DNA from: Mariannaea sp. PMI_226
Lineage: Eukaryota; Ascomycota; Sordariomycetes; Hypocreales; Nectriaceae
DNA length: 64,000 nt
Direction of reading: 5' to 3'
NCBI GenBank assembly: GCA_024336345.1
Contig: JANFOG010000003.1
Location: forward strand, 2,610,501-2,674,500
Shown here: positions 1-64,000 of the stretch, in pieces
Layout of the letters: every line of letters starts with the position of its first letter
Position numbering within the stretch: position 1 is the stretch's first letter
The notes under the pieces: generated by a model
What the model saw: only the letters and a program-made list of their open reading frames with translations
The model's database searches: none
What the model was told of the DNA's origin: nothing
Made by a program: the position numbers and the translations under genes

Positions 1-27
1 GAATATTGAACAGAAAAAAAAAGAAAC

Positions 28-34
28 AAAAAAA
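28..34 (-). terminator. Pol III terminator of tRNA-Phe
   Basis: Seven consecutive T on the minus strand, 9 nt after the discriminator base. A second T-rich stretch follows at 20-14. This is the standard Pol III stop signal and supports a live tRNA gene. Confidence 0.75.
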
Positions 35-43
35 TATGTTGTA

Positions 44-173
44 TGCGGTTTATGTGGATCGAACACATGACCTTCAGATCTTCAGTCTGACGCTCTCTGT
101 CAGTGAAGGTTAGTTTTTTGGTTCAACTGAGGGATTTTGTATTTGCAACATACCCCAACTGAGCTAAACCCGC
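44..173 (-). tRNA. tRNA-Phe (GAA) with a 57-bp insert in the D loop
   Basis: Decodes UUC/UUU. On the minus strand the 5' acceptor half begins at 173 and the discriminator A is at 44. D stem GCTC (164-161) pairs with GAGC (95-92). The anticodon stem TCAGA/TCTGA (90-86, 78-74) encloses anticodon GAA (83-81). The variable loop has 5 nt. T stem ATGTG/CACAT encloses loop TTCGATC (63-57). The acceptor stem has one mismatch (G5 with A68). The A box (166-155, TAGCTCAGTTGG) and B box (65-55) are both intact. Bases 153-97 interrupt the D loop between G20 and A21; without them the body is exactly 73 nt. No intron lies at the canonical 37/38 site, although yeast and Neurospora tRNA-Phe genes have one there. 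The 7-T run at 34-28 suits Pol III termination. The tRNA identity is secure; whether the gene is functional is inference. Confidence 0.93.
97..153 (-). other. Spliceosomal-type intron inside tRNA-Phe
   Basis: The 57-bp insert starts GTATGT (153-148), carries CTAAC (113-109) and ends CTGACAG (103-97). The branch A (110) is 13 nt from the last base. Length, donor, branch site and acceptor match the mRNA introns of this same window, for example 11964-12018 and 14195-14253. It does not resemble a tRNA-endonuclease intron: it is not in the anticodon loop and I see no bulge-helix-bulge geometry. Its removal restores the A14-G20|A21 loop of standard tRNA-Phe. That it is spliced is inference. Confidence 0.75.
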
Positions 174-1349
174 GCTGGTTGAAGGATGTGGCGAATAGAA
201 CAGCTCTAGTACCAAGATTGGGAATGCCCGTAAGATGGCCCGGAAAGAGTTGTTTGAAACTCATAGGATGACTACGATATCATAGCAAGTTTTGAATTCA
301 AGACGTGGCACCATATGGATATTGTACCAGAAGACTCTATGGTTCTCAATGAATCGAATTGACTTTGGGGCATGGTGCTATTCACTGCCGGCGTGCGCGG
401 GCAGTATAAGGCTGAGGCTAGTTGACGAGGTTCCTAACCTATACCACAACTACAACACTTTGGTTGAAATACCTTAAAATCCAGGTGATATATGAACAGT
501 AGTATTGGATATGATATAGACAGCACTGGCAATAGCAATTACCTCGGTGTCGTCTAGTTTAAGGCTCTAGAGAATCTTAGAGAGAGCCATGCAAGTACCC
601 GTTCAAAGACGGTGGCGACAGTGTTCTAGAGATCATACCATTGTATTTCTGTCTAATTGAGTACGGTTAATAGCCTTATTGTTACCAGATCTGCCCGCCC
701 AAAAAAAAACTTAAAAACTTGTAAGAGCACAGGGTAGTCTTATCGTGTATTGGTCCTGAATCGGACTGTTCGTCCAACTGGCATGGTCGGTATGATGAGC
801 CTTTCTCGGCGTCTGGTCTCCTTTTGCCGATAAGCTAGCAATTTGATTGCCTAATTTGGTAAATATTTGGGCCGCCGCTCCACCCCCTCGCCTCCCATCC
901 CTCCTCAGTAGCCTTGTCCACTACGCCCATTACGCCCACGAGTCAACTTACTAGGTGTACATAATTAGTACGCGATCCCATCCCATATGGTGGCGGGGTG
1001 AGCCTTTTGTAACCGGGGCTTGCTCAATTTCCTGGGGAAAGCCTTGTGAGCAAACGATAGTGGTCCCATCCCAGTTTCATGGAGATAGTTGCAATTGCAA
1101 CTCTCACTTCTCTCAATGACTCTATGAAACGATACTGTCTTGCAATTCCCCTTTGATAGCCTCAAGCAACATCTTTTGTTGCATTGCTCCATTTTGCCCT
1201 CTCCAACTCACACTACCCCAACCGCCATTCAAATCCACAATTTCAGCTTATGCGAGGTTTGTGAGATTACAACATCAGCTCGACCAAAAGGCGTCACACC
1301 AATTTGTTTTCAGTGCTTTTTTTCTTCTTTTCTTTTTCGGCCACCGCTA
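174..1349. other. Spacer between tRNA-Phe and the Zn2Cys6 gene
   Basis: No gene is supported here. The sequence is moderately AT-rich with stops in all frames. The last 50 bp before the ATG at 1350 are T/C-rich (1316-1340), as expected of a fungal 5' leader. Two CCAAT-complement-like ATTGG/ATTTGG stretches lie near 841-860, but I assign no promoter. Confidence 0.5.
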
Positions 1350-3478
1350 ATGGAAGAGAATAAATATCCAAAACGCAAGCAACGGACCGCTTGTGATATC
1401 TGCAGAAGGCGGAAAGTCCGATGCGATGTCGCCTTTCAGTCCAGCGGGACGTGCTCCGCCTGTCGTCGTAGCGGGACAGAATGCCGGTATGAGGAGCTCA
1501 CCTCACCTCACCTCTCACTTCACCTCACCTCACCCTGAAGAGTGCATTCATGAATGAGCCTAGAGCTGACTTGATTTTATATCGATAAACTAGATCCACA
1601 ACAAAATGGTCTACAACAAGGCGGTCTCTAGCAGAGACACCAAGAACTCCTGGGCCCAGCATGCCAACTCACCACCGACCGGCCCCGTCTCTGGATGAGA
1701 ACATGTCAGGGCCACGGACTCCTCCAGCTGCGGAGCAGGCATCACCCCGGAATGGTGACGACGCTTCAGACAGCACCGAGCAGGAGAAGCTGGCGCGGAT
1801 CGGCCTGGCTCTCTTCCTCAAACATGGAATCGCAGACGACACCTGGGCAGTGTTCGACTCCATAGACAGACTTCGCATCGCCTACGTTGGGACTACTGCT
1901 TCCAATATCAGTCATCTGGTGGACCTTCACCGATCGTCTAGGCCTGCAGCGGCCCTTGGCGCCCTACCACCACCGACCTCAACAGCATCTGACACAGATC
2001 TGTTGGAGTCGCTGCTCAACCCCGACTTCGCTCCCTGCGAACAGGAAGAAGGCGCAAAGCCTCTGCATTACCCCTACCCCCCTATTCGGCAGAGCAAAGC
2101 CTGGACCCCTGGTGTGGACGTCTTCGGCATCACCTCAACCCAGAACCTCCTATCAGACGTTTCGTCTGTGCCGGAGCCAGAGATCCGAGATGCGCTCGTG
2201 GCCTCGTACTTTGAGCACATCCACCCATTCCTGCCGTTCCTTTGCAAGGATGACTTCCTCGATGTGGACTCTTCTAAGCGCCCTCCTCTCCTCATCTACC
2301 AGGCCGTGCTGATGGCTGGCGCCCACGCCTGCTCCCACCCCATCGTGGCCAAGAACCGGCACTGGCTCAAGAGCATCTTGTTTCGCCGGGCCAGCATGCT
2401 GTTTCACATCCGTCACGAGACTGACCGCACTCACCTCATGCAAGCCGCCATTTTGTTTACATGGTTCACCGGCGATGGTGACACCGTAACCGGTGGTCCG
2501 TACTATTGGTCTGGGATTGCGACGAGGATAGGCTGTGGGCTAGGCGCCCACCGAGGTTCTACTACGCTCTTGGCCCAGGACAACTTGTGCTTCAAACTGT
2601 CGTGGTGGTCGGCCTTTGTCTGCGACGTCTTCTCATCGTTGGACACTGGTCGGCCAAATTCAATTCGGCCCGAGGAAATCGACCAACTCCCGATCGATAT
2701 CAACCTGGATACTGAGACACCTAGCCCAGACGATGGCAGGCCACAAACAGGCTCTGAAACCTCGCTCTACGATATGTCACATCTCAGGTTCCTCAAGGCC
2801 ATGGCGGACCTGGCCTACATCGGAATCGACATCATCGTGGCGAACGCGCCCTCTTCGCTCTCGTCGAACCGACAAGCGACCGTCCAAGACATTGATGCAA
2901 AGCTCGGACTCTGGTCCGTTCGGTCAGGCGTCCTCTCCGACACCGACAGCAGCCCCTGGACCTGCCAGCTGGGGATCCATTACAACCTGTTGCTGCTTTA
3001 CCTTCACCGCAACAACTCAGACGAGCCCGGGAGCAAGTCAGTGTGCTCGGTGGCGGCCCAGACCATTGTCAACCTGTTTGAGCAGCTGAGGACACAAGAT
3101 TGTCTCAAACAGTGCCACTTCACCGCAGCGAATGCCACCATCGCAGCGGGGATCCAGATAGTGACTGAGATACGGTCGACCATCGTCACCGGGACGCACT
3201 CGGTAGCCATTGACGCTCTGGCTCGGCTGTCGAAGCTCCAGCGGTCCGCCAAGGCGCTGGCCGAGTACTGGCTCAACATGGAGTCGATCCACACTGTCTT
3301 CCAGGAACTTTATGAAGAATACGAGGGGTACGTCACACAGTTTCTGCAAGGGAAAGGTGTGGTGGTTCCGGAGAATTCGCCCGATTGGTGTGATTTATTC
3401 ACAGGAACAGAGGTGCAATCAAGGCAACCGAGTAACGTGGAAGATTGGATGAGCATTATTGATTGGAATAATTTTTAA
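1350..3478 (+). CDS. Zn2Cys6 fungal-specific transcription factor
   Basis: Two exons, 1350-1486 and 1594-3478, give a 673-aa protein. Residues 15-45 form a zinc binuclear cluster with the spacing C-x2-C-x6-C-x9-C-x2-C-x6-C (C15, C18, C25, C35, C38, C45), preceded by basic residues KRKQR; it should bind CGG-type half sites. The intron (GTATGA...TAG, 107 bp) falls directly after the codon of the last zinc ligand and the phase is consistent. The middle region (about residues 240-430) looks like the fungal_trans/MHR domain, with AVLMAGAHACSHPIV and a later SWWSAFVCDVFSSLDTGRP. That pattern recalls cutinase transcription factor 1-beta/FarA-like regulators of lipid or cutin use; this assignment is tentative. 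The intron holds a CTCAC-rich repeat (1497-1537). Target genes cannot be read from the sequence and no metabolic cluster adjoins it. Confidence 0.88.
1497..1537 (+). repeat. CTCACCT-type microsatellite in intron 1
   Basis: Imperfect tandem CTCAC/CTCACCT units fill the 5' half of the only intron of the Zn2Cys6 gene. A similar short CTCACCT run recurs at 61939-61950, in the spacer before the copper-fist gene. Confidence 0.8.
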
Positions 3479-4526
3479 AAGGAAACCAAAAAAAAAAAAG
3501 AAACAAAACGAAACAAAACGAAACAAAGGGGTGGAGGAGAATAGGGTGAAGGAGAGGGAAATTGAACACCATGATCTGATTATTATTCCCACTATTTGAT
3601 ATACAAACCTCACAGAAAGCTCAGACGTGGCAGGGAGGCGGTCAGGGGATATTCAGGGGAGTGCTCTCATATAGATCACTTATACACATAACACACAAGG
3701 AACACAGGACCTGGTGGATAATAGTGGTTCTTCCCATCTCATCGTCAAAGTGCGAGTGCGAACGCATTTGCAAAAAAAACTGCAGCCATGATGCCATCCC
3801 CACTCGCTAAGATCTCGCGGTGGTGCGATCGGATCTCGCCGTTCATGACGCAGTCTGCAGCAAGCAGAGATCGATCCGTTGGATCTGGCGATTCCGATTA
3901 GGCTTTCTAGAAACCAAGATCGTTGTAACCCGAGGATATTTAAGCTTCTTGAACCTGGTGGTGATGCGGAAACTCGCTGGAAGTACCATGTAAGCCAGTA
4001 GTATCATGGGGTCTGGAGTACGGACAGACACGAAGAATTGGATGATATGATCATGCAAAAAACGAATAAATGAATATAAAATTCCATAAAACAAGCTTTC
4101 TTTTCTTTTTCTTTTCTTTTCTCAGACGATCAGAAGTACGTGGCCTTTCCTGCGTCCTAGTTTTTGCTCTCTGATGCATTTCATTTGACAGAGCATTCTA
4201 AGTCCACTACGAACTCTACGAAAGAGATATCAATGGGCTGATGATTAATATCTTAATTATGACAGGTTCGTTTGTATTTTTTTTTCTTTAAAGAAAACAT
4301 ATTATATTTTATTCCCCAAATCTATGCGTGCATCATGTATTAAGAAAATTGTGCATGCTCCGGCTCTCCGTCCGGGAGCAACCCCGTTCACTATCCTTGG
4401 TCATCGCGATTCCAGCACGGAGGTTTTGCGGGTGTGGGTCGGAGATAGTTCGAGCATCGATACCATAGCTCCGTGCTCCGATCCGGCGCAGGATCCAGCT
4501 GCTTTCCACGCGTCCGAACCTTGGCT

Positions 4527-4563
4527 GGGCTGGAACTGGGTTGGGCTGGGCTGGGCTGGGTTG
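4527..4563 (+). repeat. G-quadruplex motif, GGGCT/GGGTT repeats
   Basis: Five G3 runs separated by exactly 2 nt (4538-4540, 4543-4545, 4548-4550, 4553-4555, 4558-4560), with a sixth G3 at 4527-4529. This fits the canonical intramolecular G4 pattern with very short loops. It is not a telomeric TTAGGG array. Confidence 0.75.
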
Positions 4564-7500
4564 GCAGACCCGTCATTTCGGCAATGCAAGACCTGGTTCA
4601 GTGGGACAACTGGGGAATTGGTTGATTGATTGCCTGCCGCAGCTCACAAGGATCCGGGATTGTTAATATTGCGCCTCAGGTAGCTAATAAGTACGCATAT
4701 TGGCACCCCATCTTCTCCATCCATGCCGGCTGAACAAGGACGTACAATCTCATCAAGGAAATACGGACTGGGGATAATTTACTTCGTAGGTAGGTAGGGT
4801 AGAGGTAACTACATAGTGTAGTTTCCACTTTGTAGCTAACTTGCTACAGTATCATGGATGTGTGTGCAGACGTAGTGGATGGGGCATGCCAGGGGTGCAT
4901 CCAGCTGCGTCTCTGGGTGCATCATGCATTCACGGTGGTTTTTTTGGGGCCTCAAGGAAGTTCTCGACTGTGAAACAGTAAATTATGGAGTACAAACGGA
5001 GTAGTGAAATGTTTATTTTACTTTAGTCCATTTCCTAACCCATGTCCTGTTGCGAGGTTCATTGACCACCAACTTCAGAGGGGGGACTGGATTTTCTGTC
5101 TTTGATAGCTTCAAGGTAGTAGTGAATGAAGGAGGGAATGAATGAGTGAATGATATGCCCAGAAGTGAAAACCGTATCGGCGTTAGGGGGTGTGAATGCA
5201 CACTCTGAGCTGATCCTGGCCATCTTCGTATGGGATATATACTGTAATATACCGGTATGCGTACATTCATTCAGTATTCTGTGGTAGGTCAGAGGGTTAC
5301 GGTGAGCGGCATCAAGGACTTTGTGAGGTTGAACCCGTCAAAACGTGCAGTCGCATCCCAACAAATTTCTGATGAAACGCAAGTAGCTACACTGAAATAA
5401 TTGACAATTGGAACAATTGGTCTTTTGTTCATCACGAAGTCTCAGATAGTAGACCGTGCAGCGTCCGAGTGTCTTCGCTGCCGAAGAGCCCCTCGCTGCG
5501 GCAGATGGGATGATGGCCCAGTCGATCTCGCAATCGCCTTGTTGTTTGGACGCTCGACGCTCGATGCTCGATGACCCCGATCTCCAGTGACATAGTGATA
5601 GCGAGGGGCGGGCGGCGGGAATGTCAAATTTTAGTTAGTTCCCGCCTAGCCGCCTCACACAGCGCACTGGCCGTGGCGTGGGGGGGCCCCGGGGGCGGGT
5701 GATTGACAATGAATACCACAGTAATTACCTTGGTTAACTAGAGCGAAAGCCAGAACACACAATAGTGGGAGGAGGGTGGGAGAGAAAAAGAGAGACGAGA
5801 AGAGGATGATATGTGGAGGGGGAGCACACACACACACACACTCGCACAGAGGGAGAGATAGAGAGGGGAGAGAGAGAGAAAGCAATCAACCAGGTAAATC
5901 CGTCTCGGTCAGCCAATCTGGATAATTGAGTTCCATTTCCGGTGCGGTCGGTACAGTGTGTTGCCAAGCTGTGACTGGTTTCACATATCACATCTTGCGC
6001 TTGAGCAATGTCGCACAGGTTGAACAATTCTCATGACCAAAAGGAAGGTATTCTCAAAGTCGGCCGGGGCCGTAAACGCAGGTGTACATGGCTCGTACAT
6101 ATCTACGGGGGGTGCCTCTTTGATAATTATTGCACATATTGGACCCAGACCTCCAGAAGAGCGGAGCTTGGGACATGTCTCAAGGGTCGACCGGTACGCC
6201 ACCTCCCCAGACCGGTGAAGTTAGGGTCCTTCTTAGCAAGTCCACGAGGCCAGCTGAGTAACGGTCAGCCAGCACGACTGGGCTGGGATGGGCCAAACAA
6301 CGGCTAGTGATAGGGTCGTCTTTGCACCCGGCGATCAGATTGGGGGGGCAATTACAGGATCACCTGGAGGGGGGGGAAGAAGCATGGAAAGTGTCGGGAT
6401 GCGTGCTGCTGGGTTTCATCAAAAAAAGAATCCCCTCATCCCTGGCCCTCTACTGCATTGCACTGCAAAGCTGCACTCCAATGCAGGTGGGGGTGGATTG
6501 GAGAGCACACGCGCATGCATGCCACAAATGCGCACGCCCTTTTGGAGAGAGGACGACGGAGCCAAGGAGCTTACATGCTTCAAAGTTCATCACAGACAAG
6601 AGCCTGCCCTGAGCGGCGTGTGTCCGCTTCCTGATGGGACGCTTGAATCTGTCACAATTGATAGATTCAGACCGGTCACAATTGCAAGTGACAATGACGA
6701 CAGAGTTGATCAACCCATCTAATACCAAAGCACGTCTTCTGGAGGCTTTGGACCGGTCCATCTCAGCCCGCCCGCCCCTCTCGCGGCTCGTTTATCTTTA
6801 CTGGTTGTGCAATGGTAGGGTGGTGACGGGAGGCTGCCTTGTGTCGCCTTGCGTTTGCCTTGCGTTTGCCTTGGACAAATAATGGCAGTCATTCTCAGTC
6901 GATAACCAAACGAAACAGAGCCCAGAACACAGCACAGCACAGAACAGCACCGACGGCCTCGCCGTCGTCTTGCATTTTGAACAACGCATACCTGTTGATG
7001 ACGTGAACCTTAGTTGCCCGCCTGCAGGATCAATGGGCTATACAGACACTGTTGATTGATGCCTTGCAGTGTACTCCGGTCGGCCTGGGCAGTAACTTTG
7101 GGTTCTCTTTCGCCATTGCGGTGTGCGTCTCATTATTGAAACGGGGGCTAGCTATGAACTCGTTATCAGTCATTGGCTTATAGTCATTGACATGAGAGAT
7201 ACACCACGAAGCGCCATGGCCACCATCTACACTTTTTTTTGATCATATGAATGGAACGTGGCTGCTCCCAGGAAGATGCTGATCAATGAGAGTATAGACC
7301 AGCACACAAAGATCAACTACTGGATGTAACCGATTCTTCGTGCAGAAAGCCTCTCAATACGCCAGGGAATAATAATGATCCTAAAGGGTACTTGATTAGT
7401 GAGGTGCAGGACTCTAACGCCAAGCAATGATACACAGTTTGAAGGGTTAGACCTCGTCATCCCCCATCCTGGAAGCAAGAGGAAAGAGAAGACGACTGGG

Positions 7501-8521
7501 CCGGGACCCCCCCTTGATGAGGATCCGATAGATGGGAACTCCCACAGACGCACGTCCCGGCATCGTAGCCGTTCACATACAGTTCGTATGTGCAGGCAAA
7601 ACATGGGGTTTTTTTCACTATCGATCCGGTCGATTGGGTGAGGGGGAAGGGTTAAAAGGGGGGGTAGGGGGGTTCCTTGTGGTGGATTTTTTTTTTTCTC
7701 ATGTTCGAGCATGGATACTGAGACGAGAGAGAAAAAAATGGTTCGGTTATCACCACCGGGAAAACAGAGACAAGTGAACCGGGAAAAGCAAAGCAAAAGC
7801 TGCGGTGTGAGAAAGTAGCAATGAACCGGCAGCGTTTCCGGAGGGTCAGATCAAAATGCCAGGTCGTCGAAGGAGGGGAGGACTGGACTGTACATTCTTG
7901 GCGCCTTTGTACCAAGCCAAAGCGTCCCTTCTGGATGAAGCACAGTGTATGGTAGTCTACCGACATACCCTTGGTCCTTGGTGATTGTGTCAGCCCGTCA
8001 CACGCATCTGAGCAGGTTTTGTTTGGTGGCTTTTGAATCCCTGGGCGGTTTCGTCGGGACCCTTCACTACCGTGGAATTATTAAGCTGCCAGTCGCAAGG
8101 CGCGCTTAAGAAGAAAGATTAATATATAGATGTATATATATATTTCCATCTTCGGGACCCTGGTCGTCGGTAATTCTGGGAAATAGGCACTTCTACCAGG
8201 GCAAACCATCCGGGGAGGGTCGGCGATGCGCGGCGGAGATGGGCCAAGAAGAGGGAGGGAAGAAGAAAAAAAAAAAAAAAAAGAGGCCCTTGCCTTGCTA
8301 TCGAGATGGGTGTCCGATGAATGGCACATAACCGCCGGTCCTAGCCAAAGGTCGATCTTATCTGACATCTGAGATGTCCCCATTTCTCGGTATGAGCCCA
8401 AGCTTGCCCAATGCGATGCTAAACGTCCCCTACGGCGTAGTAGCATTTTCGACATCCAAGGCTCAAGAAAGGACCCGAAGGGAAGGGCAAGGAAAGGATA
8501 AATTAACTGCTAGTTGATTTT

Positions 8522-8547
8522 CAACAAAGTCGATCAACAAAGTCGAT
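8522..8547 (+). repeat. 13-bp perfect tandem duplication
   Basis: CAACAAAGTCGAT occurs twice head to tail in the gene-poor interval. No coding context. Confidence 0.85.
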
Positions 8548-10761
8548 CACTACGTCAAGGTCTGTGTCGAGCCTCTGTGTCAAGCTCAGAAAAGCTCACT
8601 CTAAGAGCACGCCCCCCTTCCAACTAACTAATCTGCACTAGAGATGATCTACGAAATACGGATATGTGAATATTACTGGAGTAACTACGGCAGGCGAATG
8701 CGGTAGGTGGTCGGTAGGGGTATCAGCTTCTCCGGTGCCTTTTTTTCACCCCCACATTCGTGGGAAAAGATCCCAATTCATTGATCCCTAGTTCATTTAT
8801 CATAAGCGCGCACCATGTATCCGGCACATAGGTGAAGATGGGGTCCCTGCCGTTCTCAGAGAGCCTAGGTACCTGACTCTCCTCACACATACGCAGTACC
8901 TTTGAAGTACTTCACACAACAGATACCCCTACTGGACCTTGGTTGGTGCCTTAGGCATGTGCCGTAATTATTTCCTATTGCTGGCTCATTGCTTACTTAG
9001 ACACACCTCGCTCAACCACTCTCTCCACCCTCGGGCAAGGAATAAGAAAAGAAAGGAAAAGAAGAAATGAAAAAAAAAAAAAAAAGGCAGAGAGATAGCC
9101 TCTACTCAGGCAACTTCAGGACTGATAGGAAAGCAGCAAGTAAATAAAGAGAAAACAAAACGTTCACTCATGGTAACTCTCAGTAAGATATTGGGCTCTA
9201 TTGAGGAACCAAACAAGTTGATCTCATTCGTCAAATAATACCTGCCTACTGACCCTGACCAGACTATTCAACCCGCCGCCTCGTCCATCAACCCCATGTC
9301 TACTACCTATGGAGTATGTACTTCGTGCTTGACGTGGCCGCCGTTCACCTCAACCGAGGCCGGAGGGCTTCTTAATGAGAATCGGCGTCAAGCTAGTCCG
9401 TAGCTCCAGCGATATTTCCCCCCTCCGCTCTGTACACCAACCCCATCCTCAGCTTCTCGCTCATAATCCGGGCGGAACCAGTGTTCAGTCCCATACGGGC
9501 GTACAGGCAAATTGCCTCCGTACAGGTTATTGCGGATACATACCTACAATGTCGTAGTGCTGGTGGTAGTTTGTCCTCAAATTCTCGTTTGGTCACACGG
9601 TGTACCCAGTTGTGGCCGTGCCTGCGTCAAGTTCCGTATGTTGAGTGACGTTTCACAAGACTTGGGTTCGTTTCCCAAATCACCATACAGAGTCGTCTCA
9701 TTGATATCACCATTGTGCCCAACCTTGGACCAGGCTTTACGGCAATTGGTTCCCTTTCAATTTGCTCGTGTTGTACCGTGGGCTTAGGCGTGTCCCTAGA
9801 TATTCCGATCCAGTCCTTGTTCTTTCCCCCTCGCTCTCGCTCTCGCTCGCTCTCTCTGTGTCTGTCAGCCTCCGTCTGCCGCCTCCCACGTTGTTGCTCA
9901 CGCGCCCTCCATGCCGTCTATCTTTCCCGCCTCATTTTGCTTCTATACATATAACAAAATTCTGAAGCGATCTGGCTGGGCTTGTCTCCTCTCCACCTCC
10001 CCCTCCCCCCTACCCCTCGGCAACCCCCGTCAAACCCCCGGTAGCCTCCCCATTTTGACCCCCGTCTTTGAAATCCCGGTCTTCTCAGCACTGGACTTTG
10101 CTTTTTTGAATGCGTTTTCTTTTCTTTTTTGTATCGAATGGAGCATCGACCGGCGACGAAGCCAGCCTTTCCCAAACAATGCCTACTCCATGCGCGGCGC
10201 ATGGACGCTCGTCCCAAGTGCAGAACGGAGTTTGTCCCCCTTGCGAACAAAAAATATTGAGTTTCTCTGGGGGTGCTCTGATGCATCAAGACCCCAGAGC
10301 GACACAGAGCAAGGTGGATGGATCATTGAGGCCGACGAAGTCGTTGCACGCCCCTAGCTCCCAGCGGGCTGGTTTCTCTTGGGGTCATTTGGTCGGATAT
10401 GATGCTTCATGGGGTTGTTACCTCTCTCTCTCGCTTGCTTCTTTTCATTCCATCCGTTTCGTTTCTTTTTCTTCTTTCTAGTCTTTGGCTTCTTATTGCA
10501 GTGTATCTCGTGGGCATCATCACCCCAAACCAAACGCCCAATTCCCACACCCTCTTTCATCCGACTTATCTCATCCCGCATATCGCCTGTATCCTTGTTC
10601 CTGGAATGAGCCTCAGCCATTCACATCCACGCCCAATATACAATGTACATCCAAGGTACTTTGAATTGTGAAGAAACTCTCGTTGCCTCTGCATGCAACA
10701 TCTTCTATCGAGCACACTCTCCCGCCGAAGTCCCGACCGACCGGCCCCTGCAGCCCGGCCC

Positions 10762-10785
10762 TTTTTTTTTTTTTTTTTTTTTTTT
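10762..10785 (+). repeat. 24-T homopolymer
   Basis: Uninterrupted T run about 1 kb upstream of the dsRBD gene. Poly(dA:dT) tracts of this kind exclude nucleosomes in fungal promoters; a regulatory role here is inference. Confidence 0.7.
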
Positions 10786-11773
10786 GTGTCCTTCTTCTTC
10801 TTGACCAGCTCGGGCTTGTTTGTGTCTTTGATCCACGCCTCCAATTCCCCACGCCCATTCGATTTCCGCCATGCCGTTGAGCTTTACCCAATGTGCTAGA
10901 TCCCACCCAATGGTCTCAAGGGGAGGGGAGGAGGGAGTTGGGAGAAGTGGGAAAAAAGGAAAAGAAAAAGAAAAGAAAAAAAATCCCAACTTCAAGCCCT
11001 GGCCCATCCTGCTTCGTTACGCCGTAGTTTGCTTGCTAGTCGAGGCTTCGTTCCTTCTGTCAATGAATCCATTGGGCTTCTTCCCTCCCACGTCTAGGAC
11101 CTCGCTGTCGTGTGGCTTATGCTCTCCTCCCCCCCTTCCTCTGCTCTCTTCCTTGACTCTTCTCTTCTCGTAATTTATTATATCCATCTTCGCTCTCCTC
11201 TTCCTATATATTTACTACACGCAGCCGCCCTGGCAATTCGAAAAGAAGATTGCGAACTAGTCTGTCCTCCAACCTGCCAAGGCAATCAGCTCGCTGACCT
11301 GCGCATACCCATCCCTCGTCGTGCTGCTACCTAATCCTCTTCTGCCACATCACACACCCCAATCACACCCGATCCTGTCTACGGAGTACCTATTTCACTT
11401 GCCTCGTCCTACGGCTGAGGCCCGTCACGGCAAGACACAGACACGACCACTTGGCATCCAAACGCTGGCTGCCGTGCTCCAGGGTCTCCTGGTGCTGCTT
11501 CTTGTTGTTGTTCACATACACCCCACTCCACGCCTACCTACCATAGGTACCATAAGCATAGTCAAGGGCACCCTCTCTCTCTCACACACACACGTTCAAC
11601 TCGAAACTGTCTCCTGTCTACCCATATAAGTCGGACGGCATTCGCACCAACATCGGCTTCATTCACCTTCCTTACTTGGTTCCTACAGCGCCTAAAGAGA
11701 AGGCCTTCTCACTCAACGACGTACCGCTAGCATATCAGGACTCAATTCTTCCGGTTTTCTCACTCAATTCAAA

Positions 11774-12194
11774 ATGGAAGTTCATCCCGTCTCTTCTGCT
11801 GGTCCATGGCAAGAGCGTCTCGAGGGTAGGCTTTTTTCTTCTTCTCTGTTTTACTATTTTCCTTTCATACCTACATAATGGATAAGACCTAATTGAGTTT
11901 CAGTTGCCTGTCGCGACCTACAAATGCGCCCTCCAGTTTTCCAGATTGTCTCCGACCGACGAGGTAAGTTCCGGGCATCTCGCTATGGCTTCGAAAGACA
12001 AGCTTCTAACCAACTCAGGTGGCCGTACTGCTTGGTCAAGTCGAGTAACCATCAAGGGGAAAACTCTTGCTGCTCGATATTGGTACGATGGCAAGAATCT
12101 CATGAATGCCAGAGAGGACGCTGCTGAATGTGCCTTGAATTGGCTGAGCCAATCTCAGTCCAGCTCTCCGACTCAATCTTGGAGCGGCTGGTAG
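11774..12194 (+). CDS. Small dsRNA-binding-domain protein (95 aa)
   Basis: Three exons, 11774-11825, 11904-11963 and 12019-12194, join with consistent phase to give 95 aa. Introns are 78 bp (GTAGGC...CAG) and 55 bp (GTAAGT, branch CTAAC, CAG). Almost the whole protein is one DSRM-like fold: helix 1 around PWQERLEVACRDLQ, a PPVF...SDRRG strand pair, strand WSSRVTIKG, then helix 2 around NAREDAAECALNWL. The alanine-rich helix 2 pattern is typical of the fold, but the usual KKxAK dsRNA-contact lysines are replaced by REDAA. It may therefore bind RNA weakly or act in protein-protein contact. A Ser/Gln-rich tail ends in W-S-G-W. The partner is unknown. The upstream region is a long pyrimidine-rich leader. 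Confidence 0.75.
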
Positions 12195-13951
12195 GCATCT
12201 TCTATGCCTATCTATACGACATGATAACCGATTTGACATACGACGGAGGATTCGCTTTGATTGATCACATGGCATTTTTTTTTTTTTTTCTTATCTGCTT
12301 TCGATTTCTTACCACTATGCGCTTTCTCTTTCGATCAGAAGCTGGAGTTGCTTTTTTCTAATCCTTTTTTTTTGTGTGTATTGGTGCGACTAATCACTTA
12401 TTGGAGTTGGGAAAATTGGGATATTGGGCACAAACCAAAAAGGGCGTATTGCTTTGACTCGCAGATTGGGAGTCCCGTTTTCAATGGATGTACGCTGCTG
12501 GGTCACATTTCTGATAAAACAAACAAAAAGAACAGGGAGCGGAAACGTGCCTCACGGCACCAAACCTCGAGATCTGGGTTAGGAAATTTTTCATTTGATG
12601 TCTGTTGAGACATTGACGCTTATTATTGCGATGGTTTTTTTGTTTGAGATGGCTCGTTCGGATGGATGACAATCGAGTTCAATGTATTACTTTTGGGGGG
12701 GGGGGGTTCCAGTCTTGCACAGATTTACGATGTAAACAATGAGAGTTCAGTTGATCTTTTCTTTTCACATGATCCTGGCCCTGGTTCTACTCAGATTGCT
12801 CGACGCTTATTAGTGTCGTAGCTGCATTTTCCAAATTCCCAACCGGGATGTGAACTTCGCACAACAAGGGCAAGCCACATCCTGGCTGATCACGATGGTA
12901 TCCCTGCTGCGGATCAGATTGGGCAGACCAATTTATTACCACCGAGTTAAAAGTATCACATGCTCAGCAAACATACTCTAGCTCCCTTCCTTTGCACCAA
13001 AGACCGTCGTGACGAGGACTTGTCGGATCACATCGCGTCGCCTCTGGTCTGCTGTGTGGAAACCTCGTCCCTTACTTCTTTTCCATTGAGTCCCTATAAA
13101 GAGCCAGCTACGACATGATATGGCGAAATGCAGTCACGTTAAATCACAGGGTCACCAAAATTGACATCATTGTGGTCCTCGCACTGCCATCAGGCACGAC
13201 TCGCTTGCCACACACGCAGGGAATTGGTCAACATATGTGGAGGTTTTGGAACTAGTCCTGGGATTGGAAGACGGCGTTAGAGACGCAGATGCGGTGATTG
13301 TAGGCCCGCCTGTCCAGAAGCCATGAGATCGAGCACCCCCAGTTACTGTCTTGAGTAAAAGGGGACCAAGAGTTGATTATGCGTGGGGGAGAATCGAGCT
13401 AAGAAGTTGGCTTGTCCCAGTCTTGTTCAGCTTTGTATACGCACTCCACGACTTTCCTCAACAACTGAGAACATTCCAGGCCTCTGAATTGCACACTTTA
13501 GGGAAATAAAAACGGCAGTGATGGCATTGAGGATTTAGCAGAAAAGCCAATGGCAGAATAGTGAGATGAGGGGGACAGCAAATCCGGCAACAGCGAAAAT
13601 GTACGTGGTATTAGCATGGCATATAGGAGTGGAGTTCTTTCCTCTGAAACCTCGAGTTCTGTCCCCAAATTTAGCCTTCTTGATACATGTCAATCTTCTC
13701 GCATATATATTCCACCATTGTAATAGGATTCGCTTGACTGTTGAGCTCCGTCGTCTCGCGATGGGTGATGACGATTATATAAGCGGACTGTCGTTGATGG
13801 GTGGTGCATCTTTTAGCTCGGAATATTATTGATCCGCACAGCTTTTGGTTGATGGGGATTTTTCAACACCATTCACACATCGACTGAGTGAAGCCACAAG
13901 GCTGTAAGAGACCTTGCTCCAAGACGTTTGCCATCGACGTGGAGCTCAGCC
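12195..13951. other. Spacer between dsRBD and uS7m genes
   Basis: No gene supported. Holds T-runs (12275-12289, 12365-12373) and a 12-G run (12695-12706), probably 3' untranslated sequence of the dsRBD gene followed by the uS7m promoter. Short frames such as 13566-13832 lack domain signal. Confidence 0.5.
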
Positions 13952-15131
13952 ATGTCTTCAAAATTGAGCATCTGGGGCGCATGCCGAGCTCTCGCAATTC
14001 GATCGAGACCTGTCACCTCCCGAACAGCGCCGTTTATCACCTCGGTTTCCCGGACACGATGGTATTCAAGTGAAGGAGACAACCAACCTCAGAAGCCAAT
14101 TGTCAACCTGAACAATCCCGAAAAGCCTCAATCGACGCCCACCCCCGAAACCGTCCGCTCTACCCAAGAATCTGCTGCTGAGGGAAGTGCAGAGGTAGGA
14201 ATTGGGATCTGAAGAAAGCAAGTTGCAAGGACTAACCAGCCCTTGACTTTTAGGTGACGTCTTCAGCCATCGAGAACAACACCGAGGCCCTAGACGATGC
14301 AACTCTCGAACAACTCTTTTTTGGTGGCCGTACGGTGGCGAGCTCAGAGGAGGGGGCCTTAACACAAGCCCAGGAGGAAACGCTCTATCGCGAGGGCATG
14401 ATCCCACCTGCCGAGGTAGCGGAGGCTCTCAATGCTGCAGCGGAACAAGCTACGGAGCTGGTAGAAGAGGATGAAGAAGTTGGTATCCAGAACCCTGGCC
14501 ATAAGTTTGGCCTTCCCCGGGGGCCTTGGCCTGAAGGCTACAACCACAAAAAGCGATACCATCCCGTGCTTGAGCAAATCACGCGATTGCTGATGCGAGA
14601 TGGTAAACTGAGCGTTGCCCAACGAGTATGTGTCTGGAAGGGAAAAAAAACATGGGGTTTACAATTGACTAACCTGTCATCTAGAATGTGGCTACCGTCA
14701 TGAACTTCCTCCGAACCGCACCCGCACCTATCTACAGCCCGAAATTTCCCCTCCTACCCGGCACCCCTCCTGCCTCCTACCTTCCCCTCAACCCCATTCT
14801 ATACATCACCGTTGCTATCGACTCAGTCGCCCCCCTCATCAAAGTCCGCAACGTTGCCGGCGCCGGCGGCGGTGGTCGTGCTCTCGAAGTCCCCATGCCA
14901 TTAGCTGTCCGACAGCGTCGCCGGGTGGCATTCCAGTGGATCTTGGACGTGGTCAACAAGAAGCCTTCCAAGGGTAGTGGACGCAAGCAGTTCCCAATCC
15001 GGATAGCGGAAGAAATCATCGCCGTTGTGGAGGGACGGTCGGGTGTGTGGGAGAAGCGCAAGCAGGTGCACAAGCTGGGCACTTCGGCCAGAGCCAACGT
15101 GAATAGCAAGACCAGGGTCAAGAAGATGTAA
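13952..15131 (+). CDS. Mitochondrial small-subunit ribosomal protein uS7m
   Basis: Three exons, 13952-14194, 14254-14625 and 14685-15131, all phase 0, encode 353 aa. Introns are 59 bp each (GTAGGA, branch ACTAACC, TAG; GTATGT, branch CTAAC, TAG). The N-terminus is basic, Ser/Arg-rich and acid-poor, as in a mitochondrial presequence. The C-terminal 150 residues match the bacterial S7 family: helices over 'LEQITRLLMRDGKLSVAQR', a long hydrophobic 'LNPILYITVAIDSVAPLIKVR', then the GRALEVPMPLAVRQRRRVAFQWI block that binds the 3' head of the 12S/16S-like rRNA. This is the RSM7 family of the mitoribosome. The acidic linker at about residues 80-160 is typical of fungal uS7m. Encoded in the nucleus for use in the matrix. 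Confidence 0.93.
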
Positions 15132-17390
15132 AACGAGATAAAAAGGTGTTTTCATCTCAATTGTACATTAGATGTGTCAAAAAAAAGTGTAATTATACCA
15201 GCCTTTGATAGAAACATTGTGTTTCCACGGTCTGCTCTACTGAGCCCAATGAGAGAAATCTGACGAGAGGCTTTGTCCCAGTTCCAACTGCATACCTACC
15301 TCAGACTTTTAGAGAGGGCCATTTCCCCCTCTCCTGACTACACTGAGAAGGCCATGTCTAATACGGCAATGATGATAGGATCTGTCATGTAGCTTGTTGA
15401 TGACTGAAAGGATACATTCACCAACCCCTCAACACCAGAAGCATTCAACATTGCTCTGCCAAGTCTTTAAATTGAGTTACACTAGTTCATTCACGCATAT
15501 TTCTTATTATAAACACAGTCTCCGTTAGAGATAGAGGAATTCTAGGGGACTACGTTGGGTATCCAGTCATTTTCCAACACCAATTGCTGTCTTTTTCCGA
15601 TGTTGTCTTGGTCCCTGTACTTGATCGTATGTTAGTTAGATGGTGTGATCTCACCACTTGATGATTAGCCACTTGGGAATCACGAGAGCAGATAATTTCT
15701 AAGGTGGCAACATATAAGATTCGACGATATAATAGAAAAATTCAGAATACAGAAATCACTCACTGACGAGGGATACATCCTTGACGCCGGTTCGGCAATA
15801 CAGGACCATTGGCTAAGACGAAATGGAATTGTCCAATGGAAATGGTTTCGCATTATCATTTGGGACTCTGAGCGGATACAACGAGAGCTGGCTGCGAAAG
15901 AAAAAAGAGAAAAAAGAAAAGAGAAAAAAGGAAAGAAAGAAAAGAAAAGAAAGAAAGAAAAAAGCCATCAACGGTCACTTCAATAAACATGGAATACAGG
16001 GCCACCGGTACATAGCCATATATGAGAATAGAAAGTTCTTTTGCTTCGAAATGAAGCCACTACTCATCTAGTAGAGGTGACTTATAACAGATCAACCCTT
16101 CTGGCGTGTTGCTGTCAAGAATGGACCTACCTCTAGGTACCTAAATGATAATCGCAAAAAGTAGATACCGAGGTACTTCGGCGGGCAGTGTGTTCTAGTT
16201 TGAGGGGAAAGCTGGCACCAAGGTTCTGGTGGTGACTAAGTATCTACCTGCTGTACAGATGTACTTACTGGTGGTGTCGGCTTGCTAGCCCGTGGTGCGG
16301 TAAGTGGTGGTCTAGTGGCGAGAAAAAGCTTCGGGCGGGGACTCCATATAGTGGCTATGAGCTGGAGCTCTAGAACAAAAGCGAAAAATGCCCAAAACCC
16401 GAAAAAAAAAAACGAGTTGATGCGAGTTCGGCTGCAAACCGGTATGCTAAGTACGTTTGCTGTTGTACATGCATGTGGAGGGCTTTGTGTCCCAACTAAA
16501 TATCGAGAGTGTTCATCTTCGCAGGAGTTTGCATGGTACTCTCCGGATACTGTAACACAGTTTCGTCCTTGAGGACTTGATGCCCAAAAAGCTTCCTTCC
16601 GACCTTGGGAATTTAGCTCAACGTTAAGGTGAACGTGGCGGAGCAGCTTTTTTTCTCTTGGCTGCTGGAGGCGAGTGCACAAGGTAAGCCCGCCCCTCCT
16701 CGACCCTCCTCTGACCCTCCTCTGACCCTCCCATCCTCCACTTGGGGCGCCCAGCCTCTCCACGGTGCGCCCGTCAAGACTACATTCTTCATGCTAAACT
16801 CCCTCGGACAATCTTCATCACCCGACCCGGGTAACTCCTTTCATCGCAACGTTGGCAGCTAGTTACGTCCCTCTGTCGCCCAAGTTTTGCATCCTCTGCC
16901 TTTCACCTTGGCATCATCCCATATCCACCGAATCCGACCAAGTGAAGTCTTTGCGATCCACCATCAGCCAAGCATATCCATATCCATATCATAATTCCTG
17001 CAGAGCACTGCTCCGCACGGAGTGCCCCCCAGTCGTTCAACGCCAATACCCACACACAACTGCGCAATACCTCGTTTGCGCCATGATCTGAAAAGCGACA
17101 ACCGAGTCTCAGGAACAAGATGCTTACTTGATCTACTCTGATACCGACACCTTTCATCTACTCAATCTGCAACTTTAGACTTGTTCCGATTACCGACAAC
17201 CTCTCTTCTCTCCCTCCTCGTGCGTCCCCTTCACGACAACCCATCCGTCAACCATCACCTTCCGAAGTTATCCTGCAATTGGCATCCCCACCCCCGCATC
17301 AACATTCCTCCTCCGCCTCGACAAAGGCCGGTCTGACAGTCACAGCTTCCGTCTCTCACACAAAGTGCGCTGGTTCATTAAGCCGTAATC
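15132..17390. other. Spacer between uS7m and USP genes
   Basis: No gene supported. Includes an A/G-rich stretch (15898-15963), one AGGTACCT palindrome (16135-16142), an 11-bp tandem repeat (16702-16730) and a C-rich leader from about 16850 up to the ATG at 17391. Confidence 0.5.
16702..16730 (+). repeat. 11-bp tandem repeat, GACCCTCCTCT
   Basis: Two full units (16702-16712, 16713-16723) and a partial third (16724-16730) in the upstream region of the USP gene. Confidence 0.8.
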
Positions 17391-19647
17391 ATGTCGCACA
17401 ACCAGCCGATGAGCATTGAGGCCATGCTCGATATGGAGCGCAAGGAGGTCCTCGCCTTGCTGGAAAATAGGCCAATGCCCACCTCTAGTTCAAATATTCC
17501 TTCACACCGAATGCGATCCGCCTCACCATACGCCATCCCTCGATCACCCGTCCGAAGCATGCTGGATATCGATGAACCAATCCCCAAGGCCGCCAATTCC
17601 CCACGGCAGCAACCTGTACGGAGCATGCTTGACACCACCTCCCCGCTACCAGTGAGGAGCATGTTGGATCTCGATACCCCTCCACCTCGTCCCTCCAAAG
17701 CTCCTGGCACCAATACCACTCCTAGCTCGCCTGTCGCCACTCATGCTGATCTGGCCAAACCCCATGATCTGGCAGCTGGTACGCATTTTAGGAGCTTCTC
17801 CGATGCATCCTCAAAGCCTGTTGATTTTGGGCCTCGAGCATCTACCAACCGCAATGATCCAACCGCCGACTATCAGTTCTCTGGCATCCTCACACACAAT
17901 GCTGGTCAGCAGATGCCCAAGAGGAACACCCAGGGTGGCAAGAGGCCGTCTGCTGGAGCTATCGCTGAAGCGCTCCGAACTGGCGACTTGAGTGGCCTAC
18001 AGATTCCCGGCGAACGAAGTCGCAACTCATTTGGTGGAAAGTTGGGAGGTGCTAAATCGAAATCCCCCCACAATCGACTCTCCTCACGCTCAAGATCTCC
18101 TGCTCTCATGATGGCGCCTGGCAAGGCTATGCTCGACGATGGTCAGATCGTCGACCTCAACAACGCATATCGCAGATTATCTGATGCTCGACTGGCCTTT
18201 TCTGGAGGAAGCCTGTCACAGCTGGCATCACGTAAAAGGGATGATTCACAGGGCCCAGGTAGATTAGTCAAAGATTACATGGGGCCAGACGGTGAACAAC
18301 TAGGATCCAGCGAAGACGACGATCAGGCATCTTCTGAAGACGAGGACAGAGGCCGCAAGAAGGCACCCCGACCCTTGAACCCCGGTACCACAGGCGAGGG
18401 CGACTCTGGACCAACGGAGAACGAGACGACATCAAAGACTGACAAAAAGACCATGAGCCTGCTAGCTGCTGCCGAAGAAGAGCGTAAGTATCCAGATCCC
18501 AAGTCAAAGCTCGCTTCAAGGTGCTAACATGCATGTATAGGAACGAAGGTTGCCTCTCAGCAACCAAAATACGTGTACCGTTCACTTCTATCCGAGCCTG
18601 AAATCAAGGTTACGAACCCAGCAGGCGACAATGTGAAAGTGGCCAAGGCGTCAGTACACCCAAACACCAGCTATGACCGCGATCCAAACTCGACAACAAC
18701 CTCCATGATTGACTCAGATGAGGAGGCCGATATGGACGACATCAAGATAGCCCAGAAACTTTCATTCTCAATGACCAGTATCATGACCAGCCCCGAATAC
18801 CATCGTGCCATTCGTATTATCTACCGAGGAGAGTACACCAAAATTGCTCAGCAGGCCGAAGAGGAGCATCATACTCTGCGCAAATATCTGTGTGCAACGG
18901 ACCTCAGTGACGAATCAACACATGCGTTGGAATGGGCAATTGGTACAGTTCTGAGAGATGGAGATACGCTCTTTGCCATCTACTGCGTAGACGAAGAGGC
19001 AGGGATCTATGGCGACAATGCTTTGGTACCAGACGATCCCAAAGCCATGAGGGAGCAGGCCGCTGCACTTAATACTGTTGCAAACTCAAAGGGTCAGGCA
19101 CCGACTATGGCATCAGTTCCCGACTTCGTACGCACGTCTCTGCGTACTGACTCAAGAACAGGGACACCTAATGGATCACCCACGCCTGCCGGTCGAGCGG
19201 ACCGTGGCAGGGCTGATGAAGAACGACGGCGGGCGGTAAAGGACATTACTGAGCGTGTGACGCGCCTCCTACGAAAGACTAGTTTACAGGTGCGAGTGAT
19301 AGTGGAAGTGCTCCACTGCAAGAATCCCAAGCATCTGGTCACTGAAGTGATTGACTTGGTCAATCCGACCTTGGTGGTCATTGGAAGTCGTGGACGAAGT
19401 GCATTGAAAGGGTACGTAGTTACCAGCTCCTGTTTTTTGTTATTAGGATGGGCACATCGCTAACAATTTCACCAGCGTTATTCTTGGATCTTTCTCCAAC
19501 TATCTAGTCACTAAGAGCTCAGTCCCCGTCATGGTAGCGAGGAAGAGACTACGAAAACAGGGCAAGTACAAGAGGGCCGATGTGAAGCAGGTCAACAACT
19601 TGAACAACCCAACAGTCAAGAGTCTCGCAAACGCAAAGATTGACTAA
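17391..19647 (+). CDS. Universal stress protein (ATP-binding USP) with long disordered N-terminus
   Basis: Three exons, 17391-18483, 18541-19411 and 19476-19647, encode 711 aa. Introns are 57 bp (GTAAGT, GCTAAC, TAG) and 64 bp (GTACGT, GCTAAC, CAG). Residues from about 478 onward form a USP alpha/beta domain: RKYLCATDLSDES starts strand 1, and GSRGRSALKGVILGS gives the G-2x-G-9x-G-S nucleotide-binding signature, so ATP binding is expected. About 110 residues rich in Ser/Pro/Arg interrupt the domain between its early strands and the C-terminal half. The first ~475 residues are low-complexity and carry five short MLD-centred motifs (EAMLDME, three VRSMLD, KAMLDDG), plus acidic SEDDD runs. Filamentous-fungal USP proteins of this build are known, but their role is poorly defined; I infer signalling or stress scaffolding. 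Confidence 0.88.
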
Positions 19648-20770
19648 GTAATTTTTCGCGACACGACCTTTTCGAACTTGAAGGAACACTTGAGTTGCGA
19701 GCAATGGACTTGCTGTTGTTGTTGCTGCTGTTGTTGTTATGAACATGAAGGCACAGGCGGCCAAATATGGGAGTTGTGAGGGTCTTCCGTTCTTATTTTC
19801 TGATGCACGAGGCGCACCACTGCTGGGCGGACTATGGAACACACTATGATTTCACGTAGAACTGGGTAAGCAGAATGGGCAACAGGGCGTAGACATATTG
19901 CTCATTTCCCCCCTCTTTGTTTTTTTTTCCTTTTCTTTTCATTAGGTATTATGGAGTGTTTGAAATGACCAGGTTATGACAATGAAAGACAGTGTATTCA
20001 TGCATGGAAGAAATGATCTCGTGACCTCACCGTGCAAGAATAAATCTGATGAGATGAGAGTTACCAAAACGGAAGCTAGGGTATAACTTAGTTAATAAAC
20101 CTTACTTTCTCTACAGTCGGTAATGAGTGTGCGTGTAGGCTAATAATTGAAACGAAACGGGAAAAACGACGGTTAAGATGGTACTTGACCGTGTCCGGCA
20201 TTAACCTTTTCGTCACTCATGCACGGTTCTTGTTCCTGTGGAGTTGCATGAACTCATTTAATTGTAATAGCCCGTAAAAGGAGTTATATGATAGATAGGA
20301 TGGGCGAGATGCAGGTACGTACAGGTGAAATGTGGTCGGTACATCGATACCAGACTATACTTTGATTGAAGTATCCATTAGCACAAAAGTCGGGGGAGGA
20401 GGGGCGGTCAGGTTTGAACATTTTCCCACCATTGTTCTGGGGTGGGTTGATTATTGGTGGTGGTGGTGGTGGTGGTGCTGATGCTGATGCTGATAGGGGT
20501 GCATGCGTGCCATATTAGACTATAATCTTAGGTAGTGCTTCGTAAGGCTGGCTTGCTGGGAGTTGACTGCTGGCAACTAATTGTGTGCTGGAGGTAGTTG
20601 CAAGCCTCCAGCGCCAAAGGGCGGGCCACTCGACCCAACTTGGCAAGACGTCACCGTGACCACCTCTCAACTGAAACAGAGGCTATGAAACGAACTTGGC
20701 CTCTGTTTTTCGCCTTCGGTCGCATTCAACTTTCGCGCTTGAGCTTCGTTCCTTTCCTCCACTCGGCGTC
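19648..20770. other. Spacer between USP and HET genes
   Basis: No gene supported. Contains a (TGG)n then (TGATGC)n microsatellite around 20456-20493. The HET start at 20771 is the first ATG in the frame; the frame is open for 75 bp above it but without another ATG. Confidence 0.5.
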
Positions 20771-22745
20771 ATGAGACTACTCAACACTAGGACGCTGGAG
20801 CTGGAGACTGTCGGGAACAATCCGCGGAGCTATGCCATCTTGTCGCATACATGGGGTCAGGATGAGCTGCTCTATGAAGACGTCCGAAATCCGGACAGGA
20901 TGCGCGACCTGCAACAGAAGAACACCGCGGGATACAAAAAGGTGGCCAAAACCTGCGAGACGGCGCTGAGCCAGGGCTTCTCCTATGTCTGGGTCGACAC
21001 CTGTTGCATCGACAAATCCAGCAGCGCAGAACTTTCCGAGGCCCTCAATTCCATGTTCCGCTGGTACAAGGATGCCGCCATCTGCTACGCCCACTTGTCC
21101 GACGTGACACTTCATCCAGACCGCGGAGCTGAGGGATTCGACACAAGTCGGTGGTTTTCGAGAGGGTGGACATTGCAGGAGCTGTTGGCGCCCGACGACG
21201 TCGAGTTTTTCAGTACTGAATGGGTCTCGCTAGGGACGCGGGGTAACTTGTCTCAACGCATCAGCCGTATCACTGGCATCGGCGATGCCTTGCTCAGGGG
21301 ACGGGACTCGTCGCGACGGAGACCACGCAATGTAGCCCAGTTACTTTGCCAGGAGAACGTTGCTACCAGAATGGCATGGGCGGCTCATAGAGAGACGACC
21401 CTGGTAGAGGACATGGCTTACTCCATGATGGGCTTGTTCGGAGTCAACATGCCCATACTCTACGGTGAGGGTGACACGGCCTTCCTCCGACTGCAGGAAG
21501 AAATTCTTAAATTATCCCAAGACCAGTCAATATTTGTATGGAGGAGGCCAATGGACCCGAATGGGCCACACTCGGTGCAACGGATGCACTTCTTTGCCGA
21601 CTCCCCAAAGCACTTCAACCTACGGACGTTCGGGGGACAGGAAAACCCGGCGCGTTTTGGTCTGAAGATGACGGGTCAGGGCGTGGAGTTGGGAGTCTGG
21701 AAATGTCCTTGTCGGATAACCTACTCGACCCGAAATGGGAGGATCGAGAAGGGGGAGGAAGACCGCCAGTGGCTTGCCGTGCTCGACTGCAGCTTGTCTT
21801 CGGACACGCTGGCAAGAGCAGCAATCCTCCTCGAAGCCAGTGCTAGTGGAGGTATTGCGTTTAGGAGACTGCATCCCAATGTTCTAATGATTATTGAGCC
21901 CAAACGATCCGGCTTCCTCATGGTTGATGGTGACATGCCTGGACATCGCAACAGTGAGTACAAACGGATCAAACGGATGATGAGGGGAGATGACGAAGAA
22001 TGATCAAAAGTAAAATGAGTGCTAATACCACAGGGCGCACATAGAGATTGAGTCAGTTGAATATGATCCAGGTGATCTTAAAAAGGAGACAATCACTCTG
22101 GAGAGTGCGCCGGATGGGCCAGTGGCTCGAGGAGTTTTCCCCTTTAAGCTCACGCTCCCATCCAAGAATTCAATGATTCAACAGCGGGCGGCATACACAG
22201 GGTCACGGAGATATATCAGTTCAGAGCATATCGCCTTCATGTCGATAGATAACCCCATCTACGGGGTGGTCTTCCTCAGCGCCGGCCGCGGCCGCGAGTT
22301 CCTTGTTTGGTGGGGCCTAGTTGAGCTCGGCGGCAAGATGTCACTGATGCATGACGACCGCGGTGCCCCGCGGCTTTGGGACAACAGCATTCCCGTGTGC
22401 TTCGTGCAGTCATGGACAAACCTGACGGGAAACCCTGAATTCCACACTGACCTGGCTGACCAATTAGCCGTGGACGTACTCAATGAGGAGATCCGCCTGC
22501 CGTGGCTTGCAGGATCGGCACCAAAGGTGGTGGATGTCGAAGATGGGCTGGATTTGGAGCCACCATCACCAGCTGGGCGGCCAATGATTTCGAGTGCGGT
22601 GATAGGGCTATTCATGCAAAGGGCACGGCCCGTAGCAGACACCAAGTTTGCGGGAGTAAAAGTGAGGGCGACGATGAAGAGGGCCGAGTTCCTGGGAAGG
22701 CTGGCGTGCGAGATGGAGGTGGAGGTTGTGGAAAACGATAAGTAG
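20771..22745 (+). CDS. HET-domain protein (heterokaryon-incompatibility type)
   Basis: Exon 1 20771-21953, intron 21954-22044 (GTGAGT, branch GCTAAT, TAG), exon 2 22045-22745; 627 aa. The N-terminal 240 residues are a classic HET domain: MRLLNTRTLELE, YAILSHTWG, a YVWVDTCCIDK block, LNSMFRWYKDAAICYAHLSDV, SRWFSRGWTLQELLAP, and the later ATRMAWAAHRETTLVEDMAYSMMGLFGVNMPILYGEG. HET domains trigger non-self recognition and cell death in fungi after hyphal fusion. The C-terminal half has no WD40, ankyrin or NACHT part that I can see. Another acceptor at 22033 would fit less well: it would bring in an in-frame stop. Without splicing the frame ends at 22003. No obvious partner gene lies beside it. 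Confidence 0.88.
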
Positions 22746-24739
22746 ATACTGCGATGTCATCTACTTTCTACCTATCTAAAGGTAACTTGAAGTTGCACAC
22801 CTTGCAACTTTTTATTCAAAAAACAAAAACAAAGAGGAGTTGTGGCATAATTCCGCGATGAATAGTATAAAAAAAAAAGAAAAAGTGAAGGCTGAAAAGG
22901 AAGATTTGTCTCGGCTAAGTGATCTGTTTGAAACGAAACAGAATGAAGCTGAACATTACGGTAGGTACCTACCTTGCGCAATTACAGTTGACACTATGCC
23001 CAAACAACCAGTGAGTGTCTGATGTTCTGATGGTCACAGTTATGAACTACCTCTGTGTGTACGGAGTGAAGCCGCCTTGTCTCGGCTGGCTGCCTGAGCG
23101 ACAGGACTCAGGTTAGGGGGACCGAAATGAAGATGAGGACAGTGTACACGGGATGCCTCATCATGTTTCTAGCATTAGCTAGATTTTAGTGACCAGGGCC
23201 AAAATTGGGAAATTTCGATACATTATGCGCTTTAACCCAGCGAATACCTAACAAGTCACCGTTCTGAGAGGTTGTCCAAGCGAGTGTGGGACCTGGATGA
23301 TTGAATTGATGCCATGTGCAGGACGATTACGCCAACGGACCAGATGGCTTGTGGGACCTGAGAAAAAGGACCCAAGAAAAATTATCTGACCATTTAGGGA
23401 AATTCTAGGAATATCGAGAATGTGCCAAAATCTGAAAGAGATGGACCTCGGGCTTTCCAACTTTGTCGAGCTAGTAGATGTGCAGAAGAGCGGATCGTAT
23501 GTACATGATTGTGGTGCGGAATAAGGACGAGTTCATGCGATGTGGGATTCCATTGACGTTCTTGCCCTGGGGGGCTAGGGAGAAGTGGAGGGGCAGGGTG
23601 GTGACCAGCAGGTCTACTAAGAACTGGTTCTAGGGAGTAAGACGCAGGTTGAGTCAGAGTTATTCCATGGCACTAAAGGAGGGCGGCCGGGGGGGGGAGG
23701 AGGGGAAAGGGAGGGAAGTGGATATGGAGAGACCAAATGCGAAGAGATAGACAATTCCCTAGAGTATAACGCTTCGTTCAGGATGTGTTGTGCTTGCACA
23801 CGAAAATAGCACAAGGACCTAGATAGCGAATTAGTGCACAACACCACTCCAAGAAGGATGAAGAAGGAAAACAGAGGTATTGTCATCGACTCGATTGAGA
23901 AATAGGTGGAGCGGGGCAAAGTCCCAATCGGAGCCTTGGTGACGGCCCGCGTGGAGACGGCAGCCAATGAGTCCACAGTTGTGTACTTGGACGCATCATC
24001 GTCAGCGTATCAACGACGAGTGGTGCAGCGAGAGAATAACAACATAAACAAAAAGATAAACAACACATGACAATAACAACACGTTTTCTCGTAAGGTCAC
24101 GCCCCCTCACGATTTCGCGTTTTTAAATTCATAAACCACTTTTTCCTGTTTTTTCCCGTGAGTTCCCGCTTGTTCTGGGGTGAGAGTCGAAGACAAGACG
24201 GTACTAGGTATGATATGTATGTATGTTGGTCTATCTTTTTTGTAGCCTGGCACCTGGGTAGGGAATAAGGGAAACCTGCAGAGTGACCGCCCCCCCTCCC
24301 CCGTTATGAGATTTGGGAAACGAGGGGCGCAAAATAAGAAAAGGCGTAAGCGTCACTACCGGGACTTGTTATTATCAAGGGCTGGCCTGAAGTACCGGCT
24401 GCGTGGATGTCGAGTCCGCCCAGTGCGCGCCATGAAGTGATTCCTTCAAATCAGACGCTTCCTCATGTGACCCCAACTGCAGCCAGCGCATCCCGCATCC
24501 TACTTTCCCACTTCCCGCATCCTGCACCCTTGCATTCCCTCTCAACCTCACAGTGCCCCTCCATGCCCCTCCTCTTCTCCCGTGTCGACACAAAAGCAAC
24601 CAAGAGGAACCCTCATGTAGGTTATTCCGTGCAGGACTGTCAGTTTCTGGGCCAAAAGCGGGGGTGCCTTGCGCATCAGGCCACCGCCCAGTCTGTCTCG
24701 AGGCCATTGACACATTGACAGATGTGAGAAGGAGGGAAA

Positions 24740-24761
24740 GGGGGGGGGGGGGGGAGGGGGG
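24740..24761 (+). repeat. Poly-G tract
   Basis: G15, A, then G6. It could form a G-quadruplex on this strand and is complementary to the C tract at 25163-25193. Confidence 0.75.
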
Positions 24762-25162
24762 AAAGAGAAGAAGACGTCCACTGTGTGCGCCGCCAACCAG
24801 CGTGCAAAGCAGCTTGCCCCATAGCTTCTTCCCCAAAAAGGACTAGCGGCTGGTCTCCGAAACGGTCTCTTTCTGGCAGTTGGCCAACGGTGATTGGACG
24901 TATTGTGTTCCCTTCTCTGGCCCGGCAGAGACGGTGTGTCCATCGACTCCTGGGCTCCTGGGCTTCCAGCCTCTTCGATTTTCGCCGCCGTCTGGTCTCT
25001 CTATCGTTTTAAGAGGGAAGCGAAAATGGAGAATAGCGAGGCAGTGAGTGAGTGGGAAATTGATATGTAATGCGAACGAATGTTTCACCGTCCCCCATCC
25101 CGTTTTCTTCCTGCCCTTTTCTCTTGATTCTTGACAACCTTTCTTCTTGTAACTTTGTATAT

Positions 25163-25193
25163 CCCCCTCCCCCCCCCCCCCCCCCCCCCCCCC
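25163..25193 (+). repeat. Poly-C tract (C5-T-C25)
   Basis: The longest homopolymer in the window, 414 bp upstream of the ATG at 25607. Its exact length may be a sequencing artefact. Confidence 0.75.
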
Positions 25194-25606
25194 GCGATCC
25201 TACACTGCCAAAGGTACTCTACCTTGCCTTGCCTTTACCTTACCTTACCCTTGTCAACCTTCTGTCATAAACGTTGAGTGAGTGAGAGAGAGAGAGACAG
25301 TGCGGTACTTGTCGCTAGCTGTTGCTGCGGGTCGGGTCTGGCTCTTCATAACATCGCCTTTTATCAGCACACAATAACACATAACTCATAACACTCAGCA
25401 CGCACAAACTCACTCAACTTATTTGACGTACACTTTGTCTCTACCTGTCTGGTTTATCCTGTCTCTTGTCTATTGCTCTCTCTCAAACTTCAGTCCAGGT
25501 TACTTACCTAATCTCGCCAACCCTCTTCTTCGACTGGCATTGCCTTCTTTCACTCTTGTCTCAGTCGGCGCAGCTTCTCTCTTCCCTCCAAGAGAAGAGA
25601 GAGGCC

Positions 25607-28160
25607 ATGAATTCTTTCCTCACCGTCAACAATAACGTCTCCCTGATCAGCATCACTGTTGCTCCGAGCACTTTTCTCTTCTCTGTGCTCATCTGCCTCG
25701 TTTGTCTTGCCTTTTACATTCCCCGCCTTTTCTCATTTGGCCTCCCGAGATTCGGCCTGCCATTGCCGAGCATCTCATCGATCGTGCGTCCGTTCACATC
25801 ATCATCATCTACTGGCGCAGACAACCAGGGCCTCCCATCTGGTCGCATTCATAAGGCCCTTCCGGAAATTCCTTCCAGGCCTACCACCCAGCTCGTCCTA
25901 GAAGACCAGCACCAGTTCGTTATTGCGGGACAAGATATTGCTCTAGCTCGTTACCGCCACCAGCTTCAACAACAGCAATTGCGCAGAGAGCAACGGGAAG
26001 AAGAGAGAAACCTTCAAATCTTACTTGCCGAACAGCAGCACTCGCAGTCGCATTATCGTCAACTACCAACTACTGCTCGCGACGCTCTTGAATACTCCAT
26101 TGAGTCTCTCCCGCCATCACCTTCCACACCGTCCCCTCGTAAATCCCACATCAAGTCAGGCGCCAACAGGTTTGAATCGCCTCATACCCCCGAACACAGC
26201 AAAAGCAAAAAGAAGCACACTCGTAGCAGCGCACGCAATCAGGATGACGACGCCAGATCCCCTCGACGGACTACTGAACGCTTCTTTGCAGGATTTCGAA
26301 CCTCCAGCAAGTCCATTGTTGCGTCGTTCGGCTCTCCAAAACAGCGAGGCGGCGACGACAGAAGCGGACGAGGATCTCGAGGAGTCGGTCTCATCGGTGG
26401 GAGGGTACTCCCCACCGGCGTGGAGGAGACTCGGAAACGGCGATCGGAGTAGTGGTTTCTGGAGAGGCCCTCACGATGTCCTCGCCGTGCTACCCCCGTT
26501 GCGCGAGAGCTCACCTGAGCTTGATGACGACAGCGAGGATGATATCGTTCTTGAGCGGGCAATCCGCACAAGGTTACCGGTGGGCAGCAAGAGCCCCGAT
26601 AAGGGACGGAGCCCGAGCCCAGAAAGGACCGAGGATAGGACCATAGAAGTTACTATGGAAGATCGTAAGACCCCAGCTATGGTACGAGCTACACCGACGA
26701 CAGCGCTGGCGGTAAGAGATATGCCTCCGGACAACTGTGAGCACCTAGTGATTTTCTCGTATTGCGATCCTTCTCTCTGATTGACTCTTCTAGACATCCG
26801 TTTTGCTGTTCGCGCCGAAGTCCAACACCGCACTGAACCTATCGAATCCGTCATCAACTCTTTCCGCTCACACTACACCTCCGTCACCCGCACATGGGCT
26901 TCGACATTCACCACCCTCCTCATCGCCGTATTCTCCCTTTCCGCCTTTAAATCGCTTCTCCAGCCTGCCGCGACTCGCCCCGCCGGCGATCTAGTAAAAG
27001 TCGCCGGCCTAGCTCGTTCTTTTGAGCCCCTCATCTATTACTCCGAACATGCTGTCGCACAGGTTCACGACTTACAAGCGACCAGCGTCGCTGTCTGGGA
27101 CCTCGGCGAGAGCGTGCGCACCAGCGACATGCGCGATGCGCCGAGCATTGTTGCTGACCTGGATGCGCTGAGTGAGACTATGAAGACATTGGCTATTGAG
27201 ATGACCAAGTTCTTTGCCAGAGTAGATGGTGATATTGATGGGTAAGTGCCTAACACATATGCACAATATTTATATAGGTTTCCCTCATCCAACCCTCGCT
27301 CCTTCCCCCTCCTCCTCTTCCTCTCCTTCTTCCTACCCTTTCCTTTTATTCACAACCCAGAATCTCACAAAATCTTCGCCATATCCAGAATCCTCAACGT
27401 CATGGACTGGGCAAAGATGCACCTCCACCGTCTGAACTCCTCCCCTGCTCCCTCCACTCTCTCCTCCGCATACGACAACCTCCACAATCTCCTTTCACAG
27501 GCTCGCGTCCTCGAGGACGCCACCGGCTCGCCTACTCAAATCGGTCGCCTCACCACGCATATCTTTGGCCTGTCCAATCCTCAACGCGAGCAGCGCATGG
27601 TCCAGCTGCTCTTCACTGAGTTCCTTGCCGTCCTTGAGGACTCCATCCAGGCGGAGCTGCAACACTCTGTCACTCTCTTTGCGCTTTTCGAGGCTGTCGA
27701 TTTCCACTTCCTCAACCTTGCGCGAACTGTTGTCCGTGAGTCTTCTGCTCAGCAAGAGCTGCATGACGATCTCCTTGCCAGTCTGTGGACTCGTCTGTTA
27801 GGAACCCGCGCCGCCGAGCTGCGCAAGTTTGAGAAGAACCGCCTTCTTCTCCGCAACGTCCGCGACAAAACCGTTCGCAACAAGGGCATTCTGGTCGAGC
27901 ACAACGGCAAGCTTCTAACCCTCAAAGCCTCCCTCGAGACCCTTCGCAGCAAACTAGTTTCCCCCCTTGTCCGTGGAGTCAACTCCTCCACCTTGACTCT
28001 CGACGACCAAATCCGCGGCATCAGCGACGTGAGCGACTACCTTGGTAGCGTGCGTAAGCAGCAAAAGGGAAAAGTCATGGAGACTCTATTCGCGAGCGTT
28101 CCTGGTCGGAAGTACATGATTGACAACGGCCCTGAAACTATCCGTGGTGACATTTTGTAA
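25607..28160 (+). CDS. Unrecognised two-TM, coiled-coil fungal protein
   Basis: Four exons, 25607-26222, 26308-26736, 26794-27241 and 27389-28160, give 754 aa with consistent phase. Introns are 85, 57 and 147 bp. The first intron (GTAGCA...CCAG) is the least certain; it was chosen because it alone joins the two clearly coding frames with a plausible donor. A hydrophobic segment at about residues 14-38 (SITVAPSTFLFSVLICLVCL) looks like a TM or signal anchor. A Gln/Arg-rich coiled coil follows, then a Ser/Pro/acidic region. A second hydrophobic stretch (FTTLLIAVFSLSAFKSLL) lies early in exon 3. The last ~250 residues are helical with heptad-like leucines (AELRKFEKNRLLLRNVRDK). No family recognised. 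It is probably a membrane-anchored protein with a large helical cytoplasmic or lumenal part. Confidence 0.72.
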
Positions 28161-29096
28161 AGAAACGTGGGGGGGGAACCAAATACTCCCCCGGAAGGGG
28201 AAGGGGAAGGCAGATATGGGAGAGGACCAAGTTCTTTCCTGCTATAAGATGCCATATCGAGAAAGGAGGGAGGGAATGAATCGCCGGGAATTGTTTCACG
28301 TGGCTATCCATGTATTCAAGGGTTCGTATATATGTGGTACGAAGTGGCGTTGGCTAGACAAATGGTCGGAGGTCTGCCTGCGCAAGGCATTGATTTTAAT
28401 ATTTCAGGTTACACTCTACGGCGTTACGATTTACTGGGGATTGTTCTTGTATGTATTTGGATGGTTAGGGTATCTTGGTAACCAGAGTAGGTAGGTAGGT
28501 AGGACAAGGTAGCCAGTCAGCGAGGGATGGCATTTCAGGTAGCAGGTTTCATCCCTGATAGAAAATCAAACCTCTTTTTTTTCATTTCATCGACTTCTTG
28601 AACAGTTCATGTCACATCAAAGAATATAGAGGATCAGATTATTAAAAGTTTAAAACATTTCTCTTCATTAGACATCCGTCCGCGTAAAACCTCTGTGTTG
28701 ATCATGCCTGTAAACGAAGACCTTCGGTGGGGGTATAGGCCAACAGGCAGAGTATCAGAAAACCTTCAACGCCGTCCTGGTGGATTCTCTCAATCATATC
28801 CCGCCGCAGCCATCGATCGAAAAACGACCGCCCGCGTCAAATAAATACCAGCCACCGTAAAAACCCCCTTAAACTTTTTTGTTTCTCCCTTCCTGAGAAG
28901 AAATAGCAACCGAGTCTATCTGTACATAAAGCACCACTCCAATCAGTGGCGCGAAGTAGCAAATGATGTTGCCTAACCGATATCATAACCGCCATCGAGG
29001 CGTACGTTGCTCCAGGATGAGGATTCCATCAGTCGTATAACCATTACAAAGGAAATTTGTGGCCTAGAGAAACCAAAACCAAGCCTAGGCTTTAAC
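28161..29096. other. Convergent 3' spacer before PAB1
   Basis: The two genes point toward each other, so this holds both 3' ends. It includes a GTAG tetranucleotide run (28488-28503). No gene supported. Confidence 0.5.
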
Positions 29097-31419
29097 TTAA
29101 GCCTTGGTCTCTTCCTCCTTCTTGGTCTCAGCCTCGCCACCCTGGGCCTTAACATACTCGTCGTAAACAGCAAGAGCCTCGTCGACCTTAGCCTTGAGAG
29201 CACCGTCATCCTCAATACTGTGGGGGAAATGTTAGAATTTCTTTTTCAATCTCGAAGCTATACGAATAAGGTTTCACTTACAGGCTGACAAGCTCAGCGT
29301 TGTCCATCTCCAAAAGCATACCGGTAATCTTGCCAGCAAGTTCCGAGTTGATGGCCTGAATCTTGGGGAAGATCATCTCTCCGAGAATCTGCTTCTGCTG
29401 AGCAGGAGCGGCAGAAGCAAGCTGAGACTGGAGCATGCTGGCGGGGCTAGCACCTTCAGCGCCACGGGGCTGGTTGGCGTTACCGTTACGGCCAGCGTTG
29501 GGGCCGCCACGACCAGCACCTTGCTGTCGGTTGTTGGGAGGGAATCCAGGCATGGCACCCTGGCCAGCCATGGGAGGAACACCAGGCATGCCCTGAGGAC
29601 CACCACGACCACCCTGAGGAGCGCCACGACCTCCAGCAAGAGCGGCCTGCTGGGCCTGCTGCATAGCGGCCATGAACTGGGGGGTACCGGGCTGGCCGTA
29701 CTGGGGAGGGAACTGGCCGGGCATACCGTACATGTTAGGGGGGATCTGCTGGGGGATGGCACCTCGGCCGCCCTGCTGAGGGTAACCGGGGAACTGGCCA
29801 GGACGACCGCCTGGGACGTTAGGCATACCCATACCGGGGTTGGGGAAGGGCATGCCGCGGCCACCCTGAGGCAGGAAGCCGGGCTGCTGGCCAGGGGCAT
29901 AAAAGACCGGAGGCTGCATGTACTGCTGGGGCATACCGGCAGCAGCAGCGGCCTGCTGCATGCGCAGCTGGTTGCGAGCCTGGATACTAGCTTCAAGCTG
30001 GCTCTTGCGAACATCCTTTCGCTGGGCCAGAGCGACGTAGAGGGGCTTGTTGTTAACCATGCGCTGGTTCATCTCAGCAACAGCCTTGGTGGCATCGTCG
30101 GGGTTGCTAAAGCAGACGAAGCCAAAGCCCTTGCTCTTACCGAGCTTCTTATCCGTCTTCTTCTCACCCTTCTCAGCATCCTCCTCAGTCTCAGCAGGCG
30201 GCGTCTCGGGCTCTGCAGTCTCATCCTGCTCCTTGTTCTCCTTGTCCTTGTCCGACTCCTCCTTGTCCTCATCGGACTCGCCAGGAGTGTCACGCATCAC
30301 CTTGGCGGAAGTGATAGGACCAAACTCAGCGAACATTTGACGGAGTTTCTCATCATCAACATCATCATCCAGGTTCTTGATGTAAAGGTTGACGCCCTGG
30401 TACTTGTTGGCCTTCTCCAGACGAGCAGCCTCGTAGGACTTGCGGAGTTCTTCCTCACGCTCATGCTTCTTCTGGGCACGGCCAACGTACAGGTCCTGGC
30501 CACGGAAATCGTTTCCATTGAGCTCATCAACGGCTCTGGAAGCGCTGGTGTGGGTGGTGAAGTTAACAAAGCCAAAGCCTCGGGCCTTGCCCTCCTGGTC
30601 GCGAGCGAGAGAAGAAGAGGTCACATCGCCGAATTTCTCAAACAGCTCACGGAACTCGTCCTCAGTGACGTCAGGGTTGATGTTCTTGACGTAGACGTTG
30701 GTGAAGTTGGCCTTCATCTCCTCAAACTTGCTCTGGCGGTCCTTCTTGGCAATGTGGTGACCGACGTAGACCTTCTTCTCGTTGAGAAGCATGCCGTTGA
30801 CGTGCTTGATAGCCTGGGCAGCAGCCTCATCGGTTTCATAATGAACGAATCCGTATCCCTTGGAGTTACCGTTCTCATCCTGTGCAACCTTGCAGCTCAA
30901 AATGTTACCAAAGGCGGCAAAGGTATCGTGAAGGGCCTTGTTATCGATAGCGGGGTCCAGGTTCTTGATGAAGACGTTGCCCTGGCCGTTCTTGCGGAGG
31001 GCAGGGTCACGCTGGGACCACATAATGCGGCAGGGCTTGCCCTTGATGAGGGTGTAGTTGAGTTCCTCAAGAGCCTTCTCGCCATCAGAGGTGGAGTTGT
31101 AGTTGACGTAGGCATAACCGAGGGAGCGGCGAGTAACGGCATCACGGCAGACACGGATAGAGGCAACAGCACCAATCTGAGAGAAGAGCTCAAAGAGCAT
31201 AGCCTCGGTGACGGAAGGGTCGAGCTCACCGACGTAGAGAGAGGCCGAGTTCTGAGGATGAGGGGCAGCGGAGCTGGGAGTGGCACCGGTCTCATCAGAG
31301 GCGCCAGCGACAGCAGTGTCAATGGCAGGAGCCTTGGCATCGCCACTGCCGTTGAGAGAAGCGTTGCTAAGGTCATTGGCGAGCTGATCAACAGCGCCGG
31401 AGGTGGGGTTGGAGGCCAT
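29097..31419 (-). CDS. PAB1: Poly(A)-binding protein
   Basis: Exon 1 31419-29282, intron 29281-29218 (GTAAGT...CAG, 64 bp), exon 2 29217-29097; 752 aa. It binds poly(A) tails in the cytoplasm and links them to eIF4G and deadenylases. Four RRMs are visible: about 60-136, 148-225, 241-318 and 344-467, with RNP1 sequences GYAYVNY, GYGFVHY, GFGFVNF and GFGFVCF. RRM4 carries an acidic Lys/Glu/Asp insert of about 48 residues (379-427) between its RNP2 and RNP1 halves. A Pro/Gly/Gln/Met-rich linker follows. The C-terminal PABC (MLLE) domain ends in exon 2, with the intron inside it at AELVSL|IEDD. Strong codon bias marks it as highly expressed, and creates a long antisense frame that should be ignored. 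Confidence 0.97.
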
Positions 31420-33796
31420 TGTGTTGTTGGGGGATCGAGCTAACGATGAACCTGTCGATGGGGCACTGGATCAGTGGCGATCATTTAAAACGAACAAAAA
31501 AAAAAAAGACATGGAGGTGACCTAAATAGCAGATAAGGCAGTCTGCTATAGGACAAAGGGCAACAAGTATGATTTGTGGTCGTGGTTGAAGGTGTGATAC
31601 TTGCGAGGTGAGGAATAGGGCAGGGCAACAGCCAGAGGAGAACGAACCTTTCAAAAAGATGGCGGATGAGGTTCGCGGGGTCGTAGAACCTGAGCGAACA
31701 AAGACGGGCAGCAAACAAAGAATCGCGGCCTCGACGAGTTAGGGATATTTGAGCAGTCGAAAACGAGCTGTCTCAAAGAAGAAGTTGAAGATGATAGTCG
31801 ACGAAGGGTATATGTCGCTCGGGCGGTGTCGCGAGAGAGACAAGGAGGGACGTCGGTCGGGGGAGGGGTGAAAGTGGGTGGGTAAGAGGTGAGGGTTGGT
31901 TTTTGGGGGTTTTTCAAGTTTTTTTTGTGATTTTGTTGGATTGGAAAGAAGTGAGTAGAAACAGAGACTTAGTACGAAGACCGTACCTCTGAACTGGCTC
32001 GACTTATATGGGTTTGGGGGATGATTTAATAAAGGTTGGTGTTGCGGTTGAGGGAGGGAAAAAGAGAAATTTCGTCGACTTGGAGTGATATTTTTTTTTT
32101 TTACTTGAGCCAGACCATGCAGTGGAGGGCCCGCTGTGAATGGCCGGTTATTTTAGTGGAGTGACCATGCTTGGCGTGTCAGTGTCACAGCCAGGGCCCG
32201 CACTGTGACACGAGGGAAGAAAGCCACAGCGGTCGCCCTTGAGGCGAACCATCTTGCTTGAGTTGGCATGTAAGATGGGGGTCGTTCGTCGGTGGACGCC
32301 GAGAAGAAGTCTTCTTTTTGTGGGAATGTTAACAAGAATTTAGCCAAATGGTTCGAGTACTAACAGTGTGAGGCGCAAATTCTACACCACACCGATAGCC
32401 CGCGTCCACATTTGCCTCTGATGGCCATCTGGCTAGTGGCCACGATACTTTGCGGCCCACCCATGGCCCCTCCCCCCCCTCCAAATTTTGCCCACAAACT
32501 CGACTTTGCTGTGAACAAAACTATGGGCAAACATTGAAACATGCGACCATCATAGCGGCTTTACTTCTCCAGCCGTTTTTTTTTCCCCTGATAAGAGGCT
32601 TGGGGAGTCCCCTCCTCAGGCTAATATCCGGCTACCAAACTCCTCAGTCTCAATTCCTAACGCTGTTGCGCACCGTTTTTGTGGTTCATGCCAAAGCCCG
32701 CTTTCTTGAACAATTGATAGTATGACCAAACCTGTGTGGGTGGACCAAGGAGATACTTAGCTACGATACAGTACAGATGTACCTCACATCCACCTTCTTG
32801 GGCATAATAAACACCTTCCTCGAGAAAGGAAATCATGCATATGACGACATTCAAAAACATTTGAGATTAGCAAGGGCTTCATGGAGCATCTCCTGTGCCT
32901 CCTAGGCTGGATAACTCTTCTAATCGCTGTATCATCAAGGCGATTGACCCCTTCTCCTGTATGCGTTGAGGGTCAATCCGGCTCTGCCGCTTCTCGACAG
33001 GCAGGTAGGTAGTAGGCAGTATATCGACGCAGCCTCTTGAAATGCGGGTGCGCCGAGGGCACTGGCCTTTTTCGATGAGGAGCGGTGGTACAGTGTTACG
33101 CCTCAATGTCTCGTACTGTTAAGGCGCTCGCTCCTTCTTCTTCAGGGTCTCCAAATCTCCTTGACGCACTGACCACTTCCGGCATGGGCATTCGATGCAA
33201 TTACCGCCCAACACCGCCAAAGGTAGGTAGAGAGGCAGGTACCTTAGACCTACCGATCTTAGGTTGTGTACTTACCTTACTGCGTCGTCCTGTGCATACG
33301 TGCATACGGAGCAGACCTAGTCCTTCGACACCGACCTACGGTTAGGTACCTAGGTACCTTAGGTTGCTTGCTTGAGCACAGGCGCGTTCTGCGCAATGCT
33401 CTTGGGGGCGAGGGTAGGACAAATGGAATACGTACTCTGCTATACGTACCAAACGCATATTGATCTTGTGCGCTTTCACTTCTACACCCCTGCCTGCCCG
33501 GGAACCGTGGAGATTCCTTATCTTATCAGCGCCCACCTCCCACTTCGTTCGTTCCATGCAATCACGAGTGGGCGGTTGAGTGACCTCACCTCTCCATCCC
33601 CACTACCTTAACTAACCGACGACGGCATTGGACGAATAGCATCCTGCCGCACCGGCCTCATCGCTGACTGATCTCCAACCTGAATCTTCTAGAATACGCA
33701 CCACCGTCGATGTTCGACTGGTTTGTGGCATAATTATTATGCCTTTTGTTACCTTGTGTCCCCTTTCTTAGTATTGTAATCTCGCAAGCGGTCATC
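31420..33796. other. Divergent promoter region of PAB1 and the HECT ligase
   Basis: Holds the leaders of both flanking genes. In the PAB1 sense it carries A8 (31926-31919) and A12 (32102-32091) tracts. Four AGGTAC-containing stretches sit on the HECT side, including AGGTACCT at 33237-33244, 33344-33351 and 33352-33359. No gene supported. Confidence 0.5.
33344..33359. repeat. Tandem palindrome AGGTACCT x2
   Basis: Two directly abutting copies of the palindrome AGGTACCT, within T-TAGGTACCTAGGTACCTTA. Further single copies at 8867, 16135, 22963 and 33237 are all in spacers. Confidence 0.8.
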
Positions 33797-36700
33797 ATGT
33801 TCTCTACCTTCACTGGTAACTCCAGGCGACCACGCAACGTCAACCTCAGTGGCCAGGCCGGCAACCCCTTTGCCAACACATCATGGACTCCCTCCGCTGT
33901 ATCAAACGCCACAAAGACCGTTTCGAACGCACAAGCCGACCGCGAGAAGCGGCATATTGAACGGCAGCGACTAAAGGCTGCGGGCAAGATCCAACGAACG
34001 TGGAGAGGTCACAGAGCGAGGACAAAGCTCCACGAATCTCAACGACTCACCTTTGACGAGCTATACACATCGATCTCCACCCTCCCGTATTCTCAACGAC
34101 TTCCCCAAGCTTTCAAGTTGATTCTATCTTTTTTCACACGCCGAAGAAAGGATGACATTCAGAGACTTGCTACCTATGCACACGATACCGACTCAGCCGA
34201 GCTATCTAGCATAGCTCCTCCACACGTCCATCATTCGCGAATCCAACGACTTGTCCGACTATTGATAGAAGCAGTAGACAGCATTGTCTCAGATAAGTCC
34301 GTATCATCTATATATATATATATATATACATGGATGGCGAGGCGACTGCCACCGCTAATCCTTTTTTTTATTATAATTCTCGCTAACTGCCAGTTACAGA
34401 GATGCTGCCGCCGATACCCAAGTCTTATTGAAGCTCATCATTCGAATAGCATCCGACTCTCCTGAAGCCATACTACCATCGATCGAAAAGTATTATAATG
34501 TCCTTGCAAGGTTGTGTGAAAAGCAGGACGCGCCGGCGGAGCTACAGAACTTCCTTCTTAAGGCACTCGCCACTCCTTTAAATGCCAACTCTCAAGATGG
34601 TATATCATGCACCGAACTCAGCCGCTTAAGCTTTTATAATGCTGACGAGGTTTATACAGGATTGAAAGTATACCATGCATTCGCTTTCTCCTTTCTAACT
34701 AACGGGCCAATTCCTCTATTTGAAGAGCACATCCAACACTTCTCAAAAGTGGTTGTAGCACCTAAGCTAGCACAAGTCATTGTGGATGAACTTTCGTCAA
34801 CTTCGGTGAATCGGAAACCTCGAGATAGCCTACTGTGGTTACTTGCCCATTATATCGATTTAGGCAGTCTCAGCTCAGATGCAGCCCACCGATTCAATTA
34901 CCTCGAAACTCTCTATACGCAGCTTGCAATCCTCTCTCCGGAAATCAGCGTCCGCATGAGCATCAAGTCGTCTATCGATTCAGCCGACCCTGAGAGCTCA
35001 CCAGATGAGAGTCTACTGCAGCCTATGCACCCCTATATTTCAACTCGACTATTATCACTAGTCGAAACGGACGGCATTTCAAAACTGTTACGGGACTTTT
35101 CAACCAACTTAGCTTCGTCATCAAGTCAGGAATTTTATGGTACCAGCCTTTTAGCCGGTCACATTCTAACATTGCTTCAATGTTTTCCAGGAAGTGGTGA
35201 CGACATCCGGATGCGACTCTTCCTCGAAGAAATACCTGTTCCATCCGGAAATGTCCCCACGGTCAAGTTTCTCTGGCAAATCATGAAGGAGACTGCAATA
35301 TTCAACAAGTTGAGAACAGAATCGGAACGCCCCATCGAAGTACTCCGCAGGTACTTGCGTTCTGGTTCGGATTCTTCAAAGAACATGACAGAAGAGCAGG
35401 AGTGGCGCGTCATTCTGCTCTTCCTAGATCTTTACATCTTTATACTCCGTCTGAGCGACGATGAGGATTTCTTCAGTGGAATCCACCCTCAAATTCTTCA
35501 AACGAACCCATCTACCTCTCGCATTCGCGCCTGCAGTCTATCACTTGCCGATATAGAGATCCTGACCATCTTCCTTAAAAATACAGCCTTCACCCTTCAT
35601 TACAAATCCCAAGCGCTTTTCCAATCACCCGAATTTCTTGAAGCCGCGAGCAGGTCCCGGATTGATACCTACTTTGGATCTGCTAGCACAACTAACCAAA
35701 CACAAAGCGCTGCAACGTCAAGCCCCACTACGAGACTAGATCTAGTCAGTCTTCGGGGTATATTGACAGTAGCCATGACGATGCTCTATGAGAGGGATTC
35801 TCGAAAACAATTCCTGCCGATGAACCACTGGCTCATGACTGATAAGCTTGATAAAGAAGACTTCATTAGCGCCGTTATTGCAGAAGAACAGCGACAAAAC
35901 GAAGAAGACGAGGACAACAGTGACGAGGACGCCGAGTCTGATATCGAACACGATCTGGTTTCCAACAGCAATTTCTACTCTACCATGGCTGGACAAAGAC
36001 TCTCCCGGCACGCAAGGTTAGAGAGATTGAAAGCTCAGCAACTTCGGTTGCAACGCGAGCGACGGTTGGCGGAGCTGGGCCCCAAGCTAGAGATTCTCAA
36101 GCACATGCCCTTTGTGGTTCCTTTTGACACTCGAGTAATGATATTCCGTCAGTTCGTTGAACTTGATCGGGCCCGCAGAGATGGAACTATTAACATGACT
36201 GATCCTTTTCACCACCCATTCGCACGGCACCACGCCCGAATTCGACGACAACGACTGTTCGATGATGCCTACGCAAACTTTTATGAGATAGGGGACGGGC
36301 TCAAAGATCACATCCAAATCACGTTTGTCGATCAATTTGGCGCCCCAGAAGCTGGCATCGATGGTGGTGGCGTCACCAAAGAATTTCTTATTAGCGTAGC
36401 TTCTGAAGCCTTTGGCGATGAATCCAATGGTCTGGGAATGTTCACTTCGAATAAGGAAGGCCTTCTATACCCCGATCCAACGGCTGTTGATGCACTACGC
36501 GAAGCCTTACGTGCAGAGGGTGTGAGAGAGTCGGATCCCGAGTGGAAGGATCACATGGCCACGCTTCTCAAGCGCTTTGAGTTCCTAGGAAGAATTGTCG
36601 GCAAATGTATGTACGAAGGAATTCTTGTAGATCTCGCATTTGCAAGATTTTTTCTCCTAAAATGGCCATCATCTGGCGCCAATGATGAGACCAGCTACAA

Positions 36701-37424
36701 GGGCAGTATCAACGACCTCCGCGACATGGATGAGGAATTGTACAAGGGCATGCTCGGGCTGAAAAACTACTCTGGAGACATTTCCGATCTCGGCATCGAC
36801 TTTACAGTTACGGACCAGATCTCAAGGCCGGGAGACCCGGTGAAGACAGTTACGCGGAAACTCATCTCCAACGGCGATCAGACATATGTCACCAACGACA
36901 ACCGACTTCTGTATATCTCTTACATCGCTCGCCACCGTCTTGTCGTCCAGCCATCGCTCCAGACAACTGCCTTCCTCCGCGGCCTCCGCGCCATCATCCG
37001 CCCATCATGGCTCTCCATGTTTAACCAGTCGGAGCTCCAACGGCTCGTTGGTGGCGACTCATCCGAGATCGACATTGAGGACCTCCGTCGCAACACTATT
37101 TACAGCGGCCTTTACGAAATTGGGGACGACGGTCAAGAGCATGACACCATCAAGCTTTTCTGGAAGGTCATGGGGGGCTTCACTGATGAGCAGCGACGTA
37201 AGGTTCTCAAATACGTCAGCTCAACACCGCGCGCACCTTTGTTAGGCTTCTCCCAGCTCAGACCCAAATTCAGCATCCGCGACGGCGGGACAGACGAGGA
37301 CAGACTACCAAGCACCAGTACTTGCGTCAACCTGCTAAAACTGCCGAGATATACGACTGAGAAAACGCTACGGGAGAAGTTGATATACGCCATTACTTCA
37401 AACGCAGGCTTTGACCTAAGCTAA
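33797..37424 (+). CDS. HUL5: HECT E3/E4 ubiquitin ligase, Hul5/UBE3C type
   Basis: Exon 1 33797-34296, intron 34297-34399 (GTCCGT donor, GCTAAC branch, CAG; contains a TA repeat), exon 2 34400-37424; 1174 aa. An IQ motif (KIQRTWRGHRART, about residues 63-77) followed by a long helical region and a C-terminal HECT domain (about 800-1174) is the architecture of yeast Hul5 and human UBE3B/UBE3C. These extend ubiquitin chains at the proteasome and help clear misfolded proteins. The catalytic cysteine is in STSTCVNLLKLP (C1142), 32 residues before the end. Other HECT landmarks: IDGGGVTKEFL and GRIVGKCMYEGILVD. An acidic stretch (EEDEDNSDEDAESD) lies mid-protein. The donor is weak but is the only GTNNGT in the right phase. 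Confidence 0.92.
34308..34327 (+). repeat. (TA)n microsatellite in the HECT gene intron
   Basis: About nine TA dinucleotides inside the 103-bp intron, between the donor and the branch site. Length polymorphism is likely. Confidence 0.8.
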
Positions 37425-37580
37425 CCCAACGAATTGCTATCCGATTAGTGTGGTGTGGATTGGGTACAATGAAAAATCAAAGTAAGAGAGGATATTAATT
37501 GTGCTCATTATTGGAAATATCAAGACTCGCTATTTTGATACATATCCCTATACATTTGACTCGTGAAAATTTACCCATCT

Positions 37581-39408
37581 TTATTGATAACTCCTAGCTA
37601 TCAGTTCGGGTTTTCGCTTCTTTAGATCTATAATCATCTGCCCAAACAATCCATTCGCCCAAGCAAACCTGGAGATTAGATTCGTTAGTGAGATAGCCCA
37701 ATGTGATGTAGTGGAGAGGGGTCTACTGCTTACCATGATCTCGTCCATTTCTTTTCATTGTGGCTGTTTACTGTCTCGTGAATCAGACCGAGCCCGCTCG
37801 TCGATCCCAAGAGCTGCCTAATGCCATCGACAATCTCTTCGTCGTCATTACTCGTCATAAGTTGGACGATGAGACCCATTGGCCAAGCCATTCCGGGGCC
37901 GAGATGTGGCCCGCCAGTAGCGTTGAGGATAGGACCACGGGCGTAGTAGGGGTTTGAGGAGCTCAGAATGAACTGGCGAGTGTTGTCGTAGATGTGCTGG
38001 GATGCAGGCTTGTAGCCCATGTGGGGGATACTCAGCAAGGAGGGGAGATTCGCATCGTCCTGTGTCCTAATAGTCAGCAGTGCCCAAGAGTAAGAGCGAC
38101 CAGAGTGCTAGGTGCCGGGGGGTATGATGAGGATGAGGGTACCATAAGATTATAAGAGCCAAAGCCGTCAACCTCGTACGCATACATGTTGCCAAACTTG
38201 GGGTGTGGGATGATGGCATATTCATTGATGGCAATCTCGATGCCAGCCGCCACATCCTCCATCCGAGTTGCAGTCTTGGAATCGAACTTTCGCATGATGG
38301 TGGCGCAAGACATCATGTATCTCGCCAGCATCATGTTGGCGGGGATGAAGTACTGGTAGATGCAGGCATCGTCCGACGGGCGGAAGAAGCTTCGTATAAG
38401 ACCAATGCCTCCCTTGACCGGAGCGCCGCGGCCGTGGTTGGACACCGTCTCGGAGGCGCTGTCCGAGTTTCGAAGCCATGTGTAAGGCGACTTGCGAACT
38501 TGCCCATCGTCGGTGTACGTGCCCTTCTGCATCTCCCTCGTGACATCGAGAATCCTCTTGACGGTGTCGACCCAACCGAACCGGCCAAAGAAGTCGGCAT
38601 CATTGCTCTCCTCGTAGTAGTCCCACGACAGCTGTAGAAAAGCGGCCAGGGAGTCCAATTCGTACTTGCACTCGAATACGACATCGGAGTTGTATCCAGG
38701 GTGGACGGTATCGCGAGGGCCAACAGCTCGCTTGGTCAGCTTCTTCTTGGCTTCGGGGGGTGGGTGAAAGGCATTGCAGTAAGGAGCTTCGCGGATGTAG
38801 CGTCCCTGGAGGTTGATGGTGCCGCGGAAGAGTGCGGCGATGTCGTTGTCGCCATCGTTTGAGGGAGCGGTGCTCGAGATGACCGACTTGTATGATTGAA
38901 GTTGGTTGGCGCTGTCGCGGAGCCACATGGCATCAATGTCGCCGGTAGTGACGAAGGCAAGCTGCAGAAACAAGCATCAGCTACTGTATCTATGGGTAGT
39001 TGCAATATTCATGGGAAACATGAGGGAAAGGAATCATGACGAAAGAATGAGGGCCGCCATCATGACACGTCCCCTTCACGCTAGAAAGTCGCAAAAACAC
39101 ACCTCCTCGTCCGGGTTATCGGCGGCGACACCTGTCCACCGCACGGTGGTGTCTACAGTGTTGGGCCATGTATTCTGGAAGAGCTGATACAGGTCCGGGT
39201 CGCCGATGGCCTCGGGCATCTCATTGTATATGGCATGCTCAACGGCGGGGACGGTGTGGGTGCGGCATTGCTTGCTGGGTCGCTGGTAGGGAAACGCGAA
39301 TCGACCGGTTGAGAAGGGCTCGTGGCGCTGGCGGGCGTACTTCTCGAAGTTGGGACAGTCAGCGGCCGCCGAAGCGGCCAGCAGCAGGATAAAGAAGAAA
39401 TTTGACAT
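37581..39408 (-). CDS. GH125 exo-alpha-1,6-mannosidase (Mug157 family), secretory
   Basis: Four exons on the minus strand: 39408-39103, 38961-38143, 38059-37734 and 37668-37581; 512 aa. Introns are 141, 83 and 65 bp. A signal peptide [16 protein letters not shown] precedes [19 protein letters not shown], so the enzyme enters the secretory pathway. Family landmarks: [87 protein letters not shown] and [12 protein letters not shown], then [14 protein letters not shown]125 enzymes release terminal alpha-1,6-linked mannose from glycans or mannan. The gene is tail to tail with the HECT ligase, with 156 bp between them. The full domain set looks intact. Confidence 0.92.
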
Positions 39409-40889
39409 GGATACTGAGAGAGCGAATTCTCCAGGGCGTTCGAGGGAGCTTTTTTAAGAATTCCCTGAAGCCATTGATGAGAAGAAGAAGAAGGCGTTGC
39501 GAAATCGTGTCACGATATACGGAGGGAGTAGGTAGTTGAGAAAGGGATCCATCAAAGACTGTGTTAGGCGCTGTGCCTCGGACCCAACCTTTGCAATCAC
39601 CGATGGTCTCAAGGATCTGGTGGGATGGATGGCATGCAACAACAAGGACAAAGCTGGCTCCACCAACTAGGCGAGAAATGTATAGATATTATAGAGCACC
39701 AGGATTGAATTGAGATCTTTCAGGCTTGTCTAGAATGTTGTCTTTCGTCGCAATATGTAAATCTTTCAAGTCCCCTACAGAGGAGGCTTATCGCCAAAAA
39801 GGCCCTTTGTTCACCAACCGCCTCATCAGCGACGAACTAGGACTGAAAGGAAAGATTCTCTCTACGCGTAGATAAGCTGCAGTTTTTCAAAGTAATTTAC
39901 TACCAAGTAGTTGGGATTTTGTAATTATTCTGGGCTGAGGGTGAGAGAGGAATATTAGTGTAATTATTACTGAATATCCAGGACTGTTGGAATTATTTGA
40001 CTATAATCGACGGAACGGATGCTTTTTTCTCAGCAAGCTACCTACCTATGTACCTTAAGTAGGCTACGCACATTACCTAGAGTCACAGCGCTTAATCCAG
40101 GAACATCAAATTGTCCACACTTTCCGGCAATGAGTGTATGTACCTGCTAAATACTCTTGGTCGATTTAATATGAGTAATGATCAAATAGTAATATCCCAT
40201 CTCGTAGCAGTATACCCTTCCATGGAGGTGTCAAGTGTTGGGTGTTTTATTGGCCCTACTATGTACCTTGCCTATACCAAGTCCACAGATGATAGACTAT
40301 AACCTTGACGCTGCGTAGCTTGTAATAGAAGGGTTGATAGCCGTAATATTGCCAAAAAAGGATCATGTTCACGGCCGAAACAACCAATCAACCGGTACAA
40401 TCTAGTGCGCGAACGATGCGCAACGGGATTGCGAACAGAAGGCAGAAGGGTGGTGGCGTGTGGGGGGCTCATTCGTTGTGCAACGATGCGATTCAGCTCC
40501 GAAAGAATCCAACCCGAGCTGAGATGTTGCGGGTCGTCAACACCACTAAGCGCCCATGTTTGGCCTGTTGGTCAGGGATAAGTTGACGGCTTGCTGCGCC
40601 ATAGTCACGTGTTGCACTTTCATCACGCAGTAATGTTTCGAAATTCCAAGCCTCTCTCGAATGAGCCTCTCTGAGGCTCTCCTGTGGGCGTGCTGTTGGG
40701 CTGCGAGCAGGGTATTGCTCGTGAACAAAAGAGGCAAAGCAGAGCCGCCTTGAGCGAAAACAAATACAAAAAATGTACGGCTCAGCCCACTCCTTCATGT
40801 GACGCTTTTTTTCTTCCCTTTTTTTTCTTATCAATTACAGTTTTGGATAGCTTCACTACCATCTCTCTAATCAGTCTACGTCAAATAGC
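39409..40889. other. Spacer between GH125 and CorA-like genes
   Basis: Divergent promoters. AT-rich central part (39700-40330). No gene supported; short frames lack domain signal. Confidence 0.5.
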
Positions 40890-42603
40890 ATGGCTAAACA
40901 ACAGCTTCCTGAACGACGGCCTCGCGTTGTGGGTGCTTTTTCGGACAAGAGCCCCCCCACCATCACCTCGACACAGCTTCGCAACGTCAGTGTTTCCTCT
41001 GTCAAATCTCTATCGGAAGTATATTCTAAAGCTATAGTTCCAGCCAAGTTACAAAGTGCCTGACGGGTGTTATATGTAAGCAAGCAAGCAAACCGCCTCC
41101 ACTGTGGGAGGCTCGCACAGCTAACATATGCATCTCATCCACTCTAGTTTCTGTGCTCAAGAGGATTTCCCATGGCACGCAGAGTCTAAGAAATATACAG
41201 AGGCTCAGTTAGAGGAAGCAAGGAGAGATATCCTTAGCCATTTCGAAATGCCCGAGTTGCTCAGCACCAAGACCTGCGTCATCCATAATGGCTACTTCGG
41301 CTGCCGGCCATCGTACAAAAATGGGAAGTTGATCAAGTATAGTACGACTCACAGACAAGCCTTTCCTAGAAAACTCTACTCGAGATTATCTTGCTAAGAG
41401 TGTTACTGGCAGATACTTGGTTTCGCATCCTAGCCAAGAAAATTTGGAAAAGGCACGAGACAAGCAACAACAGTAAAGACTACATATGGTACGAGATGGG
41501 TGTTTATACCCGCTGGCGAAAGGGCCATCATCCTACCGTCTTGTGCGTCGGTATGCCCCCCGAGATGCCCCAGAAGCTCCAGGCGGCACTGGGAGCGAAT
41601 CCCCCAATAGAGGGAGACCCATTCGCTCTGCACATCCCCCTTCTGGAGCAGATTGTAAAATTACAAGACGATTGCGTGTGGCGGCTTAGGGACCCCATCC
41701 GTGAGATCGAACAGGTATCAATATCCCCCTTGCTAAATTCTGGTCAAGCGACATCTTTGCTGACTTCTTACCGCTCAGCAAAGGAAAGATAAAGGTGTTG
41801 TCGTGGGTTTCAAGGAAATGCATGAGATTTCTAGGCACGCAATACACATCTCCGAAGTTCTGGAGGTAACCGTCAACACATTTGAGGGCTTGCTGAGGCA
41901 GGGAAAGACTGTCTACGGGATGAAAAAGCGGGAAACCCCCGATGATGAAACATACTGCGAACAGGCTCTGGAGAACCTTAGTTTTCAGGCGCAGATGATC
42001 AAGAGCCTCAAGCTGCGGAATGATTCCAACAACGAGAGGCTCAAGAGCGAAATCCAAGTGGTAAGAAAAACCCATACCCAGCTGCGTTCTCCTTCTTTCC
42101 CGTAGTCCGAGCCGAGATGCTGACGAGTCCTATGAAAAAACAAACTAGGCCTACAACACAATCGCCCAACAAGACAATACAGTCATGAAATCTATCGCTC
42201 TGTTGACCATGGTGTTCCTCCCAGCAACCTTTGTCTCGGTTCGTATACAGCATCACTCAGTCCTCTAACCAACTACCACCAGCTTCATTCTCACATTTAT
42301 CTTTAGGCATTCTTCAGCACTACCTTCTTCAACTTCGGCGACGATGGAAAGTGGAAAGTCTCTAAAAGTATCTGGATCTATGTTGTAGTCACCATTCCAG
42401 TTACAGTTGTGTCTGTACGACTTTGGCAGCTTTGGTTATCGGGTTCGCTCCGTCATCATCTCAACAACACCGATGAGGACGAAAAGGGACCAGGCGGGTT
42501 TTGGAAATGGTGGGAGGCTATCAAAGAATGGTTCGAGACGCTCTGGACCTGGCTACAGAATTTGTTTGTTACGAGAAAGCCAAAGCTGTCGTCTCCGGCT
42601 TAA
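40890..42603 (+). CDS. CorA-like membrane protein, seven exons
   Basis: Exons 40890-40985, 41038-41075, 41148-41341, 41413-41714, 41779-42060, 42149-42238 and 42307-42603 join in phase to give 432 aa. Introns are 52-88 bp, mostly with GCTAAC or CTGAC branches. The fourth boundary (41342-41412) could instead be 41337-41394. A soluble N-terminal part (FCAQEDFPWHAESKKYTEAQLEEARRD) and a helical stalk (KSLKLRNDSNNERLKSEIQ) lead into AYNTIAQQDNTVMKSIALLT, MVFLPATFVSAFFSTTFFNFG and a second membrane helix (IYVVVTIPVTVVSV). That is the CorA stalk-TM1-TM2 order, but the GMN loop motif of true Mg2+ channels is absent. Transport is therefore unproven. Fungal CorA-like proteins of this sort are common; their substrates are unknown. 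Confidence 0.82.
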
Positions 42604-42858
42604 GAACAACCTGGTTAATACTCCACCAGGCACGAGGGAGGGATTGTTAGTTGGGTTTCTTGCAAGGCTTTTTTTTTTTGGCAGCTAGGTTTCTTACAAG
42701 GCATATTTTGGGAAGATGTAATTAATTTCTTGCGATAATCTCTATTTTTTTTCTATCCCCCAGGTTGATAGCCTTCCTATTTATCTCGAGTTTGTCCCTT
42801 CCATCTCTATGTGCCCTTAGATGGCCTAAATCAATATTCTCTCTGTCTCTCTCCCTGC

Positions 42859-44007
42859 CTACCATGGGATTTCTATAGCCCCAGCAGCTTCAGTTAACAA
42901 GTCATATCGTGATTTTCCCGCAAGGACACGGTGCCAGTCCGCCTTATCCAGTCCAGGGACGTTGGCCGCGAGGATCTGGCCGACAGTCACCTTGCCATGA
43001 TCCGGATTCTCGTCAAAACCGAAACGTTTGGCGCGGTCTACATATGCCTGAGGTACGGTAGTACCTTGTGACAAGCGTATCCTGGTCTGGTTGGTAGTGG
43101 CATTGTAGATGATGATGGCTCCGTAGTCGGTTGCGCGGCTGACACCGTCGGTCTGGATGAAGTTCTCGATAGATGCGACAATGACTGTACCAATTCCCCA
43201 GTCTTTCAGAACACTTTGTTCCTCTTCGGAGCCCAGTTGAACTAGAGCATTGGATATACGATTGTAAGCACCACGCACACCGGCGTCGTTGTATGGCTGC
43301 TCGCCCACATTTGAGTCCACCGGCACGGTAAGAAGGTGCACCACCACGCCCTTTGGCGCCTGGCACTCAAACAAAGATTTCAAAAGTTGCGTCTTGAATT
43401 TATTCTTCGTGGGGATAACCAGCAACACATCCTCTCCATGCCTTGGAAATGAGTAGTTCGGCAAGCATGGTATTTCCGGATGCTGTGTAGGAGGTGACAC
43501 GATAGTCTCTGTTCCCTGAAGGGATTCAACACTATTTCGTAGATTGTTTGCGACCAAGGAAGTAATTTCCGCCTCATAAGCCGAAGCATTGGCGAGAGCG
43601 CGCTTCCTCGTATCTTCATCAATAGCTTCGCCAGTATGTGCACACACGCCAACTATGGTGAGAGCCGACTGGGTGTCGAGTTCGATGAGCTTTCTGATGG
43701 AGTCGTCTTCCAAATAATGCAGTTTCGGGCCGTCAGCAGATGTGATTTGGGAGTCACTCGGCTCCCTATCTTGCGAGCCCAACATCCAGCAGCCATTTGC
43801 CCCGATTTCCCTCCGCAGTATCTCGACCGAGAGCATGATGAGAAACAAGTCAGAGTTAGGCTGCGGTTTTATCGTAGGCGTGATGATTATGACATCTCCA
43901 ATGTTGAAGACTCCGCGGGGAAGTACAGCAGTCAACACCTTGATGAGCGGCTCGTCTTGGTCAGGCAGCGGCGCGCAATGGGTTTGTGGGAAGGAAACGG
44001 AGCCCAT
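42859..44007 (-). CDS. Intronless protein with a DUF84/NTPase-like C-terminal half
   Basis: A single frame of 382 aa. The C-terminal half resembles the non-canonical purine NTP phosphatase family (YjjX/PF01931): a start like LLVIPTKNKFKTQLLKSLFE, then VDSNVGEQPYNDAGVRGAYNRISNAL (cf. the family's QP..ET..GA.NR..NA), then WGIGTVIVASIENF, and later DHGKVTVGQIL. Such enzymes hydrolyse ITP/XTP to keep damaged purines out of nucleic acid. The N-terminal ~180 residues (GVFNIGDVIIITPTIK, LIMLSVEILRREIG, SALTIVGVCAHTGEAID) match nothing I know. The gene ends 255 bp from the convergent CorA-like gene. The assignment is by motif memory, so moderate. Confidence 0.6.
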   Translation of the reverse strand: MGSVSFPQTHCAPLPDQDEPLIKVLTAVLPRGVFNIGDVIIITPTIKPQPNSDLFLIMLSVEILRREIGANGCWMLGSQDREPSDSQITSADGPKLHYLEDDSIRKLIELDTQSALTIVGVCAHTGEAIDEDTRKRALANASAYEAEITSLVANNLRNSVESLQGTETIVSPPTQHPEIPCLPNYSFPRHGEDVLLVIPTKNKFKTQLLKSLFECQAPKGVVVHLLTVPVDSNVGEQPYNDAGVRGAYNRISNALVQLGSEEEQSVLKDWGIGTVIVASIENFIQTDGVSRATDYGAIIIYNATTNQTRIRLSQGTTVPQAYVDRAKRFGFDENPDHGKVTVGQILAANVPGLDKADWHRVLAGKSRYDLLTEAAGAIEIPW

Positions 44008-47000
44008 AGTGGAAATAAAAATTCGAGTACTGGTATAATATTATGAGTGTTTATGAATGGTGCGTTGAGATACTTGGCCGTATCCTCAGAGCTGGTGCTG
44101 GATACTTGTACACATCATGGCTTCGCTGGGATGTCGAATAATATATCGTAGGTTTGTAAACTAGTCCTCGCAACAAAGCACGGGCTATACTAAGTGCCTT
44201 CAACTGTGTTTGTTTGTTCTGTTGGACGGGCCTCCAAGAACGCGAACGGAAACTAATGAAAGAAGGAAAGTATAGGCTGATTAAGTTTGGCTTTGTTCCC
44301 TAATCTGTGTTCTTGGATGATTCAGCCCGTCCCGGAGACTTTCGAAGTCGTCTATGTTGCCTGGTCACATGGTCTGAGTATCTGTTCTCCGTTTTTGACT
44401 GGATGTGAATTGACGGATGTGAATTGACAGCCATAGGCTGTTTGATGGGCGCACTGGTAAACCTGCCACTAAACACACAGGGCCCCAAAACTCAGCCCCC
44501 AAATCTGGCTACTACTTTGTTAGTGCCGCTACACTAGGTGCCTTGCCTTACCCAATGCACTGTGCAGATTGCCCTCATCGCTTGCCAAGTGTATTAATGA
44601 ATTCATTATTAGGAATCTCTCTATTTTACCTGTTGGCTTTTGATGATGAATGATCATTATGCGGTAATTATGCACACATGACGAATACCCATCGTGACCA
44701 ATGGTTTGGCCGTGTGAATCAGGTACAGTTCAACTTGAGTTGTTCATCGGCAAACGTCCGTTGATGCTTTTGGAGGCCCACTAAAGAAAGTGTGTACAGT
44801 ACGTCGGTCTGGTGGGGCAGAAAACCAGAACAAAAGAGCTCTGTTTACTATGTATGTTCAGCTTTAAGTGGGTTCGTGGTTGTGATTAGGTGGACAGAAG
44901 ATGTGTTACCGCAGAACAATTGCGTTTGATGAATCAATATGTTCAATAATCACTCTGACCATTACTTAGTGGTCACATGGAATTTGTCAAAGAAATCACA
45001 TGACTTCTTTGTACACTATCGTACTGTAGCTTGCTGCTCCCTTCATCACATCGCAAGGCTTGACCATCTCGGTTTCTTTGTGACTCAAGCGTTTTGGGTG
45101 TTTGTACGTTGAGGCAATGCTTGTGTACGGAACACCAACGAAGCGCGAGATACAAGGCGAAATTGAAATTGATTGTTTGTACGAATTCAACCTCAGGACG
45201 AGTGAGACACTGTGGTATGCAAATCATTGCAGGGAAAAGCCTGCGACTTGCCATACGCACCCCCCTCCCTTCCCTTCCCCCTGCTTCTACGAACTGGTGT
45301 GCCATTCTCTCGTACGTTATACATTAAACTCAGGGCAAGTTGATGGATTGCTGTCGATTTCTGCGACTGATTCCGAATTCTCGGTAATGATTCCTTTCCA
45401 TCCAGGCTATGGAATCCTTCGGGACTACTCGGGTCAGAGAAAACATCTACACATGACGAATGAAGAAGGGTTGTGGCCTCCAATATGCAGGCTATGAGAC
45501 TCATGCGTGTCTTGGACGGCTCCCTCCACACTCCCTCCACCAGGCACCAGGCAAGGATATTGTGGAGAAGGCCGAGTGTGGCACGCGATACTGATGGCTG
45601 CTCTAGGGTAGTTATTTTCATTTGGTTTCATTGAAGCCAGCTCTTTGCCATCTTTGCGGTAGGGCCAAGTTCATCTAGCTCAGTATTGATCTATGTTTCT
45701 TTTGTCTTATGCTACTGCGTGGGAGTACTGCCCGCGCGATATTTGTTTATAGCCGAGTGAAGCGACGCGGTTAGACATATTGTCTTTGCTACGTTATATG
45801 GCGGGGAAGGTCTGCTCACGGCAATAACAAAACTGATTACCACACGATTAGAAAACGAGGCAGATTCACATAATCCCATGACGGGTTGAAAAAAGAGGCC
45901 CATAAAAACACACAGCACAATAGGAGACGAAATGTAAAAACCAAAGCCGCAGAGCCTCGCTCATCGCCGATTGCGCTTCTGGGCAAATGGAAACCAAAGG
46001 TGCGGCATAGAGAGCCAGGATGCCGAAGCTCGACGGATATTGGCGAGCTGCGGCCGTGTTCCCTCACTACCAAGTATGTACCCTCACCTTGAATTAGCCA
46101 TTCCCTGCTTCTTAGGCACGAAATGTATATAAGTATGAGCCCAGATCCAAGCACCCCTCTTTCGAAGTTCCTGATATGCAGTGTCGATAGCTGCTGTCAG
46201 GCAGGGCGTTCCTGTCCTGCAAATCCAAGGCATGTACCGAGAGGAAGCGCTCGGCACTAGGCCGAAGCAATGCGAAAGTATCCAGCAATCTGGCGGGTCG
46301 GCAGAGGCTGAGAATGCCGAATATAGAAGACGGCAAAATTCACTCGGACGCCGAAAACTGGAGGACTGGCTCAGTGACGTAACCGGCCTTGCTCAGCAGC
46401 GCAAACTGAACGGTGCTCTGTAGATTTGTCGTTCGCACAACTGGAATAAGAGTCGATAAACAAAACTAGCTTGTCAAAGGGCACTCCGGTCCGCGCTGTT
46501 GGTGCAAGCAGACACACATTATTAGCTGATACATGGTCTTCTCCCTCCAATGAGGGACGTTTGTTGTCAAGCAACTCAATACGGACATACTCATCCATCA
46601 TGCGCTCCGTATGCAGTACAGACACATACCTACCTTCTATATCCAACATGGTCAACGCCTGTTCTAACCGAGCGTAAACCCAGTGCCAACGAGCAGCTCT
46701 GCCGGCCTGGTGCCGCACAACCCCCCGGCCAGAGCTGCTTTGACCCTGTTCCTCGGTAACTGCGCTACCGTATTATTACCTATCCTCATCCCCCCCCCTC
46801 ACCCAAAGCCACTCACTTTGGGGAAAAGTGATTACCGTTTGCCTCGTTACCGTTCGGCTATGAAGACCCGAGCGCCGACAAACCCAGAAGGGGGGTGCTC
46901 CATAATAAAGAAACCTTCACAAGCCAAATCCAAGTTTGAATTTTTTTCCGGGAAAACCCCAGACGCAGCTATAAGCCGGTCCATCCGTATCGCACACGGT

Positions 47001-47534
47001 AATTAACTCTTATAGATGCAAAGTACAATGTCTTGGTACTCCGAAGGGACACAGAGAGAGTTCCTCGTAACCCGTGCTGATTCGTTGCATCCTATCAACA
47101 ATAACTGTAACTGCCAGAATCTATGGCATACTACGTAGTCCAAGGTTGTGCCAGTTTCCCCTCCATACTCCAAATTTAAGCCCGTCTCTGGCACCTTAGG
47201 CTAGGTATTCCACATCCCATCTGCTTTTGATGGGCCAATTGCTGGCCAGATAATTGTCAAAAGCATCCAGCTCCGTGTGGTCCCCCAAACTCCCCCACTA
47301 AAAACCCGGCCACCGGCTTTGGAGCTTTTTCGCCATTTACGGCTCCTCCAACGGAACCAGCTTTTTTTTATTTAGGTTTGACCTCTCTAGCTCTTGGATC
47401 TCTACCTTCTTTTCTCTCGCCGCTCCCTCTGTTCCGCCTTTTCTCTCCCCTCTCCCCCAAGAGCCCAAAGGGATTTCTCGAGGTCTTTGCATTCTAAGAT
47501 TCCTCCCTCCCCTTCATCATCTTCAATTCCTATC
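44008..47534. other. 3.5-kb spacer upstream of ETF-QO
   Basis: No supported gene; the longest frame (45102-45497) has no domain signal. A 14-bp tandem duplication lies at 44401-44428. The last 200 bp before the ETF-QO ATG are C/T-rich with a poly-T (47366-47374), probably the core promoter and leader. Confidence 0.5.
44401..44428 (+). repeat. 14-bp perfect tandem duplication
   Basis: GGATGTGAATTGAC twice head to tail in the upstream region of the intronless DUF84-like gene. Confidence 0.85.
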
Positions 47535-49530
47535 ATGTCCGCTCCCAGACCCGTCTCGTGCTGTGTCCAGCGCGGATCCCGTGCGCTGTCCCGTGCCCAT
47601 TATCGGCCACGGAATAGCTTCTGCCCCTCCCCCTCCACCTCCGCATCCGCCTCCACATCCGCCGCTGCTTCGAGGGTTGCCTCAAGACGCTACCGACTTG
47701 TTCAGCCAGTGACGAGGGTACCCTTTATTGTTGGCGCCAGATCCTTCAGCAACACCGCCCGCAGACGCTCCGATGACGACGAGTCTTTCGACCCCAAGGA
47801 TATTGAGCGCGAGGCCGACGAGGTCGATGTCTGCATTGTTGGCGCTGGTCCCGCTGGACTAAGCGCTGCCATCCGTCTAAAGCAGCTTGCCAACGAGGCC
47901 GGCAACGAGGATTTCCGAGTTTTGGTTCTCGAAAAAGCCGGTGATCTCGGCGCCCACATCCTCTCAGGTGCCGTAATTCAACCCACATCCATCAACGAGC
48001 TCATTCCAGACTGGCTTGATGAGGAGAACCCCAACCGCTTCGAGCACGCAACTCCCGCCGGCATCGATCGCATGCGCTTCCTCACCAAGACGGCCGCCAT
48101 TCCCATTCCCGCACCCCCGCAGATGAGCAACCACGGAAACTACATTGTTAGCTTGAACCAATTCGTCAAATGGCTTGGCGAGCGGGCGGAAGAAGTTGGA
48201 GTTGAGATATATCCAGGCTTCGCAGCTTCCGAGGTCGTCTACGATACCGACGGTTCAGTCAAGGGCGTGGCCACCAACGATCTGGGCATTGGCCGTGATG
48301 GGAAACCCAAGGAGACTTTTGAGCGCGGCATGGAGTTCCACGCCAGAGTTACCATGTTTGGTGAGGGCTGCCATGGGAGCCTAAGCAAGCAAGTCATCAA
48401 GAAGTTTGATCTGCGCTCAGACAGCCAACATCAGACCTACGGCCTGGGTATCAAGGAGGTGTGGGAGGTTGACCCAGCGAAGTTCCAGAAGGGTCTGATC
48501 GTGCACTCAATGGGCTATCCATTACCCAAGGATGTGTACGGTGGTTCTTTCATGTACCATTTTGGCGACAATCTCGTCAGTCTAGGCCTGGTTGTTTCTC
48601 TCGACTACCAGAATCCCTGGCTCTCTCCATACCAGGAGTTCCAGAAGCTCAAGCTGCACCCTCTGTTCAAGAATGTCCTTGAAGGTGGCAAGTGCATCTC
48701 ATACGGCGCCAGATCTCTCATTGAGGGTGGCTTCCAGTCCATTCCCAAGGTTGCCTTCCCTGGTGGCGCCCTCATCGGTGATTCGGCAGGCTTTGTCAAC
48801 GTGCCCAAGGTCAAGGGAACCCACAATGCCATGAAATCCGGCATGCTCGCCGCCGAGGCCACATGGACTGCACTGAATGAGAAGCCCGAAGGCAGCATCT
48901 TCCTCTACGACTACGAGGACAAGCTGCGCAAGTCGCCAATCTGGAAGGAGCTCCGCGAGGTGCGCAACATGCGACCCTCGTTCCACACACCCTTGGGTCT
49001 CTACGGCGGTGTCATGTACTCTGGCCTCGAAGCCTACATTCTCAAGGGCCGCGTGCCCTGGACGCTCAAGCACAAGACCCCCGATCACACCGCCACGCTC
49101 CCTGCCGACAAGTTCCCCAAAATCGAGTACGAAAAGCCCGACGGCAAGATTACCTTCGATCTTCTGACGAGCGTCTCCCGTACCGGCACAAACCACGAGG
49201 AGGACCAGCCAGTGCACTTGCAGGTCGCCGACTGGGATACTCATACCGAAGAGACCTATCCGAAGTACAAGGGCTTGGAGAACCGTTTCTGCCCGGCTGG
49301 TGTATATGAATACGTCGAGGACGAGTCCAAGCCGCATGGCGTGCGGTTCCAAATTAACGCCCAGAAGTAAGTCCTCAAGTTTTTCCCCCAGAGAGATTCT
49401 GATGATGCTAACATAATGTCCCCTTTGTAGCTGCATTCACTGCAAGACATGCGACATCAAGGCGCCACACCAGGATATCAACTGGCAAGTTCCTCAGGGA
49501 GGAGAAGGCCCCAAGTACTACATGACCTAG
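47535..49530 (+). CDS. Electron transfer flavoprotein-ubiquinone oxidoreductase
   Basis: Exon 1 47535-49366, intron 49367-49430 (GTAAGT, GCTAAC, TAG), exon 2 49431-49530; 643 aa. It passes electrons from ETF (fed by acyl-CoA and other dehydrogenases) to ubiquinone in the mitochondrial inner membrane. A long Ser/Arg-rich presequence (about 1-85) leads to the FAD site [18 protein letters not shown]. Typical blocks follow: [27 protein letters not shown] and [26 protein letters not shown]. Four cysteines for the 4Fe-4S cluster are present: C586 (FCPAGVYEY) and C612, C615, C618 (NCIHCKTC). The intron splits this cluster from its last three ligands. The frame is open above the ATG to 47394 but has no earlier ATG. 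Confidence 0.96.
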
Positions 49531-52500
49531 AATCGTGTTCCAAATTTCTTGCTTTGATTTGTCCTCCTCTTTCTTCGTTCTTATATGTTTTTATTTTATC
49601 TTATGTCTCGTCTTGTATTATTTCCAGTACTATATACCTGGGGTGTGTGCAAATGCATTATCGGCGCGGAAAAGGGAACATGATGCAGAAGGTGGGTGGG
49701 CATAGCTGGGAGGATGTATGGATTCAGGATCTAGGGGTTGGTTAGGATATGTTGTACGCATATCGTCCTCAACATTGGACATAAATAGAGGAAGATATCT
49801 GAGATGACTCATTCAGCTCATTCAGTAACACTCAACTATCTGTTGAGCGTGTGAAACATGTCTGATGTGCCCTTGTATTACGGCAACTAACTTATCACCA
49901 AACTTCAAAGACAACCTGCTCACTCTTTTTCAATGGGACCAATTCGCTGCCTACGACGTGGGGATGGTACGTTGTAAATAGGGCGGATGCCTACTAGATA
50001 ACTGTGGTTCATGTTGTGATTGCACCCATTGATAAATGCCAGCTTGCTAGAACCTTTGCCCCTCAAGGGATGGTTGTGAAGGATGATCTGCAGCTGCCCG
50101 TCGTATCCTAACATTACTGTCTCGCATTTGAGAAACAAAGATGGTGCAAAATTTGGCTTTGAGGGAGTGAGGCTAGGGAACAACAGATTCGCAACGATAT
50201 CTATGCCATGTCATAGCAAAGAGTTTGTGTGTACCTGTGTTTGATACTTTGTTGTGATGATCTGGTTGTGATCTCGTTGTGTTAAAGTGACGAGGAATGT
50301 TGGTGGAATATGGGAACCCCCCCCTTTGCTAAGTTGGATTGGGTGGATATGTTAACATGTGAATCTCGTATTTATTTATTTACATAGTATTTATTCTACT
50401 AGAGGAAGCGAGAGCCCTGATTCAGCTGCTGGGGCCAAGATGTCGTTAGGTGAACTAACTTATTACAGAGAACGGAGAATTTGCGCCAGGGTTCTCTCCT
50501 TCATAGGCACTGTAAATGGGTAAAATCGTCATCGCGCCAAATGGGGACCCAGCATCAAATGGGCAGCGGGGTTGACAAGCAGGTAGGTATGGACAAAGTC
50601 CTGCAGTATGTACTGTATGTCAGATATTCAGCGCATAATTCTGGCATGGATCCTGGGGAAACAGGGTGAGGTAAGAAGATGCGACATAGCAAGCTCTCTT
50701 ATCAAAGTCTGAAACCCCTGCTTGATGCATTCACCAAGGCGTCAGGGAGGGAGAGAAATTAGAGAGCAATTGGAGAGCATGGGTGTTCGGTGGGCTCGCA
50801 CGACTTGAAAATTGTTAGTGCGATACTTGTCACGGAGCCCACCTATCTGCGCTTCTTCGAAAAGGGTAGCTTGACTCGGCGATCCATCGTCTATCAAAAT
50901 TTTCGCGTCACCACTTGGCGCGAAACTGGTCGCGACACACCGCTGTAACACGTCTCAGCGGGACAGCAGTGGGAAGTTCATACAGATTGAACACTACGAA
51001 ATATTTTACAATGCTGCGGCATTTGACAGAGGAAGAGCACCTTTAAGGGCTGAGATGTGACCGGGGAAGAAAAAAAAAAAGTCGAGAGGATTGTGAAAGC
51101 ATATTGTGCGTCAAAGCTGTGGGCGTGTGTGTGAGAAAAGTGTTGGGTCGGAATGGGAGCGTGAGCACCAAGCAAGCGCGTGAGTGTGCGTGGTACAGGG
51201 TACCCTGGACTTCTAACCAGTCAGCGGCCGCAAATAGCCAGCCTCCTTGAAGGCGTAATCCAAGCTCACACCAGCCCGATGTTGATTGGTCGTTAATCCA
51301 TGACTCACACTTGGAGGGCCGAAAAAAATTGAAAACCCACACAAGCCTGTCATTTTTGTCGCCCCTCTCATTGAAAACTCTGACCCATCACTGAGCTACG
51401 GGAGTTGGCAGTTGTCGCCACAACAAGGCTGCAAGCGAGACGCAAATACGATGTGTGGTCTTGTGTCCTCTCACTGCATAAGAAGTCAGGTTGCATGGGA
51501 TATGGGCTGTACTGATGAATGCAAGAACAAAGCCTTGGTCTGAGGGACGCGTTGCAAAGATGGAAGTACGCAGCTGGCCTCCTGAGAGTAGGGGGTAGTA
51601 GGGGGCCAGATGGTGTTTCGGGGTTGTCTGCTGAGATGGTTGATGTGGCTTGACGTGAAGGGGTTGGGGGACGTAAACGAAGGGGAGACACAGGAGAAAA
51701 GAAAAGAAAGGAACAGAAAAAAAGGAGATGATCCCCACGAGGGGCGAGGACTGAGTTTGGCAGGGCAAAAGGGCAAATACATCTTGGACGGAGTGGGTGT
51801 GCTTGAACCAACACGACAGGGAATGAGTCGAGTGTCCAGTGGGCCAGGGCTCAGCTCGAAGATTGGGGCGACTTGGGGAGGGAATAATGAAGGGGCAGGC
51901 GTTGTTCAGAGGGAGGGGCAATGAAAAATGAGACATGAAAATCCCGAAAGCAACCAACCAAAACACTCTAGCAAGGCCCATAATTTCCACTCCGTCCCAG
52001 CACCATCCCACACGCGCTGTGACGCTGCTGAGGACCTTGTGTTGTCGGTGGATCGCGGTCTGCCGGTGCCTTTTGGACTGTCGGGCTTGGCCGGAGCCGC
52101 GTTGGTCATGGAGCGAGACCAGTCGGCGCATGCTTCAGTCAGGTTTAGCTCGCACAACCTACTATCACTGCCCACAGTCCGGATCGCTCAGTGATGAGCG
52201 TCCTGTTTGTCAAAATATGACCGTCCTGTTGCTCCCAAGTTGATAATCATCTTGTGTATGTCGTCAAGATTCTCTCATTCATGAACTTGTCGCATGATTC
52301 TCGATATGGGTTCTCATCGCAGTTGTCGTCGATCTCGATTCGTGTCGTTGCTTCGTCGTCATTATGTATTCTGTCTGTGATGTGAAGATGGAGAAAATAA
52401 GATGGTGAGTTTGCTTCGTGATCACTGGGGTGGGTTTGTTTGAGAAAAAAGGAAGGAAGAGATAGCGACGGGAGGAAATCTAGGCGGTCCGAGATGATGA

Positions 52501-52670
52501 CGACGCTTGAGCTTCGGCTCGCACTGGGGAACAGTGCTCAGCCACTTTCTCCCTGCTCCACCACTGAACCCATCCGTTTTGAGGACACAGTGGCCAGCCG
52601 AGGCAGTCATTCACTGCGCGAGCCCCCCCCCAAGAACAGGGAATAAGCACCATTACAGCATAATTGAGGT

Positions 52671-52700
52671 GCCAGTGTGCGCCAGTGTGCACCAGTGTGC
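52671..52700 (+). repeat. Three 10-bp tandem repeats, (G/A)CCAGTGTGC
   Basis: Three units with one substitution in the third, spaced exactly one helical turn apart, about 1.2 kb upstream of the TBP ATG. Confidence 0.85.
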
Positions 52701-53714
52701 AGTGACCCTCAATCTGGTATCGTGGTACTTCAGGGGCTTGAGACCCAAGCCGGGGGGTGCATGGTGGGAAAAAAGGAGATAAATTCACCTCCGTCGCCAC
52801 CGGTGATTGGCCGCATTTACGTTAGCGCCAACGCTAAGCTCGGCCAAGCCTGCAAGCACCGACGCCACAACCAGTGTTGTTGCCTGGGGAGTCCTGCCCG
52901 AGTATGGTGCGGCCAAAATTATAAAGAGCCAGCCCTCCCCTCACCCGCCGGTTTCGAAAGTCTTGCGCGGAAGTTCCGACCGACGGCCCTACGTATTTTC
53001 CACTTACGTCCGGCCTTTCTTTGCGTTGCTCCTACCCCTCGACGTCACACCCCACCCACTTGGACAATACTTGGTCCATCTATTCTTGCCCTTGCGCACT
53101 CTCGGACAAAGACGCAATTGTGCATCTCGTCCTCAGTGAAGGCGTCGCCTCTCTCTCTCTCCCTTTTGTCCATCCTCATCGCCACATTAGTGTTCACTAT
53201 TGCGGCGTGGGCTCGCTCTCTTTTGTGTAGGAACAAAGGATTCGATACCCCGATACTACTTTGCGACCGGGTCAAAAAACTGGAACACGTTTTCTTGTCC
53301 TCTGTCCCTTCCGCACATCGACCTCGTTGCTACCGACGAAGACCCGGAACGCGAACACCGTCGTTGCACTCCCCGTCGCCGTCGCCGCTCTCAACTTGGT
53401 CGTTTGTGTCTTTGTAGACTCAAATAGAAGTTGTGAAGTGAAAAAAGAAATCAAAAGGTTATTGAGTCTGGTTGGCAAATCATCCACTCAAAAACGAAGC
53501 GCAACAGTCATCTTCGACCCGATCGATTCGTTATCTATTTGCCTTCCTGATTCGCCTTGCGCGTATCAAGTTCTGAACACAATCAAAATCATCTTCGTCT
53601 GAACATCATTCTTGTAGGGGACACATTCACTTGTTCATCTCCCGCGCGACTGGTACGTCGTCCCCTTGGCCATTGACTCATTGTCCTGCGCCACCACCGC
53701 CACGCCACCCCGCC

Positions 53715-53721
53715 TATAAAA
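53715..53721 (+). promoter_or_regulatory. TATA box of the TBP gene
   Basis: TATAAAA, 207 bp upstream of the TBP start codon, followed by a C/T-rich initiator-like stretch (53722-53765). The gene for the TATA-binding protein thus seems to have its own consensus TATA box. A possible 45-bp leader intron (53825-53869: GTGAGC, GCTAATC, TTTTAG) lies between it and the ATG. Confidence 0.6.
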
Positions 53722-53927
53722 CCCCCATTTCTCCTCCGTTTTCCAAACTTCACTCTTCCATCAACTCGGTGCACGCGTCTTGTGCCCGGACATCATATCG
53801 CTCTACCCCTTCTGTAAGGCTCTCGTGAGCCGTGGTAGATATCGCGACGCTAATCCACTACCTTTTTAGACCTGTTCAGCAATTTTGAGCGACTTTTCTA
53901 CGCGTCTTGAAACATCCGACTCCAACC

Positions 53928-54856
53928 ATGGAAGGTATTCAGACGCATCCATCCAACGCGGCGCAAGCCAAAGCCTTTACGGCGCCTGGATCGCTGTCGT
54001 TTCCTGGGGCTACCAACGAGTTGACGCCGCCCCCGGCAGGCCAAGGTGATGCTGCACAGCGGCCTCTTCCTAATGGTCAACAGTCAACAAACGGGAATGG
54101 GGTGACTCCCGCGACCCCAGTTGCGACGCCTGGCGCTTCTCAAGGACCGAGTGGAATCACTCCTACACTGCAGTATGTATCCTCCTGAGTGATTCTGTCT
54201 TGCTCAGAGGACTGAACTTGCTATTTTCAAGAAACATTGTGGCTACAGTCAATCTTGATTGCCGCCTAGATCTCAAGACGATCGCTTTGCACGCACGAAA
54301 CGCCGAGTACAACCCAAAGGTACTATATGCCAGCCCTGATTCGCTCGAATCGCATTTGCTAACTAGACTAGCGTTTTGCCGCTGTGATTATGCGTATTCG
54401 TGAACCCAAGACAACTGCTCTCATCTTCGCCTCTGGTAAGATGGTTGTTACTGGTGCGAAGTCCGAGGACGACTCGAAGCTGGCCTCGAGAAAGTATGCC
54501 CGTATCATCCAGAAGCTTGGATTCAACGCGAAGTTCACCGACTTCAAGATCCAGAACATCGTCGGTTCATGTGATATCAAGTTCCCTATCCGACTCGAAG
54601 GTCTGGCCTCGCGCCATCACAATTTCAGTTCCTATGAACCTGAATTGTTCCCTGGTCTCATCTACCGTATGATCAAACCTAAAATTGTACTTTTGATCTT
54701 CGTCAGTGGCAAGATCGTCTTGACTGGTGCGAAAGTCCGCGAGGAAATCTACCAGGCTTTCGAGATGATCTATCCTGTGTTGCAAGGTTAGTATTCTTAA
54801 TTGCTGAACAGTAAAAGCCCCTTCTAACTTGATTACCAGATTTCCGCAAGGTCTAA
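53928..54856 (+). CDS. TATA-binding protein (TFIID/SAGA subunit)
   Basis: Four exons, 53928-54172, 54232-54319, 54372-54786 and 54840-54856, encode 254 aa; introns 52-59 bp with CTGAAC/CTAAC branches. The N-terminal ~80 residues are Gly/Pro/Thr/Gln-rich and variable. The C-terminal ~175 form the two-repeat saddle: first repeat [49 protein letters not shown]; second repeat [45 protein letters not shown]. It binds TATA DNA for RNA polymerases I, II and III. The last exon has only five coding codons (part of D, then FRKV and stop). All key residues appear normal. Confidence 0.97.
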
Positions 54857-55927
54857 ACCGCATCACACCAAATTGGTTCGAGAGGAACAGCCTCATGAAC
54901 TCTTTACTTTTTTCTCTTCGACGTGTATGATTAGAAACCGTCACGATACCACGATTGCTTCTTCCCCTTCTTACATATACATGCCTCTTGGTGGCTTGGT
55001 ATCAAACAAACAAACCTTCAAGAGCCATGTATATCATTTCGATTTTGTTTTTAGTTGCATTGCATCGGCGTTGGCGAGGACGGTAGGGAAGAAGGTTTTT
55101 TTTGCGATGGATATGGGCAGGGGGCGAACAAAAGAACAAGACTATTTATCCCGCGACGCGCACACATAGATTGCCCGCGCCAGTCTCGGAGCGCAAGCGC
55201 TCACCTGACTTGAGCGCATTTAATTATAACCGAAGGGAACGTCTAGTGAACAGAAGCAGAGGAGCGAGCATCAGGGCTGGTGGATGCTCGGAAGACAGGG
55301 TATTACACCCGGAAGAAACAAGATAGCCTGTCCCGCCAGGTTATTGAAAACAAGGAAACAGCTCGCCTCAGTATTAACTACTGGCGATGACATGGCTCGA
55401 GGACGGAAAGCCAAGACCATAAAAAGACTTTCCATGCCGACTCGACGTTTTCGTATCGGTCTACTGGAATTTCTAGATAGTTACCAATCTCAACTATACT
55501 GTTCTCCAACTTTGTGTGTTATCTATCTCCAGTCTACTTCTCACCTACTGTGCTGTAAACCATGACTGGCCAACACTCTCTGGTCCTCCTCGATGCAACT
55601 AATTGAGTCCCATCTCCACCGAGAGCGAAGAGTGCTTCACGTGCCCATCGGGTATCCAAGGCTCAATAATGGCGCCATGGCCGATAGTCGGCCTTCGTAG
55701 TTGCCCTAGTACAGGCTCACTTTGTCGGTCTCCGTCGTCATTGGAACGCGATTGACTACCCGATAATTTAGTGGCATGGAGTAGTTTACTACAAACGTAA
55801 GTTGTCGGTTACTAGTTCCGAAGTCTTGATAAGAAGAAGGTTGATTCCTTCTATTGTGCAACCCCAATTTTGTTGCTCATTACTATTGTTGTTCGTTGAA
55901 GATTTGTCCCATCCTCCGGTCGCGCAG
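54857..55927. other. Spacer between TBP and FAD oxidase genes
   Basis: TBP 3' end followed by the oxidase promoter. The oxidase frame is open back to 55802 without another ATG. No gene supported. Confidence 0.5.
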
Positions 55928-57352
55928 ATGGATCCTAATCGCCCTCCCTCATCCATCCTTATCATTGGATCTGGCGTTTTTGGCCAGGGTACCGCTTACG
56001 CCCTTACCCAGCGGTCCCAATTCAACAACACATCTATCACACTGATTGATTGTGCACGAGGCCAATTCCCTCCTGAGGACTCTGCGAGTGTAGACTCATC
56101 ACGAATTGTTCGTGCTGACTATTCAGACCGCCACTATGCGGCCCTTGCGGCCGAAGCACAAGAGGAGTGGCGAAAGCAGGGCGACCATGAGGTCGGCGGT
56201 CAAGGCCGGTATTCGGAGTCTGGTCTTCTACTGTGTGCCAACACGCCACCAAAGGACTATTCATATAAGAAGTCGGGTATGGATTATACGAAGGAGAGTT
56301 GGAAGAACGTCATGGAAATTGCCAGGGAGACCGGTCTGTCTCAAGATAAGATTCAGAGGCTCGAGAACACCGAAGCTATCCAGAAGTACGTCAAGACTGA
56401 CGGCTATCCTGGTGACTGGGGCTACATCAACAACCTATCTGGTTGGGCCGATGCGGGAAAGGGGATGAAGTGGCTCCATGAGAAGACGAAGGCCACAGGA
56501 AGAGTCAACTTTGTCGACGCCAAGGTTACAGAGTTGGTGACCGAAGGCGATCGTGTTATAGGCGCACTGCTAGAGGACAAGAGGATTCTTAAGGCAGAAG
56601 TGGTGTTTGTTGCTGCGGGGGCTTGGACAGGTTCTCTAATCGATCTTCGGGGCCGCTCTGAAGCCACTGGACACCCGGTTGCGTATATGGCCATCAACCC
56701 CGAGGAGGAGAAGGCCTTGGAGGAGTTGCCAGTCGTCCTGAACCTTAGCACTGGCCTATTCGTGATTCCTCCTCGTGATGGTTTGCTTAAGTTTGCTCGT
56801 CATGATTTTGGCTATGTCAATCCGGTCAAGATTGCTCGGGCACTTCCCCCGTCTCATAAGCTTCCTCGGGAGTCGTTTGTGGCCTCTCAGCCTTTTACTT
56901 CGCGCAATGACGCCGCTGGTCCCTTCCCAGCTGAGGCAGACCGGGATCTCCGTCGTGCATTGACCGATCTTATTCCTCTCCGAGGACTCGAGTCCCGACC
57001 GTGGCACAAGACACGTATCTGTTGGTATGCTGACACTCGGGATGGGGAGTGGCTTGTTGACTGGCACCCAGGCTGGAGGGGCCTTTTCGTGGCAACAGGT
57101 GACAGTGGACACGGCTTCAAGTTCCTACCCAACCTCGGCGACAAAGTAGTGGACGTAATGCTTGGCGACGGAGGTCATTTTGCGGATAAGTGGCGATGGA
57201 GGGAGGTTCCTCAAGATGGCGCTGGGCGCGAGACGAAGGGGGTTTACAAGGGGCTCATTACTGAAGACGGTAGTCGTGGAGGATCTATGATGGTGTTGAG
57301 AGACGAGCTTGCCCACGATCAGGCTCAGAAAGCAGCGAAATCCAAGCTATGA
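55928..57352 (+). CDS. Peroxisomal FAD amine oxidase, amadoriase/saccharopine-oxidase-like
   Basis: An intronless 474-aa protein of the DAO/monomeric sarcosine oxidase family. The Rossmann motif IIGSGVFGQGTAYAL sits at residues 12-26. The RICWYADT block near the C-terminus carries C365, matching the cysteine that holds FAD covalently in fructosyl-amine oxidases, and is followed by the conserved VATGDSGHGFKFLPN. Such enzymes oxidise secondary amines (fructosyl amino acids, sarcosine, pipecolate, saccharopine) with O2 and make H2O2. The protein ends in S-K-L, a PTS1 signal, so import into peroxisomes is expected. The substrate cannot be fixed from sequence. The start was chosen at the only ATG directly above the flavin motif. 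Confidence 0.9.
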   Translation: MDPNRPPSSILIIGSGVFGQGTAYALTQRSQFNNTSITLIDCARGQFPPEDSASVDSSRIVRADYSDRHYAALAAEAQEEWRKQGDHEVGGQGRYSESGLLLCANTPPKDYSYKKSGMDYTKESWKNVMEIARETGLSQDKIQRLENTEAIQKYVKTDGYPGDWGYINNLSGWADAGKGMKWLHEKTKATGRVNFVDAKVTELVTEGDRVIGALLEDKRILKAEVVFVAAGAWTGSLIDLRGRSEATGHPVAYMAINPEEEKALEELPVVLNLSTGLFVIPPRDGLLKFARHDFGYVNPVKIARALPPSHKLPRESFVASQPFTSRNDAAGPFPAEADRDLRRALTDLIPLRGLESRPWHKTRICWYADTRDGEWLVDWHPGWRGLFVATGDSGHGFKFLPNLGDKVVDVMLGDGGHFADKWRWREVPQDGAGRETKGVYKGLITEDGSRGGSMMVLRDELAHDQAQKAAKSKL

Positions 57353-57721
57353 TAAACGGAACTTTGCTGATATTGAAGTGTGGCAAGACCACAGAAATAC
57401 TCGGATGCAGCGTGTAAAATGAAGCATTGATTAACAATTTTTATCTAAATTGAGCGTCTGAATCATATTGATGAAGAAGATTGTGTCGCTGACTTACCCT
57501 GTTCATTTCGTGAAGTATGCTGACGTGCATGTCGTATTCTTGTATCGAGGCGTAAGTTATGCAACAATAAGCTGTGTATGACCTTTGATGGTGCCGAACT
57601 GCGACCAAGCTACCAGCAAGCACGCAGGCACGCACGGAAACCCATCATATTTGCGGCTCTATTTCATAGACAAATCTACCAAAGATGCGCTGAAAAATCA
57701 ATAGCACCGACTTGCGAAATC
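57353..57721. other. Short spacer before the SR140-like gene
   Basis: Holds the oxidase 3' end and the next promoter. An in-frame ATG at 57578 would add 48 basic residues to the downstream protein; the start at 57722 was preferred because the extension has no domain. Confidence 0.5.
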
Positions 57722-60175
57722 ATGTCTTCAGGTCGAGAACTCTCGGAATTCCCCGATCTAGAATCCAAACTTCACAAACCAGCAAAGCAATCAGCATTTG
57801 AGCGACAAAGAGCTGAAGCCGAAGCCAAGCGTCAGCGCGAAGCCGCCGAGACTGCAGCTGTCTACAACGAGTTTGTCAAAAGCTTCGATCGCGACGAGAA
57901 TGACGATGTCAATAACTTTCACCAGCGCGACAGGGATACACGCGCTTCAGGACTACAGAGGCGTCCCGGCTTTGGAGTTGGTCCTCCTGGCCCCGGGACG
58001 GGAAAACGACACTTTGGTGCGTCTGGCTTGAAGAGCGGACCGGGGAGCCTGGGAGCACCGCCGAATTCATTTACCAAGAAGCGTTCGTTCCAGGACTATG
58101 CGCGACCATCAAGGGACAAAGCTGGGGTGGACTTTGAGGATGGTGACAGAGGTACTGGCAGCGGCGCATCGCACTCAGTGACCCGCGCCTTTCATGCCAG
58201 CGACGACGAAGATGCGGGGGAGGTGAATGATAGAGCAGCAGAGAGGGCTGTAGCGAAACCAACGCTGCGTTTGTCGAGCATGCCGCCGGGTACGTCGCCA
58301 GCGATGATTAAGGCCATGATTCCCGAGAACCTGTCAATCGATCACGTTAAAATTATGTCTCCAGATGGTTTAGGTGGCCATGAGAGAAAATCGACGGTTG
58401 CAATCGTTACACTGGCGCAAGACACGCCGGCAAACGAGATTGATTTGGCTGTAAACTCGCTTCAGAACCGATATCTAGGCTACGGATACCACCTTTCTCT
58501 CCATCGACATCTTTCCTCTGCTGTTTCTAACTCTACAGCATTGCCAAATATTGGATCATCTTCTACATCACACCCATTTGGAGCGAAACCTGTCGAACGA
58601 CCGTCTGAAGAGAAAGATACATCGACTCTGGAAGGATTCCGAAGAGGCTTCGCGCCTCCCCCATCTTATGGTCCTTCAGGGGCGTCAGTAAACCGATCCA
58701 ACTTACTACACGTGCCTGTGAAGCCACCGCAGGATGTTCGAACACTCCAGTTAATCAGCAAGGTCATTGAGGGTCTTCTTGAACATGGACTGGAGTTTGA
58801 GGCGCTTCTCATGTCACGACCAGAAGTACAACGAGAAGAGAAGTGGGCATGGATTTGGGATGCACGAAGTCAGGGCGGTATCTGGTATCGATGGAGGTTA
58901 TGGGAAATTATCACAGGTTCAGAATCAGCACGGAGGAAAGGGAAATACGTGCCTCTTTTCGACGGAAGCCATGCCTGGAAGACCCCAGAGAAGAATCTTA
59001 CGTTCGAGTACACAACCAGTCTTGACGAATTTGTGTCAGACCCAGAGTATAACTCATCCGACGATGAAGATTTCGAAGAAGATACAAGGCGGGAAGGGCA
59101 GGAGGCGGAAGCTGATGAAACATTTCTGAATCCCCTCGACAAGGCCAAACTCACACACCTTCTTTCGCGGCTACCACCGACCTTGTCTAAATTGCGGAAA
59201 GGAGACATTGCTCGAGTGACAGCATTTGCCATTTCACATTCCAGCCGCGGAGTGGACGAGGTTGTTGACATGATCGTGTCCAACATCGCAACGCCATTCG
59301 TTTTCACGAGTGCAAACCCAGATAAAAAATCCGAATCAAAGGACGCGCAGCCAAGTGCTGGCCAAGATGAAGGGAGTACAAACGAAGGAGTCGACATCAG
59401 CGCAGCAAGTCTTGTGGGCCTATATGTTGTTAACGATATCCTGTCTTCATCCTCAACTTCGGGAGTGCGGCATGCATGGCGTTTCCGGCAGCTTTTCGAA
59501 ACTGCTTTGAGAGACGGTAAGATCTTTGAGACACTGGGCTTGATGCCAGAGAAGTTGAAGTGGGGACGCCTCCGAGTAGACAAGTGGAAGCGAAGTGTCG
59601 GCCTGGTCCTGAATTTGTGGGAAGGTTGGTGTGTCTTCCCAAATGAGACACATGAGCTCTTTGTGCGCAACTTTGAGTCTCCGCCGTCTCTCAACACAGA
59701 GGACAAGACGGATGATGGCGAAAAGAAGGGAAAGTGGAAGACTGTGGATGCATCACATGCGGATGAGAGAGACGCAAGTGCTCCGTCAGAACATATGCTG
59801 CCCATCTCAGCAGCCGAAGCCGATGTCTCTGGTGAACCAATTGACGATGATGATGTGGCTGGAGAGCCTATCGAAGATGATGACGTGGAAGGCGAACCTA
59901 TTGAGGAAGACGATGTCGAGGGGGAACCTATCAGTGAAGACGATATTGAAGGCGAACCGATCGACGAGGATGACATTGGAGGCGAGCCAATGGATGAAGA
60001 CGAAGCTGCCCAGACGAAAGTGAACCCGCCAGAACCAACGAGTAATACTATGGAAGAGGGGAAAAGTTTCGAAGCGGAACAGAGTAGAGATTCGTCGAAG
60101 GCTGGAGCACCATCGCGAAAGCGGATGCGTGCGGCGGATATGTTTGCGGACACAGACTCAGACAAAGACAGTTGA
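57722..60175 (+). CDS. SR140/U2SURP-like splicing factor
   Basis: An intronless 817-aa protein. An N-terminal helical stretch (KQSAFERQRAEAEAKRQRE, AAVYNEFVKSFD) precedes a degenerate middle region. A SURP module follows at about 342-400 (LISKVIEGLLEHGLEFEALL, then WIWDARSQGGIWYRWRLWE). A CTD-interaction (CID) fold spans about 468-640 (LTHLLSRLPPTLSKLRKGDI to GLMPEKLKWGRLRVDKWKRSV). SURP plus CID is the arrangement of U2 snRNP-associated SR140, which works in branch-site recognition; the usual N-terminal RRM is not obvious here. Residues 703-763 are six 10-aa acidic repeats, GEPI(D/E)(D/E)DD(V/I)x. The C-terminus RKRMRAADMF looks like a nuclear localisation signal. Confidence 0.88.
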   Translation: MSSGRELSEFPDLESKLHKPAKQSAFERQRAEAEAKRQREAAETAAVYNEFVKSFDRDENDDVNNFHQRDRDTRASGLQRRPGFGVGPPGPGTGKRHFGASGLKSGPGSLGAPPNSFTKKRSFQDYARPSRDKAGVDFEDGDRGTGSGASHSVTRAFHASDDEDAGEVNDRAAERAVAKPTLRLSSMPPGTSPAMIKAMIPENLSIDHVKIMSPDGLGGHERKSTVAIVTLAQDTPANEIDLAVNSLQNRYLGYGYHLSLHRHLSSAVSNSTALPNIGSSSTSHPFGAKPVERPSEEKDTSTLEGFRRGFAPPPSYGPSGASVNRSNLLHVPVKPPQDVRTLQLISKVIEGLLEHGLEFEALLMSRPEVQREEKWAWIWDARSQGGIWYRWRLWEIITGSESARRKGKYVPLFDGSHAWKTPEKNLTFEYTTSLDEFVSDPEYNSSDDEDFEEDTRREGQEAEADETFLNPLDKAKLTHLLSRLPPTLSKLRKGDIARVTAFAISHSSRGVDEVVDMIVSNIATPFVFTSANPDKKSESKDAQPSAGQDEGSTNEGVDISAASLVGLYVVNDILSSSSTSGVRHAWRFRQLFETALRDGKIFETLGLMPEKLKWGRLRVDKWKRSVGLVLNLWEGWCVFPNETHELFVRNFESPPSLNTEDKTDDGEKKGKWKTVDASHADERDASAPSEHMLPISAAEADVSGEPIDDDDVAGEPIEDDDVEGEPIEEDDVEGEPISEDDIEGEPIDEDDIGGEPMDEDEAAQTKVNPPEPTSNTMEEGKSFEAEQSRDSSKAGAPSRKRMRAADMFADTDSDKDS
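59829..60010 (+). repeat. 30-bp coding repeats (GEPI acidic repeats)
   Basis: Six tandem units of about 30 bp, each coding GEPI or GEPM plus an acidic run. The nucleotide sequence has diverged while the protein pattern is kept, which points to selection on the peptide. Confidence 0.85.
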
Positions 60176-62695
60176 GGGAGAATACCTTGGAGAAGCCTAC
60201 AATCCTAGACAGCATCAGTATCATTTAGGGTGCCGAATATGCCATAACTCGTTTTGGCTTTGAATTGAAGTTTTGCACATGAAAGCATCAAAATTGCTGT
60301 TGCAGCAAACATTATGCTGGAAACCTGCTGCAAGGATTTTGAGCCCTGTTTTCTATTCAGGAACAAGAAGACCACAATAAAATGCGATTTTACCTAGCAC
60401 AAGCTATACTTGGGAATAAATAAGCCAACTACGATCAATTGTGCTATTCACTTTTAAACTCTCTTGCAAATATCAACTGTGGTTAGATTTGTCGAGGATT
60501 GCACCAAGTTTACTAATAGTTGGTAGCCTTGTTTTTGCATTGGATCTTCATAACGTAGTCGAGATTATTTCAAGGTTGACGCAAACTTGGATAGACTATG
60601 GAGAGACGATCTTGAAAAGCGTTTCATTTTTTTTCTTTTTATGGCGATACAATCATATAGCCAGCTGAGCTTAACTGACTATGACATGAGAAGCGGGATG
60701 AACCCGTGCGGGATTCGGACCAGGTTTGTTAGCATCTCGTCGAAGGCGAATGGTTCAAGCTGGGTCTATGCCCATGTACATCTCGGATACAGGACGGGGG
60801 TGGACAGGACCATGCATAATGGATCATGGGCGTGGATAGCGGTGGTGTTGATGCAACCATGAGCCAATAGAAACTTGCTCACTCGGCTGCGTTGGCCTGA
60901 TAGAGACTGGACTGTCAATTGGTTCTGAAGGTGGAGTGAATTTATAGGGCAAATGACGAAGAATAATGATAACGGTTTCTTTTGAGAGAATCGAACAGTA
61001 TGCCAGTATAAGTGACAGCAGAGGATGAGAAGGCTGGCACAAGTAGTGTCCTTCAAATACGGCAGGACAGTGCCTTACATTAGCTAGATGTTGATAAAAT
61101 CTCAACGGCTTGACAGCCAGTACTAAAGGTTGGTTGTATGCCCACTTGTGCGCCCCCATCCTATTACGTCGACGGTTCTTGACCAAGCGGTCATACCCAC
61201 CTGTCGTGGAACGCAGGGGACCAGGGACTTTTCGGGCTATGCAGACCTGCATATGTCGTAGAGCGCCGTACCGCACAGTAGTGTTGACCCTTCTCAAAGT
61301 TGCCTGCTTACCAGTTCTGATCATGTTGATAATCAATGGACTCGGGGATTGCATGCAACGGCCAATGACTTGAAGCCCCAAACAGCTTGGCCATAACCAA
61401 GATTTCCCACTAAAGTGTCAATCCAGTGTCGGATGAAGGGGACGGAACGGACTGGGTCCCGAATGCTAGCACGCTCATACAGTAGACAGCAAGTAATAGG
61501 GACTTTTATTAGATGGCATGCATTGCAGCGCAAGTGCCTACTCGGGCTTAGCTGACCCGTGATGAAGAACGAGAGTTGACCCCTCATCTGTGGACCTGGG
61601 CTAACTAGTTAGCTGCTGTCTCTCTTTGACGAGGGACGATGGGCGCCAGAGAGAGGGGATGCGGCGGCTCATTGAGTGAAAATGGAAAAGTGGGTTAATT
61701 TGATTCGCCTGGTCTACTGCAGGAAGTCCCTAGGCGGGATGTTGAGAGCTCAGAGCTCCTTGTGATTGATAATGGGATGGATGAATGGACCAGATGAATG
61801 GACCAGAAACGGGGAGACTGATGAGTTGAGTGGCTGATGACCACAACTTAGGTACGGAGTACAGATTAGAGAGGCAAAAGTGGTTTTTGATGATGGCGAA
61901 TTGATGAGGTGGGTTAAGTCAGCGGGCGAATGGTCTTCACCTCACCTCACTGCTGCTTTGCTTTACGCTGCTCTGCACGCTTCTGCTCTGCTTGTCGATT
62001 TGCGGCGCCATGACCCATTAATAAGGTTGTTCTTTCTTTCGTGCTGGCCTGGCTGATAATACTTTGGCTTGGGTACAGATTACATTACCTAAGGTTGGGT
62101 AAGCTACCTACTAGAGGAAAGGCATTCATCGGCTCTTCCTGTCTGGGTCGAGTCCTTGCAGCTTAATTATCATCAGACTCTTTTGTCGTTCGTCTTATTT
62201 TCTTCTCTCTTCAATTCCCCCCCAAAACCTTATCATCTCTGCTTTTCTCCGCCCTCATGACCTAGCAACGACCACCCATCCGCTTTTAATTATTTCCGAT
62301 CGCATGTCGTTGCAGTTTTACTAGTACTGACGCTGGCCGCCCTGTCTTCGACGTCCCACCACTACCCGTCTTCCGACATTTCACTCTTTGTCGCATTTGG
62401 CGCCCCCCCGCCGGCTACCCGTTGCCAGTTCTCGTTTTCGACGACGCAACCATCGCCAGGCATTATTGTCAACAACTCGGCTTCTCGCATTCCTAACACC
62501 CGCAGCAATCTGCTTTGTCTTAATGTTGATAGGAGATAACCGCCAATCCTCTTCATTATAGGCGAAGTGTCTCTTTGGCGCCAGAGCACCAATATCGTCA
62601 TTGCGCTGGCCGATTCATTCTCGTTTGGTCGTTGGCATCCTTTCTGTTGCGCATTATAGGATTTCTCCGGGCAGGCCCGCAATCCCGAGTTCCCC
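60176..62695. other. 2.5-kb spacer upstream of the copper-fist gene
   Basis: No supported gene. It includes a 13-bp tandem duplication (61781-61806), CTCACCT units (61939-61950) and a C/T-rich leader from about 62160. A frame on the minus strand (61381-60824) has no domain signal. Confidence 0.5.
61781..61806 (+). repeat. 13-bp perfect tandem duplication
   Basis: ATGAATGGACCAG twice head to tail, about 0.9 kb upstream of the copper-fist start codon. Confidence 0.85.
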
Positions 62696-64000
62696 ATGCC
62701 TCTCATAAATGGGCAGAAGATGGCCTGGTACGCATTATTCCTTTGCCTTGGATGTCCCTTTTCCTCTTGTTCGCCGTTGCGCGCATAGGTTCACTGTTCC
62801 TTACCATCATGTTTCTTCTAGCGAGCCTTGTATTCGCGGCCATCGCTCAACCAAATGTACTCACGCCAATGAACGATTGATGGTCCCTGTACGGAAGCCG
62901 GGCCGTCCGCTGAGTACCTGTCCTCACCCGGCATCCCGTCCTTGCTCCTGTACGCAGGTCACAGCCGCCATCCCGAGGAAGCAAAAATGCCACTGTGGGA
63001 CCAAGTCTGCCGAATCTGCAAAAGTGAAGAATGAGAATGGTGAATCGTCCAAACTTCCCATGCCCCAGAGTCCCTCAAAGTCCACGACACCATCCTACAG
63101 AATACAGAAGACGAACCACAAAACGAGTACCCCAAATTCGAACCGGAAGCAGTCCGTCGACCCTACCACGATCGAACGGATGGATCCTAACATGTTCAAT
63201 GTCATTAATTCTTACAATGGCGCGCAGCCACCTACGGCGGCGATGCCTGATGTATCTGCCTTTGGGGGGATGGGTATGATGCCAGCCGATTTACCCTTTG
63301 GCAATGTCATGTATCCGATGTTTCCACCACAAATGACCCCGCATATGATGAGCTCGGCCAACACCAATGGCGTACACAGCGGCCACACCACTCCTTCAAG
63401 TACTCAAGCCCAGGAACAAATTGACACACCAGCCCTGAAGATTGGGTCCTGTTGCGGTGGAGGCGAAAGGAACGGGTCTGTTACAACAACTTCGATAAGC
63501 CGGTCGTCAACAGCAGCTTCTAGCCCGGCCGATGGGTCCAAGACCAAGAGCTGCTGCTCTCCCGGAATCATTTCCCCCAAGGCTAACAAAGAAACCGATA
63601 ACTTGCCTACCCCCAATATCCCGACAACTAATGGCTTTATTATGCCGTTTCAAGCACCCATGCTCATGCCAAACGGCATGTACGGCTATTACCCCCAGCC
63701 AACGGTTTTCACTTACCCTCCTCAATACGGTTCCTATTTACAGCCTCTACAGCCTGAGCAATGGAGACAGATAATGACTTCGATGACCTTTCCGACTCAA
63801 GGTATGATGCCATCCCCGTATGGCGTATCCACCAGTGGTGCCGTACCTTATCAGCCTCAAACTGTACCTCATCCAACCCCCGGAACATCGCATCAGTGCA
63901 GCTGCGGTGCATCCTGTCAGTGTGTGGGCTGCGCAGCGCATCCGTATAATGAAGCAACTCAAAATTATGTGCGATCTGCTTGGCAGAGTATGATGGACGA
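62696..64000 (+). CDS. Copper-fist transcription factor, 3' end beyond window
   Basis: Exon 1 62696-62727, intron 62728-62821 (GTACGC...TAG), exon 2 62822 to the window end with no stop; at least 403 residues. The copper fist starts at residue 1: MPLINGQKMACEPC, then IRGHRSTKCTHANERL and KPGRP. Zinc ligands C11, C14, C23 and H25 and the GRP minor-groove motif are all present, with the intron splitting codon 11 (C11). Cys-rich patches follow: CPHPASRPCSC, CHCG, GSCCGGG and SCCSPG. Near the window end C-S-C-G-A-S-C-Q-C-V-G-C-A-A-H-P-Y-N is the CxC-rich motif that senses copper in Cuf1/Mac1/GRISEA-type factors. The middle is Met/Pro/Asn-rich. These regulators switch copper uptake or detoxification genes; which of the two cannot be told here. 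Confidence 0.93.

Follow-up and report, generated by a model that had tools for sequence, protein, structure and literature searches.

Spliceosomal-type introns in the tRNA-Phe genes and one tRNA-Cys gene of the fungus Mariannaea sp. PMI_226

The split tRNA-Phe gene and its genomic copies

The window, a stretch of 64,000 nucleotides of Mariannaea sp. PMI_226, carries near its start a tRNA-Phe(GAA) gene that is interrupted within the D loop. A preliminary description had reported a tRNA-Phe(GAA) body split between G20 and A21 by 57 bp that begin with GTATGT, contain ACTAAC and end with CAG; reading of both strands confirms this arrangement and places the gene on the minus strand. The A and B boxes and the T7 terminator that it listed were located at 167-155, 64-56 and 34-28, and the joined exons form the perfect 73-nt tRNA-Phe(GAA) body that it had expected from excision. 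The assignment of the two boxes, which we take to be the A and B boxes of this gene, follows consensus sequences. The features are:

154..173, minus strand: tRNA-Phe(GAA) exon 1 (20 nt), tRNA positions 1-20 (GCGGGTTTAGCTCAGTTGGG), identical in 8/8 genomic copies
155..167, minus strand: presumed A box (TTAGCTCAGTTGG), intact, upstream of the intron
97..153, minus strand: spliceosomal-type intron of 57 nt (GTATGT...ACTAAC...CAG) at the G20/A21 junction
148..153, minus strand: 5' splice site GTATGT
109..113, minus strand: branch site CTAAC, with the branch A at 110 followed by 13 nt of intron
97..99, minus strand: 3' splice site CAG
44..96, minus strand: tRNA-Phe exon 2 (53 nt), tRNA positions 21-73, anticodon GAA, without a 37/38 intron, identical in 8/8 copies
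56..64, minus strand: presumed B box (GTTCGATCC), intact, downstream of the intron
28..34, minus strand: Pol III-type terminator, T7, beginning at the 10th nt past the tRNA 3' end

The last base of exon 1 and that of the insert are both G, so the insert can be read in two equivalent registers, one of which is GT-AG. TTTT is absent within the gene. ARAGORN found no tRNA in the window, either as offered or when set to accept introns of up to 200 nt, and Rfam found none at its gathering cut-offs; permissive Rfam settings gave a partial tRNA (the 3' part) at window 107-51 with 22.8 bits. The silence of ARAGORN at this locus even when introns are allowed indicates that tRNA finders can miss such genes.

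The window's own assembly (42.2 Mb in 25 contigs) was searched for related genes, and by the search tool's own statement the genome-wide tRNA-Phe counts are lower bounds. The split gene has eight full-length genomic matches, of which contig C25 carries four, C19 two, and C6 and C20 one each. The eight genes share one identical 73-nt body, interrupted at one common site; this takes up the call of the preliminary description for a comparison of every tRNA-Phe gene of the genome. Their inserts measure 55-60 nt, and a run of T5-T7 begins at the 9th-12th nt past the tRNA 3' end of each. Uninterrupted tRNA-Phe genes supplying the cell had been named as part of a finding that would speak against the spliceosomal reading; they were sought in the 42.2-Mb assembly with an anticodon-arm pattern and with the joined body, and within these lower-bound searches none was found. 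The anticodon-arm pattern, with up to three mismatches, matched 16 places genome-wide (3 for the backward control); eight are exact and correspond to the split tRNA-Phe genes, and the other eight carry 2-3 mismatches. The joined body matched the same eight genes over positions 20-73, together with one 15-nt stretch of exon 1 in one of them.

Split tRNA-Cys and U6 genes

A second interrupted tRNA gene, encoding tRNA-Cys(GCA), lies at C4:349248-349379 (L026:5249-5380) and contains a 60-nt insert of the form GTTAGT...ACTAAC...CAG. Set against unsplit tRNA-Cys genes, the insert follows GGTAGAG, within the D-stem 3' strand. ARAGORN reports an intron in this gene and places it at 33; the Rfam alignment of the gene, at 46 bits, shows a D-arm insertion of 61 nt. 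With the whole split gene as query, four tRNA-Cys genes were found, one split and three unsplit (two on C22, one on C1), and no other genomic match to the insert was obtained. One of the C22 paralogues is identical in body to the joined exons. This visible empty site, the position unlike that in tRNA-Phe and the single filled copy together suggest that the tRNA-Cys intron is a gain separate from that of tRNA-Phe, and probably a recent one.

The only U6 snRNA match above the cut-off, on C2, is also split (47 of 2720 Rfam candidates were scored in this search). A 56-nt insert (L021:1473-1528) lies just before ACAGAGA: the locus reads ...GAAACGAT, followed by the insert, GTTAGT...GCTAAC...CAG, in which 12 nt follow the branch A, and continues with ACAGAGA.... 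Once the insert is taken out, the gene measures 103 nt from CGACC through the T7 run. Rfam aligns the 3' part well, and the 5' end of its alignment runs into the insert. The U6 intron also holds AGTTCGAATCC, presumably a B-box-like element, and GATGTTAG, which spans the 5' junction of the intron, is complementary to CTAACATC close to the intron's 3' end. The split U6 makes another Pol III gene in this fungus that needs the spliceosome. Tani and Ohshima (1989 and 1991) and Canzler and colleagues (2016) are said to have described mRNA-type introns in fungal U6 snRNA genes. According to the available text of PMC10484740, the U6 intron of fission yeast is thought to have arisen by reverse splicing.

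Pattern searches for further split tRNAs recovered the genes described above. An A box followed by GTAWGT occurs at 12 places (7 for the backward-pattern control), seven of them being tRNA-Phe genes; the eighth tRNA-Phe gene, with GTAAGA, falls outside this pattern, and the remaining five places were rejected by eye because no tRNA body was seen. Patterns running from a branch site to a B box gave 32 places for ACTAAC (control 112), leading to six tRNA genes (five Phe, one Cys), 34 for TCTAAC (control 107), leading to three tRNA-Phe genes, and 31 for GCTAAC (control 67), leading to no tRNA gene. As these raw counts lie below their controls, tRNA assignment rests on the reading of each match. 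In the ACTAAC list, a script for the anticodon arm passed 9 of the 32 places, matches longer than 80 letters being tested in shortened form, and three of the nine were rejected by eye for their spacing; the TCTAAC and GCTAAC lists were judged by eye alone. A broader CTAAC pattern matched 181 places (control 477) and, among the matches listed, pointed to the tRNA-Cys gene. In the Rfam search for tRNAs, 63 of 1269 candidates were scored. The A box plus GTAWGT and CTAAC-to-B-box patterns may therefore have missed further split tRNA genes. Scans of the viral_contigs and genome_contigs collections for relatives gave no match; these collections are not fungal and have little bearing on fungi. By eye, several tRNA-Glu(CTC)-like copies clustered on C2 (for example C2:594352-607858) contain a variable insert resembling a short 37/38 intron.

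Splice signals, conservation and alternative origins of the inserts

The inserts carry the signals of U2-type introns. Among the eight tRNA-Phe 5' splice sites, GTATGT occurs four times, GTAAGT three times and GTAAGA once, and both tRNA-Cys and U6 have GTTAGT; all begin with GT and match GTRWGT or come close to it, the C6 tRNA-Phe copy (GTAAGA) and the GTTAGT sites each being one mismatch away. CTAAC is kept in all eight tRNA-Phe inserts with 12-13 nt following the branch A, and the same holds for tRNA-Cys and U6 (10/10), in agreement with a CTRAY branch site lying 6-36 nt from the acceptor. All the 3' splice sites are YAG, with CAG in seven tRNA-Phe genes, tRNA-Cys and U6, and TAG in one tRNA-Phe gene. 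Removal of the insert restores a 73-nt body in tRNA-Phe and the sequence of the C22 paralogue in tRNA-Cys; the tRNA-Phe genes found in this genome include no empty-site copy. The eight tRNA-Phe genes and the split tRNA-Cys gene all retain the features of functional nuclear tRNA genes, namely an intact body, A and B boxes, a T run and no internal T4.

Two groups can be told apart among the tRNA-Phe inserts, group A (n = 5) with ACTAAC and group B (n = 3) with TCTAAC, the latter not conforming to RCTRAY; the middles of the two groups show hardly any relation to each other. Between the 5' site and the branch site, likeness exceeds that of shuffles (200 for each pair) in 12 of 13 pairs within groups, whereas 13 of 15 between-group pairs show no such excess (p >= 0.05); the window copy takes part in each of the two exceptions, with p of 0.01 and 0.04. 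The contrast between within-group likeness and shuffle-level middles between groups indicates that the splice signals outlast the rest of the insert. Identical exons joined to inserts that have diverged except at three splice signals form the pattern that selection for splicing would be expected to produce.

Some features of the inserts stand beside this pattern. The 12 nt past the branch site at window 97-108 (CTTCACTGACAG) are identical in all five group-A introns and can pair with exon 2, and this shared tail may reflect gene conversion or a further constraint. When the intron tail was paired with exon 2, the energy lay below that of shuffles in group A (0.018 for the local stretch, 0.058 for the whole exon) and not in group B or tRNA-Cys; no such pairing is claimed here. 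Four tRNA-Phe genes, one of them opposite in strand to the other three, lie within 1.4 kb at C25:944566-945953, where introns of both groups are present.

A soft comparison with the tRNA inserts comes from candidate mRNA introns that a reading-frame rule selected in the same genome. A first cut contained 34 candidates, and a second gave 127 and 24 unambiguous introns from 144 and 34 sites, with reversed-sequence controls of 22 and 3. In the 127-intron set, which admits any GT start and is noisy (control 22 vs 144 sites), the commonest distance after the branch A is 13 nt and the median 15. In a 93-intron set, also noisy (control 33), both the commonest distance and the median are 13 nt, the median being partly built in because the rule admitted only 8-22 nt after the branch A. 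TTTT, which must be avoided within a Pol III transcript, is absent from all nine split tRNA genes and from the U6 intron, while T5-T7 stands behind each of the nine; in the same genome, it is present in 11 of 35 mRNA-like introns of 50-70 nt. The TTTT-free inserts agree with Pol III transcription of the split genes, though this would be weak evidence on its own.

Explanations that do not involve the spliceosome have to account for the same features. The inserts are not canonical introns of the tRNA splicing endonuclease (TSEN), which interrupt position 37/38, for the site is 20/21 in each of the eight tRNA-Phe genes found and, in tRNA-Cys, falls in the D stem on its 3' strand. Group I and group II self-splicing introns, whose catalytic cores occupy hundreds of nucleotides, do not fit insert lengths of 55-60 nt. 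The endonuclease might instead recognise a bulge-helix-bulge (BHB) motif and remove the insert as an atypical intron, a route used for tRNAs of Cyanidioschyzon merolae and for some nucleomorph and archaeal ones. The endonuclease pathway seems to be active here, as ARAGORN places introns at 37-39 in 5 of 26 genes of the fetched stretches (His, Met, Pro, Thr and Ala) and the tRNA-Glu copies look, by eye, similarly interrupted at 37/38; BHB-processed tRNAs with D-loop introns and the 20/21 junction are likewise documented in the available text of PMC3978253, PMC4090602 and PMC9602550. The fold itself speaks against this route. With strict bulges (a 4-bp helix between two 3-nt bulges), all nine genes form only 0-2 of the 4 pairs. 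Loose bulge placement yields the 4-bp central helix in 4 of 9 genes, but 23-40% of the shuffled inserts of those four also reach 4/4 pairs, and the other five genes are equalled or beaten by 94-99% of shuffles. A BHB intron would also give no account of why GTAWG, CTAAC with its 12-13 nt, and YAG are kept amid divergence, and we consider it improbable.

Still less probable is that the split copies are dead relics, with tRNA-Phe made from another gene that is unassembled or diverged. The assembly, in 25 contigs, is possibly incomplete and the tRNA-Phe counts are lower bounds, but dead copies would not keep eight identical bodies with T runs behind each; moreover, the tRNA-Phe body has no other match, and the non-exact anticodon-arm places (8 of the 16) differ at 2-3 positions. 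The inserts could also belong to overlapping Pol II transcripts, or be mobile insertions, and merely look like introns, since intron-like signals occur by chance in long DNA. The full signal set, GT[AT][AT]G[TA], CTAAC with 12-13 nt after the branch A, and YAG (a pattern chosen after the inserts were seen), was found in 3 of 2,627,988 segments of 55, 56, 57, 58 or 60 nt on both strands of 264 kb, comprising the window and twenty 10-kb stretches; two of the three are the window insert and the tRNA-Cys insert. Against such a coincidence, the inserts also lie exactly between tRNA halves in nine genes, the tRNA-Cys gene minus its insert has the sequence of an unsplit paralogue, and the whole-gene query gave no second genomic match to the tRNA-Cys insert. 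We regard this last explanation as the most remote of the three.

Proposed splicing route and relation to known introns

The insert is very probably (roughly 0.9) a U2-type spliceosomal intron in a nuclear Pol III tRNA gene, obligatory for cytosolic tRNA-Phe, with a separate, similar insertion in one tRNA-Cys gene. The preliminary description had put forward such an intron, in a tRNA gene without a 37/38 intron, and the sequence evidence favours it: signals kept and middles diverged in 8/8 tRNA-Phe genes, empty-site paralogues of tRNA-Cys, a split U6 and no BHB support. Taking the gene anatomy, the copies found, the conservation pattern and the empty sites as observed, we infer Pol III transcription, splicing, a lariat and spliceosome dependence of tRNA-Phe.

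Under this spliceosomal reading, Pol III would transcribe pre-tRNA-Phe from the intact A and B boxes and end at the T run. The 5' site, GUAUGU or GUAAGU, would be bound by U1 and then U6; U2 would recognise CUAAC, and YAG would then be used. The 55-60 nt of the D loop would leave as a lariat, with G20 joined to A21, giving a normal 73-nt tRNA whose body could then fold and undergo the usual processing. As 8/8 tRNA-Phe genes are split, cytosolic tRNA-Phe would depend wholly on the spliceosome. The substrates of spliceosomes are mainly capped Pol II transcripts, so that a short Pol III transcript would be an unusual substrate for efficient splicing, with U6 as a precedent. It appears likely, with somewhat less confidence than the identity of the intron itself, that the whole supply of cytosolic tRNA-Phe has moved from the tRNA endonuclease to the spliceosome and that a tRNA-Cys intron was gained as well, making Pol III transcripts, with U6 split too, regular spliceosome substrates in this lineage and tying Phe decoding to splicing capacity. 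The supply of Phe-tRNA might in this way be coupled to splicing activity. Reverse splicing can be offered as a guess at the origin of the introns.

Known systems share parts of this arrangement. Like the inserts described here, fungal U6 introns are spliceosomal introns in a short, structured Pol III RNA gene, and one is present in this genome. However, U6 sits in the active site of the spliceosome and so has a ready route to reverse splicing, whereas a tRNA is no splicing component and has its own intron-removal enzyme. Introns of fungal U3 snoRNA, as described in the available text of PMC5832005, have GTRWGT, RCTRAC and YAG signals, an average branch distance of 15 nt and a branch-site-to-acceptor range of 6-36 nt; almost all of them lie in the 5' half of this structured non-coding RNA, and in some species split and unsplit paralogues are mixed, as for tRNA-Cys here. 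They differ in residing in another RNA, which is not a translation adaptor, and in averaging 92 nt as opposed to 55-60 nt.

Canonical 37/38 introns, removed by TSEN and tRNA ligase, also interrupt tRNA genes and must be excised, and they are present in other tRNAs of this genome; the introns in question differ in position (20/21 in tRNA-Phe, D-stem 3' strand in tRNA-Cys), in their branch and splice signals, and in having no support for a BHB. The BHB introns of Cyanidioschyzon merolae lie in the D arm of nuclear tRNA genes, and the 20/21 junction recurs in its permuted genes; the available text of PMC3978253 describes them as BHB substrates and makes no mention of spliceosomal signals.

Nuclear tRNA introns are usually taught to belong to the endonuclease, and spliceosomal introns to mRNAs and a few snRNA and snoRNA genes. 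According to a survey of 2017 (available text of PMC5832005), no small structured RNAs other than U3 and U6 were known at that time to be often interrupted by introns. The preliminary description knew of no spliceosomal intron in a tRNA, and a search of open-access PubMed Central likewise gave no report of one in a nuclear tRNA gene in the text of the matches listed. The new element would thus be the extension to tRNA of spliceosomal introns in small non-coding RNA genes, which are already known in U3 and U6. If the spliceosomal reading is correct, an essential tRNA whose every gene is spliceosome-dependent would break the division between endonuclease and spliceosome, the spliceosome would be able to act efficiently on short Pol III transcripts, and translation would depend directly on splicing. 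The empty and filled tRNA-Cys sites within one genome would then provide a system in which intron gain can be counted.

Elsewhere in the window, an ORF at 20675-22003 on the plus strand contains a HET (heterokaryon incompatibility) domain. The window also encodes a FAD oxidoreductase, the single protein by which the genome was assigned to the Nectriaceae; its best named relatives are from Thelonectria olida (85%), a member of that family, Ilyonectria robusta and Dactylonectria macrodidyma (83% each), followed by Fusarium vanettenii (74%).
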